Origin: Paenibacillaceae bacterium
GTDB lineage: Bacteria; Bacillota; Clostridia; Lachnospirales; Lachnospiraceae
Direction of reading: 5' to 3'
NCBI GenBank assembly: GCA_015057705.1
Contig: SVDU01000008.1
Coordinates: 62,001 to 126,000 of the forward strand
DNA length: 64,000 nt
Positions 1-64,000 of the stretch are shown here, piece after piece (the stretch's first letter is position 1; the number at the start of each line of letters is the position of its first letter). A program made the position numbers and the translations under genes. The notes beneath the pieces are model-generated. The model saw only the letters and a program-made list of their open reading frames with translations, ran no database searches and had not been told where the DNA came from.

Positions 1-358
1 ATTCCGATTCCAACTGATAATCATTTCTCTTCTTTATATAAGCCCCAATCCCATTCTGAAAAGAGGGCTTTGCAAATTTATATATCCGGTACATCAATCG
101 TATTCCCCAGAATAAACTAAAAATAATAGAAATCAAAGCTTTCGTCTCACTATCCCTGACTAAAACTAAGAAAGCAAAACACATTAGAATAAGCATATAG
201 TCCAGCATTTGGTAAAAAAGATTTTTCTTTATTGCAAGTCTTCGTTTTGCAAGTTCCATGATGGTTTCATCATCTGGAGTTTGTATGCCCTTTGTTTCTT
301 CTGAACATTCATATGCTGAAGAATCAATAGATTTTGTTACAGTATTTTCTACAGTCAT
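1..358 (-). CDS. 2TM-domain membrane protein (partial, runs off window start)
   Basis: Minus-strand frame open from an ATG at 358 to the window edge, so the C-terminus is missing. The ATG has a good ribosome site (GGAGGG about 6 nt upstream). The visible 119 residues hold an acidic N-terminus, a basic stretch (LAKRRLAIKKN), a hydrophobic helix (about residues 53-66), a short polar turn and a second hydrophobic helix (about 75-90). This order matches the 2TM domain found alone or fused to sensors and LytTR regulators. The frame also stays open upstream of 358 to beyond 511 and reads like a clostridial N-terminal motif (VVDCSNTPLEPTYPKRA). At the ideal distance from an AAGAGGTG site at 517-524, however, the codons are ATT and ATA, not ATG. 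Either translation starts at 358, or a longer protein uses or has lost an upstream start. Function unknown. Confidence 0.6.
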   Translation of the reverse strand, partial: MTVENTVTKSIDSSAYECSEETKGIQTPDDETIMELAKRRLAIKKNLFYQMLDYMLILMCFAFLVLVRDSETKALISIIFSLFWGIRLMYRIYKFAKPSFQNGIGAYIKKRNDYQLESE

Positions 359-528
359 TAAATTTCCCTCCACATTTTGCAGCTTCATGCGGATAGTATC
401 TTCTGAGATCCAATCTGCCCGCTGATTTTTGACCAGCTGTAGTGCGCGTTTCGGATAGGTTGGTTCTAAAGGAGTATTACTGCAATCCACTACATTAATT
501 AGCTTTGATATAATATCACCTCTTTTAA

Positions 529-595
529 CGTTTTTTGTTATGGGTGCCTTCCCCTGCATTTCGTTTTTTATTATGGGTGTCTTCCCCCTGCAATT
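529..595. repeat. Two-copy imperfect direct repeat, about 33 nt each
   Basis: Units at 529-560 and 562-595 share a CGTTTTTT start, an ATGGGTG core and a CTTCCCC(C)TGCA end, with only a few differences. They lie upstream of the minus-strand 2TM gene, so they may be duplicated regulatory DNA or slippage. I see no gene in 560-944. Confidence 0.6.
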
Positions 596-862
596 AATAT
601 CATACCATAATCTACCAGTACACTCAACAACCCTATGCCTGTTTGTCTGTGGTATTTCTACAATAAGAGTTTAAAAAGGTTGTTAATCAATCAAACATAA
701 AAATGTTTGAAATATATTTTTTCATAATACTCCATTCTGCCAATAATAGCGGAATTATAAATTTCCTTAACCACGTATTGTAAATATCTATAAATCAAAG
801 TTTACCATTGTAATCTTACAGTGTCAAACCTACAAAAATGTATTGCAGTACAAAGCTTACTC

Positions 863-891
863 TTGAAAATTGACGGTTTATTAGATAATAT
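863..891 (+). promoter_or_regulatory. Possible promoter for the DJ-1/PfpI gene
   Basis: TTGAAA at 863-868 and TAATAT at 886-891 are 17 nt apart. An alternative is TTGACG (870-875) with TATAAT (895-900) and a 19-nt spacer. The region is very AT-rich, so chance matches are likely. Apart from this, the 560-944 gap shows nothing I can name. Confidence 0.35.
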
Positions 892-944
892 AATTATAAT
901 ACAGGTATAAAAACTATATATACAGCCTGGGGGGAGGAGTCACT

Positions 945-1526
945 ATGAAAAAAGAAGTCCTAATTCTATTAACTCACCAATGGTGCGACTGGGAAGGAAG
1001 TTACGCGATTGCCGTAATCAATTCATTTTCCGATTATACAGTAAAAACCATAGCGATCGATAATCTTCCTAAAACCTCAATGGGCGGTATCAGAGCCAGC
1101 GTTGATTATACCATTGAAGATTACCATTCCTATGACAATCTTGCTCTGGTAATTATGCCTGGTGGGCTTTCCTGGGAAGAAAACGATTATATAGAAATAA
1201 AAGAATTTGTCAAACAGCTAATCGGTATGAAGATTCCAGTGGCAGCAATCTGCGGTGCAACCTATTTCCTGTGTAAACACGGATTCCTTGATCAAGTTAA
1301 GCATACCGGAGATTCTTTGGAGTATTTCAAGAGCGCAAAAAATTACAAAGGTGAAGATCTCTATATCCCCGCTCAGGTCGTAGTAGACGGAGGGATCATG
1401 ACTGCCAATGAAACAGCTGCCGTTGAATTTGCTTATGAGATATTTAAAATTCTTAAAGTAGACAGTGATGAGGAAATGAGTCAGTGGTATGATAATTTTA
1501 AAAACGGAGCTGTACGGCAGATTTAG
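945..1526 (+). CDS. DJ-1/PfpI family protein (class I glutamine amidotransferase-like)
   Basis: A 193-residue single-domain protein of the DJ-1/PfpI superfamily. The hallmark nucleophile elbow is present as AAICGAT with Cys103, after the strand/turn motif VIMPGGLSW. Length fits the family (about 180-200). Members include proteases, glyoxalases and stress chaperones; the sequence does not say which applies. The ATG at 945 has a strong GGGGGGAGGAG ribosome site. A methyltransferase follows after 17 nt and is probably co-transcribed. Family assignment is good; the substrate is unknown. Confidence 0.8.
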   Translation: MKKEVLILLTHQWCDWEGSYAIAVINSFSDYTVKTIAIDNLPKTSMGGIRASVDYTIEDYHSYDNLALVIMPGGLSWEENDYIEIKEFVKQLIGMKIPVAAICGATYFLCKHGFLDQVKHTGDSLEYFKSAKNYKGEDLYIPAQVVVDGGIMTANETAAVEFAYEIFKILKVDSDEEMSQWYDNFKNGAVRQI

Positions 1527-1543
1527 ACCATAAAGGAGAAAAT

Positions 1544-2320
1544 ATGGATTTCAGAAAAACGTTTGACACAATCCCGGAACAATTTGATAAATGGAGACCA
1601 AGGTATTGTGAGGAGCTTTATTCTGAAATAATCACCCATACAGATCTGGATCCCCATAAATCAGCTTTGGAAATCGGACCGGGAACAGGGCAGGCCACGG
1701 AGCCTTTCCTAAAGACAGGATGTGACTATCTGGCGATTGAACTGGGGAAAAATTTTGCGGAGTTCATGACAAACAAATTTGGTACTTATGATAATTTTCA
1801 TATTGTAAATGATGACTTTGAGACCCACAATTTTGGAGACCGGAAATTTGACCTCATATACTCCGCCGCAACCATACAGTGGATTCCGGAGAACATTGGA
1901 TTTCCTAAAATATTCGACCTTTTAAAACCCGGCGGGATCTTAGCTATGTTCATGACATACTCCGATTACAAAAGTGGGAATGAAGATTTGTATGAACAGA
2001 TGGAGGAAGTATACAGAAAGCATTTTTATGTTGAAACAAAGTATGCGTGCAAACTGGACTACGAACATGTTCTCAATTATGGATTTACTGACTTAAACTA
2101 TTACGAATGGAAAATAGAAAGATTTCTAAATGCAGACGAGTATGTGGAATACTTAGCAGGAACCCAGGTGGAGCATATAACATTAAAAGAGCCCTATAAA
2201 ACCAGATTTTATGAAGGGATCAGGGAAGCTGTTATGAATGCTGGAAATCAGATAAAAATAATTGATACAATCGCATTATATATGACTAAGAAGCCTGATT
2301 CTGATGCCGTTTCATTATAA
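1544..2320 (+). CDS. Class I SAM-dependent methyltransferase
   Basis: A 258-residue protein with a Rossmann SAM-binding core. Motif I is LEIGPGTGQAT at about residues 42-52, an acidic motif II residue lies in the AIELG segment, and the post-motif IV region reads LIYSAATIQWI. The C-terminal part is typical of small-molecule methyltransferases of the UbiE/trans-aconitate type. Start ATG 1544 has an AAAGGAG site. It sits 17 nt after the DJ-1 gene and ends just before a terminator, so the two form a short operon. The methyl acceptor cannot be read from the sequence. Confidence 0.8.
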   Translation: MDFRKTFDTIPEQFDKWRPRYCEELYSEIITHTDLDPHKSALEIGPGTGQATEPFLKTGCDYLAIELGKNFAEFMTNKFGTYDNFHIVNDDFETHNFGDRKFDLIYSAATIQWIPENIGFPKIFDLLKPGGILAMFMTYSDYKSGNEDLYEQMEEVYRKHFYVETKYACKLDYEHVLNYGFTDLNYYEWKIERFLNADEYVEYLAGTQVEHITLKEPYKTRFYEGIREAVMNAGNQIKIIDTIALYMTKKPDSDAVSL

Positions 2321-2329
2321 TAAGTAAAG

Positions 2330-2362
2330 ACTCGGATTTCCTTTTGGGAAGTCCGAGTTTTT
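2330..2362 (+). terminator. Rho-independent terminator
   Basis: Inverted repeat ACTCGGATTTCC / GGAAGTCCGAGT with a 5-nt loop, then a T run. It closes the DJ-1/methyltransferase unit. Confidence 0.8.
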
Positions 2363-2527
2363 CTGTCACTGATACAGAAAACGCTCTATTTAATAATATT
2401 GGCATTCCGGTTAATAATAATTAAGAAATTTCTTTAACAGAATAAGACATTGCATTTAGTGCAATAAAATATTATAATACATAGCTATTCACTTCATATT
2501 TATAAATCCATTACAAGGGAGGTAAGC

Positions 2528-4726
2528 ATGATAAATCATGTAAAAAACATACTTAAAATATTCGTGGGAGACTTAAAGCATATATTTTCCAATCCGGTAG
2601 CAACGTTGATTGCCTTTGGACTCACCCTGTTGCCTGCATTATATGCTTGGTTTAATATAGCTGCAAGCTGGGACCCCTATGCAAATACCAAGGGATTAAA
2701 GGTTGCAGTTGTCAATTTGGATGAAGGCGCCTCCATTGACAGCATTTTTGATTCTGATATTGATGATTCAGCCATCAATATTGGTGAGATGATTCTTGAT
2801 GAACTTAGAAAAAATGATAAAATCGGCTGGCAGTTTGTGGATAAGGACGATGCCATGGATGGGGTGGAGTCCGGGAAATACTATGCCGCAGTGATTGTAC
2901 CGGAAGACTTCAGCACAAAGATATCAAGCGTTCTGACATCCCATATTGAACGGCCGGTTTTACAATATTATGTAAATGAAAAAAAGAATGCCGTTGCAAC
3001 TAAGATCACGGATAAGGGCGTAGCCAGCGTACAGCAGCAGATCAATGAAACATTTATCAGTTCTTCATCCAAAGTAATGGGCAAACTGATAAATGGATAT
3101 TCCGATGACTGGAGCACCAAGAAAGATACAGACAGAGGGGATGCCGTCAGCTCCCTGAATGAGATCAAAGACAGTCTTAATCAGCTTACGGATACCATTG
3201 GGATACTAAAAGGTACTCTTCGTAGTGTAAACAGCTTAAATGACGGAGTGAAAGGTACCCTGCCTGATGTAAACAGGATGTTAACATCAGGAGAGGACAC
3301 CGCCCAAAGTGCCAGGACTCTGGTGGATTCCACAAGAGGAATGTCTGATATTGTTACGCAAGGAGTGGATGATACGCTGGATCAGATTACCAAGACAGAA
3401 GAAACCATATATGAAACATTTAATGTACTTGGTAATATATCAGATACATCAGCCGATGCAGCAATCAATACCTTAAAAGCCATGGAAAGCATGACTTCCG
3501 CGATGATCACCCAGTTAAACAGCTTCGGTAAGCTTTTGAATGATATCAATTCCAAGCTTCCTGTCAAATTAACAGATGTAACTCAGATCCAGCAGGAGTT
3601 AGGCACTGCGGTGAAACAGCAGCAGGATCTTTTAGTAAAGCTTCAGTCAGCGGAAAAAACGGTTAAAGAGACGAGAAGATTACCAAGTGATATGAAAGAT
3701 GATATCGGGGACAGTCTGTCTCTGGCATATAACACAATCTCTGATATTAATAATTTTTATAAAGGAAAGGTTGAGGTGCCTTTAAAAGACAGTCTGGATA
3801 AAACCTATGAAGCTCTTGGAACCACTGCAGGAGCACTTGGAAGCATTGGAAATCTGGTAGGACAGATTGATACCACCCTGACCAGCGTCAATACTTCATC
3901 TCAAAGCCTCATTAAAGCTTTGGACAGTTCCCTGAATCTGATTAATAAGAGCCAGGAACGTGTTGATGATATGATCGAAGATGTGAATAAAATTGCAGAT
4001 AATAAGCAGCTGAACAAAATAATGGACATCATGAAGAATGATCCGGAACGGTTCAGCGACTTTATGATGAAGCCAACGGATATGCAGACAAACAAAATAT
4101 ATCCGGTAGAAAATTATGGTTCAGCCATGGCACCATTTTATACCATACTTGCTATTTGGGTCGGAGGCCTGATCCTGGTGGCATTATTGAAAACAAAAGT
4201 GGAGCCTTCGCGGGCAGAGGGCCTGAAGCTGTATGAAACGTATTTCGGCAGATACCTTACGTTTATGCTTCTTGGAATTTTACAGGCACTGGTTGTTTCC
4301 CTGGGTGATCTCTACATGCTGAAAATTCAGTGCTTAGAACCGGGCAAATTTGTGCTGGCTGCGGTAATTGCAAGCATTATTTTCACAAATATAACGTACT
4401 CCATGACTGTGTCATTTGGAGACGTTGGAAAAGCCATCGTTGTTGTATTTATGGTTATACAGGTGGCGGGGTCCGGCGGTACATTCCCCATTCAGGTAAC
4501 ACCAAAATTCTTTCAGATGGTAAACCCACTGCTTCCATTCACTCACTTAATTAATGCCATGAGGGAATGTGTAGCAGGACTTTATGAAAATGCTTACTGG
4601 ATTGACATCAGAAATGTTCTGGTGTATATTCCACTCTCCCTGCTGGTAGGAATCGTATTAAGGAAGAAGGTGCTTGAACTTAATGAATTTTTTGAAGAAA
4701 AACTCAGCCAAACCGGAATCATGTAG
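2528..4726 (+). CDS. YhgE/Pip family membrane protein
   Basis: A 732-residue protein with the YhgE/Pip layout. One N-terminal membrane helix (about residues 24-45) is followed by the family signature near LPALYAWFNI and GLKVAVVNLDEG. A long extracytoplasmic region rich in Ser, Thr, Asp and Gln (about 60-530) is probably coiled-coil. The C-terminus is an ABC-2-like block of about five or six membrane helices (about 538-715). Family members include the Lactococcus phage infection protein Pip and components of secretion or envelope systems; the exact role is unknown. Start ATG 2528 follows GGGAGGTAAGC. The next gene overlaps its 3' end, indicating a translationally coupled partner. Confidence 0.85.
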   Translation: MINHVKNILKIFVGDLKHIFSNPVATLIAFGLTLLPALYAWFNIAASWDPYANTKGLKVAVVNLDEGASIDSIFDSDIDDSAINIGEMILDELRKNDKIGWQFVDKDDAMDGVESGKYYAAVIVPEDFSTKISSVLTSHIERPVLQYYVNEKKNAVATKITDKGVASVQQQINETFISSSSKVMGKLINGYSDDWSTKKDTDRGDAVSSLNEIKDSLNQLTDTIGILKGTLRSVNSLNDGVKGTLPDVNRMLTSGEDTAQSARTLVDSTRGMSDIVTQGVDDTLDQITKTEETIYETFNVLGNISDTSADAAINTLKAMESMTSAMITQLNSFGKLLNDINSKLPVKLTDVTQIQQELGTAVKQQQDLLVKLQSAEKTVKETRRLPSDMKDDIGDSLSLAYNTISDINNFYKGKVEVPLKDSLDKTYEALGTTAGALGSIGNLVGQIDTTLTSVNTSSQSLIKALDSSLNLINKSQERVDDMIEDVNKIADNKQLNKIMDIMKNDPERFSDFMMKPTDMQTNKIYPVENYGSAMAPFYTILAIWVGGLILVALLKTKVEPSRAEGLKLYETYFGRYLTFMLLGILQALVVSLGDLYMLKIQCLEPGKFVLAAVIASIIFTNITYSMTVSFGDVGKAIVVVFMVIQVAGSGGTFPIQVTPKFFQMVNPLLPFTHLINAMRECVAGLYENAYWIDIRNVLVYIPLSLLVGIVLRKKVLELNEFFEEKLSQTGIM

Positions 4727-5840
4727 TAATAAGAAGAAACCCATCATTTGGGCAGCAGCGATAGCAGGGGCTGTTATTGTTCTTGCAGCTGCAGGCTGGC
4801 ATTATCTTCCTATCTATTATGCCAGGTTTTATCTTGGCCGCTCTGCACTACAGACACAGGGTATGCTAAAGGAGCTTTGGGGAAGTGAAAAGGGAGAGGG
4901 AAACGCGTATGAGGATTCCTTCAAACTGATTGCAGACGAAGCTTACCTAAATGGAAAGTCGGTACTGATTCTGCCCGGAGGACTTGGTATTTCTGTTACG
5001 GAACAGCGAAATCTTGAGAATACATTTGCCCAGGGTAAAGTAGATGTATACTTTCTTGGAGCGATTCGGGAGGGAGCACAATATTGGGCAGATCCCGACC
5101 GGGTGGTGATCCATGTGCCCCAGATCTCTGCGGCACTGGTTAAGACAACGCAGGCTGATGTTAAGGATCAGATTGGAGTATCCCCTGTACCAGAGAAAAA
5201 GGAGAAGCTGGAAAATCGCTTAAAACAGCTGGAAGACCACATCATTGATGTGATAGGTAAGAGCCGGGTTGAGTTTACCGGAAGAGATAAAAACGGTGTT
5301 ACCATACGTGCGCTGGTTCCTGCAAAACAGTTTGACTCCATTTTACAGGAGACAGGTGAGCTGATGGATGATGTTCCCGGAAGTGAGCCTAAAAACTGGG
5401 CGAAACTGTTGAAAGAACGCAGGACAGAAGGGGAAAATCAGGAAGTTCTCTTCTCCATACGCAAAGATCTCTCCATTTCACAGGTTATTATACCGGATCT
5501 TGCCTATGTTGGATTTCAAAGAGTAGAAAATCAGGGAGCACTTTTATCCGGTCAGATAACCGGAACGGAAGGTGAAATCAGTTTTGACACCACGGTGTAT
5601 TTTGGAAATAGTGATGATAAAAAACGCGCCTTTCAGATAAAAGAATTGAATATTATATACAAGAAGAAGGACTTAAATCTCAGACTTAAGTTAAGCGGCG
5701 GATACGAGGGCGGAAGAATTTCAGCCGGAGTACTGGAGCAGGAAAAACTTACTGCAGAAGGGGAAGAAACTGTCAGTTTATCAGAAATAAAGGATAAGTT
5801 CCTGGCAATGATAAAAGTATTGGGACTGGATGTGGAATAA
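4683..5840 (+). CDS. Membrane-anchored protein of unknown function coupled to YhgE/Pip
   Basis: About 385 residues: a short basic N-terminus, one hydrophobic helix near residues 22-40 (WAAAIAGAVIVLAAAG), then a large extracytoplasmic region. The C-terminal part is rich in beta-type alternation (for example the ELNIIYKKKDLNLRLKL stretch). I recognise no catalytic motif. Start ATG 4683 was chosen because AAGGTG lies 10 nt upstream; a TTG at 4674 is in frame but poorly placed. The gene overlaps the end of the YhgE/Pip gene by 44 nt, implying the two products work together at the envelope. No confident family name. Confidence 0.7.
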   Translation: MNFLKKNSAKPESCSNKKKPIIWAAAIAGAVIVLAAAGWHYLPIYYARFYLGRSALQTQGMLKELWGSEKGEGNAYEDSFKLIADEAYLNGKSVLILPGGLGISVTEQRNLENTFAQGKVDVYFLGAIREGAQYWADPDRVVIHVPQISAALVKTTQADVKDQIGVSPVPEKKEKLENRLKQLEDHIIDVIGKSRVEFTGRDKNGVTIRALVPAKQFDSILQETGELMDDVPGSEPKNWAKLLKERRTEGENQEVLFSIRKDLSISQVIIPDLAYVGFQRVENQGALLSGQITGTEGEISFDTTVYFGNSDDKKRAFQIKELNIIYKKKDLNLRLKLSGGYEGGRISAGVLEQEKLTAEGEETVSLSEIKDKFLAMIKVLGLDVE

Positions 5841-5854
5841 ATTGCAAAATTCTA

Positions 5855-5883
5855 TTGACAAATACAACTGTAACTTTTATAAT
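5855..5883 (+). promoter_or_regulatory. Consensus promoter for thioredoxin gene
   Basis: TTGACA (5855-5860), a 17-nt spacer and TATAAT (5878-5883) give a perfect sigma-A promoter. An inverted repeat, ACTGT (5867-5871) and ACAGT (5885-5889), brackets the -10 box and could be an operator. The 5' leader to the thioredoxin start is about 135 nt. Confidence 0.8.
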
Positions 5884-6025
5884 AACAGTAACAAAACAAA
5901 GTAAGAGAAATTCAGAGGATATACAGTCCTGTACATAACAGGGCATAATCCATGAAATAATGATAAGACTAATGGAATAAAGCAATTTCCCTGAAATATG
6001 AGATAGAATGAAGGAGGAGTAACAT

Positions 6026-6346
6026 ATGTCAATCGTAACATTAACAAAGCAGAACTTTGATGAAGAGGTTTTAAAAACAGACGATGTTGTTTTGGTAGAT
6101 TTCTGGGCAACCTGGTGTGGACCGTGTAAGATGTTTGCACCAGTTCTTGATGAGATTGCATCAGAGAATCATTCCGGTTTAAAGATTGGTAAGGTTGATG
6201 TGGACAATGAGCCTGACCTTGCCGGACAGTTTAAGGTAATGAGCATTCCTACGGTAGGAATTTTCAAGGGCGGTAAGCTGGCGGCAACCTCTGTAGGAGT
6301 AAAATCCAAGAAAGACATTCTGCAGATGGTAGAGCAGGTAAAATAA
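6026..6346 (+). CDS. trxA: Thioredoxin
   Basis: A 106-residue classical thioredoxin. The redox site WCGPCK lies at about residues 31-36, with the cis-Pro loop MSIPTVGIF downstream. Length and fold order are standard. It reduces protein disulfides in the cytoplasm. It has a strong ribosome site (AAGGAGGAG), its own consensus promoter and its own terminator, so it is monocistronic. It is unrelated to the downstream MerR gene apart from position. Whether it is the main housekeeping thioredoxin cannot be told here. Confidence 0.92.
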   Translation: MSIVTLTKQNFDEEVLKTDDVVLVDFWATWCGPCKMFAPVLDEIASENHSGLKIGKVDVDNEPDLAGQFKVMSIPTVGIFKGGKLAATSVGVKSKKDILQMVEQVK

Positions 6347-6356
6347 TCAGACTCAT

Positions 6357-6402
6357 AAAACCACAGGTCAATCCGGTGAAAGGAGGAACCTGTGGTTTTT
6401 TT
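6357..6402 (+). terminator. Rho-independent terminator after trxA
   Basis: AAAACCACAGGT pairs with ACCTGTGGTTTT, followed by seven T residues. The loop is about 19 nt. Confidence 0.85.
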
Positions 6403-6430
6403 ATGAAAAGAAATAACAAATAAGTAGGTA

Positions 6431-6462
6431 TTGACATTCCCCTATACGGGAAGGATTATACT
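6431..6462 (+). promoter_or_regulatory. MerR-type promoter/operator of the regulator gene
   Basis: TTGACA (6431-6436) and TATACT (6457-6462) are separated by a long 20-nt spacer, typical of MerR-activated promoters. Inside the spacer is the dyad TTCCC-N6-GGGAA (6437-6452). The same design recurs at 7545-7576 before the choline operon, so this is probably the autoregulatory site. Confidence 0.85.
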
Positions 6463-6548
6463 GGTTCTATATGTATAAAGTACGAATGATAAAATGAGTA
6501 AATCGAACACGGAACACATAGACAATGCCAGTGCTTATGGGGGTTTAC

Positions 6549-7382
6549 ATGGAAGAAAAAAAACTGTACTCAATAGGGGAAGTGAGTAAGATCTGCAACA
6601 TTTCAACAAAGGCTCTGCGTTTTTACGACAAGATCGGAATCATATCACCAGATATGATATGTAAGGAGAACAGCTACCGCTATTACAACAAAGAAACACT
6701 TATGACCGTACCTGTTGTAAAGTATTACAAGCAGATGGGGTTTAAGCTGGAAGAGATGCAGGGTCTTGTTGAGGGTAATACCTACTACTATCTGGAACAG
6801 AATTTTCGCAACAAAATCGACCAGCTTTGTCTTCAGGAACAGCAGATTCATAACAGCTATGTGGCTGTTAAGGATTGGTACGAGCTGATTCAGGAAGCCA
6901 AGATGGTGCTCCAGAACAATGTACATGAGGTATCTGTGAGATTCCTTCCGGAGTCCACGTTTTGCAGCCTGACACAGAGTTTTGGATACAATTATATGGA
7001 ATCAATTATTAATATAGAATGGACCAATCATCTTGAAAAGGCTGAGAATGAGATTACAGGCCCTGTAATTCTTAAGTTTGACTCCTTCGAGGATAAGATG
7101 AAAGGCAGATGCGATACTGCAACCATTATGCAGAAAGCCATTCATCCCTGCAAGGAATGCTTAAACCGTCAGACTTATGGAGGTATCATGGTTGCTTCCG
7201 TCTATCATATTGGAAAACATGAGACCATAGACGAAGAGTACGAGCGGATTGCAAGCTGGGCAGCCAAGCGGGGATATCAGTGCGGGAAAGAAAGCTTTGA
7301 GCGGTATGTGGTGGATTACTGGACAACCAGGAACCCGGAAGAGTTTGTAACGGAAGTGATTGTCCCGGTTTACCGACAGTAA
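6549..7382 (+). CDS. MerR-family regulator, probable activator of the choline microcompartment operon
   Basis: A 277-residue protein with an N-terminal MerR winged helix (YSIGEVSKICNI, then KALRFYDKIGI), a coiled-coil dimerisation helix (about 80-115) and a C-terminal effector-binding domain of about 150 residues resembling GyrI/BmrR-type sensors. That domain contains a CxxC-type pair (HPCKEC). Start ATG 6549 follows GGGGG at 5 nt and begins exactly before the DNA-binding domain; upstream ATGs at 6525 and 6537 lack ribosome sites. Its own promoter and that of the operon at 7.7 kb share the same dyad and 20-nt spacer, so it very likely controls both. The inducer is inferred to be choline or a product of choline use; the sequence does not show which. 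Confidence 0.85.
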   Translation: MEEKKLYSIGEVSKICNISTKALRFYDKIGIISPDMICKENSYRYYNKETLMTVPVVKYYKQMGFKLEEMQGLVEGNTYYYLEQNFRNKIDQLCLQEQQIHNSYVAVKDWYELIQEAKMVLQNNVHEVSVRFLPESTFCSLTQSFGYNYMESIINIEWTNHLEKAENEITGPVILKFDSFEDKMKGRCDTATIMQKAIHPCKECLNRQTYGGIMVASVYHIGKHETIDEEYERIASWAAKRGYQCGKESFERYVVDYWTTRNPEEFVTEVIVPVYRQ

Positions 7383-7428
7383 GGGAGCATGAATCCAGGT
7401 CCCAACGGTTTAAAAAGGTAATATTACA

Positions 7429-7482
7429 GGTTCTTTTGGAACAGAAATGAGTAGAAATTTCTGTTTCAGGAGAGCCTTTTTT
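7429..7482 (+). terminator. Rho-independent terminator after the MerR gene
   Basis: Long hairpin: GGTTCT (7429-7434) pairs with AGAGCC (7471-7476), and an inner stem GGAACAGAAAT pairs with ATTTCTGTTTC. A run of six T follows. Confidence 0.8.
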
Positions 7483-7544
7483 ATGTGTGGAGCATCAGGG
7501 TAAAAATTACCATTTAAACTGATGTAAAAATTAAAAAAAATCTG

Positions 7545-7576
7545 TTGACATTCCCCATAGGGGGAAGTCCTATACT
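7545..7576 (+). promoter_or_regulatory. MerR-type promoter/operator of the choline microcompartment operon
   Basis: TTGACA (7545-7550), a 20-nt spacer and TATACT (7571-7576). The spacer holds TTCCC (7551-7555), N6 and GGGAA (7562-7566). Both hexamers, the spacer length and the dyad match the MerR gene's own promoter. Confidence 0.88.
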
Positions 7577-7583
7577 AAATGCA

Positions 7584-7644
7584 TAGAAAAATGCAGGCAG
7601 CCAGTAGAAAATTAGTAACATTAACAGGCGTCGTGCATTTTCTA
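7584..7644 (+). promoter_or_regulatory. Inverted repeat in the 5' leader of the operon
   Basis: TAGAAAAATGCA at 7584-7595 can pair with TGCATTTTCTA at 7634-7644 (one bulged A), closing a loop of about 38 nt. It starts just after the transcription start expected from the promoter at 7545-7576. No T run follows, so it is not a terminator. A role in mRNA stability or regulation is possible; it matches no riboswitch class I know. Confidence 0.5.
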
Positions 7645-7726
7645 AACGTTTTCAGCTGAACGTGAAAGAAAAAGCAACAGGACAACTTAAATTTTGTGCA
7701 CTATTCAGATGGGGAAGGAAACTTAA

Positions 7727-8686
7727 ATGACGGAAGCGCGAAAGAAATTTAAACGAATTGGCGTTACAACCGGTTTGATATCCGGTCTTATGTACGGGTT
7801 ATACACCACCTTTGTACTGATCGCCGGATACTACAAACCACTTGCCGGGGCAGTGGGGCTTTTTGCCGCTCCCTACGTAACATCTGGTCTCAATGACTTA
7901 TTTGCCGGGATCTGGCTTACTGTGTACAACATAAAGACTGGAAGAATACGTGAGATCGGAAGAAGCTTAAAACTGTTTCCCGGCAAAATCATTTTACTTG
8001 GTTCCCTGGTAGGAGGACCAATTGCCAGCGGTGCATACTTAATGGGCCTGGCAATGGCAGGAGCTTATGCAATCCCGATATCTGCCATGTACATTCTTTT
8101 CGGAGCATTATTTGCACGGATCTTCTTAAAACAGAAAATTGTACCCAGAGTTGGTCTTGGTATGTTTATCTGTGTTGTTGGAGCAATCGTTATTAACTGG
8201 GTAAAACCAGAAGGCAGCTCCAATTTTACTCTTGGTATCATTTGTGCCTTTGTAGCAGCAATTGGCTGGGCGCTGGAAGGCGTATTTGCAGCTTACGGAA
8301 GTGCAATGCTTGACACAGATGTAGTAATCAATATCCGTCAGCTTTTATCCGGAATTGTAGATTTAATTGTAATTCTGCCTATCGTAGGCGGTATGGGACT
8401 TTTAAAAGGCACACTCTTTTCCCTGCCTCCCATTGCATGGCTGATCGTTTCCGGTCTCTGTGCGGCAATCTCCTATCTCTGCTGGTATAAGTCAAACAGC
8501 ACAGTAGGCTGTGCCATGGGAATGTCACTGAACATCACCTACGCGTTCTGGGGCGTGCTGTTTTGTATCCTGTTCATCAAACAGCCAGTAACCCCGACCA
8601 TTATCATTGGTTCTATTATCATTATCATCGGAGCTGTACTGGTATCCGTTGACCCATTTGAATTGCTAAATAAAAAGGAGGACTAA
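7727..8686 (+). CDS. DMT-superfamily (EamA-like) transporter, first copy
   Basis: A 319-residue polytopic protein with about ten membrane helices in two five-helix halves, the layout of 10-TM drug/metabolite transporters. Gly-rich packing motifs recur in each half. It is the first gene of the choline operon, 3 nt upstream of a shell gene, and has a close paralogue at 8980-9978. Context suggests import of choline or export of trimethylamine or another product; the substrate is inference. The ATG at 7727 has a GGGAAGG site about 8 nt upstream. Confidence 0.8.
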   Translation: MTEARKKFKRIGVTTGLISGLMYGLYTTFVLIAGYYKPLAGAVGLFAAPYVTSGLNDLFAGIWLTVYNIKTGRIREIGRSLKLFPGKIILLGSLVGGPIASGAYLMGLAMAGAYAIPISAMYILFGALFARIFLKQKIVPRVGLGMFICVVGAIVINWVKPEGSSNFTLGIICAFVAAIGWALEGVFAAYGSAMLDTDVVINIRQLLSGIVDLIVILPIVGGMGLLKGTLFSLPPIAWLIVSGLCAAISYLCWYKSNSTVGCAMGMSLNITYAFWGVLFCILFIKQPVTPTIIIGSIIIIIGAVLVSVDPFELLNKKED

Positions 8687-8689
8687 ACA

Positions 8690-8980
8690 ATGAAATATGA
8701 TGCATTAGGAATGATCGAAACAAAAGGTTTAATCGGCTCAATCGAAGCTGCAGACGCTATGGTAAAAGCAGCAAATGTAACACTTGTTGGAAAAGAATTT
8801 GTAGGCGGCGGACTTGTTACTGTTATGGTAAGAGGTGATGTAGGCGCAGTGAAAGCAGCTACTGATGCAGGCGCAGCAGCAGCACAGAGAGTTGGAGAAC
8901 TGGTATCTGTACACGTGATTCCACGTCCACATGCAGAAGTTGAGACAATTCTTCCGAAGGATAAAAAGGAGATTAAGTAA
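8690..8980 (+). CDS. BMC-H microcompartment shell hexamer protein (copy 1)
   Basis: A 96-residue single BMC domain of the PduA/CcmK type, starting with the typical [10 protein letters not shown] strand and [15 protein letters not shown] helix. The pore loop reads FVGGGLV where PduA-type proteins have IGSG. It forms hexameric facets of the shell. The start follows AAAGGAGG. It differs from the shell protein at 23606-23890 at one of the first 89 residues, then the tails diverge. The stop overlaps the next start by 1 nt. Confidence 0.95.
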
Positions 8981-9978
8981 TGGGTAACCAAGGAATGACA
9001 TCAGCATCTGCGGATGCGAAAATGGCAGCTATTAACAAAAAATTCAGGACAACTGGAATGACAACCGGTGCATTATCCGGACTTACCTACGGAATTTATA
9101 CAGTTCTTGTACTGGTAGCCGGTTACTATGAACCTCTTGCCAGCGCAGCAGGCCTTTTAGCAGGACCATATGTATTATCCGGCTTAAACGACCTTTTCGC
9201 AGGAATCTGGCTGACTGCATACAATGCAAAGAGCGGCCGTCTCCGTGAGATGGGCAGAAGTCTTAATACATTCCCTGGAAAAATGATTGTAATCGGATCC
9301 ATTCTTGGAGGACCTATTGCAAACGGCGCTTATCTGGTTGGTCTTGCCATGGCAGGAGCTTACGCAATCCCGATCTCCGCATTATGCAGTTTGTTTGGTG
9401 CAATTTTTGCCTGGATCTTCTTAAAACAGAAAATTACAAAAAGAGTTATGGTTGGTATGCTTGTATGTGTGGCTGGTGCCATCATTATCAACTGGACCAA
9501 GCCGGAAGGCAGTGATAACTTCACTCTGGGAATTATCTTCTCCTTCATCGCAGCGATCTGCTGGGCGCTGGAAGGTGTATTCTCTACCTACGGCGGAGCT
9601 ATGATCGACACTGATGTTGCTGTAAACTTACGTCAGCTCATCTCAGGTATTATAGACTTATTCGTAATTCTTCCTATCGTTGGAGGCTTAGGACTTTTAG
9701 GCGGAACTTTAACAGCAGGAATTCCAGTTATCTGGCTGGCAGTTGCAGGCTTAAGCGCAGCAGTATCTTTCCTTTGCTGGTATAAGAGCAACTCCACGGT
9801 TGGCTGTGCGATTGGTATGTCCTTAAATGTAACATATGCGTTCTGGGGCGTTTTCTTCTGTATCCTGTTTCTGGGACAGGCAGTTACCCCTACGATTGTA
9901 ATCGGCTCTATCGTAATCGTATTAGGTGCGATTGTAGTTACCATGAATCCACTGGATTTATTCAGGAAAGGGGAATAA
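8980..9978 (+). CDS. DMT-superfamily (EamA-like) transporter, second copy
   Basis: A 332-residue, roughly ten-helix protein closely similar over its whole length to the protein at 7727-8686, plus about 15 extra hydrophilic N-terminal residues. The pair, separated only by a shell gene, probably arose by duplication. They may act as a heteromer or carry different substrates of the choline pathway (choline in, trimethylamine out); both are inference. The TAATG junction with the preceding shell gene indicates translational coupling. Confidence 0.8.
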   Translation: MGNQGMTSASADAKMAAINKKFRTTGMTTGALSGLTYGIYTVLVLVAGYYEPLASAAGLLAGPYVLSGLNDLFAGIWLTAYNAKSGRLREMGRSLNTFPGKMIVIGSILGGPIANGAYLVGLAMAGAYAIPISALCSLFGAIFAWIFLKQKITKRVMVGMLVCVAGAIIINWTKPEGSDNFTLGIIFSFIAAICWALEGVFSTYGGAMIDTDVAVNLRQLISGIIDLFVILPIVGGLGLLGGTLTAGIPVIWLAVAGLSAAVSFLCWYKSNSTVGCAIGMSLNVTYAFWGVFFCILFLGQAVTPTIVIGSIVIVLGAIVVTMNPLDLFRKGE

Positions 9979-9982
9979 AAAC

Positions 9983-10264
9983 ATGTTATTACCTGCAAGA
10001 ACAGCGGTTTTAAATTATTTATACGGAGTAGAAAGTGCTGACATCGCCCAGATTATGGGAGCTTTAAAGTCAGAGTACGGCAGTGAACGTCAGTTTACTA
10101 AAGATCGTTATATGGATCACGTTATGTCCTTAGAGGCAAACGGACTGGTTAACTTACAAAGCTATGATTTAGATGAGAAGGGTGATCTGCGCATGCGTTA
10201 TTCAATTAACGACGATGGCAAGGCAACCGTAGACAAGTACGTAGACAAGAAATACCGCAAATAA
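9983..10264 (+). CDS. Small protein in choline operon, possible winged-helix fold, function unknown
   Basis: A 93-residue soluble protein. The helix pattern (AVLNYLYGVESADIAQIMGAL, then YMDHVMSLEANGLV) followed by two short beta-type stretches (NLQSYDLDE, LRMRYSIND) resembles a winged helix of the PadR or replication-initiator kind, without an obvious basic recognition helix. No BMC domain and no Cys. It lies 4 nt after a transporter and 20 nt before a shell gene, so it is part of the operon. It could be a small regulator or a core-assembly factor. I do not recognise its family. Confidence 0.65.
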   Translation: MLLPARTAVLNYLYGVESADIAQIMGALKSEYGSERQFTKDRYMDHVMSLEANGLVNLQSYDLDEKGDLRMRYSINDDGKATVDKYVDKKYRK

Positions 10265-10284
10265 ATTTCAGGAGGTTTACGAAG

Positions 10285-10581
10285 GTGAGATATTACGGAG
10301 ATGAAGCATTAGGGCTGGTAGAGACTCTCGGATTAACTCCGGCTCTGGAAGCAGCAGATAAGATGTTAAAAGCAGCAGATGTAGAATTAATTTCCTATGA
10401 AAACGTAGGCTCTACCCTGGTAACCATTATGGTAAAGGGTGATGTGGCAGCCGTACGTGCCGCCGTTGATGCAGGCGCAGAAGCAGCAGCAGCCATCGGC
10501 AAACTGACTGCACATAATGTAATGCCAAGACCCATCAAAGAAGTCGGCGACATTGTATCAGTACATGATATTGACGCGTAA
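10285..10581 (+). CDS. BMC-H shell hexamer protein, variant pore
   Basis: A 98-residue single BMC domain (ALGLVETLGLTPALEAADKMLKAADV at the N-terminus region, PRPIKE near the end). The pore loop is NVGSTLV, different from the other hexamers in the operon, so its pore is lined by Ser and Thr. GTG start at 10285 with AGGAGG about 13 nt upstream and an extra GAAGG closer in. Confidence 0.92.
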   Translation: MRYYGDEALGLVETLGLTPALEAADKMLKAADVELISYENVGSTLVTIMVKGDVAAVRAAVDAGAEAAAAIGKLTAHNVMPRPIKEVGDIVSVHDIDA

Positions 10582-10598
10582 AGAGAGGAAAACAGTAT

Positions 10599-10904
10599 AT
10601 GGAAAGATATGAAGCCATCGGCTCAATTGAAACATTTGGTTTGGTATTCGCATTAGAAGCAGCTGATGCAATGTGTAAAGCTGCAGATGTTGAACTTGTT
10701 GGTTATGAGAACGTAGCTTCCGGATATATTTCCGTTCTGGTACGCGGAGATGTAGGAGCCTGCAAGACTGCAGTTGATGCAGGAGTGAAAGCAGTAAGCG
10801 ATATGGGCGCTGAGATTTACAGCTGTGTTGTAATCCCAAGACCTCATCCGGATCTTGTAAAGATCATCAAGAGATATGCAATCGCTGCGCCGGAGCAGGA
10901 ATAG
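10599..10904 (+). CDS. BMC-H shell hexamer protein, aromatic pore variant
   Basis: A 101-residue single BMC domain (AIGSIETFGLVFALEAADAMCKAADV). The pore loop reads NVASGYI, placing a Tyr where others have Leu. It has an unusual Cys in the first helix and one after the pore (GACKTAV), plus Cys in SCVVIPRP. ATG 10599 has GAGAGGA upstream. It sits directly before the aldehyde dehydrogenase homologue. Confidence 0.92.
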   Translation: MERYEAIGSIETFGLVFALEAADAMCKAADVELVGYENVASGYISVLVRGDVGACKTAVDAGVKAVSDMGAEIYSCVVIPRPHPDLVKIIKRYAIAAPEQE

Positions 10905-10935
10905 AACGTATCCCGGTTGAAGGGAGAACAGAGAA

Positions 10936-12420
10936 ATGAATTTTGTAGATAAAGACCTTCTCTCCATACAGGAGGCAAGGATTTTAATGGAAAGCGCAAG
11001 AGACGCCGGTAAGACCATGCTCACCTTCCCCCAGGAAAAGCTTGATACCATCGTCGAAGGTCTTGCAAATGCAGCAAAGGAACTGGCAGAAGAACTGGCT
11101 GTGATGTCCGCAGAAGAAACAGGCTACGGACGCGCAAAAGATAAGCTTGTAAAAGACACCTTTGTCTGCGAATTCTTACCGAAGCACTTACGGGATATGA
11201 AATGTGTGGGCGTCTTAAATGAAGACCCTGTACGTAAAACCATGGACGTAGGCGTTCCGGTGGGAGTCATCGCTGCTCTGACTCCTTCTGTAAGCCCGGT
11301 CTCCACTGCGATTTATAACGTACTGATTGCAGTGAAGTCCGGAAACCCCATCGTCATCGCTCCTCATGAGCGGGCGGTAAAGGTGACAGGCAGGCTTCTT
11401 GACTGTATGAAGGAAGCCGGTCTTCGATACGGACTTCCGGAAGGAGCCATCGGATATTTAAAGACGATAACGAAGGCAGGAGCTTTGGAACTGATTCATC
11501 ACCCGGCAGCAGCCATGGTGGTGAATACCGGAGTGCCGGAATTAAACCGTGAGGCAGCACAAAGCGGAAAGCCCTACATCTACGGAGGCACCGGAAACGG
11601 ACCTGTATTTATAGAGCGGACAGCTGATTTGAAACAGGCGGTTGAAGATATAATTGTAAGCCGTACCTTTGATTACGGAATCGTTTCTGCGGCAGAGCAG
11701 TATGTGGTAGTGGACAGCTTAATCGCGGCAGAAGTAAAAGCAGAAATGTTGAAAAACGGTGCGTATTTCATGAACGGGGAAGAGGAAAAGCAGTTAATTG
11801 ATCTTCTCAACCTGGAACATGGAAATGCAGATACGGAGATTATGGGAAGACCGGCCATAGAACTTGCCAGACGTGCAGGTTTTACAGTATCGGAAAACAC
11901 AAGTGTTCTGGTTTCCCAGCAGAAATATATTTCTGACAGAAACCCATTTGCAAAAGAGCTTCTCTGTCCCGTACTTGCCTACTACATCGAAAACGACTGG
12001 ATGCATGCCTGCGAGAAATGTATGAGTCTCCTGGTAAATGAAAGCCATGGTCACACTCTGGTAATCCATTCCAGAGACGAAGAAGTAATCCGGCAGTTCG
12101 CTTTGAAAAAACCGGTTGGAAGAGTGCTTGTCAATACCCCTGCCACATTAGGCAGCATGGGAATGACCACTAATTTATTCCCTGCCATGACGCTGGGGAG
12201 TATCACCGCCGGAGCCGGTATTACATCGGATAATGTTTCCCCCATGAATTTCATCTATATCCGGAAAGTCGGATATGGAGTGAGAAAAGCCGATGAATAT
12301 CTGGAAAATGCAAAAACAGATTTTTGTTCCTGCACCCAGGCTGTGGCACCTGCCAGTCAGCATGGAGATGCAAAAGAACTTTTAAAGCAGATATTAGAAG
12401 CATTATCAAAGGAACTGTAA
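10936..12420 (+). CDS. CoA-acylating aldehyde dehydrogenase homologue lacking the catalytic Cys (probable pseudoenzyme)
   Basis: A 494-residue protein homologous along its length to EutE/AdhE-type acetaldehyde dehydrogenases, like the enzyme at 21350. The active-site motif is altered: where the active paralogue has TICASEQ with Cys251, this protein has IVSAAEQ with Ser251 (TCT at 11686-11688). The nearby TGGPGMV loop is also replaced by NTGVPELN. The C-terminus ends in an amphipathic helix (AKELLKQILEALSKEL) like microcompartment targeting peptides, so it is probably packaged. It may be structural, bind CoA or NAD, or pair with the active enzyme. Start ATG 10936 follows GAAGGGAGAA. It directly precedes cutC. 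Confidence 0.85.
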   Translation: MNFVDKDLLSIQEARILMESARDAGKTMLTFPQEKLDTIVEGLANAAKELAEELAVMSAEETGYGRAKDKLVKDTFVCEFLPKHLRDMKCVGVLNEDPVRKTMDVGVPVGVIAALTPSVSPVSTAIYNVLIAVKSGNPIVIAPHERAVKVTGRLLDCMKEAGLRYGLPEGAIGYLKTITKAGALELIHHPAAAMVVNTGVPELNREAAQSGKPYIYGGTGNGPVFIERTADLKQAVEDIIVSRTFDYGIVSAAEQYVVVDSLIAAEVKAEMLKNGAYFMNGEEEKQLIDLLNLEHGNADTEIMGRPAIELARRAGFTVSENTSVLVSQQKYISDRNPFAKELLCPVLAYYIENDWMHACEKCMSLLVNESHGHTLVIHSRDEEVIRQFALKKPVGRVLVNTPATLGSMGMTTNLFPAMTLGSITAGAGITSDNVSPMNFIYIRKVGYGVRKADEYLENAKTDFCSCTQAVAPASQHGDAKELLKQILEALSKEL

Positions 12421-12450
12421 GAGAAATAATTGAAAGAGAGGGTAAACAGA

Positions 12451-14997
12451 TTGGATATTCGTGAATTTTCTAATAAATTTGTAGAAGCAACGAAAAACAT
12501 GACACCAGAAGAAAGAGCTTCCCTGATGAAGATGTTTGAAACTGTTTCTGACGAAATCAATAAAAATGAGCCTGCAAAGGCAGCTGCTGCAGTATATGCC
12601 GAGGAGGGTACAACCATTCCTGACGGTATTACAACAAGACTTCAGAAATTAAAAGAGAACTACTTAACACACAAGCCAACCATTACAACATACCGTGCCC
12701 GCGCGATCACAAAGATTGCTGCAGAAAATCCAGGTATGCCAAAGATCATGCTTCGTGCAAAATGTTTCCGTTACTGCTGCGAAACAGCTCCCCTTGTAAT
12801 TCAGGACAACGAGCTGATCGTAGGTGCTCCAAACGGCGCTCCTCGTGCAGGTGCTTTCTCTCCTGATATTGCATGGAGATGGATGAAGGATGAAATCGAT
12901 ACCATCGGAAGCCGTCCTCAGGATCCATTCTATATCTCTGATGAAGATAAAAAGATCATGAGAGAAGAGCTTTTCCCATACTGGGAGGGCAAATCCGTTG
13001 ATGAGCACTGCGAAGATCAGTATCGTGAAGCTGGTGTTTGGGAATTATCCGGCGAATCCTTCGTTTCTGACTGTTCCTATCATGCAGTAAACGGCGGCGG
13101 TGACTCCAACCCTGGTTATGACGTAATCTTAATGAACAAGGGTATGCTTGATATCCAGCAGGAAGCTAAGGATCATTTAAAAGAGTTAAAATACGAAAAT
13201 CCAGATGACATTGAGAAGATCTACTTCTACAAGTCCATCATTGATACCACAGAAGGCGTTATGATCTACGCTAAGAGACTTTCTGAGTATGCAAAAGAAC
13301 TTGCTGCGAAAGAAACCAATCCAAAGCGTAAAGATGAGCTTTTAAAGATCGCTGAAGTAAATGCATACGTTCCAGCTCACAAGCCAAGAACTTACTGGGA
13401 AGCAATTCAGTCTGTATGGACCATCGAGTCTCTGCTTGTAGTAGAAGAGAACCAGACTGGTATGTCCATCGGACGTGTAGACCAGTATATGTACCCTTAC
13501 TACAAAGCTGATATCGAAGCTGGCCGTATGAATGATTTCCAGGCATTTGAGCTTTCAGGCTGTATGCTTATTAAGATGTCTGAGATGATGTGGATCACCA
13601 GCGAAGGCGGTTCTAAATTCTTTGCAGGTTACCAGCCATTCGTTAATATGTGCGTAGGTGGTGTAACAAGAAGCGGAATGGATGCAACCAATGACTTAAC
13701 ATACCTTCTTATGGATGCTGTCCGTCATGTAAAGATTTATCAGCCATCTCTTGCATGCCGTATTCACAATAAGTCCCCGAAGAAGTACTTAAAGAAAATC
13801 GTAGATGTTGTTCGTTCCGGTATGGGATTCCCTGCCTGCCACTTTGACGACGCACACATCAAGATGATGCTTGCAAAGGGCGTTTCTATTGAAGATGCAC
13901 GTGACTACTGTCTGATGGGTTGTGTAGAGCCTCAGAAATCAGGACGTCTGTATCAGTGGACTTCAACTGCTTATACACAGTGGCCAATCTGTATCGAGCT
14001 TGTACTTAACAAAGGTGTACCGTTATGGTATGGCAAACAGGTTTGTCCTGATATGGGCGACATCAACAGCTTTAAGACTTATGAAGAGTTTGAAGCAGCT
14101 GTTAAGGAAGAAATTAAGTACATTACAAAATGGTCTTCTGTTGCAACCGTTATCTCCCAGCGCGTTCACAGAGAGCTTGCTCCAAAGCCATTAATGTCCA
14201 TCATGTATGAAGGATGTATGGAAAAAGCAAAAGACGTATCTGCAGGCGGAGCTATGTATAACTTCGGACCTGGTGTTGTATGGTCAGGACTTGCAACCTA
14301 TGCAGATTCCATGGCAGCAATTAAAAAGCTGGTATTTGATGAGAAGAAATACACACTTGCACAGTTAAATGAAGCATTAAAGGCTGACTTTGTGGGCTAT
14401 GACCAGATCCGCACCGATTGCCTCAATGCACCAAAATACGGAAATGACGATGATTACGCAGATTTAATTGCTGCAGATTTAGTTGACTTTACTGAGCATG
14501 AGCACAGACAGTATAAGACTTTATACTCTGTATTAAGCCACGGTACATTATCTATTTCCAACAACACACCATTCGGTCAGTTAACAGGCGCTTCTGCAAA
14601 CGGACGTCATGCATGGCTGCCTTTATCCGATGGTATCAGCCCAACCCAGGGTGCTGACTTCAAGGGACCGACAGCAATCATCAAGTCTGTATCCAAGATG
14701 GCAAACGACACCATGAACATTGGTATGGTACACAACTTTAAGATCATGGCTGGACTTCTTGATACACCAGAAGGAGAAGAAAGCTTAATTACTCTTCTTC
14801 GTACCGCCTGCATGTTCGGAAACGGCGAAATGCAGTTTAACTACTTAGATAACAACACACTGATTGAGGCTCAGAAACATCCGGAACTTTACCGTGACTT
14901 AATCGTCCGCGTAGCTGGATACAGCGCATTCTTCGTAGAGCTGTGCAAGGATGTACAGGATGAGATCATCAGCAGAACCATGTTGACACATTTCTAA
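12451..14997 (+). CDS. cutC: Choline trimethylamine-lyase, glycyl radical enzyme CutC
   Basis: Cleaves choline to trimethylamine and acetaldehyde by glycyl-radical chemistry inside the microcompartment. Numbered from the TTG at 12451 (848 aa), every CutC active-site residue I recall from Desulfovibrio alaskensis has a counterpart at +2: Tyr210, Asp218, Phe397, Cys491 and Glu493 (GCVEP), Thr504, Tyr508, and glycyl radical Gly823 (RVAGYSAF). The Tyr/Asp/Phe choline-pocket residues separate it from glycerol and propanediol dehydratases. TTG 12451 was chosen because AGAGAGGG lies 8 nt upstream; an in-frame TTG at 12430 lacks a good site. Length matches the short (type I) CutC. CutD follows 22 nt downstream. 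Confidence 0.95.
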
Positions 14998-15019
14998 AAG
15001 AAAACGGAGAACAATCACA

Positions 15020-15973
15020 ATGGACCATGGAAATACAGGAGATATTGAACGTAAGGCGCTGATCTTTAACGTACAGAAGTACAACATGTATGACGGACCG
15101 GGAATCAGAACCCTGGTATTCTTTAAAGGCTGCCCGCTCCGGTGTAAATGGTGTGCCAATCCGGAAGGACTGGTACGGAAATTCCAGGTGATGTTTAAGC
15201 AGAATTCCTGTACAGACTGCGGGGCATGCGTAAGTGTTTGCCCCGTAGGAATCCATGTGATGTCCAAAGAGACCGGAAAACATGAAATCAGACGGGATAA
15301 GGATTGTATCGGCTGCATGAAATGTAAGAATGTCTGCCCCAATTCAGCGCTTTCCATTGCCGGAGAGGTAAAGACAATTTCCGAGCTGTTAAAAATCGTA
15401 GAGGAAGATGCCGCATTTTATGATATATCTGGCGGCGGTGTGACATTAGGCGGCGGTGAAGTAACTGCTCAGCCCGAGGCAGCCTTAAATCTTTTGATGG
15501 CATGCAAGAGGGAAGGCATTAACACAGCCATTGAAACCTGTGGTTACACAAAAACCGAAACGATTTTACAAATCGCAGAATACGTGGATTTATTCCTTTA
15601 TGACATTAAGCATATGGATCCGGTTCGCCACAATGAACTGGCCGGTGTAAACAATGAACAGATCTTAATCAATTTAAAAGAACTGCTTCACCACCGTTAC
15701 AACGTAAAGGTTCGTATGCCAATGTTAAAGGGAATCAACGACAGCCGGGAAGAAATCGATGCAGTCATTAAATTCTTAATGCCGTTTCGTGATTACAAAA
15801 ACTTTAAGGGAATTGACTTACTTCCTTATCACAAGCTGGGAGTAAACAAATACAACCAGCTGGATATGGAATATCCAATCGATGGAGATCCAAGCTTAAG
15901 TGCGGAGGATTTAGACCGTATCGAAGGCTGGATGAATGAGTATCAGTTCCCGGTTACTGTGGTAAAACACTAG
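15020..15973 (+). CDS. cutD: CutC-activating radical SAM enzyme CutD
   Basis: A 317-residue glycyl-radical-enzyme activase that installs the Gly radical on CutC using SAM. The radical SAM cluster motif CxxxCxxC is at Cys38, Cys42 and Cys45. It is followed by two ferredoxin-type 4Fe-4S motifs at Cys64/67/70/74 and Cys96/99/102/106, the arrangement of choline and glycerol activases. A GGGVTLGGGE SAM-binding segment lies at about residue 138. ATG 15020 follows GGAGAAC and is coupled to cutC by position. The partner is assigned from adjacency. Confidence 0.95.
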   Translation: MDHGNTGDIERKALIFNVQKYNMYDGPGIRTLVFFKGCPLRCKWCANPEGLVRKFQVMFKQNSCTDCGACVSVCPVGIHVMSKETGKHEIRRDKDCIGCMKCKNVCPNSALSIAGEVKTISELLKIVEEDAAFYDISGGGVTLGGGEVTAQPEAALNLLMACKREGINTAIETCGYTKTETILQIAEYVDLFLYDIKHMDPVRHNELAGVNNEQILINLKELLHHRYNVKVRMPMLKGINDSREEIDAVIKFLMPFRDYKNFKGIDLLPYHKLGVNKYNQLDMEYPIDGDPSLSAEDLDRIEGWMNEYQFPVTVVKH

Positions 15974-15988
15974 AAAGGGGAGAGCGCC

Positions 15989-16327
15989 GTGTCAGAGATA
16001 CAGCGAGTCATAGAAGAATCCGTACCCGGCAAGCAGGTTACTATCGCTCATGTAATTGCTTCGCCAATACCGGAGGTATATGAGTGTCTGGGTATCGATG
16101 AGCTTGGAGCCATCGGAATTTTAACCCTGTCCCCTTTTGAAACCTCCATCATTGCTGCTGATATTGCGGCGAAGGCAGCCAGTGTTTCAGTGGGATTTTT
16201 AGACCGTTTCACCGGCTCCGTTATCATCGCAGGAGACGTGGACAGTGTGGAGACAGCCCTTCGGGCAGTGTGTGAAACCTTACGGCGCGTACTTGGATTT
16301 ACCGTGCCGGATATAACCAAAACATGA
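15989..16327 (+). CDS. Circularly permuted BMC-H shell protein, EutS/PduU type
   Basis: A 112-residue protein with the EutS/PduU arrangement: N-terminal [13 protein letters not shown] barrel strand, then [41 protein letters not shown] and a C-terminal strand ending in DITKT. Such permuted hexamers close one face with a beta-barrel. GTG start at 15989 follows AAAGGGGAGAG. It overlaps the next gene by 4 nt (ATGA). Confidence 0.92.
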
Positions 16328-16878
16328 GAAAAAAGAGAATCATGATCATCGGACCGGGCGGCAGCGGAAAAACTGCCCTTGCAGCCGCAATCAATGGTTT
16401 AGACGGTCCTGTCAAACGGACACAGAACATGGTATATGGGGAGAAAACCTTAGATGTACCGGGAGTTTATTTAGAAAGTCCCTGGATGCACAAACACATC
16501 ATCGCGGCAGCTCAGGACGCCTCCCATGTACTGATGCTGGTAGACCAGTCCTCATGCCGGGAGAGTTACCCCCCGGGATTTGCAAAAGCGTTCCGGGTGC
16601 CGGTAATCGGAGTTATTACAGGAAGCGGAAAAAAGCCGGAGAATGACGGCTGGTGTATCCGTCAGTTAAAGAAAGCAGGGATTACAACTCCCTGTATTCA
16701 CATCAACTTATCGGACCGGACGGGAATTGATGAGTTGATGGAACAAATTTTAAGAAATACCCCTTCGGGTATACCTCAATGCCCAGAAAGCGTGGGCAAT
16801 ATTCTAGGAAATACCCTACGGGTATCCCTTGATGCCCAAAGAACGTGGGCAAAACTTAAAGAAAGGAGGGAAATGTAA
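16324..16878 (+). CDS. EutP/PduV-like small GTPase-fold protein with repeat-encoded C-terminal extension
   Basis: A 184-residue P-loop protein. Walker A is [10 protein letters not shown] at residues 10-19, and the core ends with a [14 protein letters not shown] helix near residue 144, the usual length of EutP/PduV (about 140-160). EutP/PduV proteins are microcompartment-linked, reported as GTPase-like or acetate-kinase-related and thought to aid localisation. The last ~40 residues are encoded by a two-copy palindromic DNA repeat (16754-16861) and are not part of the normal fold. A ribosome site for the downstream dehydrogenase (AAAGGAGGG) lies within its last codons. Start ATG overlaps the previous stop. 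Confidence 0.85.
16754..16861 (+). repeat. Tandem palindromic repeat (2 x ~54 nt) inside the EutP-like gene
   Basis: Two imperfect copies start at 16754 and 16808 with GAAATACCC. Each holds two small hairpins: TACCC/GGGTA (loops CTTC and TAC) and TGCCC-N9-GGGCA. The stems are conserved while loops and flanks vary, as in REP or RPE-type palindromic elements. It is translated as the C-terminal extension of the GTPase-like protein and lies just before the alcohol dehydrogenase start. Confidence 0.85.
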
Positions 16879-16879
16879 C

Positions 16880-18016
16880 GTGGAGCAATTTGTAATGAAC
16901 ACAAAGGTATATATGGGATCTTCCTGTCTGGAAAAAATCAAGGAACTTCCAATCGAAAAAGCTTATATCATCTGTGATCCCTTTATGGCTCAGTCCGGTA
17001 AGGTGAATTTAATTACAGACCTGCTGACAGAAAAAGGAAGCAGCTTTGAAGTCTTTTCAGAAGTAGTGCCTGATCCTACCATCGCCGTTGTATCAAAGGC
17101 AATCGGTGGAATGAAAGGCTTTGCACCGGATACGATCATCGCGTTAGGCGGAGGTTCTGCCATCGATACCGCAAAGGCAGCAAGCCATATTTATACACAG
17201 ATGGGAAATGACAAGCTGAATTTAATTGCAGTTCCAACCACCAGCGGAACCGGAAGCGAAGTAACTAATTTTTCCGTTATTTCTGATCCGGATGCTCAGG
17301 CGAAATATCCTCTGCGCTCCGACAGTATGGTACCGGATGCGGCATTCCTTGATCCCCGCTTTACAGTGTCAGTACCGCCTCATATTACGGCAGATACCGG
17401 TATGGATGTTTTAACCCATGCGTTAGAAGCCTATGTTTCAACCAATGCAGGTGATTTTACTGATGCATGTGCGGAAAAGGCAGTCAGACTGGTATGGAGC
17501 TATCTGGCTCGTACTGTGGAAGAAGGAAGCGACATGGAGGCAAGAACTCACATGCACAATGCTTCCTGTCTGGCAGGAGTTGCTTTTAACGGTGCGTCTT
17601 TAGGACTTTGCCATAGTATGGCACATGCACTGGGAGCCCGTTTCCACATTCCGCATGGAAGAAGCAATGCAATGCTGCTTCATCATGTAATCAGTTATAA
17701 CGCTGGTTTAGAGGATGCAGGAGATTTTGCAGCATGCAGCAGATATGTTGCCATTGCCAACATGCTTGGCATAGCAGCAGGAACAGAGAAAGCCACGGTA
17801 CACGGCCTGGTGCGTCACATTAAAAATCTTATGAGTAAGATTAAAATACCGCAGCAGATCACCGATTTAAACGTGGACAAAGACGAATTCGAACAGGCTG
17901 TACGGGAAATGGCAGAGAAAGCACTAAAGGATAACTGCACATTGACCAACCCAAGAGTGCCTACGGTAGAAGAGATCGAAACGATTTACCGTAAGCTTTG
18001 TAAGGGGGGGTATTAA
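16880..18016 (+). CDS. Iron-dependent alcohol dehydrogenase of the choline operon
   Basis: A 378-residue group III (Fe) alcohol dehydrogenase. It has the NAD-binding GGGSAIDTAKA motif (about 84-94) and the metal ligands: Asp and His in the TGMDVLTHALEAY region, then the His of GLCHSMAHALG and IPHGRSNA. It reduces acetaldehyde from CutC to ethanol and regenerates NAD+; this is the role called CutO in other choline loci. GTG 16880 was chosen because AAAGGAGGG ends 9 nt upstream; the frame also opens further back at 16829 without a ribosome site. It overlaps the following start by 1 nt (TAATG). Confidence 0.9.
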   Translation: MEQFVMNTKVYMGSSCLEKIKELPIEKAYIICDPFMAQSGKVNLITDLLTEKGSSFEVFSEVVPDPTIAVVSKAIGGMKGFAPDTIIALGGGSAIDTAKAASHIYTQMGNDKLNLIAVPTTSGTGSEVTNFSVISDPDAQAKYPLRSDSMVPDAAFLDPRFTVSVPPHITADTGMDVLTHALEAYVSTNAGDFTDACAEKAVRLVWSYLARTVEEGSDMEARTHMHNASCLAGVAFNGASLGLCHSMAHALGARFHIPHGRSNAMLLHHVISYNAGLEDAGDFAACSRYVAIANMLGIAAGTEKATVHGLVRHIKNLMSKIKIPQQITDLNVDKDEFEQAVREMAEKALKDNCTLTNPRVPTVEEIETIYRKLCKGGY

Positions 18017-18639
18017 TGAAATTCATCACCGAAGAAGATTTGAGAATTTTATTCAGAAGAGAACCCTTTGCCTCTTATGATCTTCCTGCGCAGGCAAAGC
18101 TTACACCAGGAGCCCGTCAGTTTCTGTTGGACAAGAAGATATCATTTTGCGATGATCCCATGACGGCAAAACGCAAACCATCAAAACCTGCAGAAGTGGT
18201 CGTAGAGACACCAGTTACAGTTACAGAGCCTGCGCCAGACCGTTTCTTATTAAAACTGGAAACCTTAAAGGCACAGTTTCTGGAAGCCGGAATTTCCTTA
18301 TTAGACAGGGACGTGCTGTTAGCAGAGCAGGTATTTGATTTAGAGCGGAAGTTATCTTTCGTGGGGAAAGGTGCTTCGGGCGACATAAATCCATTTGAGT
18401 CCTGCACCGGATTTAATAAGGAAAACCAAAACGAACCATACTCTGACTGTTTTGAGATCACCGGCTTTCATGCCCAATCCGAAAAAGGAAGAGAAATAGT
18501 CCTGTTACACCGTCTGCGCTGCTGCGTTCGTGAACTTGCGGCAGAAGCAGGAGAAAAGAATTTTAACCCGGTTATTAACCGCTTATCCCAGATGATCTGC
18601 CTGTTGTATGGAGGAAATGCATGTCAAAGAAAGAAATAA
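18016..18639 (+). CDS. EutT-like microcompartment-associated protein, function unclear
   Basis: A 207-residue protein. The N-terminal 40 residues (FITEEDLR, then LPAQAKLTPGARQFLLDKKISF) resemble the start of EutT and EutQ-type proteins. After a Pro/Thr/Glu linker (about 55-75), the helical C-terminal part loosely resembles a cobalamin adenosyltransferase. The HHCCxxC-type metal motif of EutT is not present, only LLHRLRCC. A corrinoid enzyme would have no obvious use here because CutC needs no B12. It may therefore be a remodelled structural or scaffolding relative. Its end overlaps the EutJ start by 19 nt. Confidence 0.6.
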   Translation: MKFITEEDLRILFRREPFASYDLPAQAKLTPGARQFLLDKKISFCDDPMTAKRKPSKPAEVVVETPVTVTEPAPDRFLLKLETLKAQFLEAGISLLDRDVLLAEQVFDLERKLSFVGKGASGDINPFESCTGFNKENQNEPYSDCFEITGFHAQSEKGREIVLLHRLRCCVRELAAEAGEKNFNPVINRLSQMICLLYGGNACQRKK

Positions 18640-19466
18640 CATTTGATAGCTGCAACGAACTGGTAAGCCAGTTTGAAGCAGTGGTAAAAAATCCTGTCAG
18701 GGAACGTTCCTCAGTTTATTATACGGGGGTGGATTTAGGAACAGCGTGCGTGGTAGTGGCTGTACTTGATGAGAATTTCAGGCCAGTGGCCGGCGCTTAC
18801 CGGTATGCGGATGTAGTCCGTGACGGAATGGTAGTTGATTATATCGGTGCAATCCGGATCGTTCGTGAGTTAAAGGCAGAACTGGAGGAAAAGCTTAACA
18901 CGGAACTGCTTTATGCAGCTGCAGCCATTCCTCCGGGAACCGATTCACTGGACGGAGGCGCAATCAAGAATGTGGTACAGGGAGCCGGATTTGAAATCAC
19001 CGCCCTTCTTGATGAACCGACGGCAGCAAACGCAGTACTAAAGATACAAAACGGCGCAGTGGTGGATATCGGCGGCGGAACCACTGGAATTTCTATTTTA
19101 AAAGATGGAAAAGTAGTTTACGTAGCTGATGAGCCCACGGGAGGAACTCATTTTTCCCTGGTTGTATCCGGAGCTTATAACCTCTCTTTTTCAGAAGCAG
19201 AGCTTTATAAGCGAAAAGAAGAAAACCACAAAGAGCTGCTTCCGGTATTAAAGCCGGTAATTGAAAAGGTAGCCTCCATTATTAACCGCCACATCAAAGG
19301 ATATGACGTAGATGAGATCTACTTAGTAGGCGGTACCTGCTGCTTAGCAGGAATCGAAACAATTATTGAGAAGCAGACTGGGATCCATACACGAAAACCG
19401 GACAACCCCATGTTTGTAACTCCTCTGGGAATCGCATTCTCCTGTACTCAGGAGGAAATGGATTAA
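18621..19466 (+). CDS. eutJ: EutJ-like Hsp70/actin-fold chaperone
   Basis: A 281-residue ATPase-fold protein of the EutJ family. Phosphate-1 motif DLGTACVVVAVLD is at about residues 40-52, phosphate-2 motif VDIGGGTTGISIL at about 148-160, and the adenosine region reads VGGTCCLAGIE. EutJ homologues occur in many microcompartment operons and are thought to help fold or reactivate cargo; its exact client here is unknown. ATG 18621 has GGAGG about 9 nt upstream, within the preceding gene, so it is translationally coupled. Confidence 0.88.
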   Translation: MSKKEITFDSCNELVSQFEAVVKNPVRERSSVYYTGVDLGTACVVVAVLDENFRPVAGAYRYADVVRDGMVVDYIGAIRIVRELKAELEEKLNTELLYAAAAIPPGTDSLDGGAIKNVVQGAGFEITALLDEPTAANAVLKIQNGAVVDIGGGTTGISILKDGKVVYVADEPTGGTHFSLVVSGAYNLSFSEAELYKRKEENHKELLPVLKPVIEKVASIINRHIKGYDVDEIYLVGGTCCLAGIETIIEKQTGIHTRKPDNPMFVTPLGIAFSCTQEEMD

Positions 19467-19480
19467 AAGGAAGTGGACGT

Positions 19481-19786
19481 ATGGAATATCGGATTATTAA
19501 ATCGCCGTCACCTGGAACCATTGATATTTTAAACCGCAGAAAAGGCTCAGGAGCTTCCACTCCTATCGGAAAGGTGGATGCCATTGGTCTCGTTCAGGGA
19601 CGGATTATTGAAATGGTATGTGCCGCCGATGTGGCAGAAAAAGCCGTGGGTGTTACAGTAGAAGATATCAAGGGTAGCTGCCCACAGAACATGATCATGC
19701 TAGCGATTTTTGGAGATACGGCATCGGTAGAGGCAGCGATGGAAGAAATCAGGCTGAGAGAGAAGAGAGGCGGGATAGAATGGTAG
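19481..19786 (+). CDS. GrpU-like BMC-H shell protein with probable Fe-S pore motif
   Basis: A 101-residue divergent, permuted-looking BMC protein. It starts with YRIIKSPSPGTIDIL, then has VDAIGLVQGRIIEMVCAADVAEKAV and the motif GSCPQN (about residues 66-71) followed by MIMLAIFGDTASVEAAM. The GSCP motif is, as I recall, the hallmark of GrpU, a glycyl-radical microcompartment shell protein that binds an Fe-S cluster at the hexamer pore. That suggests electron transfer across the shell; Fe-S binding is inferred. It overlaps the vertex gene by 7 nt. Confidence 0.8.
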   Translation: MEYRIIKSPSPGTIDILNRRKGSGASTPIGKVDAIGLVQGRIIEMVCAADVAEKAVGVTVEDIKGSCPQNMIMLAIFGDTASVEAAMEEIRLREKRGGIEW

Positions 19787-20043
19787 CAGCAAGATTGATT
19801 GACAATATCTGGGCGACCAGAAAGGCAGAGTCTTTAAACGGTTATAAGTTTATGCTTGCCGAGATCATTGGCGGTACACGGGAAGGTGAACGGCTGATTG
19901 TAGCAGACATCATCAGCGCCGGAATCGGTGACCGCGTGATCATTTCCACCGGCTCTTCAGCCAGACGCATGCTGGGAAACGATGAGATTCCCGTTGATGC
20001 CGTAGTAATTGGGATTATTGATGAAGACTGCCAGTTTATATAG
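19780..20043 (+). CDS. BMC-P pentameric vertex protein (EutN/CcmL family)
   Basis: An 87-residue EutN/CcmL-type protein: VAARLIDNIWATRKAESLNGYKFMLAEII at the N-terminus, then GAGIGD-like AGIGDRVIISTGSSARR and DAVVIGIID near the end. It forms pentamers that cap shell vertices. It is the only vertex protein visible in the operon. The start overlaps the preceding gene. Confidence 0.93.
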   Translation: MVAARLIDNIWATRKAESLNGYKFMLAEIIGGTREGERLIVADIISAGIGDRVIISTGSSARRMLGNDEIPVDAVVIGIIDEDCQFI

Positions 20044-20058
20044 AAGGGAAGTGATCAT

Positions 20059-20688
20059 ATGAAGCAGTTGATATGCGCAAAAGACGTGGAAACATTGCAT
20101 GCAGAAGGCAAGAATGTATTTCACGTAGAGAGCGGAAGCATTATCACACCGTCAGCAAAGGATGCAGCAGATGCTTACGGAATCACCTTCTGCGACAAAG
20201 CAGAAGAGAAGGCAGAAGCGAAAGGAGCGTTTGCAGGAATGGATATTGACAGCGAGAAAATTTATATGGTACTGAAGGCTCTAATGGAAAAGGGAATGTT
20301 AAATGACATTTTAAAACCATATGAGTCAGAAAGCCATGGCAACGGTTTAAAGGTTGTTCGCGGTAGTTCTGTAAAGATGGATGTATTCGATACAGGTGAT
20401 CCAAATGTAAAAGCTTATTATCAGGAGCTTGTAAGCAAAGAAGAGTCAAAAATGAGCGCTGGTTTCCTGGTGATTGACCATTCTGAATTTGAGTGGGAAC
20501 TGACCTATGAAGAAATCGACTATGTAATCGAAGGAACCTTAACTGTGACCATTGACGGCAAGACCTATACGGCAAAAGCCGGAGATGTGCTCTTTGTACC
20601 GTCAGGATCAAAGGTAATCTGGGGTTCTCCGGACAAGGCAAGAGTATTCTACTCAACCTATCCGGCTAACTGGGCTGACTTGGTTTAA
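20059..20688 (+). CDS. eutQ: EutQ-like cupin protein
   Basis: A 209-residue EutQ-family protein. The N-terminal domain (LICAKDVETLHAEG, then GSIITPSAKDAADAYGITF) is shared with EutT-type proteins. The C-terminal cupin barrel spans about 105-205 (SEFEWELTYEEIDYVIEGTLTV, GDVLFVPSGSKV). Salmonella EutQ has been reported to have acetate kinase activity, which here could turn PduL-made acetyl-phosphate into ATP; that is inference. ATG 20059 follows GAAGGGAAGTG. A shell gene follows after 8 nt. Confidence 0.88.
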   Translation: MKQLICAKDVETLHAEGKNVFHVESGSIITPSAKDAADAYGITFCDKAEEKAEAKGAFAGMDIDSEKIYMVLKALMEKGMLNDILKPYESESHGNGLKVVRGSSVKMDVFDTGDPNVKAYYQELVSKEESKMSAGFLVIDHSEFEWELTYEEIDYVIEGTLTVTIDGKTYTAKAGDVLFVPSGSKVIWGSPDKARVFYSTYPANWADLV

Positions 20689-20696
20689 GGAGGTAA

Positions 20697-21323
20697 ATGA
20701 TGCAGGCACTTGGCTTTATAGAAACAAAAGGTGTGCTGGTGGCAATTGAAGCTGCCGATGCCATGTTAAAGGCAGCGGATGTGTCTCTGGTAGAGAAAAC
20801 CAAAGTTGGCGGAGGTCTCATTACTGTTACGGTGACCGGCGATGTGGCGGCAGTGAAGGCAGCGGTTGAGGCCGGAGCGGCGGCAGTGGAGCGAATTAAC
20901 AGTGCCGCATTAATCACACGCCATGTGATTCCAAGGCCTCATGAGGAACTTGCAGCTGTCATCGGCGGCAACACTCCAGATGGACCGGAGAAGGCACCAG
21001 TACCGGAGATTACCATGGAACCGGAAGAAGAGGCAGCCGTACCAGTCGAAGAGACAGTTGAAACATCTGCTCAGATAACAGACGAAGAACCAAACTCAGA
21101 GACAGAGCTGGTGGATACCATAAAGAGAGAGACCATTGATCTGTGGATGCACCAGGACGGTCTTACTGAGACCATGAAGATACTTGAAGATATGAAGGTA
21201 ACAGAGCTTAGGACGCTTGCCCGTGAATATCCCGAATTCAGCATAGCTGGAAGAGAGATTTCAAAGGCAAATAAAACCCTGCTGCTGGAAGAATTCAGGA
21301 AGTATTACGGACAAAATGATTAA
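20697..21323 (+). CDS. BMC-H shell protein with acidic linker and Rho-N/SAP-like C-terminal domain
   Basis: A 208-residue protein. Residues 1-88 form a normal BMC-H domain (pore KVGGGLI, end VIPRPHEEL). Residues about 95-140 are a disordered acidic linker rich in Glu, Pro and Val. The C-terminal ~60 residues are helical, with a segment (VTELRTLAREYPEF, then ISKANKTLLLEEF) resembling the Rho N-terminal or SAP fold that often binds nucleic acid. The architecture recalls EutK/PduK shell proteins with extra C-terminal domains. It could tether cargo, RNA/DNA or neighbouring compartments. ATG 20697 follows AAGGAGG. Confidence 0.88.
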   Translation: MMQALGFIETKGVLVAIEAADAMLKAADVSLVEKTKVGGGLITVTVTGDVAAVKAAVEAGAAAVERINSAALITRHVIPRPHEELAAVIGGNTPDGPEKAPVPEITMEPEEEAAVPVEETVETSAQITDEEPNSETELVDTIKRETIDLWMHQDGLTETMKILEDMKVTELRTLAREYPEFSIAGREISKANKTLLLEEFRKYYGQND

Positions 21324-21349
21324 GATTTTTAGAAGAGGAGATACGGAAC

Positions 21350-22900
21350 ATGGAAAATTTTGATTATGATTTGCGTTCCATCCAGGAAGCAAGGGATTTA
21401 GCCAGAAACGGCGAAGCGGCAGCAAAGAAAATCGCAGGATATACAGCAGAACAGATTGATGTCATCTTAAGAAGTATGGCAAAGGCAGGCGAGGAGCACT
21501 CCCTGTGTCTGGCACAGATGGCAGTGGAAGAAACAGGATTCGGTAAAGTGATGGATAAGGCTTATAAGAACCATGCAGCTTCCACACTTTTATATGAAGA
21601 GATCAAGGACATGAAAACAAGAGGAATTCTTTGCGAAGATACTGTAAAGCAGACCTTTGATGTAGCAGAGCCGGTAGGACTTGTAATGGGTATCGTACCT
21701 TCTACAAACCCAACCTCTACTGTATTCTTCAAATCCATGATCGCAATTAAATCAGGAAATGCAATCGTATTTTCCCCACATCCATCTGCAGCAAAATGTA
21801 CTCAGAAGGCAGCAGAGGTTATGTGTGAAGCTGCTATTGCAGCTGGTGCACCAGAGGGAATTATCAGTTGCGTAACCATGCCTTCCATGGGATCAACCAA
21901 TGAGCTGATGAAGTGCAAGGAAGTTTCCATTATCATCGCAACTGGCGGCCCTGGAATGGTAAAAGCAGCTTACAGCGCAGGAAAACCTGCAATCGGCGTA
22001 GGCGCTGGAAACTCTCCGGCATACATCGAGAAGACAGCTGACGTAAAACATGCAGTAAGAACCATTATGGCCAGCAAGACCTTTGACTACGGTACCATCT
22101 GTGCTTCCGAGCAGTCCATCATCTGTGAAGAAAGCAACCATGCAGAGGTTGTAGCAGAATTAAAGAGCCAGGGCGGCTACTTCATGACAAAAGAAGAAAC
22201 CGACAAGGTTTGCAATCTGTTATTCAAAAACGGTCATAACATGAACGCGAAGTTTGTAGGACGTTCTCCTCAGGTGATCGCTGCAGCAGCAGGTATCACC
22301 ATTCCGGAAGGCACAAGAGTGTTAATCGGTAAACAGGAAGGCGTAGGCGAAGGATATCCGTTATCCTATGAAAAGCTGACAACTGTTCTTGGTTTCTATA
22401 CCGTTAAGGACTGGGAAGAAGCGTGTGGTTTAAGCTACCGTCTGTTACAGAACGGTATTGGACATACCATGAGCATTCATACTCAGGACAGAGATATGGT
22501 ATTAAAATTTGCAGCAAAACCAGCTTCCAGAATTCTTGTAAACACAGGCGGAAGCCAGGGCGGAACCGGAATCAGCACAGGTCTCCCAATTGCCTTCACA
22601 TTAGGCTGCGGAACCTGCGGCGGAAGCTCTGTTTCTGAAAATGTAAGCCCGAAACATTTACTGAACGTTAAGACAGTAGCATTCGGCTTAAAAGACTGCA
22701 CAACCATTGTAGATGATGACCCAACTTTCATGTGGAAAGAAAAATCACAGGCTTCCTCTTCCTTTAGCCCTGCTGAGCTTGTTGCTTCCTTTGAGAAAAA
22801 GGAAAGTGCTCCGGCAGCTTCCTGCCAGAGCGGCTGTGAAGACAATGACAAGCTTGCGGCTCTTGTAAAGGAAATCGTTCTGGCTATGAAAGGCCAGTAA
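21350..22900 (+). CDS. CoA-acylating acetaldehyde dehydrogenase (active copy)
   Basis: A 516-residue EutE/AdhE-type enzyme that converts acetaldehyde, CoA and NAD+ to acetyl-CoA. The catalytic motif GTICASEQ is intact with Cys251, and the TGGPGMV and VGAGNSP loops are conserved. The C-terminus has a flexible Ser/Cys-rich linker (about 470-498) and an amphipathic helix ([15 protein letters not shown]) typical of microcompartment encapsulation peptides. It pairs functionally with PduL 26 nt downstream and the alcohol dehydrogenase upstream. This is the catalytic counterpart of the Cys-less homologue at 10936. Start ATG 21350 follows AGAAGAGGAG. Confidence 0.93.
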
Positions 22901-22925
22901 TCAGAACTGAAAAAGGAGAACAGCA

Positions 22926-23561
22926 ATGGATAAGTATGAAGCGGTAATCAAGCTCTTAATGGATGCTGTAAAATCAGAATCCGGCAGTGATGAGCTGACG
23001 ATTCCGGTAGGCGTTTCCAACCGCCATGTGCATTTGTCTCAGGAAGATTTAGATACTCTGTTTGGAAAAGGCTATCAGCTGACCAACATGAAAGAGTTAT
23101 CCCAGCCTGGACAGTATGCATGCAAGGAAATGGTAACGGTATGCGGTCCCAAGGGAGCCATTGAAAAAGTCCGCATTTTAGGACCTGTAAGAAAGCAGAC
23201 TCAGGTAGAAATTCTGGCTGCCGACTGCTTTAAACTTGGCAGAAATACAACACCTAAAATGTCCGGCGAACTGGCAGGAACACCAGGAATTACACTGGTA
23301 GGACCAAAAGGCACCGTAGAGACAAAAGAGGGCTTAATCATTGCCCAGAGACATATTCACATGTCACCGTCTGACGCTTTAAAATTCGGCGTACATGATG
23401 GTGAGACAGTTAAAATTGAAACAGAAGGCATCCGTGGAGGAATCTTTAACAACGTGGCAATCCGCGTAACAGAGACCTCAGCGTTAGAATGTCACTTAGA
23501 TACGGAAGAAGCCAATGCTATGGGCCTTTCCGGTTCATCTAAGGTAACAATTGTTAAATAG
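22926..23561 (+). CDS. pduL: PduL-type phosphotransacylase
   Basis: A 211-residue PduL-family enzyme that converts acetyl-CoA to acetyl-phosphate and recycles CoA inside the compartment. An N-terminal amphipathic helix (YEAVIKLLMDAVKSE) fits an encapsulation peptide. Two PTAC-type halves follow, with the His-rich metal sites VSNRHVHLS (about 28-36) and AQRHIHMSP (about 139-147). The role matches the product called CutH in other choline clusters. ATG 22926 follows AAAGGAG. Confidence 0.93.
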   Translation: MDKYEAVIKLLMDAVKSESGSDELTIPVGVSNRHVHLSQEDLDTLFGKGYQLTNMKELSQPGQYACKEMVTVCGPKGAIEKVRILGPVRKQTQVEILAADCFKLGRNTTPKMSGELAGTPGITLVGPKGTVETKEGLIIAQRHIHMSPSDALKFGVHDGETVKIETEGIRGGIFNNVAIRVTETSALECHLDTEEANAMGLSGSSKVTIVK

Positions 23562-23605
23562 GGAACTATTAAAAATTAATTATAAAAACCCAGGAGGATT
23601 TAAAA

Positions 23606-23890
23606 ATGAAATATGATGCATTAGGAATGATCGAGACTAAAGGTTTAATTGGATCCATCGAGGCAGCAGATGCTATGGTTAAGGCAGCTAACGTAACTTT
23701 AATTGGTAAAGAATTCGTAGGCGGCGGTCTTGTAACTGTTATGGTAAGAGGCGATGTAGGAGCTGTTAAGGCAGCAACTGATGCAGGTGCAGCAGCAGCT
23801 CAGCGTGTAGGCGAACTGGTTTCCGTACATGTAATTCCTCGTCCACATGCAGAAGTAGAAACAATTCTTCCTGCAGCAAAAGAAATCTAA
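23606..23890 (+). CDS. BMC-H microcompartment shell hexamer protein (copy 2)
   Basis: A 94-residue BMC-H domain identical to the protein at 8690-8980 at 88 of the first 89 residues (Val33 is Ile here), with a different short tail. The DNA of the two genes differs at many third positions. Pore loop FVGGGLV. It is the last gene of the operon, 45 nt after pduL, with a strong CAGGAGG site that may give high expression. Confidence 0.95.
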
Positions 23891-23904
23891 TTGTCATAAT
23901 GAAA

Positions 23905-23951
23905 GCACCTGGTTTTCGTTGGTTTCCCCAGACGAGCGCCAGGTGTTTTTT
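23905..23951 (+). terminator. Rho-independent terminator ending the choline operon
   Basis: CACCTGG (23906-23912) pairs with CCAGGTG (23939-23945), followed by six T. The loop is about 26 nt. Confidence 0.8.
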
Positions 23952-24091
23952 GCAGTTTTTAGAATTAATATGTAGAATAATAATGTTTTTTGTTGGTTAC
24001 AAATATTAAAGCATATCCATACTATATTCATGTACAATTACTGGTTTATTATACATGTTTAATAAAAAACGACCTAAATTTCCGTATATAA

Positions 24092-24120
24092 TAGACAAAG
24101 CGAAAATTATTAGGTATAAT
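24092..24120 (+). promoter_or_regulatory. Promoter of the ATP synthase operon
   Basis: TAGACA (24092-24097), a 17-nt spacer and TATAAT (24115-24120). The first gene starts at 24160, giving a leader of about 33 nt with a ribosome site. Confidence 0.75.
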
Positions 24121-24159
24121 ATCTATTATATGTGCAGGAGGCAGAAGGCAGGTGAATTC

Positions 24160-24495
24160 ATGCGACATAACAAAAGTGTAATGAGAAGTCTTTTGATGGT
24201 AACCCAACTGGGGTTAAGTGTGATGGTGCCTGTATTCGTTTGTATTCTTGCCGGTTACTATTTCGACCGGTATGCAGGAACTAAGCTGCTGCTGTTATTC
24301 CTTGTTGCTGGCTTTCTGGCGGGTGGCCGGAATGCATATAAGATTGCGAAAGCCACACTTGTCATGAACGAGAGGGAAGAAAAGGAAGAGGATCGGAAAG
24401 CACGCATGGAAAGACAAAGAGAAACAAAGGCCATGGTGAGTAAACCCAAGCAGCCAAGCCGTATAAAAAAGGGCAATGACGAGAAGCTTAAATAA
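24160..24495 (+). CDS. atpZ: AtpZ/AtpI family protein
   Basis: A 111-residue small membrane protein with two helices (about 8-30 and 41-60), the loop GYYFDRYAG between them and a basic C-terminal tail. It matches AtpZ, which sits first in many clostridial atp operons and is linked to assembly or ion/Mg2+ handling. The ATG at 24160 has AGGTGA about 7 nt upstream. An in-frame ATG at 24055 lies upstream of the promoter and is rejected. Confidence 0.78.
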   Translation: MRHNKSVMRSLLMVTQLGLSVMVPVFVCILAGYYFDRYAGTKLLLLFLVAGFLAGGRNAYKIAKATLVMNEREEKEEDRKARMERQRETKAMVSKPKQPSRIKKGNDEKLK

Positions 24496-24510
24496 GCAGG
24501 AGGACTTGTA

Positions 24511-24912
24511 ATGGAAAAAGCAACAAAGAATTTGATTGTTGAGGTTTCAGCAGGGATTGTGATTTTTACTGCGGTGCTTTTGCTGGGGTCATTTTTTTTA
24601 TACCCAAGAGCCTCCGTATTTGCAGGTCTGCTTTTGGGAATGGTACTTGCTCTTGCAATGTTTTTTTCCATGGCACTGGTGCTTGACCGATCCATGAAAT
24701 CCCAGGATCCCAGAACCGTTCAGAAACGGGGAATAATCAGTGCAGCGGTTCGTTATCTGCTGCTTATTGCCATATTGGTAATAGCCATTAATTGGTTTTC
24801 AGACCGGTTTAATCCGGTGGCAGTAGTAATCGGAGTCCTAGGACTCAAAGCAGGAGCATTTTTGCAGCCTGTCATTCACAGGATTGCATCCCGCAAGGAT
24901 AACAACAAGTAA
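24511..24912 (+). CDS. atpI: ATP synthase subunit I (AtpI)
   Basis: A 133-residue protein with about four membrane helices, weakly conserved as expected for AtpI. The family helps c-ring assembly. ATG 24511 follows GCAGGAGG, and it lies directly before the a-subunit gene. Confidence 0.75.
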   Translation: MEKATKNLIVEVSAGIVIFTAVLLLGSFFLYPRASVFAGLLLGMVLALAMFFSMALVLDRSMKSQDPRTVQKRGIISAAVRYLLLIAILVIAINWFSDRFNPVAVVIGVLGLKAGAFLQPVIHRIASRKDNNK

Positions 24913-24960
24913 TTTACTGCGGTCTTGTGTATTATTTTTGAAGAAAGGAGGCTATAGCGT

Positions 24961-25662
24961 ATGGTCATTGCGAATGCCAGTAATGTGGACTTTATGATCA
25001 AAGGTGTTACAAAGTTTCACGCGTTCGGGCAGGATCTGTGGGTAACGACAACAGAAATCGGTCTTAGTATTATAACAATCACGATTTTGATTCTAGCATT
25101 TGTTACGGACCGGAAGATGAAACGGGCGACAGAAGTACCCGGCACATTTCAGAATATTATGGAACTGTTGGTGGAATCACTGGATAAACTGGTGAAGGAA
25201 ACAATGGGGCATAATGCGAAGAAGTTTGTCAATTATATCGGAACAATCTTTCTCTTTATTTTATTCTGTAATATCAGCGGTTTATTCGGGCTTAGAACCC
25301 CAACCGGAGACTTTGGTGTCACATTTATGCTCGGTGTATTCACATTCTGCATCGTTCAGTACCAGGGTATTAAGAATCACGGAATCGGGCATCTTACAAG
25401 TCTTGCAAAGCCGTTTCCCGTTTTATTTCCGATTAACTTAATCGGAGAGATTACAAACCCATTATCCCAGGCGCTCCGTTTGTTTGGTAACATGATGTCA
25501 GGAGTTGTGATCATGGGATTGTGGTATGGGATGATGCCAATCTTTGTCAAGATCGGTATCCCATCATTCTTACATGTATACTGTGATTTGTTCTCAGGCT
25601 GTATACAGACTTATGTGTTCTGTATGCTGACCATGGTATATGTAAATGATAAGTTGGATTAA
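24961..25662 (+). CDS. atpB: F0F1 ATP synthase subunit a
   Basis: A 233-residue polytopic subunit that forms the ion half-channels next to the c ring. The essential Arg is present in SQALRLFGNMMSG (about residue 176). About five or six helices are visible. ATG 24961 follows AAAGGAGGC. Confidence 0.93.
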   Translation: MVIANASNVDFMIKGVTKFHAFGQDLWVTTTEIGLSIITITILILAFVTDRKMKRATEVPGTFQNIMELLVESLDKLVKETMGHNAKKFVNYIGTIFLFILFCNISGLFGLRTPTGDFGVTFMLGVFTFCIVQYQGIKNHGIGHLTSLAKPFPVLFPINLIGEITNPLSQALRLFGNMMSGVVIMGLWYGMMPIFVKIGIPSFLHVYCDLFSGCIQTYVFCMLTMVYVNDKLD

Positions 25663-25687
25663 TCAAACAAATTACTAATTATTTTAA

Positions 25688-25963
<276 letters not shown>

Positions 25964-26011
25964 ACAGAGGTCTGGCAGGAATAAAAAGAAAGAGCGAGAG
26001 GAGGCGAAACC

Positions 26012-26527
26012 TTGGACAGATTATTGGGATTTGACCCACAGCTGCTTTTCGATGCGTTTATCACTGGCATTAACGTATTCCTTCTGTTTTTTGCTTTATC
26101 CTATAAGCTTTTTAATCCGGTGCGCAATGCTCTGGAAAATAGAAAGTTAAAAATTGCAGGAGAGTTGAAAAGCGCTGCAGAAGATAAAGAAGCAGCTCAT
26201 GTAATGAAGGAAGAATACGAGGCCAGACTTTTAGAAGTCAGAAAAGAGGCGGAAGAGATTCTGGAGGATGCAAGAAAAAGAGCAAAGCAGCGTGAGGCAG
26301 AGATTTTATCAGAAGCCAGGGAAGAAGCGAACCGCATTGTTATGAGAGGAAATCGTGAAGTGGAACTGGAGAGAAAGAAAGCGCTTGATGATATGAAAGA
26401 ACAGATCATATCCATCGCATCTGTCATGGCCGGCAAAGTCGTGGCAGCATCTATCGATACTTCCATACAGGACTCTCTTATTGATGAAACCTTGAAAGAG
26501 ATGGGTGAGAGCACATGGCAAAGCTAG
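26012..26527 (+). CDS. atpF: F0F1 ATP synthase subunit b
   Basis: A 171-residue stator subunit: one N-terminal helix (about 12-30) and a long charged coiled coil (about 45-150). TTG start at 26012 with a strong GAGAGGAGG site 8 nt upstream. It overlaps the delta gene by 13 nt. Confidence 0.92.
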   Translation: MDRLLGFDPQLLFDAFITGINVFLLFFALSYKLFNPVRNALENRKLKIAGELKSAAEDKEAAHVMKEEYEARLLEVRKEAEEILEDARKRAKQREAEILSEAREEANRIVMRGNREVELERKKALDDMKEQIISIASVMAGKVVAASIDTSIQDSLIDETLKEMGESTWQS

Positions 26528-27063
26528 TATCAAAAGTATACGGTGATGCATTGTTTGAGGAAGCCCTGGAAAGACAGGAAGTGGACGCTTTGTTCGAGGA
26601 AGTAAAAAGCCTGCAGGCAGTCTTTGTTAACAATCAGGATTTTGCAGGACTTCTTGATAATCCGAAGATAGGCAAGGAAGAAAAAAACGGAATTATTCAG
26701 GAAGTATTCGGCGGACGGGTATCGGAAACTCTCATGGGGTTTTTAACAGTCATTGTCGAAAAAGGCAGACAAAAGGAAATCAATGCAATCTGTGAGTACT
26801 TTATAAACACTGTCAAGGAATATAAAAAAATCGGCGTGGCCTATGTGACCAGTGCTGTGGAATTAAAAGAGGAACAGAAAGCCCAGCTTCTGGGGAAACT
26901 GCTTGGCACAACCAGCTATCAGGAGTTTGAGATGGTTTATCAGGTTGATCCTTCCATTATCGGAGGTCTGGTGATCCGGATCGGTGATCGGGTAGTGGAT
27001 TCCAGTATTAAGACGCAGATTTATGAGCTGCGCCGCAGCTTGACAAAGCTGCAGATATCGTAA
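26515..27063 (+). CDS. atpH: F0F1 ATP synthase subunit delta
   Basis: A 182-residue OSCP/delta protein linking the b stalk to the F1 head. The C-terminal signature DPSIIGGLVIRIGDRVVDSSI is clear. The start overlaps the b gene, so it is coupled. Confidence 0.93.
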   Translation: MAKLVSKVYGDALFEEALERQEVDALFEEVKSLQAVFVNNQDFAGLLDNPKIGKEEKNGIIQEVFGGRVSETLMGFLTVIVEKGRQKEINAICEYFINTVKEYKKIGVAYVTSAVELKEEQKAQLLGKLLGTTSYQEFEMVYQVDPSIIGGLVIRIGDRVVDSSIKTQIYELRRSLTKLQIS

Positions 27064-28599
<1,536 letters not shown>

Positions 28600-28614
28600 A
28601 GGCAGGTGAAAATC

Positions 28615-29469
28615 ATGGCATCCATAAGGGATATCAAACGAAGAAGAGATAGTATTCAAAGTACCGAACAGATTACCAAAGCCATGAAACTCATATCTAC
28701 CGTTAAACTGCAGAAATCCAGAGCGAAAGCGGAAGCTTCCAAGCCGTACTATGATATGATGTACGATACCATAAACTCCATGCTTAGAAAGTCCGGATCA
28801 ATTGAGCATAAGTATTTAAAGGCAGGTGATTCCAAACGGAAGGCAGTGATAGTGATTACTTCCAACAGGGGTCTTGCCGGCGGATACAACAGCAACATTG
28901 CAAAGCTTGTCCTTCAGGATGAACGGTTAGAACCGGAGCTTACGGATATCTATGCGATCGGACGAAAAGGCAAGGAATCACTTGGTAAAAAGGGATATCA
29001 CATTGCTCAGGACTATTCCGAAGTAATTAATGAACCTATTTACCGGGATGCTGCTGACATAACCATGGAGCTTTTGGATGCATTCGGACAAAACCGGATT
29101 GGAGAGATCTATCTGGTTTATACTTCATTTAAAAATACAGTGACACAGATCCCCACCTTAAAAAAACTTCTTCCTGTTGAGATGGCAGAAGGAAGCGAAA
29201 AAACGGATCTGGCGCTTATGAACTATGAGCCGAATGAAGATGAGGTTCTGGATTCCATTATTCCCAAATATATGAGCAGTCTGATTTACGGCGCTTTATT
29301 AGAGGCTGTAGCCAGTGAGAACGGAGCCAGAATGACTGCCATGGATTCTGCGACCAATAATGCGGAAGATATGATAGAAGAGCTTGGGCTGATTTATAAC
29401 AGGGCAAGACAGGGTTCCATTACCCAGGAACTTACCGAAATTATAGCCGGTGCCAATGCAATATCATAA
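28615..29469 (+). CDS. atpG: F0F1 ATP synthase subunit gamma
   Basis: A 284-residue central shaft subunit with the N-terminal ASIRDIKRRRDSIQSTEQIT helix and the C-terminal RARQGSITQELTEI helix. ATG 28615 follows GCAGGTG; a GTG at 28606 is part of that site. Confidence 0.95.
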   Translation: MASIRDIKRRRDSIQSTEQITKAMKLISTVKLQKSRAKAEASKPYYDMMYDTINSMLRKSGSIEHKYLKAGDSKRKAVIVITSNRGLAGGYNSNIAKLVLQDERLEPELTDIYAIGRKGKESLGKKGYHIAQDYSEVINEPIYRDAADITMELLDAFGQNRIGEIYLVYTSFKNTVTQIPTLKKLLPVEMAEGSEKTDLALMNYEPNEDEVLDSIIPKYMSSLIYGALLEAVASENGARMTAMDSATNNAEDMIEELGLIYNRARQGSITQELTEIIAGANAIS

Positions 29470-29525
29470 CTGTTCGGTAAGTGAAAAAAGCCGAACTTCC
29501 TTAATAAATAATGAAATATAAATAA

Positions 29526-30932
<1,407 letters not shown>

Positions 30933-30943
30933 GGGGTGGGAAG

Positions 30944-31342
30944 ATGGCTGATTTATTTAAACTGCAGATCATAACTCCCGAACGAAAGTTTTATGAGGGA
31001 GAGGCCTCTATGGTAGAGCTCACTACGACTGAAGGTGAAATCGGTGTATACCGGGGACATATTCCAATGACAGCGATTGTAGCACCGGGAGTCTTAAAAA
31101 TTCACGAAGCTGGCGGCATAAAAGAAGCTGCTCTGATGTCTGGGTTTCTTGAGATTTTACCGGAGAAAATTGTTATTATGGCTGAAGTGGCTGAGTGGCC
31201 CGAGGAGATCGATTTAAACCGTGCACAAGAGGCTAAGGTCCGTGCAGAACGCCGCTTGAAAGAGCAGAGCGGAGAGATCGATATAGTAAGAGCGGAAACA
31301 GCGCTGAAAAAGGCACTGGTAAGAATATCGCTTTTGAAATAA
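30944..31342 (+). CDS. atpC: F0F1 ATP synthase subunit epsilon
   Basis: A 132-residue subunit with an N-terminal beta sandwich (LQIITPERKFYEGEA) and a C-terminal two-helix regulatory hairpin. It is the last gene of the operon. Confidence 0.94.
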   Translation: MADLFKLQIITPERKFYEGEASMVELTTTEGEIGVYRGHIPMTAIVAPGVLKIHEAGGIKEAALMSGFLEILPEKIVIMAEVAEWPEEIDLNRAQEAKVRAERRLKEQSGEIDIVRAETALKKALVRISLLK

Positions 31343-31343
31343 T

Positions 31344-31382
31344 AAAAAGGGATTTAAGCCGTTATGGTTTAAGTCCCTTTTT
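31344..31382 (+). terminator. Rho-independent terminator of the atp operon
   Basis: AAAAAGGGATTTAAGCC pairs with GGTTTAAGTCCCTTTTT (one mismatch) around a 5-nt loop. The A-rich left arm makes it likely to work in both directions. Confidence 0.9.
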
Positions 31383-31397
31383 GTTATTATAACTGGA

Positions 31398-31550
31398 TTA
31401 ATATGTAACAGTAAATTCTTTTGCCTGAACATTTAAAAATGTATTTTTATCAATTCTGATTCCGCCGCTGCGATAGGGGTTTTCGCAGTATGTGTGTTTG
31501 AGACTGGTTTCGTTGTTAAGAAGCTGAACACAATCTGATATCTGCTGACC
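31398..31550 (-). pseudogene. C-terminal remnant of an unrecognised protein
   Basis: About 50 codons on the minus strand end in TAA at 31398 and read RFTGQQISDCVQLLNNE near the start and NPYRSGGIRIDKNTF later. No start or upstream part is present. I cannot name the family. It borders other decayed genes and overlaps the start of the solute-binding remnant. Confidence 0.35.
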
Positions 31551-32235
31551 AGTGAAGCGCCGTCTTTAAAGTCTGCCATTGGTGACGATTACTGGAAAAG
31601 TATGAGAGTAAACGATAAAATTTATGGTGCCCCCAGCACCTATAGTGAGTATACGGCATATGGCTTTGTTACCCGGAAAGATTTATTGGAAAAGACTGGG
31701 ATTGCTAAGGTGAATTCAGTAGAAGATATGGAACGCTACATGGATGCGGCAAAAGAAAAGGTTGGGCACCTTTAAACGGAAGTGCCAACCTGTCTATGGA
31801 TTTATACCAAATGTTTGTTGGAAAAACCAGCGACTGGATTGATGCTCCGGGTGTGCCCAATACAGAGATGTATCTGACTTCTTCCCTGGGAAATACAGAC
31901 AAAGTATTTCATCCTGCATTTACCAGTGAATTTGAAACATTTGCAGTTAAAATGCATGAATGGGCTGAAAAAGGATACTGGGGAAAAGATGTTTTATCTT
32001 CTGCCAGGATGACAAGGATAATTTTTATAATGGATTATCAGCTTCCTACATCAGCCATCAGCCAGACTGGACAGGTTCCTATGGAACACAAAAAAAGAAA
32101 TTACCCGATGTTGAAACAGAATTCTACGCTTTTGCAGAAGCTGCAAATAAAATTGAACGGAAAATGGGTGTAGAAAATGCGACAGGAATCAGTGCGAAAT
32201 CTGTTCCAGTATGGAATTCTTGGAAGAGAATATGA
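31539..32235 (+). pseudogene. Decayed extracellular solute-binding protein gene
   Basis: Three consecutive reading frames give pieces of one sugar ABC solute-binding protein of the large (LplA/DUF3502-like) kind. Frame one covers 31539-31774 (KIYGAPSTYSEYTAYGFVTRKD) and ends in TAA. Frame two runs from about 31769 to about 32010 (DLYQMFVGKTSDWIDAPGVP). Frame three runs to TGA at 32233-32235 (DNFYNGLSASYIS, then VPVWNSWKRI). The signal peptide, N-terminus and C-terminus are missing and at least two frameshifts are needed, so it is not functional. Confidence 0.85.
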
Positions 32236-32757
32236 AGTAACCGAATTTCTAATGTAGATTCTAGCTTGGAAATTGGCTGTATCTATAATGCATACGGTCA
32301 GCTTAAGACCCCCAACACCCTTCGGTTTGAAGGATATAAAAGGGCTCTTCTGGAAAATGGAATTCCGTTTGATCCATTGCTGGTATCCAGTTTTAATACA
32401 TCCCAGTCCGGTTATGAATTCGGGTTTAATATGATGAAAAACCTGATGATGAGAAATAAAGATATGACAGCTGTTGTTGCCATGGCGGATATTATGGCGG
32501 TAGGAGCGGCTAAGGCGATTTTATCTGAAGGCTTACGTATACCAGAGGATATTTCCGTCATTGGTTTTGACGGTATTGAAGTGGCGGAATATTACAGTCC
32601 TGCACTGGATACGATCTCTCAGCCGGCGGAGCAGATGGCAGTCAGTGCGATTGACGCATTGTTTGCAATGATGCAGGGAGAAAAAACCAGCCACATAGTA
32701 TATGAAGCAGTTCTGCTTAAACGGGGGTCCTGTATTGGACTTACAAGCCATTCGTAA
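32236..32757 (+). pseudogene. LacI/GalR-type regulator remnant (effector domain only)
   Basis: About 170 codons encode the second half of a LacI-type sugar-binding domain (TLRFEGYKRALLENGI, VAMADIMAVGAAKAI, PEDISVIGFDGIEVAEY, SPALDTISQPAEQMA). There is no helix-turn-helix and no proper start; a TTG at 32266 is the first usable start codon. The open frame begins right after the stop of the solute-binding remnant, as if a deletion joined the two genes. Confidence 0.85.
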
Positions 32758-32772
32758 AGGAAAGAAAGATAA

Positions 32773-33129
32773 GCGTTTGAAATTTCACCCATCACCTTAA
32801 GTCACAAAATTCTGAGTGGCGATGGATCAATACAGGCATCTGTCTGTGTGAAAAATACCGGACACCGGGCGGGAGCAGAAGTTATCCAGCTATATATTAA
32901 GGACGAAGTGGGAAGTGTTTCACGGCCAAACCGGGAACTTAAGGGATTTCAAAAAGTATATTTAAAGCCGGGATAAGAGGCAGAGGTGGTTTTTGATATC
33001 AATACTTCCATGCTGAAATTCTATGATAATACCATGCAGTATGTTTGTGAACCTGGTTCTTTTAAGCTTTTTATGGGAGCAGATTCTGCAACTGAAAATT
33101 CTGTTTCGTTTGCAGTGGAATATACGTAA
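32773..33129 (+). pseudogene. GH3 beta-glucosidase C-terminal (Fn3-like) remnant
   Basis: The frame reads EISPITLSHKILSGDGS and then VKNTGHRAGAEVIQLYIKD, the fibronectin-like end domain of family 3 glycosidases. An in-frame TAA at 32974-32976 interrupts it after KVYLKPG; the rest continues (FDINTSMLKFYD, SFKLFMGADS) to TAA at 33127-33129. The catalytic domains are absent. Confidence 0.85.
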
Positions 33130-33261
33130 GAGGGAAGGCTCTGGGGATTTTATCTGCCTTCAAGGTCTTCAATAACTACATCATTTTCCCCTGAATGTGG
33201 ATTATCTGTTAAAATTATGCTATACTATGAAACAGATAAAACGAAACAGGGAGAATGTATT

Positions 33262-34182
33262 ATGAAAGAAACATCATTAGTTATTATGGCAGCCGGAATC
33301 GGGAGCCGGTTTGGCGGCGGAATCAAACAGCTGGAACCGGTTGGACCCAGCGGCGAGATCATAATGGACTATTCCATTTATGATGCTTTAAATGCAGGCT
33401 TTAATAAAATTGTATTTATCATTCGTAAAGATCTGGAGCAGGATTTTAAAGAGATTATTGGCAACCGGATTGAAAAGATCGCACCAGTAGAGTATGCGTT
33501 CCAGGAACTTGATGATCTGCCGGCAGGCTTTCACAGGCCGGAAGAAAGAACCAAACCATGGGGAACGGGACAGGCAATTCTTTGTGCGAAAGATGTGATA
33601 CAGGAGCCGTTTGCAGTAATCAATGCAGATGACTATTATGGAAAAGAAGGGTTTATAAAAATCCACGATTATCTGGTGAACCAGATGGATCCGGATGCAA
33701 AACCATTTGATCTGTGCATGAGTGGGTTTATTCTGGGCAACACCTTAAGTGAAAACGGAGGCGTTACCAGAGGGGTATGTCAGGTGGGGGCTGACGGTAT
33801 CTTAGAGAAAGTTACGGAGACTTATGAAATTACAATGGACGGCCAGGCAGCCTGTGGAAGAGATGAAGCGGGTAATCTGGTAAAGGTCTCTTTAGATCAG
33901 AACGTATCCATGAATATGTGGGGACTTTCACCTGCATTTTTAATGGAACTGGAGCGAGGATTTCCACCATTTTTAGAGAGTCTGAAGGAAGGGGATATCA
34001 AAACCGAATATCTGCTTCCAAAGATCATTGACCGGCTGATCAGCCAGGATAAAGCCAGAGTTCATGTACTGGAGACAAGAGATAAATGGTTTGGAGTAAC
34101 TTATAAAGAAGATAAACCAGCTGTTTCTGCAGCAATTAAAGATCTGGTTTCAAAAGGAATTTATCCCGATCGGCTTTTTTAG
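33262..34182 (+). CDS. Sugar-phosphate nucleotidyltransferase-like protein
   Basis: A 306-residue protein with the nucleotidyltransferase start VIMAAGIGSRFGGGIKQ (MobA/GalU-like G-x-G-x-R loop), the substrate region INADDYYGKEGF and a C-terminal DKWFGVTYKED. It probably transfers a nucleotide to a sugar phosphate. Substrate unknown. ATG 33262 follows GGGAGA and is preferred to an ATG at 33217 that has no ribosome site. A paralogue lies at 39096-40025. Confidence 0.8.
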   Translation: MKETSLVIMAAGIGSRFGGGIKQLEPVGPSGEIIMDYSIYDALNAGFNKIVFIIRKDLEQDFKEIIGNRIEKIAPVEYAFQELDDLPAGFHRPEERTKPWGTGQAILCAKDVIQEPFAVINADDYYGKEGFIKIHDYLVNQMDPDAKPFDLCMSGFILGNTLSENGGVTRGVCQVGADGILEKVTETYEITMDGQAACGRDEAGNLVKVSLDQNVSMNMWGLSPAFLMELERGFPPFLESLKEGDIKTEYLLPKIIDRLISQDKARVHVLETRDKWFGVTYKEDKPAVSAAIKDLVSKGIYPDRLF

Positions 34183-34260
34183 TGGTAATATCCGCACTTT
34201 TTGGTGTTTCCCTGCATAGAATGGTGTTGTATAAGCTAAAAGCAGGGAGTGATAACAACC

Positions 34261-35034
34261 GTGCCAGGCAACCCGGACTATACTTATGGAGAGGATAATG
34301 AGAGCCTGCCTCCATATATGCTTTATGGTGACAGGAGCATCAGGGAAAGTTCTCTGGAGCCGAAAGATATCATTGCAAAGGATCTGGAATATTTACAGGG
34401 AATGTACCCGGGACATATGAAACGTCTGCAGGAATACGTCGTTTCCGCATGTGATCACCTGGATTATAAAGACAGCCCAATGTACGATGAATTCCCCGAC
34501 CGTCTGCTGATTCATCAGGTTTGTGATTCCATTTGCGCAAAGATTCGTGAAGAAGGAACCATAACGGACGAATTGCTCATGGTGAACAATGATAAAACCG
34601 AGACAGCAGCCCAGATGCAGCAAGAGCCTATGGATTGGGAAAATGAGGAGTTGGAAAAAGCGGAACTTAATGACAGGTACTCCACATGGGGACCTCCCGG
34701 TTGGGGCCCGCCCGGGCCAAAACCTCCTGGCTGGAGACCGCCGCCCGGAAAGAGACCGCCATACTGGGGTCCGCCCGGACCAAGACCGCCTTACTGGGGA
34801 CCCGGACCAAGACCGCCTTATTGGGGACCAGGACCAGGCCCGAAACCACCCTACTGGGGGCCGGGGCCAGGGCCGAAACCGCCTTACTGGGGGCCAGGAC
34901 CCGGACCAAAGCCACCTTATTGGGGAGCAAATCCCGGACCGCCTCAGGGCAATGGTCTGCTGGGCGATATCGTGTCAGTACTGCTTCTGAATGAAATGCA
35001 CCGAAGAAGATGCAACTCCGGACGGTGCAGATAG
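34261..35034 (+). CDS. Pro/Gly/Trp-repeat protein with conserved N-terminal domain, function unknown
   Basis: About 257 residues. Residues 1-105 form a compact helical domain (ESLPPYMLYGDRS, DLEYLQGMYPGHMKRLQEYV, DEFPDRLLIHQVCDSI) that I recall from unnamed clostridial proteins. Residues about 141-230 are low complexity with six PPYWG motifs separated by PGP or PGPGPK-type spacers. The tail returns to a hydrophobic helix and a basic Cys-containing end (RRRCNSGRCR). This suits a spore coat or envelope protein; that is inference. GTG 34261 has GGGAG 11 nt upstream; GTG 34249 lacks one. Confidence 0.7.
   Translation: MPGNPDYTYGEDNESLPPYMLYGDRSIRESSLEPKDIIAKDLEYLQGMYPGHMKRLQEYVVSACDHLDYKDSPMYDEFPDRLLIHQVCDSICAKIREEGTITDELLMVNNDKTETAAQMQQEPMDWENEELEKAELNDRYSTWGPPGWGPPGPKPPGWRPPPGKRPPYWGPPGPRPPYWGPGPRPPYWGPGPGPKPPYWGPGPGPKPPYWGPGPGPKPPYWGANPGPPQGNGLLGDIVSVLLLNEMHRRRCNSGRCR
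34735..34930 (+). repeat. Tandem coding repeat (PPYWG units)
   Basis: Degenerate DNA repeats of 24-33 nt encode PPYWG plus spacer. The three middle units (PPYWGPGPGPK) are identical in protein but differ in DNA at wobble positions, so the repeat is under protein-level selection. Confidence 0.85.
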
Positions 35035-35043
35035 GTAATAGAA

Positions 35044-35080
35044 AAGACAGCTTCCTATTAAAGGGAGGCTGTCTCTTTTT
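35044..35080 (+). terminator. Rho-independent terminator
   Basis: GACAGCTTCC pairs with GGGAGGCTGTC around a short AT loop, followed by TCTTTTT. Confidence 0.85.
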
Positions 35081-35109
35081 CATTTAACGAATGTTTAAGA
35101 AAGTTTTCA

Positions 35110-35138
35110 TTGTAGTTTTGTTCATTATTGTTTACAAT
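35110..35138 (+). promoter_or_regulatory. Probable promoter for the large membrane-anchored protein
   Basis: TTGTAG (35110-35115), 17-nt spacer, TACAAT (35133-35138), placed about 38 nt before the start. Confidence 0.45.
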
Positions 35139-35176
35139 AAAGAAGATCAAAACTGGGAAAATAAAGGATGTTTTAT

Positions 35177-37651
35177 ATGAATCGTTTGGCTAAAAAGATT
35201 GGAATTTTATCTGTGGTATTCGTAATGGCTATCGCAGTTTATTTTATGTGGAATCAGAGAAATACAGAAAAAAATAATGTAATGGTGTATACCTCCATGG
35301 ATGAGGCAGCCCTTCCTGTTGTATACGCGGACATGTACGGCAGAAAGATGAATCTTCTTCATGGCTATGTTCAGGATATGGCTCAGACTGTATCAAGGGA
35401 GGCCCTTACCGTACTTCCCCAGGACAGGAATTTAAGCCTTGGGATTGCAGATTATAACGGCACCATAACCGGTATACAGTATGAAGTGCGCAGTCTGGAT
35501 TTAAGCCGCCTTGTGGAACGCACCAGCCTAAGTAAATGGGACCAGGAAGAAGGAGTAGTAAAGGCATCTCTTCCCATACAGAATCTTCTGACAAAAGACA
35601 AGGAATATATACTGGTTCTTACACTGGACACTTCGGATAACGGAACACTTTATTATTATACCCGTATCATGTGGACGGACAGTACCAATGCGAAAGATAT
35701 GATTGATTTTGCTGTTGATTTTACAACCAAGACATTTAACTATGATCAGGCAAGAGATCTGACTACTTATCTGGAGACCAGTAATACGGAAGATAACAGT
35801 TCTCTGGGTCATGTTTCCATACGGTCCAGTTTTTCCCAGCTCACCTGGGGAGGAATGACTATGAAACCAGTTGGAGAAATCCGAACCACTCTGAAAGATT
35901 TGGATGGTGTGATGTGCAGTGTCAGTCTGGAGTACCAGGCTGAAAGGGCTGGTGAAGGAGTAGATTCAGAACTGTATGAGGTGGAAGATACCTACACGAT
36001 GAAATGGGACAGCCGCCGCATTTATCTGATGGACTTTGAACGGAATACCAATCAGGTATTTTCCGGACAGAAGGAACTGTTTTCTGGAAAACGGATCACA
36101 CTTGGAATTACCAATGCAGATGAAGTACAGACAAAGAAAAGTCCTGGCGGAAACTGTATTGCTTATGGAATCAATCGTGATTTATGGACTTACGATCAGA
36201 AACAGGGTCATGCAGTAAAGGTATTTTCATTCCGGAGCGGAACCGATGATGGTCTTCGCAGTGGTTATAACCAGCATGACATCAAGGTTCTTTCCGTAAG
36301 TGACAACGGCGATGTGGATTTTCTGGTCTACGGATATATGAACCGGGGGATACATGAAGGGAGCATGGGTATCGCTCTCTACCGGTACAGCAGCGGCGAG
36401 AATGCCATAGGGGAGCGGTTCTTTACACCGGTCACCTCATCCTTTGAGATGCTGAAAGAAGAAGTGGGCCAGCTTTCTCATTTAGGAACCAATGGAATGC
36501 TCTATCTTATGGCCGGCAGGTCTGTTTATGGAATTGATTTAAACAGCAACGAATATATGGTGCTGGCAGATTCTGTTTCTGAGGGAGGCTATGCGGTCAG
36601 CAGTACAGAGCGCCATTTTGCATGGCAGGAAGGAAATGACGTTTTCGGTGCCAGTGTGATTCATCTGATGGATCTGGATACGGGAATTAAAAGAGAAATC
36701 AGCGGAGGAGAGGACAACCGTTTTCGTCCTTTGGGCTTTGTAGGCGATGATTTCATATATGGAATCGCGAAAAACGGCGATATCTGGTCTCAAAACGGCA
36801 GGGTTCTTGATGCTCCCATGTACCGGATTGAGATTATGGATCAAGGCGGTTCGATTGTTAAAAAATATGAGCAGGATCAGTCTTATATTGCAGATGTGAC
36901 GGTAGATGGAAGCCGGATTCACTTAACCCAGGTACTTAAAAACGACAGCCAGTCCTATTCGGTCTCCAGGCAGGATACCATTGTCTGTAACCAGGAGATT
37001 TCCAATGAAGAATTAAAGGGGATCGGCTGGTACGCTTCCGAGGACCGCAAAAAGATTTATTTTGTCCAGCTGGATCAGGAAGCATCCAGCCGGGATGTAA
37101 CCATTGCGGTGCCAAAGAAGGTAGCCTATGAAACAACCGAGGTGGTTGAATTAAAGAGCCGGCCAAAGAATCAGGATAACAGATATCTGGCCTATGCAGG
37201 AGGTCATTATCTGGGAAGCAGCAGAAGTTTTATTAAGGCGCTTCAGCTTGCCTATGATAAAATGGGGATAGTAACTGACCAGAATCAGCAGATTTTGTGG
37301 AACCGGGTGAACAGGCCTCCTGTTAAAACCATGAAAGACCCATTGAAGAAAGGCGCAGCTTTTAATCGGAATCTGTCAGGCTTTGCAGATGATGGATTAA
37401 TGGATGGAGTCTTTATGATTGATGCCAGGGGCGCCACCTTAAATCAGATTCTTTATTTTATCGGCCAGGGGTGTCCGGTTGCTGCTTATACAGGTCAGGG
37501 AGGGTATGTTCTTATCTCAGGCTATGACCAGTATAATGTCACACTATATAATCCGGAAACGAAGGATAGTCAGAAAATGGGCCTGAATGATGCCTCTGCT
37601 TACTTCTCGGGCCTTGGAAATGATTTCATCTGCGGAGTAATAATGGAATAA
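35177..37651 (+). CDS. Large membrane-anchored extracytoplasmic protein, function unknown
   Basis: About 824 residues: a basic N-terminus, one signal-anchor helix (about 7-27), then a long extracytoplasmic region. Its middle (about 290-560) has repeated hydrophobic/Gly strands (such as YLMAGRSVYGIDLNSNEYMVLAD) resembling a beta-propeller. The C-terminal ~110 residues (LNQILYFIGQGCPVAAYTGQGGYVLISGYD, in pieces) look like a peptidase C39-like domain, but the expected His after the Gly-rich turn is replaced, so activity is doubtful. ATG 35177 has AAAGG upstream; ATG 35168 overlaps that site. I cannot name the family. Confidence 0.65.
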   Translation: MNRLAKKIGILSVVFVMAIAVYFMWNQRNTEKNNVMVYTSMDEAALPVVYADMYGRKMNLLHGYVQDMAQTVSREALTVLPQDRNLSLGIADYNGTITGIQYEVRSLDLSRLVERTSLSKWDQEEGVVKASLPIQNLLTKDKEYILVLTLDTSDNGTLYYYTRIMWTDSTNAKDMIDFAVDFTTKTFNYDQARDLTTYLETSNTEDNSSLGHVSIRSSFSQLTWGGMTMKPVGEIRTTLKDLDGVMCSVSLEYQAERAGEGVDSELYEVEDTYTMKWDSRRIYLMDFERNTNQVFSGQKELFSGKRITLGITNADEVQTKKSPGGNCIAYGINRDLWTYDQKQGHAVKVFSFRSGTDDGLRSGYNQHDIKVLSVSDNGDVDFLVYGYMNRGIHEGSMGIALYRYSSGENAIGERFFTPVTSSFEMLKEEVGQLSHLGTNGMLYLMAGRSVYGIDLNSNEYMVLADSVSEGGYAVSSTERHFAWQEGNDVFGASVIHLMDLDTGIKREISGGEDNRFRPLGFVGDDFIYGIAKNGDIWSQNGRVLDAPMYRIEIMDQGGSIVKKYEQDQSYIADVTVDGSRIHLTQVLKNDSQSYSVSRQDTIVCNQEISNEELKGIGWYASEDRKKIYFVQLDQEASSRDVTIAVPKKVAYETTEVVELKSRPKNQDNRYLAYAGGHYLGSSRSFIKALQLAYDKMGIVTDQNQQILWNRVNRPPVKTMKDPLKKGAAFNRNLSGFADDGLMDGVFMIDARGATLNQILYFIGQGCPVAAYTGQGGYVLISGYDQYNVTLYNPETKDSQKMGLNDASAYFSGLGNDFICGVIME

Positions 37652-37665
37652 GAAAATGCGTTCTC

Positions 37666-37693
37666 TTTACAAATCCGTAAGATATGTTATAAT
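37666..37693 (+). promoter_or_regulatory. Probable murA promoter
   Basis: TTTACA (37666-37671), 16-nt spacer, TATAAT (37688-37693). Confidence 0.6.
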
Positions 37694-37758
37694 CATGAAA
37701 GGCGAATGTTAAAAATTAAGAGAATTGTAATAGATAAAAGGATAGTCAGAGGTGTGAA

Positions 37759-39051
37759 ATGGAGCAGTATATTATGAAAGGCGGTAATCCCCTGGTCGGA
37801 GAAGTGACCATTGGAGGAGCCAAGAATGCCGCTTTGGGAATTCTTGCAGCAGCTATCATGACAGATGAGGATGTGCTGATTGATAATCTGCCTGATGTAA
37901 GAGATATTAACGTATTACTGGAAGCAATCGAGGAAATCGGAGCTACAGTAGAGCGGATTGACAGACATACGGTCCGCATTAATGGACAGACAATCCGTGA
38001 AGTATCGGTTGATGATGAATATATCCGCAGAATCAGAGCTTCGTACTATTTTATCGGAGCCATGCTTGGCAAATACAAAAGTGCACAGGTACCTCTTCCG
38101 GGAGGCTGTAACATCGGAAGCAGACCAATTGACCAGCATTTAAAGGGCTTTCGTGCTCTGGGTGCCGACATAAAGATTGAGCGGGGAGCAGTAATCGCTC
38201 ACGCCATTGATCTGGTAGCCAGTCATATCTATCTTGATGTGGTAAGCGTAGGCGCAACCATCAACATTATGATGGCAGCAACTCTTGCAGAGGGACAGAC
38301 CATTTTAGAGAACGTGGCGAAGGAACCTCACGTCGTTGACGTGGCTAACTTTTTAAACAGTATGGGCGCCAATATTAAGGGAGCCGGAACCGACACCATC
38401 CGAATCAAAGGCGTTTCCAGACTTCACGGGACAGAATATTCCATTATTCCTGATCAGATTGAGGCTGGTACATTTATGTGTGCAGCAGCAATTACACGGG
38501 GAGATGTCATGGTGAAGAATGTAATTCCAAAGCACCTGGAAGCCATTTCGGCTAAGCTTCTGGAGATGGGTTGCGAAGTGGTGGAATTCGACGACGCAGT
38601 CCGTGTAGTAGGTAAAACCAATCAGAAGCATACCGATATTAAAACACTTCCCTATCCGGGATTCCCAACTGATATGCAGCCTCAGATGGCAGTAACACTT
38701 GCTCTGGCAGGCGGTACCAGTGTGGTAACTGAGAGTATATTTGAGAACCGCTTCCGCTATGTGGATGAGCTCTCCCGCATGGGTGCCAATGTAAAGGTGG
38801 AAGGTAACGTGGCTGTCATTGACGGCGTAACCGGTTTAACCGGAGCCTTTGTGAACGCACCTGATTTAAGAGCAGGGGCAGCACTGGTGATTGCCGGTCT
38901 TGCAGCAGACGGATATACGGTAGTAGATGAAATTGGTTATATACAAAGAGGTTATGAATGCTTTGAAGATAAGCTTCAGGGTCTGGGAGCCATGATTGAA
39001 AAAGTGGACTCAGAAAAAGAAGCTCAGAAATTTAAATTAAAAGTAGGATAG
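37759..39051 (+). CDS. murA: UDP-N-acetylglucosamine 1-carboxyvinyltransferase
   Basis: A 430-residue MurA enzyme for the first committed step of peptidoglycan synthesis (enolpyruvyl transfer from PEP to UDP-GlcNAc). Catalytic Lys22 lies in GGAKNAAL. The PEP-binding Cys117 lies in PGGCNIGSRP, the residue alkylated by fosfomycin in other species, so the enzyme is of the sensitive type. Firmicutes often have two MurA copies; which one this is cannot be told. ATG 37759 follows AGAGGTG. Confidence 0.95.
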   Translation: MEQYIMKGGNPLVGEVTIGGAKNAALGILAAAIMTDEDVLIDNLPDVRDINVLLEAIEEIGATVERIDRHTVRINGQTIREVSVDDEYIRRIRASYYFIGAMLGKYKSAQVPLPGGCNIGSRPIDQHLKGFRALGADIKIERGAVIAHAIDLVASHIYLDVVSVGATINIMMAATLAEGQTILENVAKEPHVVDVANFLNSMGANIKGAGTDTIRIKGVSRLHGTEYSIIPDQIEAGTFMCAAAITRGDVMVKNVIPKHLEAISAKLLEMGCEVVEFDDAVRVVGKTNQKHTDIKTLPYPGFPTDMQPQMAVTLALAGGTSVVTESIFENRFRYVDELSRMGANVKVEGNVAVIDGVTGLTGAFVNAPDLRAGAALVIAGLAADGYTVVDEIGYIQRGYECFEDKLQGLGAMIEKVDSEKEAQKFKLKVG

Positions 39052-39076
39052 GCGGGGGCTTCCCCCGCCGTTTTGC
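39051..39076 (+). terminator. GC-rich hairpin after murA, possible weak terminator
   Basis: GGCGGGGG pairs with CCCCCGCC around a short loop. The following GTTTTG is a poor T run, so read-through into the next gene is likely. Confidence 0.6.
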
Positions 39077-39095
39077 TTGACAGGAGGATGGGGCT

Positions 39096-40025
39096 ATGGA
39101 AATGAAGAAGAAACCGGTGCTTGTTATTATGGCAGCGGGGATGGGCAGCCGGTACGGTGGATTAAAACAGATTGATCCGGTGGATGCTCATGGAAATAAG
39201 ATTATTGATTTTTCTATTTACGATGCAGTAGAGGCAGGCTTTGAAAAGGTGGTTTTCATCATTAAGAAAGCTATTGAGAAAGAATTTAAAGAACATATCG
39301 GTGACCGCATGGCAGCTCACGTAAAGGTGGAATATGTCTATCAGGAGCTTTTTAAACTGCCTGACGGATTTGAGGTACCGGACGGACGTGTAAAACCCTG
39401 GGGAACGGGTCATGCCATCCTTTGCTGTGAAGAAGTGATTGATGGTCCTTTTGCCGTGATTAATGCTGATGATTATTATGGAAAAAGTGCTTTTAAATCT
39501 GTTTTCAACTTCTTATCCCAGGTTCAGGACGGGAATAAATACCAGTTTTCCATGGTTGGCTATAAGCTCTATAACACACTGACAGAGAACGGCCATGTTG
39601 CAAGAGGTGTATGCACGGTTTCGGAACATGGATTGCTTACCGATATCTGTGAGAGAACCAGAATAGAAAAACATGGAGAGAAGGCGGAATTTACGGAAGA
39701 TGATGGTGCAACCTGGACCGGTCTTTCCGAAGATACTCTTGTTTCCATGAATTTATGGGGATTTACCAGAAGTATATTAACGGAGCTGAAAGAACGGTTC
39801 CCCGTCTTTTTAAACAAAGAGTTAAAAGAGAATCCTCTTAAATGCGAATACTTTCTTCCCTTTGTGGTAGATGAGCTGCTAAAAGAAGAAAAAGCAGAGG
39901 TAACTGTTTTAAAAAGTACAGACCGCTGGTATGGTGTCACTTATCAGGAAGATAAAAAGACGGTAGTGGACGCAATTGCAGGTTTTAAAGCTGCCAGTCT
40001 TTATCCCGAAAAGCTTTGGGACTGA
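39096..40025 (+). CDS. Sugar-phosphate nucleotidyltransferase-like protein (paralogue)
   Basis: A 309-residue protein with VIMAAGMGSRYGGLKQ, INADDYYGKSAF and RWYGVTYQED, collinear with the protein at 33262-34182. It is probably a nucleotidyltransferase acting on a sugar phosphate. ATG 39096 follows CAGGAGG. It lies downstream of murA behind a weak hairpin, so a link to envelope polymer precursors is possible. Confidence 0.8.
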   Translation: MEMKKKPVLVIMAAGMGSRYGGLKQIDPVDAHGNKIIDFSIYDAVEAGFEKVVFIIKKAIEKEFKEHIGDRMAAHVKVEYVYQELFKLPDGFEVPDGRVKPWGTGHAILCCEEVIDGPFAVINADDYYGKSAFKSVFNFLSQVQDGNKYQFSMVGYKLYNTLTENGHVARGVCTVSEHGLLTDICERTRIEKHGEKAEFTEDDGATWTGLSEDTLVSMNLWGFTRSILTELKERFPVFLNKELKENPLKCEYFLPFVVDELLKEEKAEVTVLKSTDRWYGVTYQEDKKTVVDAIAGFKAASLYPEKLWD

Positions 40026-40049
40026 CCTGACAGAAAAAATACTGGACTA

Positions 40050-40078
40050 TTGACATATGCCCGTTATTAGAGTAGAAT
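40050..40078 (+). promoter_or_regulatory. Promoter of the metK transcript
   Basis: TTGACA (40050-40055), 17-nt spacer, TAGAAT (40073-40078), upstream of the SAM riboswitch. Confidence 0.8.
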
Positions 40079-40133
40079 GAAAAAGCAGATATATAACTGC
40101 TAAAAATTGAATAACAAATGAAAAGTCGTAATA

Positions 40134-40270
40134 TCCCTTATTCAGAGTGATGGAGATACAAAGGATCTGTGAAGTCACGGCAACCCCAGTCGGTTTTGTG
40201 GTTTTTAACCATGAAAAACGTCCGGAAGGTGCCAACCTGAGCGAGAAATCGAGCAATAAGAGGATTTGAT
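40134..40270 (+). ncRNA. SAM-I (S-box) riboswitch
   Basis: Contains the S-box landmarks in order: CTTATTCAGAG P1/J region, GATGGAG, the conserved GAAGTCACGGCAACC segment, the P3/P4 region with GGTGCCAACCTGAGCGAG, and a closing AATAAGAGG that pairs with the 5' CCTTATT. SAM binding should promote the downstream terminator and stop metK expression. Confidence 0.93.
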
Positions 40271-40283
40271 ACAAATATGAATC

Positions 40284-40313
40284 AAGTCCGCGTTGCTGCG
40301 GACTTTTCTTTTT
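40284..40313 (+). terminator. Riboswitch-controlled terminator
   Basis: AAGTCCGC (40284-40291) pairs with GCGGACTT (40298-40305), followed by TTCTTTTT. It is the expression platform of the SAM-I riboswitch. Confidence 0.88.
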
Positions 40314-40351
40314 GTTATTCCCCCATGTAAAGCAGAGGAGGAAATGACAAC

Positions 40352-41539
40352 ATGGAAAAATTATTATTTACATCAGAATCCGTTACTGAAGGACATCCGG
40401 ATAAAATGTGTGATCAGATTTCAGATGCAATTCTTGATGAGATGTTAAAACAGGACCCCATGAGCAGGGTAGCCTGTGAGACCTGTACTACCACCGGTCT
40501 TGTTATGGTTATGGGTGAGATCACAACCCAGGCATATGTGGACATTCAGAAAGTAGTGCGTGAAACCGTAAGAGAAATTGGTTATGACCGTGCAAAATAT
40601 GGTTTTGACTGTGACACCTGCGGTGTGATTGTTGCTCTTGATGAACAGTCCCAGGATATCGCCATGGGTGTAGACCGCGCCCTGGAAGCAAAAGAAAACA
40701 AGATGTCAGACAAAGAAATCGATGCAATCGGAGCCGGAGACCAGGGTATGATGTTCGGTTACGCCAGCAACGAGACAGAAGAATATATGCCATACCCCAT
40801 TGCACTGGCTCATAAGCTTGCACTTCAGCTGACAAAAGTTCGTAAGAATGGAACTTTAACTTATCTTCGTCCCGATGGTAAAACCCAGGTGACGGTAGAA
40901 TACGATGAGAACGGCAAACCTTTTCGCCTTGATGCGGTGGTATTATCTACCCAGCATGATGAGGATGTCAGCCAGGAGCAGATTCACAAAGACATTAAAA
41001 AGTATGTATTTGATGAGATCATTCCTGCTGAACTAGTCGATGACCATACTAAATTTTTCATTAATCCTACCGGCCGTTTTGTAATTGGCGGACCTCATGG
41101 AGACAGCGGTCTTACCGGCCGTAAGATCATTGTGGACACCTACGGCGGTTATGCACGTCACGGCGGCGGAGCATTCTCCGGAAAAGATTGCACCAAGGTA
41201 GACCGTTCGGCCGCTTATGCAGCCCGTTATGTTGCAAAGAATATCGTGGCAGCAGGCCTTGCCGATAAGTGCGAGATTCAGCTGTCCTATGCCATCGGAG
41301 TTGCTCACCCAACCTCCATCATGGTTGATACCTTTGGAACCGGTAAAGTAAGCAATGAAAAGCTGGTTGAGATTATCCGGGAGAACTTTGACTTACGTCC
41401 GGCTGGAATCATTAAGATGCTGGATTTACGCCGACCGATTTATAAGCAGACTGCTGCTTATGGTCATTTTGGAAGAAACGATTTAGATCTGCCATGGGAG
41501 AAGCTAGATAAGGTTTCCCTTTTAGAAGCATATTTATAA
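40352..41539 (+). CDS. metK: S-adenosylmethionine synthetase
   Basis: A 395-residue MetK that makes SAM from methionine and ATP. It begins with the signature [17 protein letters not shown] and contains [12 protein letters not shown] (about 129-140) and the Gly-rich GGGAFSGKD loop. Full length. Regulated by the upstream SAM-I riboswitch. Start ATG 40352 follows AGAGGAGG. SAM supply also serves the radical enzymes of the window. Confidence 0.97.
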
Positions 41540-41551
41540 TTATGACATGAG

Positions 41552-41601
41552 AAAGATGCCGCGAGACAGCTGATCTACAGCTGGGAGCGGCATCTTTTTT
41601 T
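41552..41601 (+). terminator. Rho-independent terminator after metK
   Basis: AAAGATGCCGC pairs with GCGGCATCTTT, with an inner CAGCTG stem, followed by a T run. Confidence 0.9.
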
Positions 41602-41635
41602 ATGGATAAACAGACAGTTGACTATGGTTTTTAAT

Positions 41636-41661
41636 ATTTGGCGCTAAAACTAGCGCCAAAT
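41636..41661 (+). promoter_or_regulatory. Palindromic operator upstream of the hexitol PTS operon
   Basis: A perfect 11-bp inverted repeat, ATTTGGCGCTA and TAGCGCCAAAT, around AAAC. It ends 15 nt before the -35 box, the place for an activator. A related site with the same spacing is at 46764-46790. Confidence 0.85.
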
Positions 41662-41676
41662 CCCAGTTACTTCGTG

Positions 41677-41706
41677 TTGAAATTTAAACCTCACATTGAT
41701 TATAAT
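41677..41706 (+). promoter_or_regulatory. Promoter of the hexitol EIICB gene
   Basis: TTGAAA (41677-41682), 18-nt spacer, TATAAT (41701-41706). Hexamers and spacer are the same as at 46806-46835. Confidence 0.8.
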
Positions 41707-41792
41707 AGGTCTATGAAAAGGAATTGATTGGCCAATCATACCTTCCACGGGTCACACAGTAAATACTATATCATAAAGTGAGGGTATGTAAA

Positions 41793-43178
41793 ATGAAAGA
41801 GAAGGTACAAGTATTTGGCCGCTTTTTAAGCGGTATGGTAATGCCTAACATCGGTGCATTTATTGCATGGGGACTGATTACGGCATTGTTTATCCCAACG
41901 GGCTGGTATCCCAATGAAGCCATCGGAGCACTGGTTTCTCCCATGGCCAGCATGCTTCTGCCGCTTTTGATCGCGTATACAGGCGGTACGGCTGTTTATG
42001 GTCAGCGGGGTGGCGTGATCGGTGCAATTACAGCCATGGGCGTAATTGTTGGTTCCAGCGTTCCCATGTTTATGGGGGCAATGATCGTTGGTCCTGTCAG
42101 TGCCTGGGTGATTAAGAAGTTTGATCGTAAGATAGAGGGAAAGATCCCTGCTGGTTTTGAAATGCTGGTTAACAACTTTTCCCTGGGTATCATCGGTGCT
42201 ATTTTAACTGTTATTGCCTTGAAAGGGGTTGCGCCTTTTGTAGAGGTTATGAACCGGGTGATGGAATCAGGAGTAGGCTTCTTTGTAGATCATAAACTGC
42301 TGCCTCTGGCAAGTGTTTTTATTGAGCCTGCGAAGGTTTTGTTCTTAAACAATGCCGTTAACCATGGAATTCTTTCTCCTATGGGAATTCAGCAGGTAGA
42401 AGAAATTGGAAAATCTATTTTCTTTCTTCTTGAGGCAAACCCGGGACCAGGACTTGGTATTTTACTTGCTTATTGTATTGCTGGAAAGGGATCTGCCAAG
42501 AGCTCAGCACCTGGCGCAATTATCATTCACTTTTTAGGTGGAATCCACGAGATTTATTTCCCTTATATCCTGATGAACCCTCTGTTACTTCTGGCGGTTA
42601 TTTCAGGCGGAGCAAGTGGAATCTTTGTGTTTCAGCTCCTTGGTGTGGGATTAACCTCACCTGCATCTCCCGGAAGTATTCTGGCTGTTCTGGCAATGAC
42701 ACCAAGAGGCGGGTACTTTGGTACTCTGGCAGGTGTTACGGTAGCTGCCGCTGTTTCCTTCCTTGTGGCTCTTCCTCTACTTCGGTTTACAGGGAAAGGC
42801 GGAGATTTAGAAGAATCGAAGGATAAAGTTAAGAAGATGAAACAGGAATCCAAAGGAAATCAGACGGTAGAAATGAATATATCATCTGGCAGCAGTGTTA
42901 AAAAAATTGTATTTGCCTGTGATGCAGGTATGGGATCCAGCGCTATGGGCGCTACCGTATTGAAAAAAAAGCTGGCAGCAGCAGGATTTGGAGATATCTT
43001 AGTGGCTCACTCACCCGTATCCTCTATTCCCCAGGATGCCCAGATCGTAGTAACTCATAAGGAATTAAAGGAGCGTGCGGCACACAGCAATCCGAATGCA
43101 CAGCTGGTTCTGATTACAAATTTTATGGCAGCTCCGGAATATGACGAGCTGGTGGAATCATTAAAAGAAAATCAATAA
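41793..43178 (+). CDS. mtlA: PTS mannitol-type transporter subunit IICB
   Basis: A 461-residue membrane permease that imports and phosphorylates a hexitol. The EIIC domain (about 1-335) begins GRFLSGMVMPNIGAFIAWGL and contains the GGIHEIYFPYIL substrate motif. The EIIB domain (about 365-461) carries the phospho-Cys376 in FACDAGMGSSAMG. EIIA is separate (46868). ATG 41793 has GAGGG about 9 nt upstream; a GTG at 41778 is rejected. Mannitol is the family substrate; the actual hexitol is not proven. Confidence 0.9.
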   Translation: MKEKVQVFGRFLSGMVMPNIGAFIAWGLITALFIPTGWYPNEAIGALVSPMASMLLPLLIAYTGGTAVYGQRGGVIGAITAMGVIVGSSVPMFMGAMIVGPVSAWVIKKFDRKIEGKIPAGFEMLVNNFSLGIIGAILTVIALKGVAPFVEVMNRVMESGVGFFVDHKLLPLASVFIEPAKVLFLNNAVNHGILSPMGIQQVEEIGKSIFFLLEANPGPGLGILLAYCIAGKGSAKSSAPGAIIIHFLGGIHEIYFPYILMNPLLLLAVISGGASGIFVFQLLGVGLTSPASPGSILAVLAMTPRGGYFGTLAGVTVAAAVSFLVALPLLRFTGKGGDLEESKDKVKKMKQESKGNQTVEMNISSGSSVKKIVFACDAGMGSSAMGATVLKKKLAAAGFGDILVAHSPVSSIPQDAQIVVTHKELKERAAHSNPNAQLVLITNFMAAPEYDELVESLKENQ

Positions 43179-43199
43179 ATTCATTGTAAAACTACCGCC

Positions 43200-43228
43200 T
43201 TTCATCTGATTGTAAACCATGTTATAAT
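43200..43228 (+). promoter_or_regulatory. Possible internal promoter before the second EIICB gene
   Basis: TTTCAT (43200-43205), 17-nt spacer, TATAAT (43223-43228). The -35 is weak. Confidence 0.4.
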
Positions 43229-43270
43229 ACTTACAAAAATATATAATGGTTTAAAAGGGGAGTTTCACAG

Positions 43271-44599
43271 ATGAAATTAGCGGGGAAAGTACTGAAGTAT
43301 TACAGCAGGGTGATTGCTGAATGCATACCTCTTTTTGTGACAGCAGGACTGCTGTCAGCCTTTTCGGCAGGCATATTCCAGAATGAGCACCTGTATGAAA
43401 TGTCCAAAATTTTATCTTCTCTGGTGATTCCGGTGTTTATGGGATATAAAGCAGGCACTGTGTGCGGCGGGGATGTCGGCGGATTAGCCGGCACCCTTGC
43501 CGCTTCTGTTGTTGTTATGGCAGAGCCTGCCTCTTCCATGATTCTGTCAGTCATGGTAGGCAGTATGGCCGGGTTTCTATGCAGAAAGGGGTTAGACCGG
43601 ATCAAAAATTGGATTCCTTCTGGCTTTGAGATGCTCTTTAGCAACTTATATTTAGCATCTTTAGGGTTGCTTGCCGGAGGCGCTGCCTATCTTTTTGTGA
43701 TACCGGAGGCAGAATGGCTGTTGGGATTTTTGGGAAATGGTTTATCATTTATGATAGAAAGGGGAATTATCCCTTTTATCAGCTTTATAGTAGAGCCGTT
43801 AAAAATTGTTTTTTTCAATAACTGGATCAATCACGGCTTTTTTCTGCCGCTGGGGTTGGAACAGTTAAAAACCCAGGAGAGTTCCATTTTGTTCCTTTTG
43901 GAGACCAATCCCGGGCCGGGATTTGGTATTCTTCTTGCTTATGCCCTGGTTCACCCTAATATGAGAAAAACAATGGTTTCCAGCCTTATTATACAATCTC
44001 TGGGAGGCATTCATGAGGTTTATTTCCCCTATATCCTGTCAGATATCCGGTTATTGGCCGGTGCCATAGCCGGAAGCATTGCGGGGAATTACTGTTTCAT
44101 GATGACAGGCAGCGGACTTCTGGGACCGGCTTCCCCTGGAAGCTTGATTACCATACTGATTATGGCGGATAAAAAGTATTGGCTGGGAATCGTTATGGGA
44201 ATTTTTATTTCTGCGGCTGTGGCCTGTCTTGTATCCTGCCTGATTCTGCTGGGAAACAAGGGAAAGTCATCTGCTGATATAGAAAAGGAACTAAAGGATG
44301 AAGTGATGCCAATGAGAATGGAACATGCAAAAATATATTTTGTCTGCGATGTAGGAATGGGATCCAGCGCCATGGCCAGTGCACTTTTTAAGAAGAGACT
44401 GAGACTGGAAGGCTTAACCGGTATCGAGGTATTCCATGTGTCTGCTGACCGGATTCCTGCTGATGCAGATGCGGTTGTCTGCCAGAAGGATTTTGCCCGT
44501 ACTTTGCCGCAAATTTTTATTCCGTGCTTTACGGTGGACAATTTAACAGATATGTCTGGTTATAAGGAACTCCTGAACTGGTTAATGGGAGGTGGATAA
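43271..44599 (+). CDS. Second PTS mannitol-type IICB paralogue
   Basis: A 442-residue protein with the same EIIC-EIIB order. The EIIC domain is divergent (starts VIAECIPLFVTAGLLSAF) but keeps NHGFFLPLG, LETNPGPGFG and GGIHEVYFPYIL. EIIB has phospho-Cys359 in FVCDVGMGSSAMA. It is clearly paralogous to the upstream EIICB and probably carries a related polyol. GGGG-rich site before ATG 43271. The stop lies next to the start of the regulator gene (TAAG ATG). Confidence 0.85.
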   Translation: MKLAGKVLKYYSRVIAECIPLFVTAGLLSAFSAGIFQNEHLYEMSKILSSLVIPVFMGYKAGTVCGGDVGGLAGTLAASVVVMAEPASSMILSVMVGSMAGFLCRKGLDRIKNWIPSGFEMLFSNLYLASLGLLAGGAAYLFVIPEAEWLLGFLGNGLSFMIERGIIPFISFIVEPLKIVFFNNWINHGFFLPLGLEQLKTQESSILFLLETNPGPGFGILLAYALVHPNMRKTMVSSLIIQSLGGIHEVYFPYILSDIRLLAGAIAGSIAGNYCFMMTGSGLLGPASPGSLITILIMADKKYWLGIVMGIFISAAVACLVSCLILLGNKGKSSADIEKELKDEVMPMRMEHAKIYFVCDVGMGSSAMASALFKKRLRLEGLTGIEVFHVSADRIPADADAVVCQKDFARTLPQIFIPCFTVDNLTDMSGYKELLNWLMGGG

Positions 44600-44600
44600 G

Positions 44601-46706
44601 ATGGGAGGCAGTGATTTTACACCCAGAATGCAGCAAATCGTTCTGGCTTTGATTAAAGAACAGGGGCCTGTTCCTGTAAAGCAGCTTGCAGACCAGATCC
44701 GTATCAGCAAAAGAACAGTGCAACGGGAGCTGGAGTACATTCCCAGGGCGTTGAAGAAATACGGGCTGACTTTTTGCTCTAAAACCGGGACTGGTATCTG
44801 GCTGGAAGGAGACAGGACTCAGATCGAAGCCTTAAAGGACGAACTTGAAGCGGATGATGCCCTTGATGTATCAGATCGGATTGAACGCCAGAAGCGTCTG
44901 ATCCTGGAAATTCTCAAGGATAAGACGTTAAAGAAACTGTATTATTACAGTGATATATTTGGGGTAAGCGAGGCGACTGTCAGCTCGGATTTAGAAGCGG
45001 TGAAAGAGTGGTTTCACAGATATCATCTGGAGATTAAGAGAAAACCGGGATACGGTGTGTTTATTGAGGGCAGTGAACGGGATTTTCGCAGGGCTCTCCG
45101 GGTTTTTATCGATGAAAACATTCATACAGAGATGATTCAGGGTATGTATGAAGACAGGAACCAGACCGTGTTAAATGTAATACAGAATAAGAGTGAGAGA
45201 AATATTTACAGAATCCTGGATGATGATATTGTAAAGCGGGTGACCGCCTGTATCTTAAGGATAAGAGATAAGCGAATACTGAATCTGACCCAGGATTCCT
45301 ATCTTGGTCTGGTGATCCATGTGGCAATTGCGGTAAACCGGATCCGCCGTCAGGAGATTATAGAAGAGAATCCCATAATGGCAGATTTTCTGCAGAAAGA
45401 TCAGGATTATGATCTTGCGAAAACCATAACCAAATCCCTGGAAGAAGAATTCCGGATTCAGATTCCGGAAATTGAGTGTGCCTATATCTGCCTGCACATC
45501 AAAGGCTCTAAGATTCAGCAGCTGAATATTGATGAGAAGTCAAAAAGTGAAATAGAGGAATCCAGGGAGCTGTGGGAGGTGGTCAATGAAATGATTGACT
45601 GCTATAACGACGGCATGGCATATTTGCTGAAACAGGATGAAGAATTTGTAATCCAGGGATTGATTGCCCATTTAAAACCCACTCTGGTTCGCCTTGCCAA
45701 TGGCATGAAGATCCAGAATCCTTTGCTGGAGCAGATCAAACGGGATTATCCGGCCATATTTGATCGGTGCAGAACTGTTGCCAGGGTAATCGAAGCCCGT
45801 TACGGATATGAGGTGCCGGAGCCGGAGATCGGGTTTCTTGCCGTGCACTTTGGCGCGGCTGAAGTTCGTATGGAAAGCAGAAAGGAAAGCCGGAGAAAGG
45901 TGAATATAGGGATCGTCTGCGCCAGCGGAATCGGGATTTCCCGGCTTATGTCTTCCAGAATTGCCAGAGATTTTTCAGACAGGGTGGAGCTGTCTGTTTA
46001 TGGTATGACGGACTTGTCGCCCTATGTGTTAAACAAGACAGATTTCTTTGTATCTACGGTACCGCTAAAAGAAGAGGCAGACATCCTGTATGTGAGTCCT
46101 CTGCTTTCCGTGGAAGAAATGGAACGGATTGCCGGGAAGGTGCGCCAATGTGAATATATGCCCAAAAAGCAGGATAACAAGGAATTTACCATTCAGCTGG
46201 ACCAGGTGAATTTTATGGCGGTTCAGATCAAAAATGTGATCAGGCTCATGGAGTATCAGCGGGTAGACAATGGGATCACCTTTGAGGAGCTTTTGATTGC
46301 TGTCAGTGAAAAGCTGGCTTCCTATCCGGAACGTCAGATCATGATACAGGAGGATTTAATGAGGAGAGAACGGCTTTGCAGCCAGATCTTCCCTGATTTA
46401 AACTTCGCCCTGCTTCATGCCAGGACGGAAGGGGTAGGTAAGCCGGTATTTTCGGTTTGCCAGACAAAAGATGGAACACCATTTTCTGATCCATATTTTA
46501 AAGGAGTATGTGTTGTGCTGGTCATGCTGGTTCCAAAAGATGACCACACAGCAGAAAACAGTGAAATCCTGGGTGTCTTAAGCGAGCGGCTGATTGAGGA
46601 AGAGGAGTTTTTAGAAGCTGTCAGGCATGGAGGAAAAGAGGAAATAAGAGCATTTGTTTCCCAGTATTTAAATCAATATTTCAGACACTATCTGGATAAA
46701 ATCTGA
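44601..46706 (+). CDS. PRD-containing transcriptional activator (MtlR/BglG-like)
   Basis: A 701-residue multidomain PTS regulator. It has N-terminal DNA-binding helix-turn-helices (VKQLADQIRISKRTVQREL, then IFGVSEATVSSDLEAV), two PRD modules (about 190-410) with conserved His in VIHVAIAVNR, CLHIKG and LVIHV-type contexts, an EIIB-like domain (about 430-515, IGIVCASGIGIS) and a C-terminal EIIA-like domain (about 550-700, FALLHARTEGV). PTS phosphorylation of PRD His controls activity. ATG 44601 follows GGGAGGTG. It likely binds the paired operators at 41636 and 46764. Confidence 0.88.
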   Translation: MGGSDFTPRMQQIVLALIKEQGPVPVKQLADQIRISKRTVQRELEYIPRALKKYGLTFCSKTGTGIWLEGDRTQIEALKDELEADDALDVSDRIERQKRLILEILKDKTLKKLYYYSDIFGVSEATVSSDLEAVKEWFHRYHLEIKRKPGYGVFIEGSERDFRRALRVFIDENIHTEMIQGMYEDRNQTVLNVIQNKSERNIYRILDDDIVKRVTACILRIRDKRILNLTQDSYLGLVIHVAIAVNRIRRQEIIEENPIMADFLQKDQDYDLAKTITKSLEEEFRIQIPEIECAYICLHIKGSKIQQLNIDEKSKSEIEESRELWEVVNEMIDCYNDGMAYLLKQDEEFVIQGLIAHLKPTLVRLANGMKIQNPLLEQIKRDYPAIFDRCRTVARVIEARYGYEVPEPEIGFLAVHFGAAEVRMESRKESRRKVNIGIVCASGIGISRLMSSRIARDFSDRVELSVYGMTDLSPYVLNKTDFFVSTVPLKEEADILYVSPLLSVEEMERIAGKVRQCEYMPKKQDNKEFTIQLDQVNFMAVQIKNVIRLMEYQRVDNGITFEELLIAVSEKLASYPERQIMIQEDLMRRERLCSQIFPDLNFALLHARTEGVGKPVFSVCQTKDGTPFSDPYFKGVCVVLVMLVPKDDHTAENSEILGVLSERLIEEEEFLEAVRHGGKEEIRAFVSQYLNQYFRHYLDKI

Positions 46707-46722
46707 GGAATCAAAACAGGAA

Positions 46723-46752
46723 AGCCGGGTCCGTAAAGGACCTGGTTTTTTT
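46723..46752 (+). terminator. Rho-independent terminator after the PRD regulator
   Basis: AGCCGGGTCC pairs with GGACCTGGTT around GTAAA, followed by a run of T. Confidence 0.88.
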
Positions 46753-46763
46753 GTGTTTTTTAA

Positions 46764-46790
46764 ATTTGGCATTATCTGATGGCGCCAAAT
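46764..46790 (+). promoter_or_regulatory. Second hexitol operator
   Basis: ATTTGGC (46764-46770) and GCCAAAT (46784-46790) in a 27-nt site resembling the perfect palindrome at 41636-41661, including GGCGCCAAAT on the right half. It ends 15 nt before the -35 box, exactly as in the first copy. Confidence 0.8.
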
Positions 46791-46805
46791 GCCATTTTGT
46801 TTTCG

Positions 46806-46835
46806 TTGAAAAACATAAGATATAAACTCTATAAT
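46806..46835 (+). promoter_or_regulatory. Promoter of the EIIA-kinase-dehydrogenase operon
   Basis: TTGAAA (46806-46811), 18-nt spacer, TATAAT (46830-46835); same hexamers and spacing as the promoter at 41677-41706. Confidence 0.8.
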
Positions 46836-46867
46836 TTAATAGAACACCAGCAAAGGAGGGGAACAGC

Positions 46868-47335
46868 GTGTTTGGATACGGGAAAAAAAATGAAGAAAAA
46901 AATACAGAACTTTTAGAACTTGGGAATATCCGCCTGAATTGCAGATCCGGAGAAAAAGATACAGTCATAAGGGAAGTGGGGAGAATGCTTTGCGAAAGTG
47001 GCTGCGTGGATGAATCCTATATAGAGGCAATGCTTCGGCGGGAGCTGACCTTTCCAACGAATATCGGAAATGGAATTGCACTTCCTCACGGTGTGGAGGA
47101 AGCTAAAAAAAATATCAGACGTTCCGGTATTGCAGTCATGGTATTTCCTGATGGAACGGACTGGGGAGGAGAGACGGTGAAACTGGTTATAGGGATTGCA
47201 GGAGCAGGAGAGGAGCATTTGGAAATACTCTCTGTCATTGCACAGTGTCTTGCTGATCCGGACGATGTGGACCGGATCACCAGGTGCAGTGCAAAGGAGA
47301 TCTATACCATGTTTACCGGAAAGGGGTGTTCGTAA
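46868..47335 (+). CDS. mtlF: PTS mannitol-type EIIA component
   Basis: A 155-residue cytoplasmic EIIA of the mannitol/fructose class. The phospho-His74 is in NGIALPHGVEEAK. It passes phosphate from HPr to the EIIB domains encoded upstream. GTG start at 46868 with a strong AAAGGAGGGG site. Its stop overlaps the kinase start (TAATG). Confidence 0.9.
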   Translation: MFGYGKKNEEKNTELLELGNIRLNCRSGEKDTVIREVGRMLCESGCVDESYIEAMLRRELTFPTNIGNGIALPHGVEEAKKNIRRSGIAVMVFPDGTDWGGETVKLVIGIAGAGEEHLEILSVIAQCLADPDDVDRITRCSAKEIYTMFTGKGCS

Positions 47336-48264
47336 TGATTGTTACAGTGACCATGAATCCAGCTATTGATAAAACAGTGGATATTGGAAAATTTGAACGG
47401 GGAGATTTAAACAGAATAAAGCGGGTGGAAATTGATGCCGGGGGAAAAGGCATTAACGTTTCCAAAACAATCAGAGAATTAGGAGGGGAAAGTATTGCCA
47501 CCGGTTTTGTGGGAGGAACCAGCGGCACCATCATCAGACAGGTTCTGACTGACTTAGGGCTCAGCACCGATTTCGTGGACGTAAAAGGGGAGACGAGAAC
47601 GAATTTAAAGGTGGTGGAGGAAACCGGTGAGGTGACAGAGCTTAATGAGCCTGGACCGGAAGTATCAAAGGAACAGCTAAACGATCTTCTTAACAGGCTG
47701 GAGGGTTATGCAAATCCGGATACCCTGTTTGTACTGGCAGGAAGCATACCGGCGGGAATACCCACCGATATATACAGAAAAATTACGGAACAGGTTCACC
47801 AAAAAGGTGCAAAGGTTTTGCTTGATGCAGACGGCGTGCTGTTTTCAGAATCCCTAAAAGGAAAACCAGATATGTTAAAACCCAACCGCTCAGAACTTGA
47901 ACGGTATTATCAGATGGATTACAGGGCTTCCGAGCAGGAACTTGTCTTAATGGGAGAAAAACTTCTTGATCAGGGAGCCTCCATGGCAGCAATCTCTCTC
48001 GGTCAAATGGGCGCCATTTTCTTAACAAAGGGTAAACGGTACCGTTGTCCAGGGCTTAAGGTAAAAGCCCATTCCACTGTAGGCGCCGGAGATGCTCTGG
48101 TTGCAGCCATGGCATACAGCTGGAATGAAAAGCTTCCCCTTGAAACCTGTATTCGTTTATGCATGGGGGCTTCAGCAGGCGCGGTCACCAGCATAGGAAC
48201 CAAGCCGCCTAAGCGCAGCCTGGTGGATGAACTGGTGGAGCGGGTAGAACTGTTGGAGATTTAA
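47335..48264 (+). CDS. fruK: PfkB-family 1-phosphofructokinase-like kinase
   Basis: A 309-residue PfkB-type sugar phosphate kinase with the FruK/LacC-type start VTVTMNPAIDKTVDI, the signature DAGGKGINVSKTI and the catalytic GAGDALVAAM segment. It would phosphorylate a ketose 1-phosphate to the bisphosphate. ATG 47335 overlaps the EIIA stop; further upstream codons belong to the EIIA overlap. Gene context (hexitol PTS plus dehydrogenase) suggests fructose 1-phosphate or a related ketose 1-phosphate as substrate. Confidence 0.85.
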   Translation: MIVTVTMNPAIDKTVDIGKFERGDLNRIKRVEIDAGGKGINVSKTIRELGGESIATGFVGGTSGTIIRQVLTDLGLSTDFVDVKGETRTNLKVVEETGEVTELNEPGPEVSKEQLNDLLNRLEGYANPDTLFVLAGSIPAGIPTDIYRKITEQVHQKGAKVLLDADGVLFSESLKGKPDMLKPNRSELERYYQMDYRASEQELVLMGEKLLDQGASMAAISLGQMGAIFLTKGKRYRCPGLKVKAHSTVGAGDALVAAMAYSWNEKLPLETCIRLCMGASAGAVTSIGTKPPKRSLVDELVERVELLEI

Positions 48265-48299
48265 TACTAAAATTCATGAATAGGCTGGAGGCTGGAAAT

Positions 48300-49574
48300 A
48301 TGAAAACAAAAGCGGTAAGAATGTACGGTGCAGATGACTTAAGACTGGAGGAGTTTGAACTTCCTCCCATAAAGGAAGATGAGATTCTTGTTAAAATCGT
48401 AAGTGACAGTATCTGTATGTCCACCTACAAGCTGGTAAAGCAGGGGAAAAAGCATAAAAGATCACCTCAGAACATGGATACCAATCCAGTCATTGTGGGT
48501 CATGAGTGTGCGGGGCTGATTGTGGAAGTGGGAAACAAGTGGAAGGATCAGTTTCGGCCGGGACAGAAGTTTTCTCTGCAGCCAGCGTTAAATTACAAGG
48601 GAAAGCTGGATTCACCGGGATATTCCTATGAATTCTGCGGAGGGGCCTGTACTTACTGTATTATGCCTAACGAGGTTATGGAGCTGGGATGTCTTCTTGA
48701 TTATACCGGAGAGAGCTTTTTTGAAGCATCACTGGGAGAACCGATGAGCTGCATCATTGGCGGATTTCATGCCAACTATCATACCAACAAAAGGAATTAC
48801 GATCATGCCATGGGAACCAAGGCAGATGGTAACATCCTGATTATGGGAGGCTGCGGCCCCATGGGACTGGGAGCAGTCAGTTATGGTCTGCAGTTTGAAA
48901 ATAAGCCAAAGAAAATTGTGGTAACGGATATCAGTGATGAGCGGATTGCCCGGGCAAAGGAAGTTATTTCAGAAGAGTCTGCTTTGGAGAGAGGAATTGA
49001 GCTTCGCTATGTGAATACAGCTGTCATGGCTGATCCTGTTTCAGAACTTATGGCACTTACAGAGGGACATGGCTATGATGATGTATTTGTGTATGTACCG
49101 GTAAAGGAAGTAGCACAGATGGGGGATAAACTCCTTGCATTTGACGGCTGCATGAACTTTTTTGCAGGACCCTCTGACAGCCAGTTTAAGGCGGAAATCA
49201 ATCTTTACAACTGCCATTATACAAGCACACATATCATGGGAACCACTGGCGGTAATACAGATGATCTGGTAGAGGCCAATCGGCTGTCGGCCGATGGAGC
49301 CATTGAAGCGGCTGTTATGGTAACACATGTAGGTGGAATTGACAGCATTGCAGAGGCGACAAAGAATCTGCCTTCCATTCCCGGTGGGAAAAAACTCACC
49401 TATACCCAATTCGATCTGCCTTTAACAGCCATTGATGATTTTGAAGAACTGGGAAAGACTGATCCGCTTTTTAAAAAACTCAGTGAATCCTGCAGTGCCC
49501 ATAAGGGATTATGGAACCGGGATGCAGAAAAGATTCTTTTTGATCATTTTGGTTTTAATCCAAATGAATTATAA
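48300..49574 (+). CDS. Zn-dependent hexitol-phosphate dehydrogenase-like protein (SorE/YggP type)
   Basis: A 424-residue medium-chain Zn dehydrogenase of the L-sorbose-1-phosphate reductase/YggP group. The catalytic Zn region has GHECAGLIVEVG, the Rossmann motif is GGCGPMGLGA (about 182-191), and the length exceeds typical 350-residue MDR enzymes as in this group. In E. coli, yggP lies beside a cryptic mannitol PTS, matching this context. It probably oxidises the PTS-made hexitol phosphate. ATG 48300 follows GGAGGCTGG; an ATG at 48276 lacks a site. A strong terminator follows. Confidence 0.85.
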   Translation: MKTKAVRMYGADDLRLEEFELPPIKEDEILVKIVSDSICMSTYKLVKQGKKHKRSPQNMDTNPVIVGHECAGLIVEVGNKWKDQFRPGQKFSLQPALNYKGKLDSPGYSYEFCGGACTYCIMPNEVMELGCLLDYTGESFFEASLGEPMSCIIGGFHANYHTNKRNYDHAMGTKADGNILIMGGCGPMGLGAVSYGLQFENKPKKIVVTDISDERIARAKEVISEESALERGIELRYVNTAVMADPVSELMALTEGHGYDDVFVYVPVKEVAQMGDKLLAFDGCMNFFAGPSDSQFKAEINLYNCHYTSTHIMGTTGGNTDDLVEANRLSADGAIEAAVMVTHVGGIDSIAEATKNLPSIPGGKKLTYTQFDLPLTAIDDFEELGKTDPLFKKLSESCSAHKGLWNRDAEKILFDHFGFNPNEL

Positions 49575-49583
49575 ATAGATAGA

Positions 49584-49649
49584 AAGAAGGAACCGTTGCT
49601 CTATAAGTGATATATTTAAACTTATGGAGCAACGGTTCCTTCTTTTATT
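49584..49649 (+). terminator. Long strong terminator, likely bidirectional
   Basis: A near-perfect 25-bp inverted repeat from AAGAAGGAACCGTTGCTC to GAGCAACGGTTCCTTCTT with an AT-rich loop and T run. Confidence 0.92.
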
Positions 49650-49800
49650 TATGTATAAAAACCATAATATCATTTATTTTACATAATGCCTTAAATTTTA
49701 GAATTGTTTTATAAATTTTGAGAGCTATGTGTGTTATAATACCTTTACGTAATATTAAATTTTTGTTATAAATCAAAGATAACGTGGGAGAGACGAAAAG

Positions 49801-51297
49801 GTGAAACTAAAATTAAGAACACGCCTGGTCGTAGCGTTTATAATCATAACGGTCGTTCCTCTGACCATGATTTTTGCAGTGGTGGCAGGTCTTGGAAGTT
49901 ATCAGATGAAAGCATTCCGCAAAGCCTATAACTTAACGGAGCATGTAGATCTGTTATCCGGCAATTCGCTGCAGATATTTAACCGTTTAACCAGAGAAAC
50001 CCAAAAAGAGATCAGCAGGATATTACAAAGTGACCCTGATCAGTTTAATGATCAGGATTTTTTGCAGAAGCTCAATGATAATCTGGCATCCAAATATGCC
50101 TATATGATTGTGCGAAAAGGGAATAATCTGATTTATGATGGCAACAGCCATATCACTCAGGGAATTTTCGACCAGCTGCCCAAGTATGAGGAGATAGACA
50201 GCACTCTTGATGGTGCAATTTATCTCGATGGGGAGACACAGCATCTGGTGAAGCAGATGGACTTCCTGTATTCAGACCAGGAGACGGGAAGTGTATTCAT
50301 CGTATCCAACGTAGACGGTCTTCTGCCTGAAATCAAGGTTATGATGGCGGAGATGCTGTTTGCAGCCATTATGATCATATTATTTACGGATGCGATTTTA
50401 ATGATGTGGGTATACCGGTCAGTCGTAAGTCCTCTGGGACGGCTGCAGGTTGCCACGAAAAAGATTAAGGATGGGAATCTGGATTTTAATCTGGAGGTAG
50501 AGAATGATGACGAGATCGGTCAGCTCTGCCAGGATTTTGAAGAGATGAGAATCCGGTTAAAGGAATCAGCAGAGGAAAAAGTTCAGTACGACAAGGAGAA
50601 CAAGGAACTGATCAGTAACATTTCCCATGATTTAAAGACGCCCATTACCGCTATTAAAGGATATGTGGAGGGAATTATGGATGGGGTTGCCTCATCCCCT
50701 GAGAAGTTAGACCGTTATATCCGGACAATCTACAACAAAGCCAACGATATGGATAAGCTGATTGATGAGCTGACCTTTTATTCCAAGATCGATACCAATA
50801 AGATTCCTTATACGTTTTCCAAAATCAATGTGTCCAATTATTTTGGTGACTGCATCGATGAGGTGGGTCTGGAGATGGAGGCAAGAAGCATTGAGCTTGG
50901 TTATTTTAATTATGTAGATGAAGATGTGATTATTATAGCGGATGCAGAGCAGATGCGAAGAGTCATTAACAACATCGTCAGCAACTCAGTAAAGTATATG
51001 GATAAGAAAAGCGGAATCATTAATATCAGGATCAAGGATGTAGGTGATTTTATCCAGGTGGAGATTGAGGACAACGGAAAAGGAATTCCGGCGAAGGACT
51101 TACCAAGTATCTTTGACCGTTTCTACCGGACTGATTCCTCGCGAAACTCTTCCCAGGGCGGAAGCGGAATCGGTTTATCCATTGTCAAGAAGATTATTGA
51201 AGATCACGGAGGCAGAATCTGGGCCACCAGCAAAGAAGGAATTGGAACTGAGATACACTTTGTTTTAAGAAAATACCAGGAGGTCATGCAGGAATGA
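49801..51297 (+). CDS. Sensor histidine kinase
   Basis: A 498-residue kinase: N-terminal helix (about 9-30), extracytoplasmic sensor (about 31-178), second helix (about 180-205), HAMP (about 206-258), phospho-acceptor motif LISNISHDLKTPITAIKGY (His near 280) and an HATPase domain with N box NNIVSNSVKYMD, G1 box DNGKGIP and GGSGIGLSIVKKI. GTG 49801 follows GGGAGA. A TATAAT with an extended TGT-type -10 lies at 49735-49740. The ATGA overlap with the response regulator fixes them as one unit. Signal unknown. Confidence 0.92.
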   Translation: MKLKLRTRLVVAFIIITVVPLTMIFAVVAGLGSYQMKAFRKAYNLTEHVDLLSGNSLQIFNRLTRETQKEISRILQSDPDQFNDQDFLQKLNDNLASKYAYMIVRKGNNLIYDGNSHITQGIFDQLPKYEEIDSTLDGAIYLDGETQHLVKQMDFLYSDQETGSVFIVSNVDGLLPEIKVMMAEMLFAAIMIILFTDAILMMWVYRSVVSPLGRLQVATKKIKDGNLDFNLEVENDDEIGQLCQDFEEMRIRLKESAEEKVQYDKENKELISNISHDLKTPITAIKGYVEGIMDGVASSPEKLDRYIRTIYNKANDMDKLIDELTFYSKIDTNKIPYTFSKINVSNYFGDCIDEVGLEMEARSIELGYFNYVDEDVIIIADAEQMRRVINNIVSNSVKYMDKKSGIINIRIKDVGDFIQVEIEDNGKGIPAKDLPSIFDRFYRTDSSRNSSQGGSGIGLSIVKKIIEDHGGRIWATSKEGIGTEIHFVLRKYQEVMQE

Positions 51298-51983
51298 GCA
51301 GAATATTGATTGTGGAAGATGAAGAGAGCATCGCAGAGCTGGAGAAGGATTATCTTGAGTTAAGCGGTTTTGAAGTTGAGATTGAAAATGACGGAGAAGA
51401 AGGGCTTAAGCTGGCGCTCCATGAGGATTTTGATTTACTCATACTGGATCTCATGCTTCCTGGAGTAGATGGATTTGAGATATGCAGGAAGGTTCGTGAA
51501 GTGAAAAACACTCCCATTATTATGGTTTCTGCTAAAAAAGAGGACATTGATAAGATCAGGGGACTTGGACTGGGTGCCGATGATTACATTACAAAACCCT
51601 TTTCTCCCAGTGAGATGGTTGCCCGCGTAAAGGCTCATCTTGCACGTTATGAGCGGCTGATTGGCAGCGGTATGCCGGATAATGAGATGATCGAGATCCG
51701 CGGACTTAAGATCGATAAGACGGCTAGGCGCGTATGGGTGAATGGGGAAGAGAAGAACTTTACTACCAAGGAATTCGATCTGCTTACGTTCCTGGCTCAG
51801 AACCCAAACCATGTTTATACGAAAGAAGAGCTGTTTAATAAGATCTGGGATATGGAATCCATCGGAGATATCGCCACAGTTACGGTGCATATTAAAAAGA
51901 TCAGGGAAAAAATTGAATTCAACACGGCGAAACCTCAGTATATAGAGACAATATGGGGCGTAGGTTACCGCTTTAAGGTGTGA
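51294..51983 (+). CDS. OmpR-family response regulator
   Basis: A 229-residue regulator. The receiver domain has the acidic pocket VEDEES, the phospho-Asp in LLILDLMLPG (about 52) and Lys in DDYITKPFS. A C-terminal winged helix (about 130-228) ends IWGVGYRFKV. It is the partner of the kinase encoded just upstream. Its stop lies within the start region of the next gene. Confidence 0.93.
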   Translation: MSRILIVEDEESIAELEKDYLELSGFEVEIENDGEEGLKLALHEDFDLLILDLMLPGVDGFEICRKVREVKNTPIIMVSAKKEDIDKIRGLGLGADDYITKPFSPSEMVARVKAHLARYERLIGSGMPDNEMIEIRGLKIDKTARRVWVNGEEKNFTTKEFDLLTFLAQNPNHVYTKEELFNKIWDMESIGDIATVTVHIKKIREKIEFNTAKPQYIETIWGVGYRFKV

Positions 51984-51985
51984 TG

Positions 51986-52744
51986 ATGAAGGAAAAACTA
52001 TACGAGATTCCCCTAAATGATGCGATGGATGCTGATGATGAATGTCCGTTTTGCTATTTGGAGCGCAAAGGGGAAGAAGAACTGATGGACTTCGTATTAG
52101 GCTCCTGTGCTTCCTATATGGAGAGTGATACCAGAGAGAAAACCGACTGTGCAGGCTTTTGCCGGACCCACCAGAAGCGGATGTTTGATTACGGCAATGC
52201 CCTGGGCAATGGCTGGATATTAAAAACCTATTACAAGAAGATGATATCAGAAATGCAGGAAGAATTTAAGAACTTTTCCCCCGGTAAAAAGTCTCTTAAG
52301 GACCGGATCACCGGCAGAAAGACAGAGGGAAATTCCATATGCAGCTGGATTGAGGGTAAAGAGAAGACCTGCTATATCTGCGACAGGTCTTCGGCGGTTT
52401 ACGACCGCTACATCGCTACGTTTTATCATCTGTATAAAAAGGATGCTTCCTTTTCTGAAAAGCTGAAGAAAAGCAAAGGTTTTTGTCTTCATCACTTTGG
52501 AGACCTGTTAAGAGAGTCAGACCGTTATTTAAATGACGAAGAACGGACCCGGCTGTATTCTGTGATTTTTCCACTGATGCTTAACAACATGGAACGGGTT
52601 TCCGGTGACATAGACTGGTTTATTGAAAAGTATGATTATTTAAACAGGGATGCGGACTGGAAGCAGTCAAAGGATGCCGTTCAGCGCGGTATGCAGAAGA
52701 TCAGAGGAGGATACCCTGCTGATCCTCCCTATAAGCAGAAATAA
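51986..52744 (+). CDS. Cys-rich DUF6062-like protein coupled to the two-component system
   Basis: About 252 residues. Two similar metal-site patterns are visible: CPFC near residue 20 followed by GFCRTHQKRMFDYG, and CYIC near 131 followed by GFCLHHFGDLL. Each half thus offers CxxC plus CxxH ligands, suggesting Zn or another metal. It resembles proteins annotated DUF6062 in Lachnospiraceae. The start lies 2 nt after the response regulator stop, with AAGGTG inside that gene, so translation is coupled. It may modulate the signalling pair; no function is known. Confidence 0.7.
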   Translation: MKEKLYEIPLNDAMDADDECPFCYLERKGEEELMDFVLGSCASYMESDTREKTDCAGFCRTHQKRMFDYGNALGNGWILKTYYKKMISEMQEEFKNFSPGKKSLKDRITGRKTEGNSICSWIEGKEKTCYICDRSSAVYDRYIATFYHLYKKDASFSEKLKKSKGFCLHHFGDLLRESDRYLNDEERTRLYSVIFPLMLNNMERVSGDIDWFIEKYDYLNRDADWKQSKDAVQRGMQKIRGGYPADPPYKQK

Positions 52745-52757
52745 TCTGTTTTGGCGG

Positions 52758-53603
52758 CTATGGATTAAGCCGTTTAAACTGACCCGGTGTACAGCCGGTT
52801 GTCTGCCGGAACGTGCGGATGAAGTTGGAGTAATCCACAAAACCAGACAGATGGCAGGCTTCTGAAACCGTATGACCTTTTAAGAGCAGTTCCTTTGCAA
52901 GAGCTACCCGCTTCACCACAATATACTGGAAGATACTGCTTTCTGTTTCTGATTTAAATAAGTGGCTTAAATAATATTTATCAAGAGACAGGGCAAGGGA
53001 GATGGAGTCCAGTGTAAGGGGTTCCGTTAGATGGTCATCAATATAATTCATGATTGCCTGTGCCCTGTGAGGCCTTGGTGCTGTTTTTACAGAGCCGGTA
53101 TTCTGCCAGGCCTGATTAATAAGTATGAGAATCTGAATAATGGTTGTTAACGCTGTTAAATCGCTGCCGTATGGGCGGCGATTTTTTATTGCCTTCTCCA
53201 GATTTTTTGCCATGGAAATGAGAAGTTCATAATCGGTCTGGGGCAGTAATACCAGATTGTTTTTTCCAGGATCTCTGTGAAAGCAGTCTAAGAGATTGGT
53301 TGATGGGGTACAATAAGGCCGGATGTAGGATGGATTAACATGAATCACCAGTCTGGTAAAGGGTTCATTGGAGGTATTGATTGCTTTATGAATCTCCCGG
53401 TTGGAAAAGAGAATCAGGCTGCCAGGATTCATGTCATAGCATGCATTTTCCACAAAATACTGGATATGGCCATCTACCAGAAGATAAATTTCATGGCTGT
53501 TATGCATGTGAAAATCCACATTACCAGCCATGTTGCTGGTGGTGAAATCACAACTGATGGGATCGGAAAATTCGCTGTAATGATAGGGGCTTTCCTTTTT
53601 CAT
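52758..53603 (-). CDS. AraC-family regulator with cupin sensor domain
   Basis: A 281-residue regulator. The N-terminal cupin (about 25-95, with HMHNSHEIYLLVDG) likely binds a sugar, and two C-terminal AraC helix-turn-helices lie at about 180-278 (LDSISLALSLDKYYLSHLF, then VSEACHLSGFVDYSNFIRTFRQ). The start at 53603 has GGAGGT upstream. It is divergent from the Gfo/Idh/MocA operon and probably controls it through the direct repeats at 53618-53654. Confidence 0.9.
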   Translation of the reverse strand: MKKESPYHYSEFSDPISCDFTTSNMAGNVDFHMHNSHEIYLLVDGHIQYFVENACYDMNPGSLILFSNREIHKAINTSNEPFTRLVIHVNPSYIRPYCTPSTNLLDCFHRDPGKNNLVLLPQTDYELLISMAKNLEKAIKNRRPYGSDLTALTTIIQILILINQAWQNTGSVKTAPRPHRAQAIMNYIDDHLTEPLTLDSISLALSLDKYYLSHLFKSETESSIFQYIVVKRVALAKELLLKGHTVSEACHLSGFVDYSNFIRTFRQTTGCTPGQFKRLNP

Positions 53604-53617
53604 GGGGACCTCCTTAA

Positions 53618-53654
53618 ATAGACAATCTACGCATGTTTATAGTCAATCTGCGCA
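53618..53654. promoter_or_regulatory. AraC-type direct-repeat operator
   Basis: ATAGACAATCTACGCA (53618-53633) and ATAGTCAATCTGCGCA (53639-53654) are 21 nt apart, two turns of the helix, in the divergent region. This is typical of AraC-family binding. A TATAAT-like -10 for the rightward operon lies at about 53678-53683. Confidence 0.75.
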
Positions 53655-53724
53655 AACAAATTGCGTTAAAATAATTATATAATAGAAATACAGAAGAAAC
53701 AAGGAAAAGAAAAGAGGAATGATT

Positions 53725-54744
53725 ATGGTTCGGGTTGGAGTGATTGGCTGCGGAAATATCGGAAAAGTCCATTCCATGATCTTAAAGGAATTAAAAGAAG
53801 TCAGGCTCTGTGCCATGGCTGATATTCGTATAGACAGGGCGGAGGAATTCTGCCACCAATATACGGAAGGAAAAGGACATGCATACGAATCGTTAGAAGA
53901 GATGCTTGAGAAAGAAGAGCTGGATGGAATTCATATCTGTACGCCTCATTTTTGTCATGTTCCCATGGCGGAAATGGCCTTAAAGAAGGGCCTTCACGTA
54001 TTTATGGAGAAGCCGCCGGCTATTAGCAGACAGCAATTTGAACAGTTAGAGAAGGCATCGTCAGAAAGCGGCGCAAGGCTTGGATTCTGTTTTCAGAACC
54101 GGTATAACGAGACCACAAAAAAAGCCACAGAGCTGATTGAGGAAGGTAAAATCGGAGCCCTGCGGGGAGGAAGAGCGTTTGTTACCTGGAACAGGAATGC
54201 ACCTTATTACACCGAAAGCGGATGGAGAGGAAAGCTGGAGACAGAAGGCGGCGGAGCTCTTATGAATCAGTCCATACATGCTCTTGATCTGCTGCTTCGC
54301 TGGCTTGGCAAGCCGATCAAAACAGAAGCTTCCATGGGCAACCATCACTTAAAGGGTATTGTAGAGGTGGAGGATACCCTGGAAGCCTATATGGAGTTTA
54401 CCCAGGGGAAAGATCCTGTAAGAGCCAGCTTCTACGCTACGACTGCATACGTCAGTGACGCGCCTGTTCTCATTGAGATTGCAGGGGAAAGAGGATTTAT
54501 CCGGGTAGAAGGAGATACAGTCACTTATCAGGAGGCAGGAGAGATGGAACCTGTTATCTGGCGTTCGAAAAAAAGCCTTGTACCGGGAAAATCTTACTGG
54601 GGCAGTGGTCATGAAGCCTGCATTCACGATTTTTATGACTGCGTCAGCACAGGAAAAGCTTATGGAAATGATCTTAAGTCGGTTCGGCTTACATTTAATA
54701 CAATGATGGATATCTATGAATCTGCAGGAAGTGAGGAGAAATAA
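53725..54744 (+). CDS. Gfo/Idh/MocA family oxidoreductase (first)
   Basis: A 339-residue NAD(P)-dependent dehydrogenase with N-terminal Rossmann VGVIGCGNIGKVHS and the family motif FMEKPPA near residue 96, then the C-terminal alpha/beta domain. Acts on sugars, inositols or derivatives; substrate unknown. ATG 53725 has GAGGA 6 nt upstream; the ATG two codons earlier overlaps it. First gene of a three-gene operon. Confidence 0.88.
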   Translation: MVRVGVIGCGNIGKVHSMILKELKEVRLCAMADIRIDRAEEFCHQYTEGKGHAYESLEEMLEKEELDGIHICTPHFCHVPMAEMALKKGLHVFMEKPPAISRQQFEQLEKASSESGARLGFCFQNRYNETTKKATELIEEGKIGALRGGRAFVTWNRNAPYYTESGWRGKLETEGGGALMNQSIHALDLLLRWLGKPIKTEASMGNHHLKGIVEVEDTLEAYMEFTQGKDPVRASFYATTAYVSDAPVLIEIAGERGFIRVEGDTVTYQEAGEMEPVIWRSKKSLVPGKSYWGSGHEACIHDFYDCVSTGKAYGNDLKSVRLTFNTMMDIYESAGSEEK

Positions 54745-54747
54745 ATC

Positions 54748-55902
54748 ATGGAAAAAGTGAGACTGGGAATTATCGGAATTGGTAATATGGGTACCAACCA
54801 TTTGAAAAGTATTCAGGAAGGGAAGGTTCCGGAGATTGAAGTGACAGCAGTGGCTGACAGGGAGGACGGACGGCTTGCCTGGGCGAGAGAATATATGCCA
54901 GCTGAGACCTTGTTTTTTAAAGAAGGAAAGGATTTAATCGATGCAGGAGTGTGTGATGCTGTATTAATTGCGGTACCTCATTATCAGCATCCGGAGCTTA
55001 CAATCTATGCTATGAAGCACGGCCATCATGTTCTGTGTGAGAAGCCTGCAGGCGTTTACACAGCTCAGGTTAGAGAGATGAATGAAGCAGCGCAAAAATC
55101 TGACCGTATATTTGCCATGATGTTCAATCAGAGAACCAACTGCATTTACAGAAAGCTGCATGAGCTGGTAACTGGCGGAGAGTTAGGAGCAATCAAACGG
55201 GTAAACTGGATTGTAACTGACTGGTACAGAACACAGTCCTATTATGATTCTGGCAGCTGGAGAGCAACCTGGGACGGAGAAGGCGGAGGCGTACTCTTAA
55301 ATCAGTGTCCTCACAATATGGACCTCCTTCAATGGATCTGCGGAATGCCGGATAAAGTACGTGCCTTCTGCCACAACGGAAAATGGCATGATATTGAGGT
55401 GGAAGATGATGTGACAGCCTATCTGGAATATCCAAACGGGGCAACAGGGGTCTTTGTAACCACAACAGCAGATGCACCCGGTACAAACCGATTCGAGATT
55501 ACCATGGAGATGGGCAAAGTGGTTTGTGAAAATGACCGCCTTATGCTTTATAAACTGGCAGAAAATGAGCGCACCTTCTGCAAAACCGCAAAAGGAGGAT
55601 TTGATACACCGGAATGTACTATCACGGAGGTGGAAACAGACGGTGTCAATGAGCAGCATGTGGGAGTATTAAAGGCATTTGCAGGAAAAATTTTAAGAGG
55701 AACACCTCTGGTGGCAGAAGGAGTGGAAGGAATCAATGGACTGACATTATCAAACGCCATGCATTTATCCAGCTGGCTGAACAGGGAAGTAGAGATTCCG
55801 TTTGATGAAAATCTGTTTTTAGAGGAATTAAATAAACGCCGTGCTGCTTCCAGAAAAAAAGAGGGAACTGGCGTGGTATTTGATACTGAAGGAAGTTATT
55901 GA
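54748..55902 (+). CDS. Gfo/Idh/MocA family oxidoreductase (second)
   Basis: A 384-residue homologue: LGIIGIGNMGTNHLKS Rossmann start, CEKPAGVYT motif (about 97-105) and a catalytic region with NQCPHNMDLLQWICG. It starts 4 nt after the first dehydrogenase. The pair may catalyse successive oxidation and reduction of one sugar, as in other paired Gfo/Idh/MocA pathways; inference. Confidence 0.88.
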   Translation: MEKVRLGIIGIGNMGTNHLKSIQEGKVPEIEVTAVADREDGRLAWAREYMPAETLFFKEGKDLIDAGVCDAVLIAVPHYQHPELTIYAMKHGHHVLCEKPAGVYTAQVREMNEAAQKSDRIFAMMFNQRTNCIYRKLHELVTGGELGAIKRVNWIVTDWYRTQSYYDSGSWRATWDGEGGGVLLNQCPHNMDLLQWICGMPDKVRAFCHNGKWHDIEVEDDVTAYLEYPNGATGVFVTTTADAPGTNRFEITMEMGKVVCENDRLMLYKLAENERTFCKTAKGGFDTPECTITEVETDGVNEQHVGVLKAFAGKILRGTPLVAEGVEGINGLTLSNAMHLSSWLNREVEIPFDENLFLEELNKRRAASRKKEGTGVVFDTEGSY

Positions 55903-55916
55903 TAAAAGGAGAGAGC

Positions 55917-56771
55917 ATGATGTGGGACAATATAAAACTATCCGGATTTGCAGATGAGATTGATATGGATTTAGACATTCAGATGAATGTGTTGAAAAAA
56001 CTGGGAATGTCTTATGTAGAGATGCGGGGAGTAAATGGTAAGGGCCTGGTGGAGCATACAACAGAAGAGGCAAAAGAGATTAAAAGATGCCTTGACAGCA
56101 ATGGAATTAAATTATCATCCGTTGGTTCTCCCATTGGTAAAATTAAAATTGCAGATGAATTTGCTCCTCATATGGAGTTATTTAAACATACCGTGGAACT
56201 GGCACATGTAATGGAAACTCCCAATATCCGTATGTTCAGCTTTTTTATGCCGGAAAACTCCAGCTATGAGCCTTATAAAAATAAGGTGATGGATCAGCTT
56301 GGTCAGTTTGTGGATTATGCCAAAGCAAATGAAGTAATCCTTCTTCATGAAAACGAGAAGGATATCTATGGGGATATGGCGGACCGATGCCTGGAAATTA
56401 TGAAAGAATTTTATGGAGATCATTTTAAGGCAGTATTTGATTTTGCCAACTTCGTTCAATGCAAACAGGATACGATGGAAGCTTATGAGATGTTAAAACC
56501 CTATATTTCCTACATTCATATAAAGGATGCGCTCTGGGCAGATGCAAGCGTGGTTCCCGCAGGAATGGGAGACGGAAATGTGGAAAAAATACTTGGAAAC
56601 TTGAAAGAGAGTGGATATCAGGGCTTTTTATCCCTGGAACCACATCTCAGTGATTTTGCCGGCTTCTCGGCACTGGAACAGCATGGGGAGCAAAAGAGGA
56701 AGATGAGCGGGGAAGAGGCGTTTACCATGGCTCATGATGCTCTGATTAAAATACTGAATCGCATTTCTTAA
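55917..56771 (+). CDS. Sugar phosphate isomerase/epimerase-like TIM barrel
   Basis: A 284-residue AP-endonuclease-2/xylose-isomerase-like barrel. Metal-binding segments include LLHENEKDIYG, FDFANFVQ, YIHIKDAL and SLEPHL. It probably isomerises or epimerises an intermediate of the Gfo/Idh/MocA pathway. ATG 55917 follows AAAGGAGAG; an upstream TTG at 55899 overlaps the previous stop and has no site. Confidence 0.87.
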   Translation: MMWDNIKLSGFADEIDMDLDIQMNVLKKLGMSYVEMRGVNGKGLVEHTTEEAKEIKRCLDSNGIKLSSVGSPIGKIKIADEFAPHMELFKHTVELAHVMETPNIRMFSFFMPENSSYEPYKNKVMDQLGQFVDYAKANEVILLHENEKDIYGDMADRCLEIMKEFYGDHFKAVFDFANFVQCKQDTMEAYEMLKPYISYIHIKDALWADASVVPAGMGDGNVEKILGNLKESGYQGFLSLEPHLSDFAGFSALEQHGEQKRKMSGEEAFTMAHDALIKILNRIS

Positions 56772-56777
56772 TTACCG

Positions 56778-56823
56778 AAACCGCCATGGGCTGGATATTT
56801 TAAACCAGACCAGGGCGGTTTTC
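56778..56823. terminator. Bidirectional terminator between convergent genes
   Basis: AAACCGCC pairs with GGGCGGTTT, with an inner CTGG/CCAG stem. T-rich tails lie on both strands between the rightward isomerase and the leftward regulator. Confidence 0.75.
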
Positions 56824-58350
56824 TTATTCTCCTCCATTAATCCGTTTCACGTAAGCACTGGGCGACATACCGGTATTTTTCTTGAAAATCTGACTGAAAT
56901 ACTGAGGGTTGTTTCCACAGCCTACCTTTTCTGCAATCCATTGAATCTGCTCTGCGTGTCCTTCTACCAGAAGCTGTTTTGCTTTCTGGATTCGCTGGGT
57001 AGTCAGGTAATTGGAAAATTTCTGCCGGGTTTCTTTCAAAAAACGGGCACTCACATAATCCACATTCATAAATAAGTAGTTGTCAGCAATCCATTTCAGT
57101 GTCAGACTTGGGTTGTCTAAATTGTTTTCCACATACTGTATGACTTTTTCAATGAAAGGACTGTAGGATTTGGTGGTTTCCAAAGAGTCCTCCAGTATCC
57201 TGTTTATTTTCTCCAACAGCATATTACGAATAATTTCCGGATCCATCTGCTGGTTTAGGGTCATTAAATATTCGGTGGCTACAATTGAGGTGCCATAGCG
57301 GTTTCCGGCTGTTAATTTAATGATAATGCGGGAACCTGCCTGCTTCAAAAAATCAGGATTGCTGATATCATGAAGCGTGTCCTTCAGTTCTTTTAGCCCC
57401 ATCTGCTGTTCTTCTATATCTGCTTCCATCAAAAGAGTGGTCAGTTGTTCCAGCTTCTCGATCAGATTTTTATAATTGCAGATTGGTACTGGTCTTAAGC
57501 CATTCATAAAATATATCATACCATACCGTCTGATCTTTGTAGTTAAGGCCTCGATCAGCTGAATCAGATTTGGATAGGTGCTTCTGTGATAATCCAGTGT
57601 AACAGACTGATCCTTTAATGCCAGCTGTCTCATAAAATCATCCAGAAGTTCATAGGATACCTGGTGGCTTTCAAAAAACAATATCAGGGTATTTTTAACG
57701 TAGATGCTGTATACTGCAATGCCTGGTGCACTTTGGGTCATGTAGTCATAAATCAGCTGGAGGGCTGTTTCCAGGAGGGGTTCCTCCAGATAATGAAGGT
57801 AGCACAGCTCGTAACCGGTGTAGCAGAAATCCATAAAGCCGGAATAGACTTCCCAGGCGGGACCGGAACCATCCTCCATAAAAATTCCTTCGTTAATAAT
57901 ATTTGCCAGCACACTATAATGAAGGTGGCAGGTCAGTGCTTTCTGCCTGTCCTGCAGATCTTTAAAGGCACGTCTGTGATAATATTCCTTAATCACATCT
58001 TTCATACTTTCGATAATCTGCTCTTCATTGCTGGGCTTTAGCAGGTAATGGTGTACCCGGTATTTCATGGCCTGCTTGGCATATTCAAATTCTCCAAACC
58101 CGGAAAGAATAATAAACTGGATATCCATGTCTGTCTGTGAGATCCGCTCAACCAGTTCAAGACCGGAAATTCCCGGCATACGGATGTCGGTCAGAACAAT
58201 ATCAGGGGATTCATCAAGTATCATGTTATAGGCCTCGATGCCATCGCTGCAGCTTCCGATCAGCTCAATTCCCAGACTGTTCCAGTCAATTAAACTGGAA
58301 ATGGACTCCCTTATCATACGTTCGTCATCTGCAATCATTAATTTCAGCAA
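56824..58350 (-). CDS. YesN-type AraC-output response regulator
   Basis: A 508-residue regulator with an N-terminal receiver (ADDERMIRES, phospho-Asp in VLTDIRMPGISG near 55, Lys in YLLKPSNEE), a long middle region (about 130-400) and C-terminal AraC helix-turn-helices (WIADNYLFMNVDYVSARFL, KVGCGNNPQYFSQIFKKNTG). TTG start at 58350 with AAAGGAG upstream and an overlap of 7 nt with the kinase gene; an ATG at 58338 is possible but lacks a site. Likely activates the sugar importer at 60316. Confidence 0.88.
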   Translation of the reverse strand: MLKLMIADDERMIRESISSLIDWNSLGIELIGSCSDGIEAYNMILDESPDIVLTDIRMPGISGLELVERISQTDMDIQFIILSGFGEFEYAKQAMKYRVHHYLLKPSNEEQIIESMKDVIKEYYHRRAFKDLQDRQKALTCHLHYSVLANIINEGIFMEDGSGPAWEVYSGFMDFCYTGYELCYLHYLEEPLLETALQLIYDYMTQSAPGIAVYSIYVKNTLILFFESHQVSYELLDDFMRQLALKDQSVTLDYHRSTYPNLIQLIEALTTKIRRYGMIYFMNGLRPVPICNYKNLIEKLEQLTTLLMEADIEEQQMGLKELKDTLHDISNPDFLKQAGSRIIIKLTAGNRYGTSIVATEYLMTLNQQMDPEIIRNMLLEKINRILEDSLETTKSYSPFIEKVIQYVENNLDNPSLTLKWIADNYLFMNVDYVSARFLKETRQKFSNYLTTQRIQKAKQLLVEGHAEQIQWIAEKVGCGNNPQYFSQIFKKNTGMSPSAYVKRINGGE

Positions 58351-60101
58351 TTTCCATTCTCCTTTCGGGCAAGAGGAAAGGCAAGCCTTGCCACTGCCTG
58401 TTCATTTTCATTATAAAGGGTGAGACCATAATCTTCCCCATAGGTCAGCTGCATCCGCTGCAGAATGTTAAGCAGCCCGATTCCAAAGCCATGGGGACTG
58501 ATTTGATTGGTCTTCAGCTTTTCTAACAGCTGGTCCTCAAAAGCAGATCCGTTATTTTTTATGTAGACATAAAGAACATCCAAAGACCGTTCTGCCAATA
58601 TGTGAATAAAACAGCCCTCTGTATTCTCTTCCAGGCCGTATCGTATGGAGTTTTCCACCAATGGCTGCAGGGTGAGTTTTAACACGTAGCAGGAGTAAAG
58701 ATCCTCGGGTACTGTGATTTTATATTCCAGCCGGTCTTCATAACGGAATTTCTGAATGGTCATATAGCACTGTACCAGCTCCAGTTCCCTCCTTAAAGGA
58801 ACTTCTTTGTTTTTCTGATCCAGGGTAATTCTTAAAAGTGTGCCCAGATTCTCAGCCATGGAAGAGATATCCTTTGCGCCCACTGATTTGGCTCTCCAGT
58901 TAATGGATTCCAGTGTGTTGTAAAGGAAGTGGGGGTTCATCTGGGTTTCCAGGGCTTTTAGCTGTGCTTCTTTTCTTAGAATCTCGTTTAAGTAGCCGTT
59001 CTGAATCAGTATATTTACTTCATTTACCATCTGGTCAAACTGGGTATGAAGTATGCCCAGTTCATCGGTCCGCCCTGTATAATCATAGGGAATGTTAAGG
59101 GACTCTTTCTGCCCGTCAGCAAAGTTCTTCATTTTTAACAGCAGGTTATTAAAATGCCGGATTATGGAGTCAATCAGTGCGGAAGAAAGAATGCTGGATA
59201 TAATCACTGCAATGAAAGTAATAAAAAAAGAGAACCGAAAACTTGTGGTAAGAGAAGCCAGGATATTGTCATAAGGAATGATGCAGACATAATCCCAGTT
59301 ATAATTGGATAGAGCCTGTCTTACATAGAAGTAGTTCTTTCCCATGGACTGAAACATACCGAAACGGGATAGAAAGATTTTTGAGATCACCGTGGGATCT
59401 TTGTCAGTGACGGCAGAAGACTGATAGATTAAATTATCCCCATCATACAGGATATAATCGGCTGATTCATAGAGATGACTGTTATCCGTGGAGGAATCAA
59501 TCAGCTGCTTCATATCAATGTTTATGATCAGACTGCCGATGGAATCCAGCTTTAAAAACTGGGTGCGGCGGATATTCTTAACCATAAAAAGTCCGTACTG
59601 GTCGCTGTAATCCGTTACCAGAATGGTCTTTCCCTTTGCCTCTTCAGCCCGTGAAATTAAGTCCTTGCGTATGGAGTCGGGAAGTCTTTCTTTATTGATA
59701 ATGTGGGTGTGAATGGAAAAATTACTCTGGTACAGGCTCATGTAGCGGATGTTATTTTTCCTAAAGTTAAAATAGTATTCATTTAACATACCATAGATTG
59801 CCTTATAGGCCACGGTGCGTTCCTGGATCTGCTCTGTATCCTTTAGAATTCCCAGATTTTTCTGCATGGTACTGTCTGCAAGCACCATATCCGCCATGGT
59901 GCTGATCACGTCCAGATGGTTATTCAGTTCCTTGGCGGAAAAAGACAAAGAGGAAGCAACTGTCTGATAAAGAACCTTCTGGTGAGCCACAGAGATCATA
60001 CGGATATTAAATACAGAAACGGAAGTAAGGAGCAGGATACATAGAAATACAATGGACTGAATCTTCTTTTTTAACGTAAGATTCCGGATAAATGCTTTCA
60101 T
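58344..60101 (-). CDS. YesM-type sensor histidine kinase
   Basis: A 585-residue His_kinase/HATPase of the LytS/YesM type: N-terminal helix (about 14-35), extracytoplasmic sensor of the dCache kind (about 36-280), second helix (about 285-310), HAMP, the phospho-acceptor ALETQMNPHFLYNTLESINW and an HATPase domain (GFGIGLLNILQRM). The start at 60101 has GGAGGG upstream. The gene order kinase-regulator divergent from an ABC importer is typical of carbohydrate sensing. Confidence 0.9.
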   Translation of the reverse strand: MKAFIRNLTLKKKIQSIVFLCILLLTSVSVFNIRMISVAHQKVLYQTVASSLSFSAKELNNHLDVISTMADMVLADSTMQKNLGILKDTEQIQERTVAYKAIYGMLNEYYFNFRKNNIRYMSLYQSNFSIHTHIINKERLPDSIRKDLISRAEEAKGKTILVTDYSDQYGLFMVKNIRRTQFLKLDSIGSLIINIDMKQLIDSSTDNSHLYESADYILYDGDNLIYQSSAVTDKDPTVISKIFLSRFGMFQSMGKNYFYVRQALSNYNWDYVCIIPYDNILASLTTSFRFSFFITFIAVIISSILSSALIDSIIRHFNNLLLKMKNFADGQKESLNIPYDYTGRTDELGILHTQFDQMVNEVNILIQNGYLNEILRKEAQLKALETQMNPHFLYNTLESINWRAKSVGAKDISSMAENLGTLLRITLDQKNKEVPLRRELELVQCYMTIQKFRYEDRLEYKITVPEDLYSCYVLKLTLQPLVENSIRYGLEENTEGCFIHILAERSLDVLYVYIKNNGSAFEDQLLEKLKTNQISPHGFGIGLLNILQRMQLTYGEDYGLTLYNENEQAVARLAFPLARKENGNC

Positions 60102-60140
60102 ACGCCCTCCTTAACGGGACAGCCCTGGTCTGATAAACAG

Positions 60141-60169
60141 ATTATATATAAAACGTGACAATAATACAA
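60141..60169 (-). promoter_or_regulatory. Promoter of the YesM/YesN operon
   Basis: On the minus strand: TTGTAT (60169-60164), 17-nt spacer, TATAAT (60146-60141). Confidence 0.6.
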
Positions 60170-60205
60170 CATAAAACGGTTAAAAATATACAAAATAAAC
60201 AAAGA

Positions 60206-60241
60206 AACTCGGTTTTTTCCACTTTGAACTCGGTTTTCCAC
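60206..60241 (+). promoter_or_regulatory. Direct-repeat operator before the ABC importer
   Basis: AACTCGGTTTTTTCCAC (60206-60222) and AACTCGGTTTTCCAC (60227-60241) start 21 nt apart. The second abuts the -35 box, as expected for an AraC-output activator such as the YesN-type regulator encoded next to it. Confidence 0.8.
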
Positions 60242-60242
60242 A

Positions 60243-60271
60243 TTTACTGCTTATTCTTAGAAACGTATAAT
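60243..60271 (+). promoter_or_regulatory. Promoter of the sugar ABC importer
   Basis: TTTACT (60243-60248), 17-nt spacer, TATAAT (60266-60271). Confidence 0.7.
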
Positions 60272-60315
60272 AAAACTACCTAAGATGAGTAATAAATTTT
60301 AAGGAGGAAGGTATT

Positions 60316-61686
60316 ATGAAGAAAAAAATTGCATTACTGATGTCATGCTGTATGGCGGCAGCTTCTCTCGCAGGGTGCGGAGGTAGTTCTGCAAGTGCTA
60401 CCACAGCTGCAGCTCAGGCACCTGCAACCACACAGGCGGCCACGACGGCTCCTTCTAAGGAAGCCTCCGGTGGAAGCGGAGATGTGAAACTTACTATGAG
60501 CTGGTGGGGGAACCAGGTCAGAAATGAGAGAACGCAGGCAGCTTTAGACCTATATTCCGAACAGAATAAAGGAGTAACCATTGAAGGACAGTTTTCCGAG
60601 TGGTCTGATTACTGGAATAAGCTTGCTACATCGGCAGCAGGCCAGTCACTTCCTGATCTCGTTCAGATGGATTACATGTACATAGACCAGTATGTAAAGA
60701 ACAATCTATTAGTTGATTTAAAGCCTTATATTGAAAAGGGTGCCCTGGATGTATCCAATATTTCGGAAAATACCATGGCTTCCGGTACTGTAGACGGAGG
60801 AGTTTATGCAATCTGTGCAGGTATTAACTCTCCTGCCATGATGTATAACAAGACGTTACTTGATAAGAACGGTATCACAATCAAGGACTATATGACCATT
60901 GACGATTTTGAGGCAGTCTGCCGGCAGGTATATGAAAAAACCGGATATAAGACATCAATCGTTTACGGCACAGCCCAGACTTATCTGGACTATTTTATGA
61001 GAGCATACGATGTGGTTTTATTCGGTGATAAGAAGATGGGCGGAACAGCAGAGAGCTACATTCCGTTCTTCCAGATGTACGAGACCGGATTAAAAGAGGG
61101 ATGGCTCATTGATCCGGGTGTATTCGCAGAAATCTCCATTGGTTCTGTTGAACAGGATCCACTTGTAAACGGTTCCAGCCCGGAAACCATGTCCTGGTGC
61201 GCATTTGCAAACTCCAACCAGCTGACAGCAGTTCAGAACGCTGCTCCGGAAGGCGTTACCATTGGCATGACTACCTGGCCGTCTCCTGATCCCAAGAAGT
61301 CCGGCTACTTAAAATCCAGCCAGTTCTTCTCCATCGGAGCTCATACCAAGAATCCGGATGAAGCAGTGAAAGTGTTAAATTATCTGGTTAATTCAAGCGA
61401 TGCAAATAATATTCTTTTAGGCGAAAGAGGCGTTCCAGCATCCAGCAAAATTGCGCAGGAGCTTTCACCCAAGATGGATGCCATCAACCAGGAGATCATC
61501 CGCTATATCAACGAAGTTGTAACACCTAACAGCTCACCGATCAATCCTCCCCAGCCAGATGGAGCAAGTGAGGTATTTAATCTGTTAAATCAGGTTCAGG
61601 AACAGCTTTGCTATGGTACATTTGATTCAAAAGCGGCTGCTGAGGAATTCTATAACAGTGCCAATAAGATCATGAGCCAGAAATAA
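60316..61686 (+). CDS. Carbohydrate ABC transporter solute-binding lipoprotein
   Basis: A 456-residue family 1 extracellular solute-binding protein. A signal peptide ends in the lipobox SLAGC with Cys21, followed by an Ala/Thr/Ser linker (about 25-50) and the binding fold (LTMSWWGNQVRNERTQAA, DLVQMDYMYIDQYV, GERGVPAS). It delivers an oligosaccharide to the permeases encoded downstream. Start ATG 60316 follows AAGGAGG. A terminator hairpin after this gene should make it more abundant than the permeases. Substrate inferred to be pectin-type from the GH28 neighbour. Confidence 0.93.
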   Translation: MKKKIALLMSCCMAAASLAGCGGSSASATTAAAQAPATTQAATTAPSKEASGGSGDVKLTMSWWGNQVRNERTQAALDLYSEQNKGVTIEGQFSEWSDYWNKLATSAAGQSLPDLVQMDYMYIDQYVKNNLLVDLKPYIEKGALDVSNISENTMASGTVDGGVYAICAGINSPAMMYNKTLLDKNGITIKDYMTIDDFEAVCRQVYEKTGYKTSIVYGTAQTYLDYFMRAYDVVLFGDKKMGGTAESYIPFFQMYETGLKEGWLIDPGVFAEISIGSVEQDPLVNGSSPETMSWCAFANSNQLTAVQNAAPEGVTIGMTTWPSPDPKKSGYLKSSQFFSIGAHTKNPDEAVKVLNYLVNSSDANNILLGERGVPASSKIAQELSPKMDAINQEIIRYINEVVTPNSSPINPPQPDGASEVFNLLNQVQEQLCYGTFDSKAAAEEFYNSANKIMSQK

Positions 61687-61700
61687 CTACCGGTAATATT

Positions 61701-61728
61701 CGGGGCAGAGAACGCTCTGCCCCGTTTT
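61701..61728 (+). terminator. Partial terminator between binding protein and permeases
   Basis: CGGGGCAGAG pairs with CTCTGCCCCG around AACG, followed by TTTTC. The short T run permits read-through, a common way to lower permease expression. Confidence 0.8.
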
Positions 61729-61765
61729 CAATCAGAGCAGTGATATGTGAACGGAGGGGACGTAT

Positions 61766-62677
61766 ATGAAAGAAAAAAAGAGGGAAAGCTTCAGACATTT
61801 TATGAACAGGGAAAGTACGGCAGGATTCGTATTCAGCCTTCCGTTTAGCATAGGATTTCTCATGTTCATGGTAGTTCCCATGGGGCTGTCCCTTTATTAT
61901 TCCTTTTGTGACTACAACATTCTGGCACCGCCAGTCTTTGTAGGAATGAAAAATTACATAAAGATGTTTACGGATGATCCGGTGTTTTTAAAAACCATCG
62001 GTGTCACCTTTTATTTTGCATTTGTATCGGTTCCAATGCGTCTGGTATTTGCCCTGATTGTAGCACTTATCCTGTTTAGGACTACAAAAGCTACGGCATT
62101 CTACCGCGCGGCCTACTATCTTCCGTCTATTATCGGTGGTTCGGTGGCGGTGGCGATTCTCTGGAAGCGTATATTTGCAACCGACGGAGTGGTAAATCAG
62201 CTGCTTCGGATCATTGGAATCAAAACCAGTTTTCCGTGGCTTGGAAATGTAAATACAGCCATCTGGACCCTGATTATACTGGCTGTCTGGCAGTTTGGTT
62301 CATCCATGCTGATCTTCCTATCGTCGCTGAAACAGATTCCGGTTACGCTTTATGAAGCCGCGAGAGTGGACGGGGCAAACCGTTTTTCCCAGTTTTTTAA
62401 GATCACGCTGCCTCTTTTGACTCCTACTATATTTTTTAATCTGGTTATGCAGACCATCAATGGATTTTTGGCATTTACTCAGTGTTTTATTATTACACAG
62501 GGGAAACCCCTGAATTCCACTTTGTTTTACACGGTTTATATGTACCAGCAATCCTTTGAGTTTTACAATACCGGTTATGGTGCGGCTCTGGCGTGGGTCA
62601 TGCTGGGGATCATCGGACTGATCACGTTAATCTTATTTGCTACTAAAAAATTCTGGGTCTATACGGAAGGAGTGTAA
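61766..62677 (+). CDS. Carbohydrate ABC transporter permease (MalF-like)
   Basis: A 303-residue permease with about six helices and the EAA loop EAARVDGANRFSQFFKITLP (about 204-223). It forms a heterodimer with the next gene product. ATG 61766 follows CGGAGGGG. Confidence 0.93.
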   Translation: MKEKKRESFRHFMNRESTAGFVFSLPFSIGFLMFMVVPMGLSLYYSFCDYNILAPPVFVGMKNYIKMFTDDPVFLKTIGVTFYFAFVSVPMRLVFALIVALILFRTTKATAFYRAAYYLPSIIGGSVAVAILWKRIFATDGVVNQLLRIIGIKTSFPWLGNVNTAIWTLIILAVWQFGSSMLIFLSSLKQIPVTLYEAARVDGANRFSQFFKITLPLLTPTIFFNLVMQTINGFLAFTQCFIITQGKPLNSTLFYTVYMYQQSFEFYNTGYGAALAWVMLGIIGLITLILFATKKFWVYTEGV

Positions 62678-62682
62678 TATTC

Positions 62683-63528
62683 ATGAAAACAAGGAAAAGA
62701 ATCGGCGGGATTGTCTATCACGCCATCGTCTGCGGCCTTGGTCTGATCATGATTTACCCTCTTGTTTGGATGATCATGAGTTCGTTTAAGGAGAGCAATA
62801 CTATTTTTATCACAGCAGGCCAGCTGATACCTAAAAAGTTGGTGTTTGCCAATTATGCAACCGGCTGGAAGGGATTTGCAAAAACAGGATTTGTTGTATT
62901 TTTAAGAAATTCCATGTTTATTGCCGTTGTTGCAACGATTGGTACGGTATTTTCCTCTGCCTTTGTGGCATATGGACTTGCCAGATGCAGATTTTTCGGA
63001 AGAAAGTTTTTGTTCGTAGCCATGCTTCTTTCCATGATGCTGCCGGCACAGGTATTAATGATTCCCCAGTATTTATGGTATCAGAAGCTGGGGTGGGTGG
63101 GAAGTTACAGACCCTTGATTGTCCCCTATTATTTTGCAATTCAGGGCTTCTTCATCTACCTGATGATTAACTTCATTGATGGTATTCCAAGAGAACTTGA
63201 TGAAGCGGCTAAAATTGACGGCTGCTCCTACTACAGTATATTTGCTAGAATTATACTGCCCTTAATTACACCGGCTTTAATTACTGCAAGCATTTTCTCA
63301 TTCATGTGGAGATGGGATGATTTCCTTTCCGCCCTTCTGTACATTAATGAATCTGCAAAGTATCCGGTCAGCCTTGCATTAAAATTGTTCTGTGATCCAG
63401 GATCCTCCTCTGATTACGGTGCCATGTTTGCAATGGCAACACTCTCCATTTTGCCTGCAGTTATTATTTTTATCAGCCTGCAGAAGTATCTGGTGGAAGG
63501 AATCAGCACATCTGGATTAAAAGGTTAA
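62683..63528 (+). CDS. Carbohydrate ABC transporter permease (MalG-like)
   Basis: A 281-residue permease with about six helices and the EAA loop ELDEAAKIDGCSYYSIFARI (about 172-191). It starts 6 nt after the first permease. No ATPase gene is nearby, so a shared MsmX/MsmK-type ATPase from elsewhere is expected. Confidence 0.93.
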   Translation: MKTRKRIGGIVYHAIVCGLGLIMIYPLVWMIMSSFKESNTIFITAGQLIPKKLVFANYATGWKGFAKTGFVVFLRNSMFIAVVATIGTVFSSAFVAYGLARCRFFGRKFLFVAMLLSMMLPAQVLMIPQYLWYQKLGWVGSYRPLIVPYYFAIQGFFIYLMINFIDGIPRELDEAAKIDGCSYYSIFARIILPLITPALITASIFSFMWRWDDFLSALLYINESAKYPVSLALKLFCDPGSSSDYGAMFAMATLSILPAVIIFISLQKYLVEGISTSGLKG

Positions 63529-63535
63529 AATATGG

Positions 63536-63584
63536 CAGAGGTAGTACAAAAAACAGCTTTTTTGTGCGCCTCTGTTATTTTTTT
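63536..63584 (+). terminator. Rho-independent terminator after the importer
   Basis: CAGAGG (63536-63541) pairs with CCTCTG (63569-63574), with an inner A6/T6 stem, then a T-rich tail. Confidence 0.75.
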
Positions 63585-63587
63585 CGG

Positions 63588-63624
63588 TTTAGACCTTTCA
63601 TTTGTCAGTCTAAATTGATATAAT
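63588..63624 (+). promoter_or_regulatory. Inverted repeat and promoter before the GH28 gene
   Basis: TTTAGAC (63588-63594) and GTCTAAA (63608-63614) form a 7-bp dyad with a 13-nt gap. TATAAT lies at 63619-63624 with TTTCAT 17 nt before it. The dyad covers the -35 to -10 spacer, suggesting a repressor site. Confidence 0.5.
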
Positions 63625-63675
63625 TGGGCAGTTTAGTAGTACAATCTGGTTAAGGCACAGGAAATGGAGGAAATT

Positions 63676-64000
63676 ATGATTTACAATGTATTGGAATTCG
63701 GAGCAAAAGGCGATGGGAAAACAAATGACGCTGCAGCAATTCAGAAAGCAATTGACGAATGCACCGGCGCAGGCGGCGGTCGTGTACTCCTTCCCGGCGG
63801 ATATATCTATAACAGCGGTTCAATTCTTCTTAAATCAAATGTAGAGTTTCATTTAGAGATGGGAGCGGTATTAAAAGCCAGCGATGATTTAAATGATTAT
63901 TATCCCCTGGCCAACGGCGGAAAGATCGTGGCTCATGAATCCGGTCTTCCATCTTTTTTAAACAGTGAATATAATGGCAGACCATTTCACGCATTTATAT
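63676..64000 (+). CDS. Glycoside hydrolase family 28 polygalacturonase-like (partial)
   Basis: The first 108 codons of a GH28-type beta-helix protein, cut by the window end. It shows the family start VLEFGAKGDGKTNDAAAIQKAID, then AGGGRVLLPGGYI and LLKSNVEFHLEMGAVLKASD. Catalytic Asp residues lie beyond the window. There is no signal peptide, so it is probably cytoplasmic and acts on imported oligogalacturonides or rhamnogalacturonan fragments. ATG 63676 follows TGGAGG. It has its own promoter after the importer terminator. Confidence 0.85.
   Translation, partial: MIYNVLEFGAKGDGKTNDAAAIQKAIDECTGAGGGRVLLPGGYIYNSGSILLKSNVEFHLEMGAVLKASDDLNDYYPLANGGKIVAHESGLPSFLNSEYNGRPFHAFI

Follow-up and report, generated by a model that had tools for sequence, protein, structure and literature searches.

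The window analysed here, a stretch of 64,000 nucleotides, carries a choline-utilisation microcompartment locus that spans approximately 7.7 to 23.9 kb and contains two aldehyde dehydrogenase (AldDH) homologues. All genes given with coordinates in this paragraph lie on the + strand. Alignment, profile score and tree identified the first homologue (10936..12420, 494 aa) as a putatively dead acylating AldDH of the CutB type, the second AldDH of GRM1 loci; its codon 251 (TCT, 11686..11688), at the position of the catalytic Cys, reads Ser. Directly 5' of this gene is a BMC-H shell gene (10599..10904), preceded by two others (8690..8980 and 10285..10581; all three PF00936). Downstream follow CutC choline trimethylamine-lyase in its short form (12430..14997, 855 aa as called; TIGR04394, 1680.2 bits against a cut-off of 1050), the CutC-activating radical SAM enzyme CutD (15020..15973; TIGR04395), a CutO-like iron-type alcohol dehydrogenase (16829..18016; family matches under cut-offs), a EutJ family protein (18621..19466; NF011660 and TIGR02529 over cut-off) and a BMC-domain shell protein with a C-terminal extension (20697..21323; PF00936). 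The second homologue (21350..22900, 516 aa) retains Cys251 and is presumably the active acetaldehyde dehydrogenase of the CutF type (TIGR02518, 741.4 bits, above the curated cut-off of 620.1). Beyond it lie a PduL-type phosphotransacylase (22926..23561; NF011652, 282.5 bits against a cut-off of 209) and a BMC-H shell protein recognised as a near copy of the 8690 gene (23606..23890). EutP- and EutQ-like proteins are also present in the locus, with scores under cut-offs. We take the AldDH copy beside cutC to be the one named CutB. In the available text of two papers, CutB and CutF are the labels of two predicted acylating dehydrogenases (PMC13258700, PMC6620236).

The host genome is of the Lacrimispora type: among 14 loci with the window protein, those with 93-99% identity are mostly Lacrimispora records. 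The two near-identical BMC-H genes (8690-8980 and 23606-23890) stand at opposite ends of the locus and share 85% DNA identity over 280 bases, their proteins being almost the same. EamA-type transporter genes (7727-8686 and 8980-9978), whose proteins are 69% identical, flank a shell gene, and we would guess that this tandem pair takes up choline. A 93-aa protein (9983-10264) matched no Pfam or NCBIfam family; it adjoins the transporter in loci L163, L164, L165 and L044 too, at 29-38% identity. Translation of CutC, called from TTG 12430, may really begin further on, at TTG 12451, judging by eye from a ribosome-site-like stretch ahead of it and from one relative. Promoter and terminator scans of the cut locus found sites no more frequently than in shuffles. 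Elsewhere in the window, a short ORF 3' of the ATP synthase operon (31796-32173) resembles by eye a fragment of a longer gene.

The two AldDH homologues are 38% identical (174/461, BLASTP). As an earlier note on this DNA had claimed, they align without gaps to the active site, where both number 251; the alignment is gap-free through residue 368. The same note's reading of Ser251 (TCT) in the window protein versus Cys251 (TGT) in the copy at 21350-22900 proved correct, as did its description of a clean reading frame, the ORF at 10936-12420 + being uninterrupted over 494 aa. Its account of a TGGPGMV loop that adjoins Ser251 and has been lost needs amending on both points. The motif occupies residues 198-204, roughly 50 residues upstream in sequence, and is substituted to TGVPELN with no deletion, T198, G199 and P201 being retained. 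Further changes relative to the paralogue are N120S in the PSTNPTS motif, T122V, G216Y/V217G and S253A. With Ser251 for the catalytic Cys and Ser120 for the oxyanion Asn, the window protein lacks residues required of an acetylating acetaldehyde dehydrogenase. It scored 493.7 bits with TIGR02518, below the cut-off that its paralogue exceeds. Homology to enzymes of the EutE/CutF type (TIGR02518) is nevertheless full-length (393 bits to 3k9d and 341.8 to 5j78), and His373 and Glu341 are shared. Dead copies differ from that type in the absence of Cys251 and usually of N120, and in V200 and Y216.

AldDH copies of this kind have been described before. The available text of Axen et al. 2014 (PMC4207490) reports a Cys-to-Ser or Cys-to-Pro replacement in one AldDH of every GRM1 locus that has two, and suggests a scaffold or regulator role for the Cys-less enzyme. 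The earlier note thus repeats both this observation and this suggestion, its candidate roles being a structural partner, a CoA/NAD-binding scaffold or a regulator. A putatively inactive second AldDH is likewise marked in GRM1A and GRM1B by Sutter et al. 2021 (PMC8217296), again in the text available. The window locus is of the same type: CutC, CutD and BMC shell genes lie alongside, the catalytic Cys is replaced by Ser251 (one of the published kinds, Ser or Pro), a second AldDH with Cys251 is present in the same locus (21350-22900), and CutC is short as in type I loci (855 aa as called, versus 1140 aa in L165). We found no difference of substance from the published GRM1 copies; the window protein adds one more instance to a kind published in 2014 and is not new. 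Added here are the occurrence of Ala and Val at residue 251, further changes in the pocket, the separation of dead from live copies by one branch, and the distribution. A literature search of open-licence papers found no experiment on the dead AldDH copy in the text available.

We examined residue 251 across relatives. From the loci 154 proteins were drawn, 142 of them distinct; one of 22 residues was dropped and fragments of more than 200 residues were kept, giving 141 aligned relatives. Residue 251 was not Cys in 89 (78 Ser, 6 Pro, 4 Ala, 1 Val) and was Cys in 51, whilst one protein, the second gene of L043, did not reach the site. The 89 dead copies include many close relatives, and thinning at 90% identity left 57 (50 Ser, 3 Pro, 3 Ala, 1 Val). 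Among relatives sharing at least 50% identity with the window protein, a single one, from Enterococcus (L044, 50%), has Cys251. This Cys-bearing AldDH, from a cut locus (L044:9986-11476), was the nearest live relative among those examined. The dead copy of L083, with Pro251, adjoins cutC and shares only 41% identity with the window protein; its branch is very long and its placement in the tree unsure. The samples were centred on the genome of the window and its phylum, with the GRM1 loci of Desulfovibrio and Actinobacteria lying outside them.

A quick maximum-likelihood tree was built from 87 rows, near copies and two distant rows (L003 and L004) having been left out; one branch with support 100 split 36 Cys rows from the 51 others. 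Ala251 required four separate changes on this tree and Pro251 three. Judged from sequence, activity was probably lost once, with residue 251 drifting afterwards. The several separate changes to Pro and Ala indicate that residue 251 seems to be without a chemical task, which argues against a task for Ser251 itself. The conservation of Ser251 in other cut loci, put forward earlier as a check, was found in part: Cys is absent across the clade (89 distinct copies), but Ser is not required, as Pro, Ala and Val occur. Cys in other cut loci had been named as the result that would count against the idea. None was found in the dead clade, although the single-AldDH cut locus of Enterococcus does carry Cys. 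A strain-specific mutation at 251 is thus rejected, the replacement being clade-wide in both the 89 distinct copies and the tree.

Changes in the dead copies extend through the active-site pocket. The set thinned at 90% identity comprised 57 dead and 37 live proteins. Live enzymes were invariant (at least 97%) at 101 positions, of which 68 were kept in at least 90% of the dead ones and 33 were not. The most nearly fixed changes were the loss of C251, G200V, G216Y with V217G, T122V and A58S. Among distinct dead copies, G200 was replaced by Val in 85 of 89, A197 and V204 were mostly replaced, and N120 was lost in 69 of the 88 covering the site. N120 corresponds by motif order to N138 of Cphy1178 (PMC4762007, available text) and would on this analogy be the oxyanion residue. 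Taking a position as replaced where most dead rows had changed, 11 of 31 live-invariant positions near six catalytic motifs were replaced compared with 6 of 70 elsewhere (Fisher p 0.003, with the windows chosen post hoc).

Other catalytic residues were retained. Amongst the 88 distinct dead copies covering each site, the general base His373 was kept in 88, His144 in 85, and Glu341 and P143 in 82 each. The retention of His373, Glu341 and His144 leaves room for cofactor binding or residual chemistry in the dead copy. The available text of PMC4762007 names a Pro-His pair and an Arg as cofactor contacts, and the pair may correspond to P143/H144, going by motif order only. According to the same text, a Cys-to-Ala mutant of a related BMC enzyme had its activity abolished with its fold and CoA binding intact. 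Activity loss on changing Cys to Ser or Ala is also reported in what is available of PMC5311937.

Selection on the gene was estimated from nine available loci, each compared with the window; the CutF-type gene was partial in eight of them and CutC was compared in eight. The dead gene gave dN/dS values of 0.056-0.095, below 0.1 in all nine pairs, against 0.012-0.084 for the CutF-type paralogue (nine pairs) and 0.016-0.058 for CutC (eight pairs). In eight of nine pairs the value for the dead gene was above that of the active paralogue. The window protein ends in an amphipathic, encapsulation-peptide-like helix (residues 479-494; 12370..12417, + strand), identified by helical moment and conservation. 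Ranked among all 16-mers of the protein, its last 16 residues reach the 98.5th percentile for helical moment. Of 87 dead copies with a complete C-terminus, 85 have within their last 25 residues a 16-mer that ranks in the 90th percentile or higher for the protein concerned, compared with 23% for random internal stretches. The helix is retained across the genus behind a variable linker, and in this feature the window protein resembles BMC cargo. In the Clostridium asparagiforme copy (L043) the C-terminal extension is almost lacking.

Distribution was followed by whole-genome searches that scored few candidates per genome (2 to 8, depending on the search), and absences hold at that sensitivity. 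Within the genus, the gene was found in every genome sampled (25/25, counting that of the window), one copy being a fragment with a stop. A Lacrimispora MAG (L042, also L067) has an interrupted dead AldDH beside a well-matching cutC, through either real loss or assembly error. In the family 5/397 genomes carried the gene (E 1e-130 or better), two of the five belonging to the genus, and in another family of the class it was present in 40/194 (E 1e-140 or better). Of the 89 distinct dead copies, 80 have cutC directly 3' on the same strand, at most 260 bases away, and four have it 260-1600 bases off. It was not seen near the other five, where the available stretch may be too short. Among the 51 live copies, none was seen with cutC directly downstream. 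The note had also held that the gene looks selected rather than decayed and keeps a targeting-like C-terminal helix. Both statements stand: the helix is kept in the window protein and in 85/87 complete dead copies, and the gene's presence in all sampled genomes of the genus, its dN/dS below 0.1 in 9/9 pairs and its linkage to cutC in 80/89 copies all point to selection.

The dead copy also co-occurs with CutC. In the second family sample (194 genomes), all 40 genomes with a dead AldDH lie within the 41 that have CutC. The 41st, G1191, has a CutC of 1140 residues, the sole long form met, and one AldDH (Cys) on a 12-kb contig. In the phylum sample CutC was present in 14/398 genomes (E 1e-250 or better), and 12 of the 14 also had a dead copy; a further genome, G924, has a dead copy with its cutC truncated by the contig end. 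G757 and G795, two genomes of one genus, encode a short CutC in a locus of unchanged gene order, except that no dead gene stands between the shell gene and cutC; their CutF-type gene retains N120, G200 and Cys251. Within approximately 20 kb around each cutC no other AldDH match had an E value under 0.5, and a search of the remainder of either genome at E 1e-110 listed no dead copy (three candidates scored per genome). PduS- and PduT-like genes were named by eye from sequence in G757. Short-CutC loci of this kind, lacking a dead AldDH, are L163 and L164, and L163 also has PduS- and PduT-like genes (by eye). In Enterococcus L044, a short CutC (846 aa) is accompanied by a single AldDH (Cys) in 21 kb, with more distant AldDH-like matches elsewhere in the genome. 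The rule that a short CutC always comes with a dead AldDH is thus rejected by G757 and G795. Since these loci lack the dead gene whilst their CutF-type gene keeps its Cys, the organelle does not depend on the dead copy, common though it is.

We favour the reading that the window protein is a catalytically dead second AldDH of a GRM1 (type I cut) locus, kept as a non-catalytic subunit for assembly of the core, and give this a probability of about 0.62. The loss of Cys, the single branch, the pocket changes, the TIGR02518 score below cut-off, the published inactivity of Cys mutants of related enzymes, the low dN/dS, the helix, and the linkage to and co-occurrence with cutC all argue for it. Retention of His373, Glu341 and His144, the two genomes without the gene (G757 and G795), the interrupted copy (L042, also L067) and an evolution faster than that of the active copy argue against it. 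The protein would have descended, probably once, from an acylating acetaldehyde dehydrogenase, losing its nucleophile whilst the substrate and nicotinamide pocket was remodelled. It probably forms oligomers of the ALDH type, alone or mixed with the active paralogue. It may contribute to the assembly of CutC and the active dehydrogenase inside the shell, by virtue of the C-terminal helix and the position of its gene next to cutC.

The strongest of the other explanations, though an unlikely one, is a regulator that binds NAD(H) or CoA without turnover and acts by buffering or sensing a private pool of cofactor or by modulating the active enzyme. The conserved P143, H144, E341 and H373 are consistent with such binding, as is the crystal of the related Cys-to-Ala enzyme, still CoA-bound (PMC4762007, available text); the Val at G200 in the Rossmann loop and the replacement of A197 and V204 should however disturb nicotinamide binding. 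The same retained general base and Glu might serve an aldehyde dehydrogenase of unusual mechanism or acting on another aldehyde. We regard this as very improbable, with no thiol at the site and published Cys mutants of relatives inactive (PMC5311937 and PMC4762007, as available).

Even less credence is given to Ser251 as the nucleophile of a different reaction, for example acyl transfer or hydrolysis. Ser is present in 78/89 distinct copies next to an invariant His373, yet 11/89 have Pro, Ala or Val on several separate branches, each with cutC at most 213 bases downstream, and the oxyanion Asn is mostly lost. A needed Ser nucleophile is unlikely given these residues at 251. A decaying, functionless duplicate seems equally implausible: the absence from two short-CutC loci, the interruption in one genome and the dN/dS above the active copy in 8/9 pairs would fit decay, but the low dN/dS, the occurrence in every sampled genome of the genus and the preserved helix do not. 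Decay is rejected for the clade as a whole.

The non-catalytic core subunit that we prefer has a possible counterpart in the other choline microcompartment. The N-terminal domain of GRM2 CutC is a dead glycyl-radical domain and likewise a non-catalytic duplicate of a core enzyme, although its fold is unrelated and, unlike the dead AldDH, it is fused to CutC (PMC6971018, available text). In what is available of Kalnins et al. 2020 (PMC6971018), this domain of long CutC is essential for CutF to co-migrate with shells via CutC, and CutF is proposed as a core cross-linker. A review, in its available part (PMC6325248), states that the long-CutC extension resembles GRM1 CutC with the radical site absent, and that at the N-terminus of GRM1 CutC there is just a short extension, itself a predicted encapsulation peptide. 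By analogy, the two dead proteins may share a role. From these GRM2 findings we tentatively suggest, as a doubtful extension, that the dead AldDH is an adaptor in trans, tying short CutC to the active dehydrogenase as the GRM2 CutC N-terminal domain reportedly does. Two choline organelles would then have killed opposite partners for the same assembly problem, one using a dead lyase domain and the other a dead dehydrogenase. The second family sample fits this idea, with 40 short-CutC genomes having the dead copy and one long-CutC genome lacking it. Counting against it are the two short-CutC genomes without a dead copy, the Enterococcus locus, the finding of one long CutC only, and the presumed encapsulation peptide of short CutC itself.

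Choline breakdown to trimethylamine by gut bacteria is linked to human health and disease (review PMC6325248, available text). A conserved dead core enzyme is a handle on the sorting and proportions of the organelle's cargo. If the adaptor suggestion were true, it would explain the differences in CutC length and AldDH number between the two types of choline organelle.
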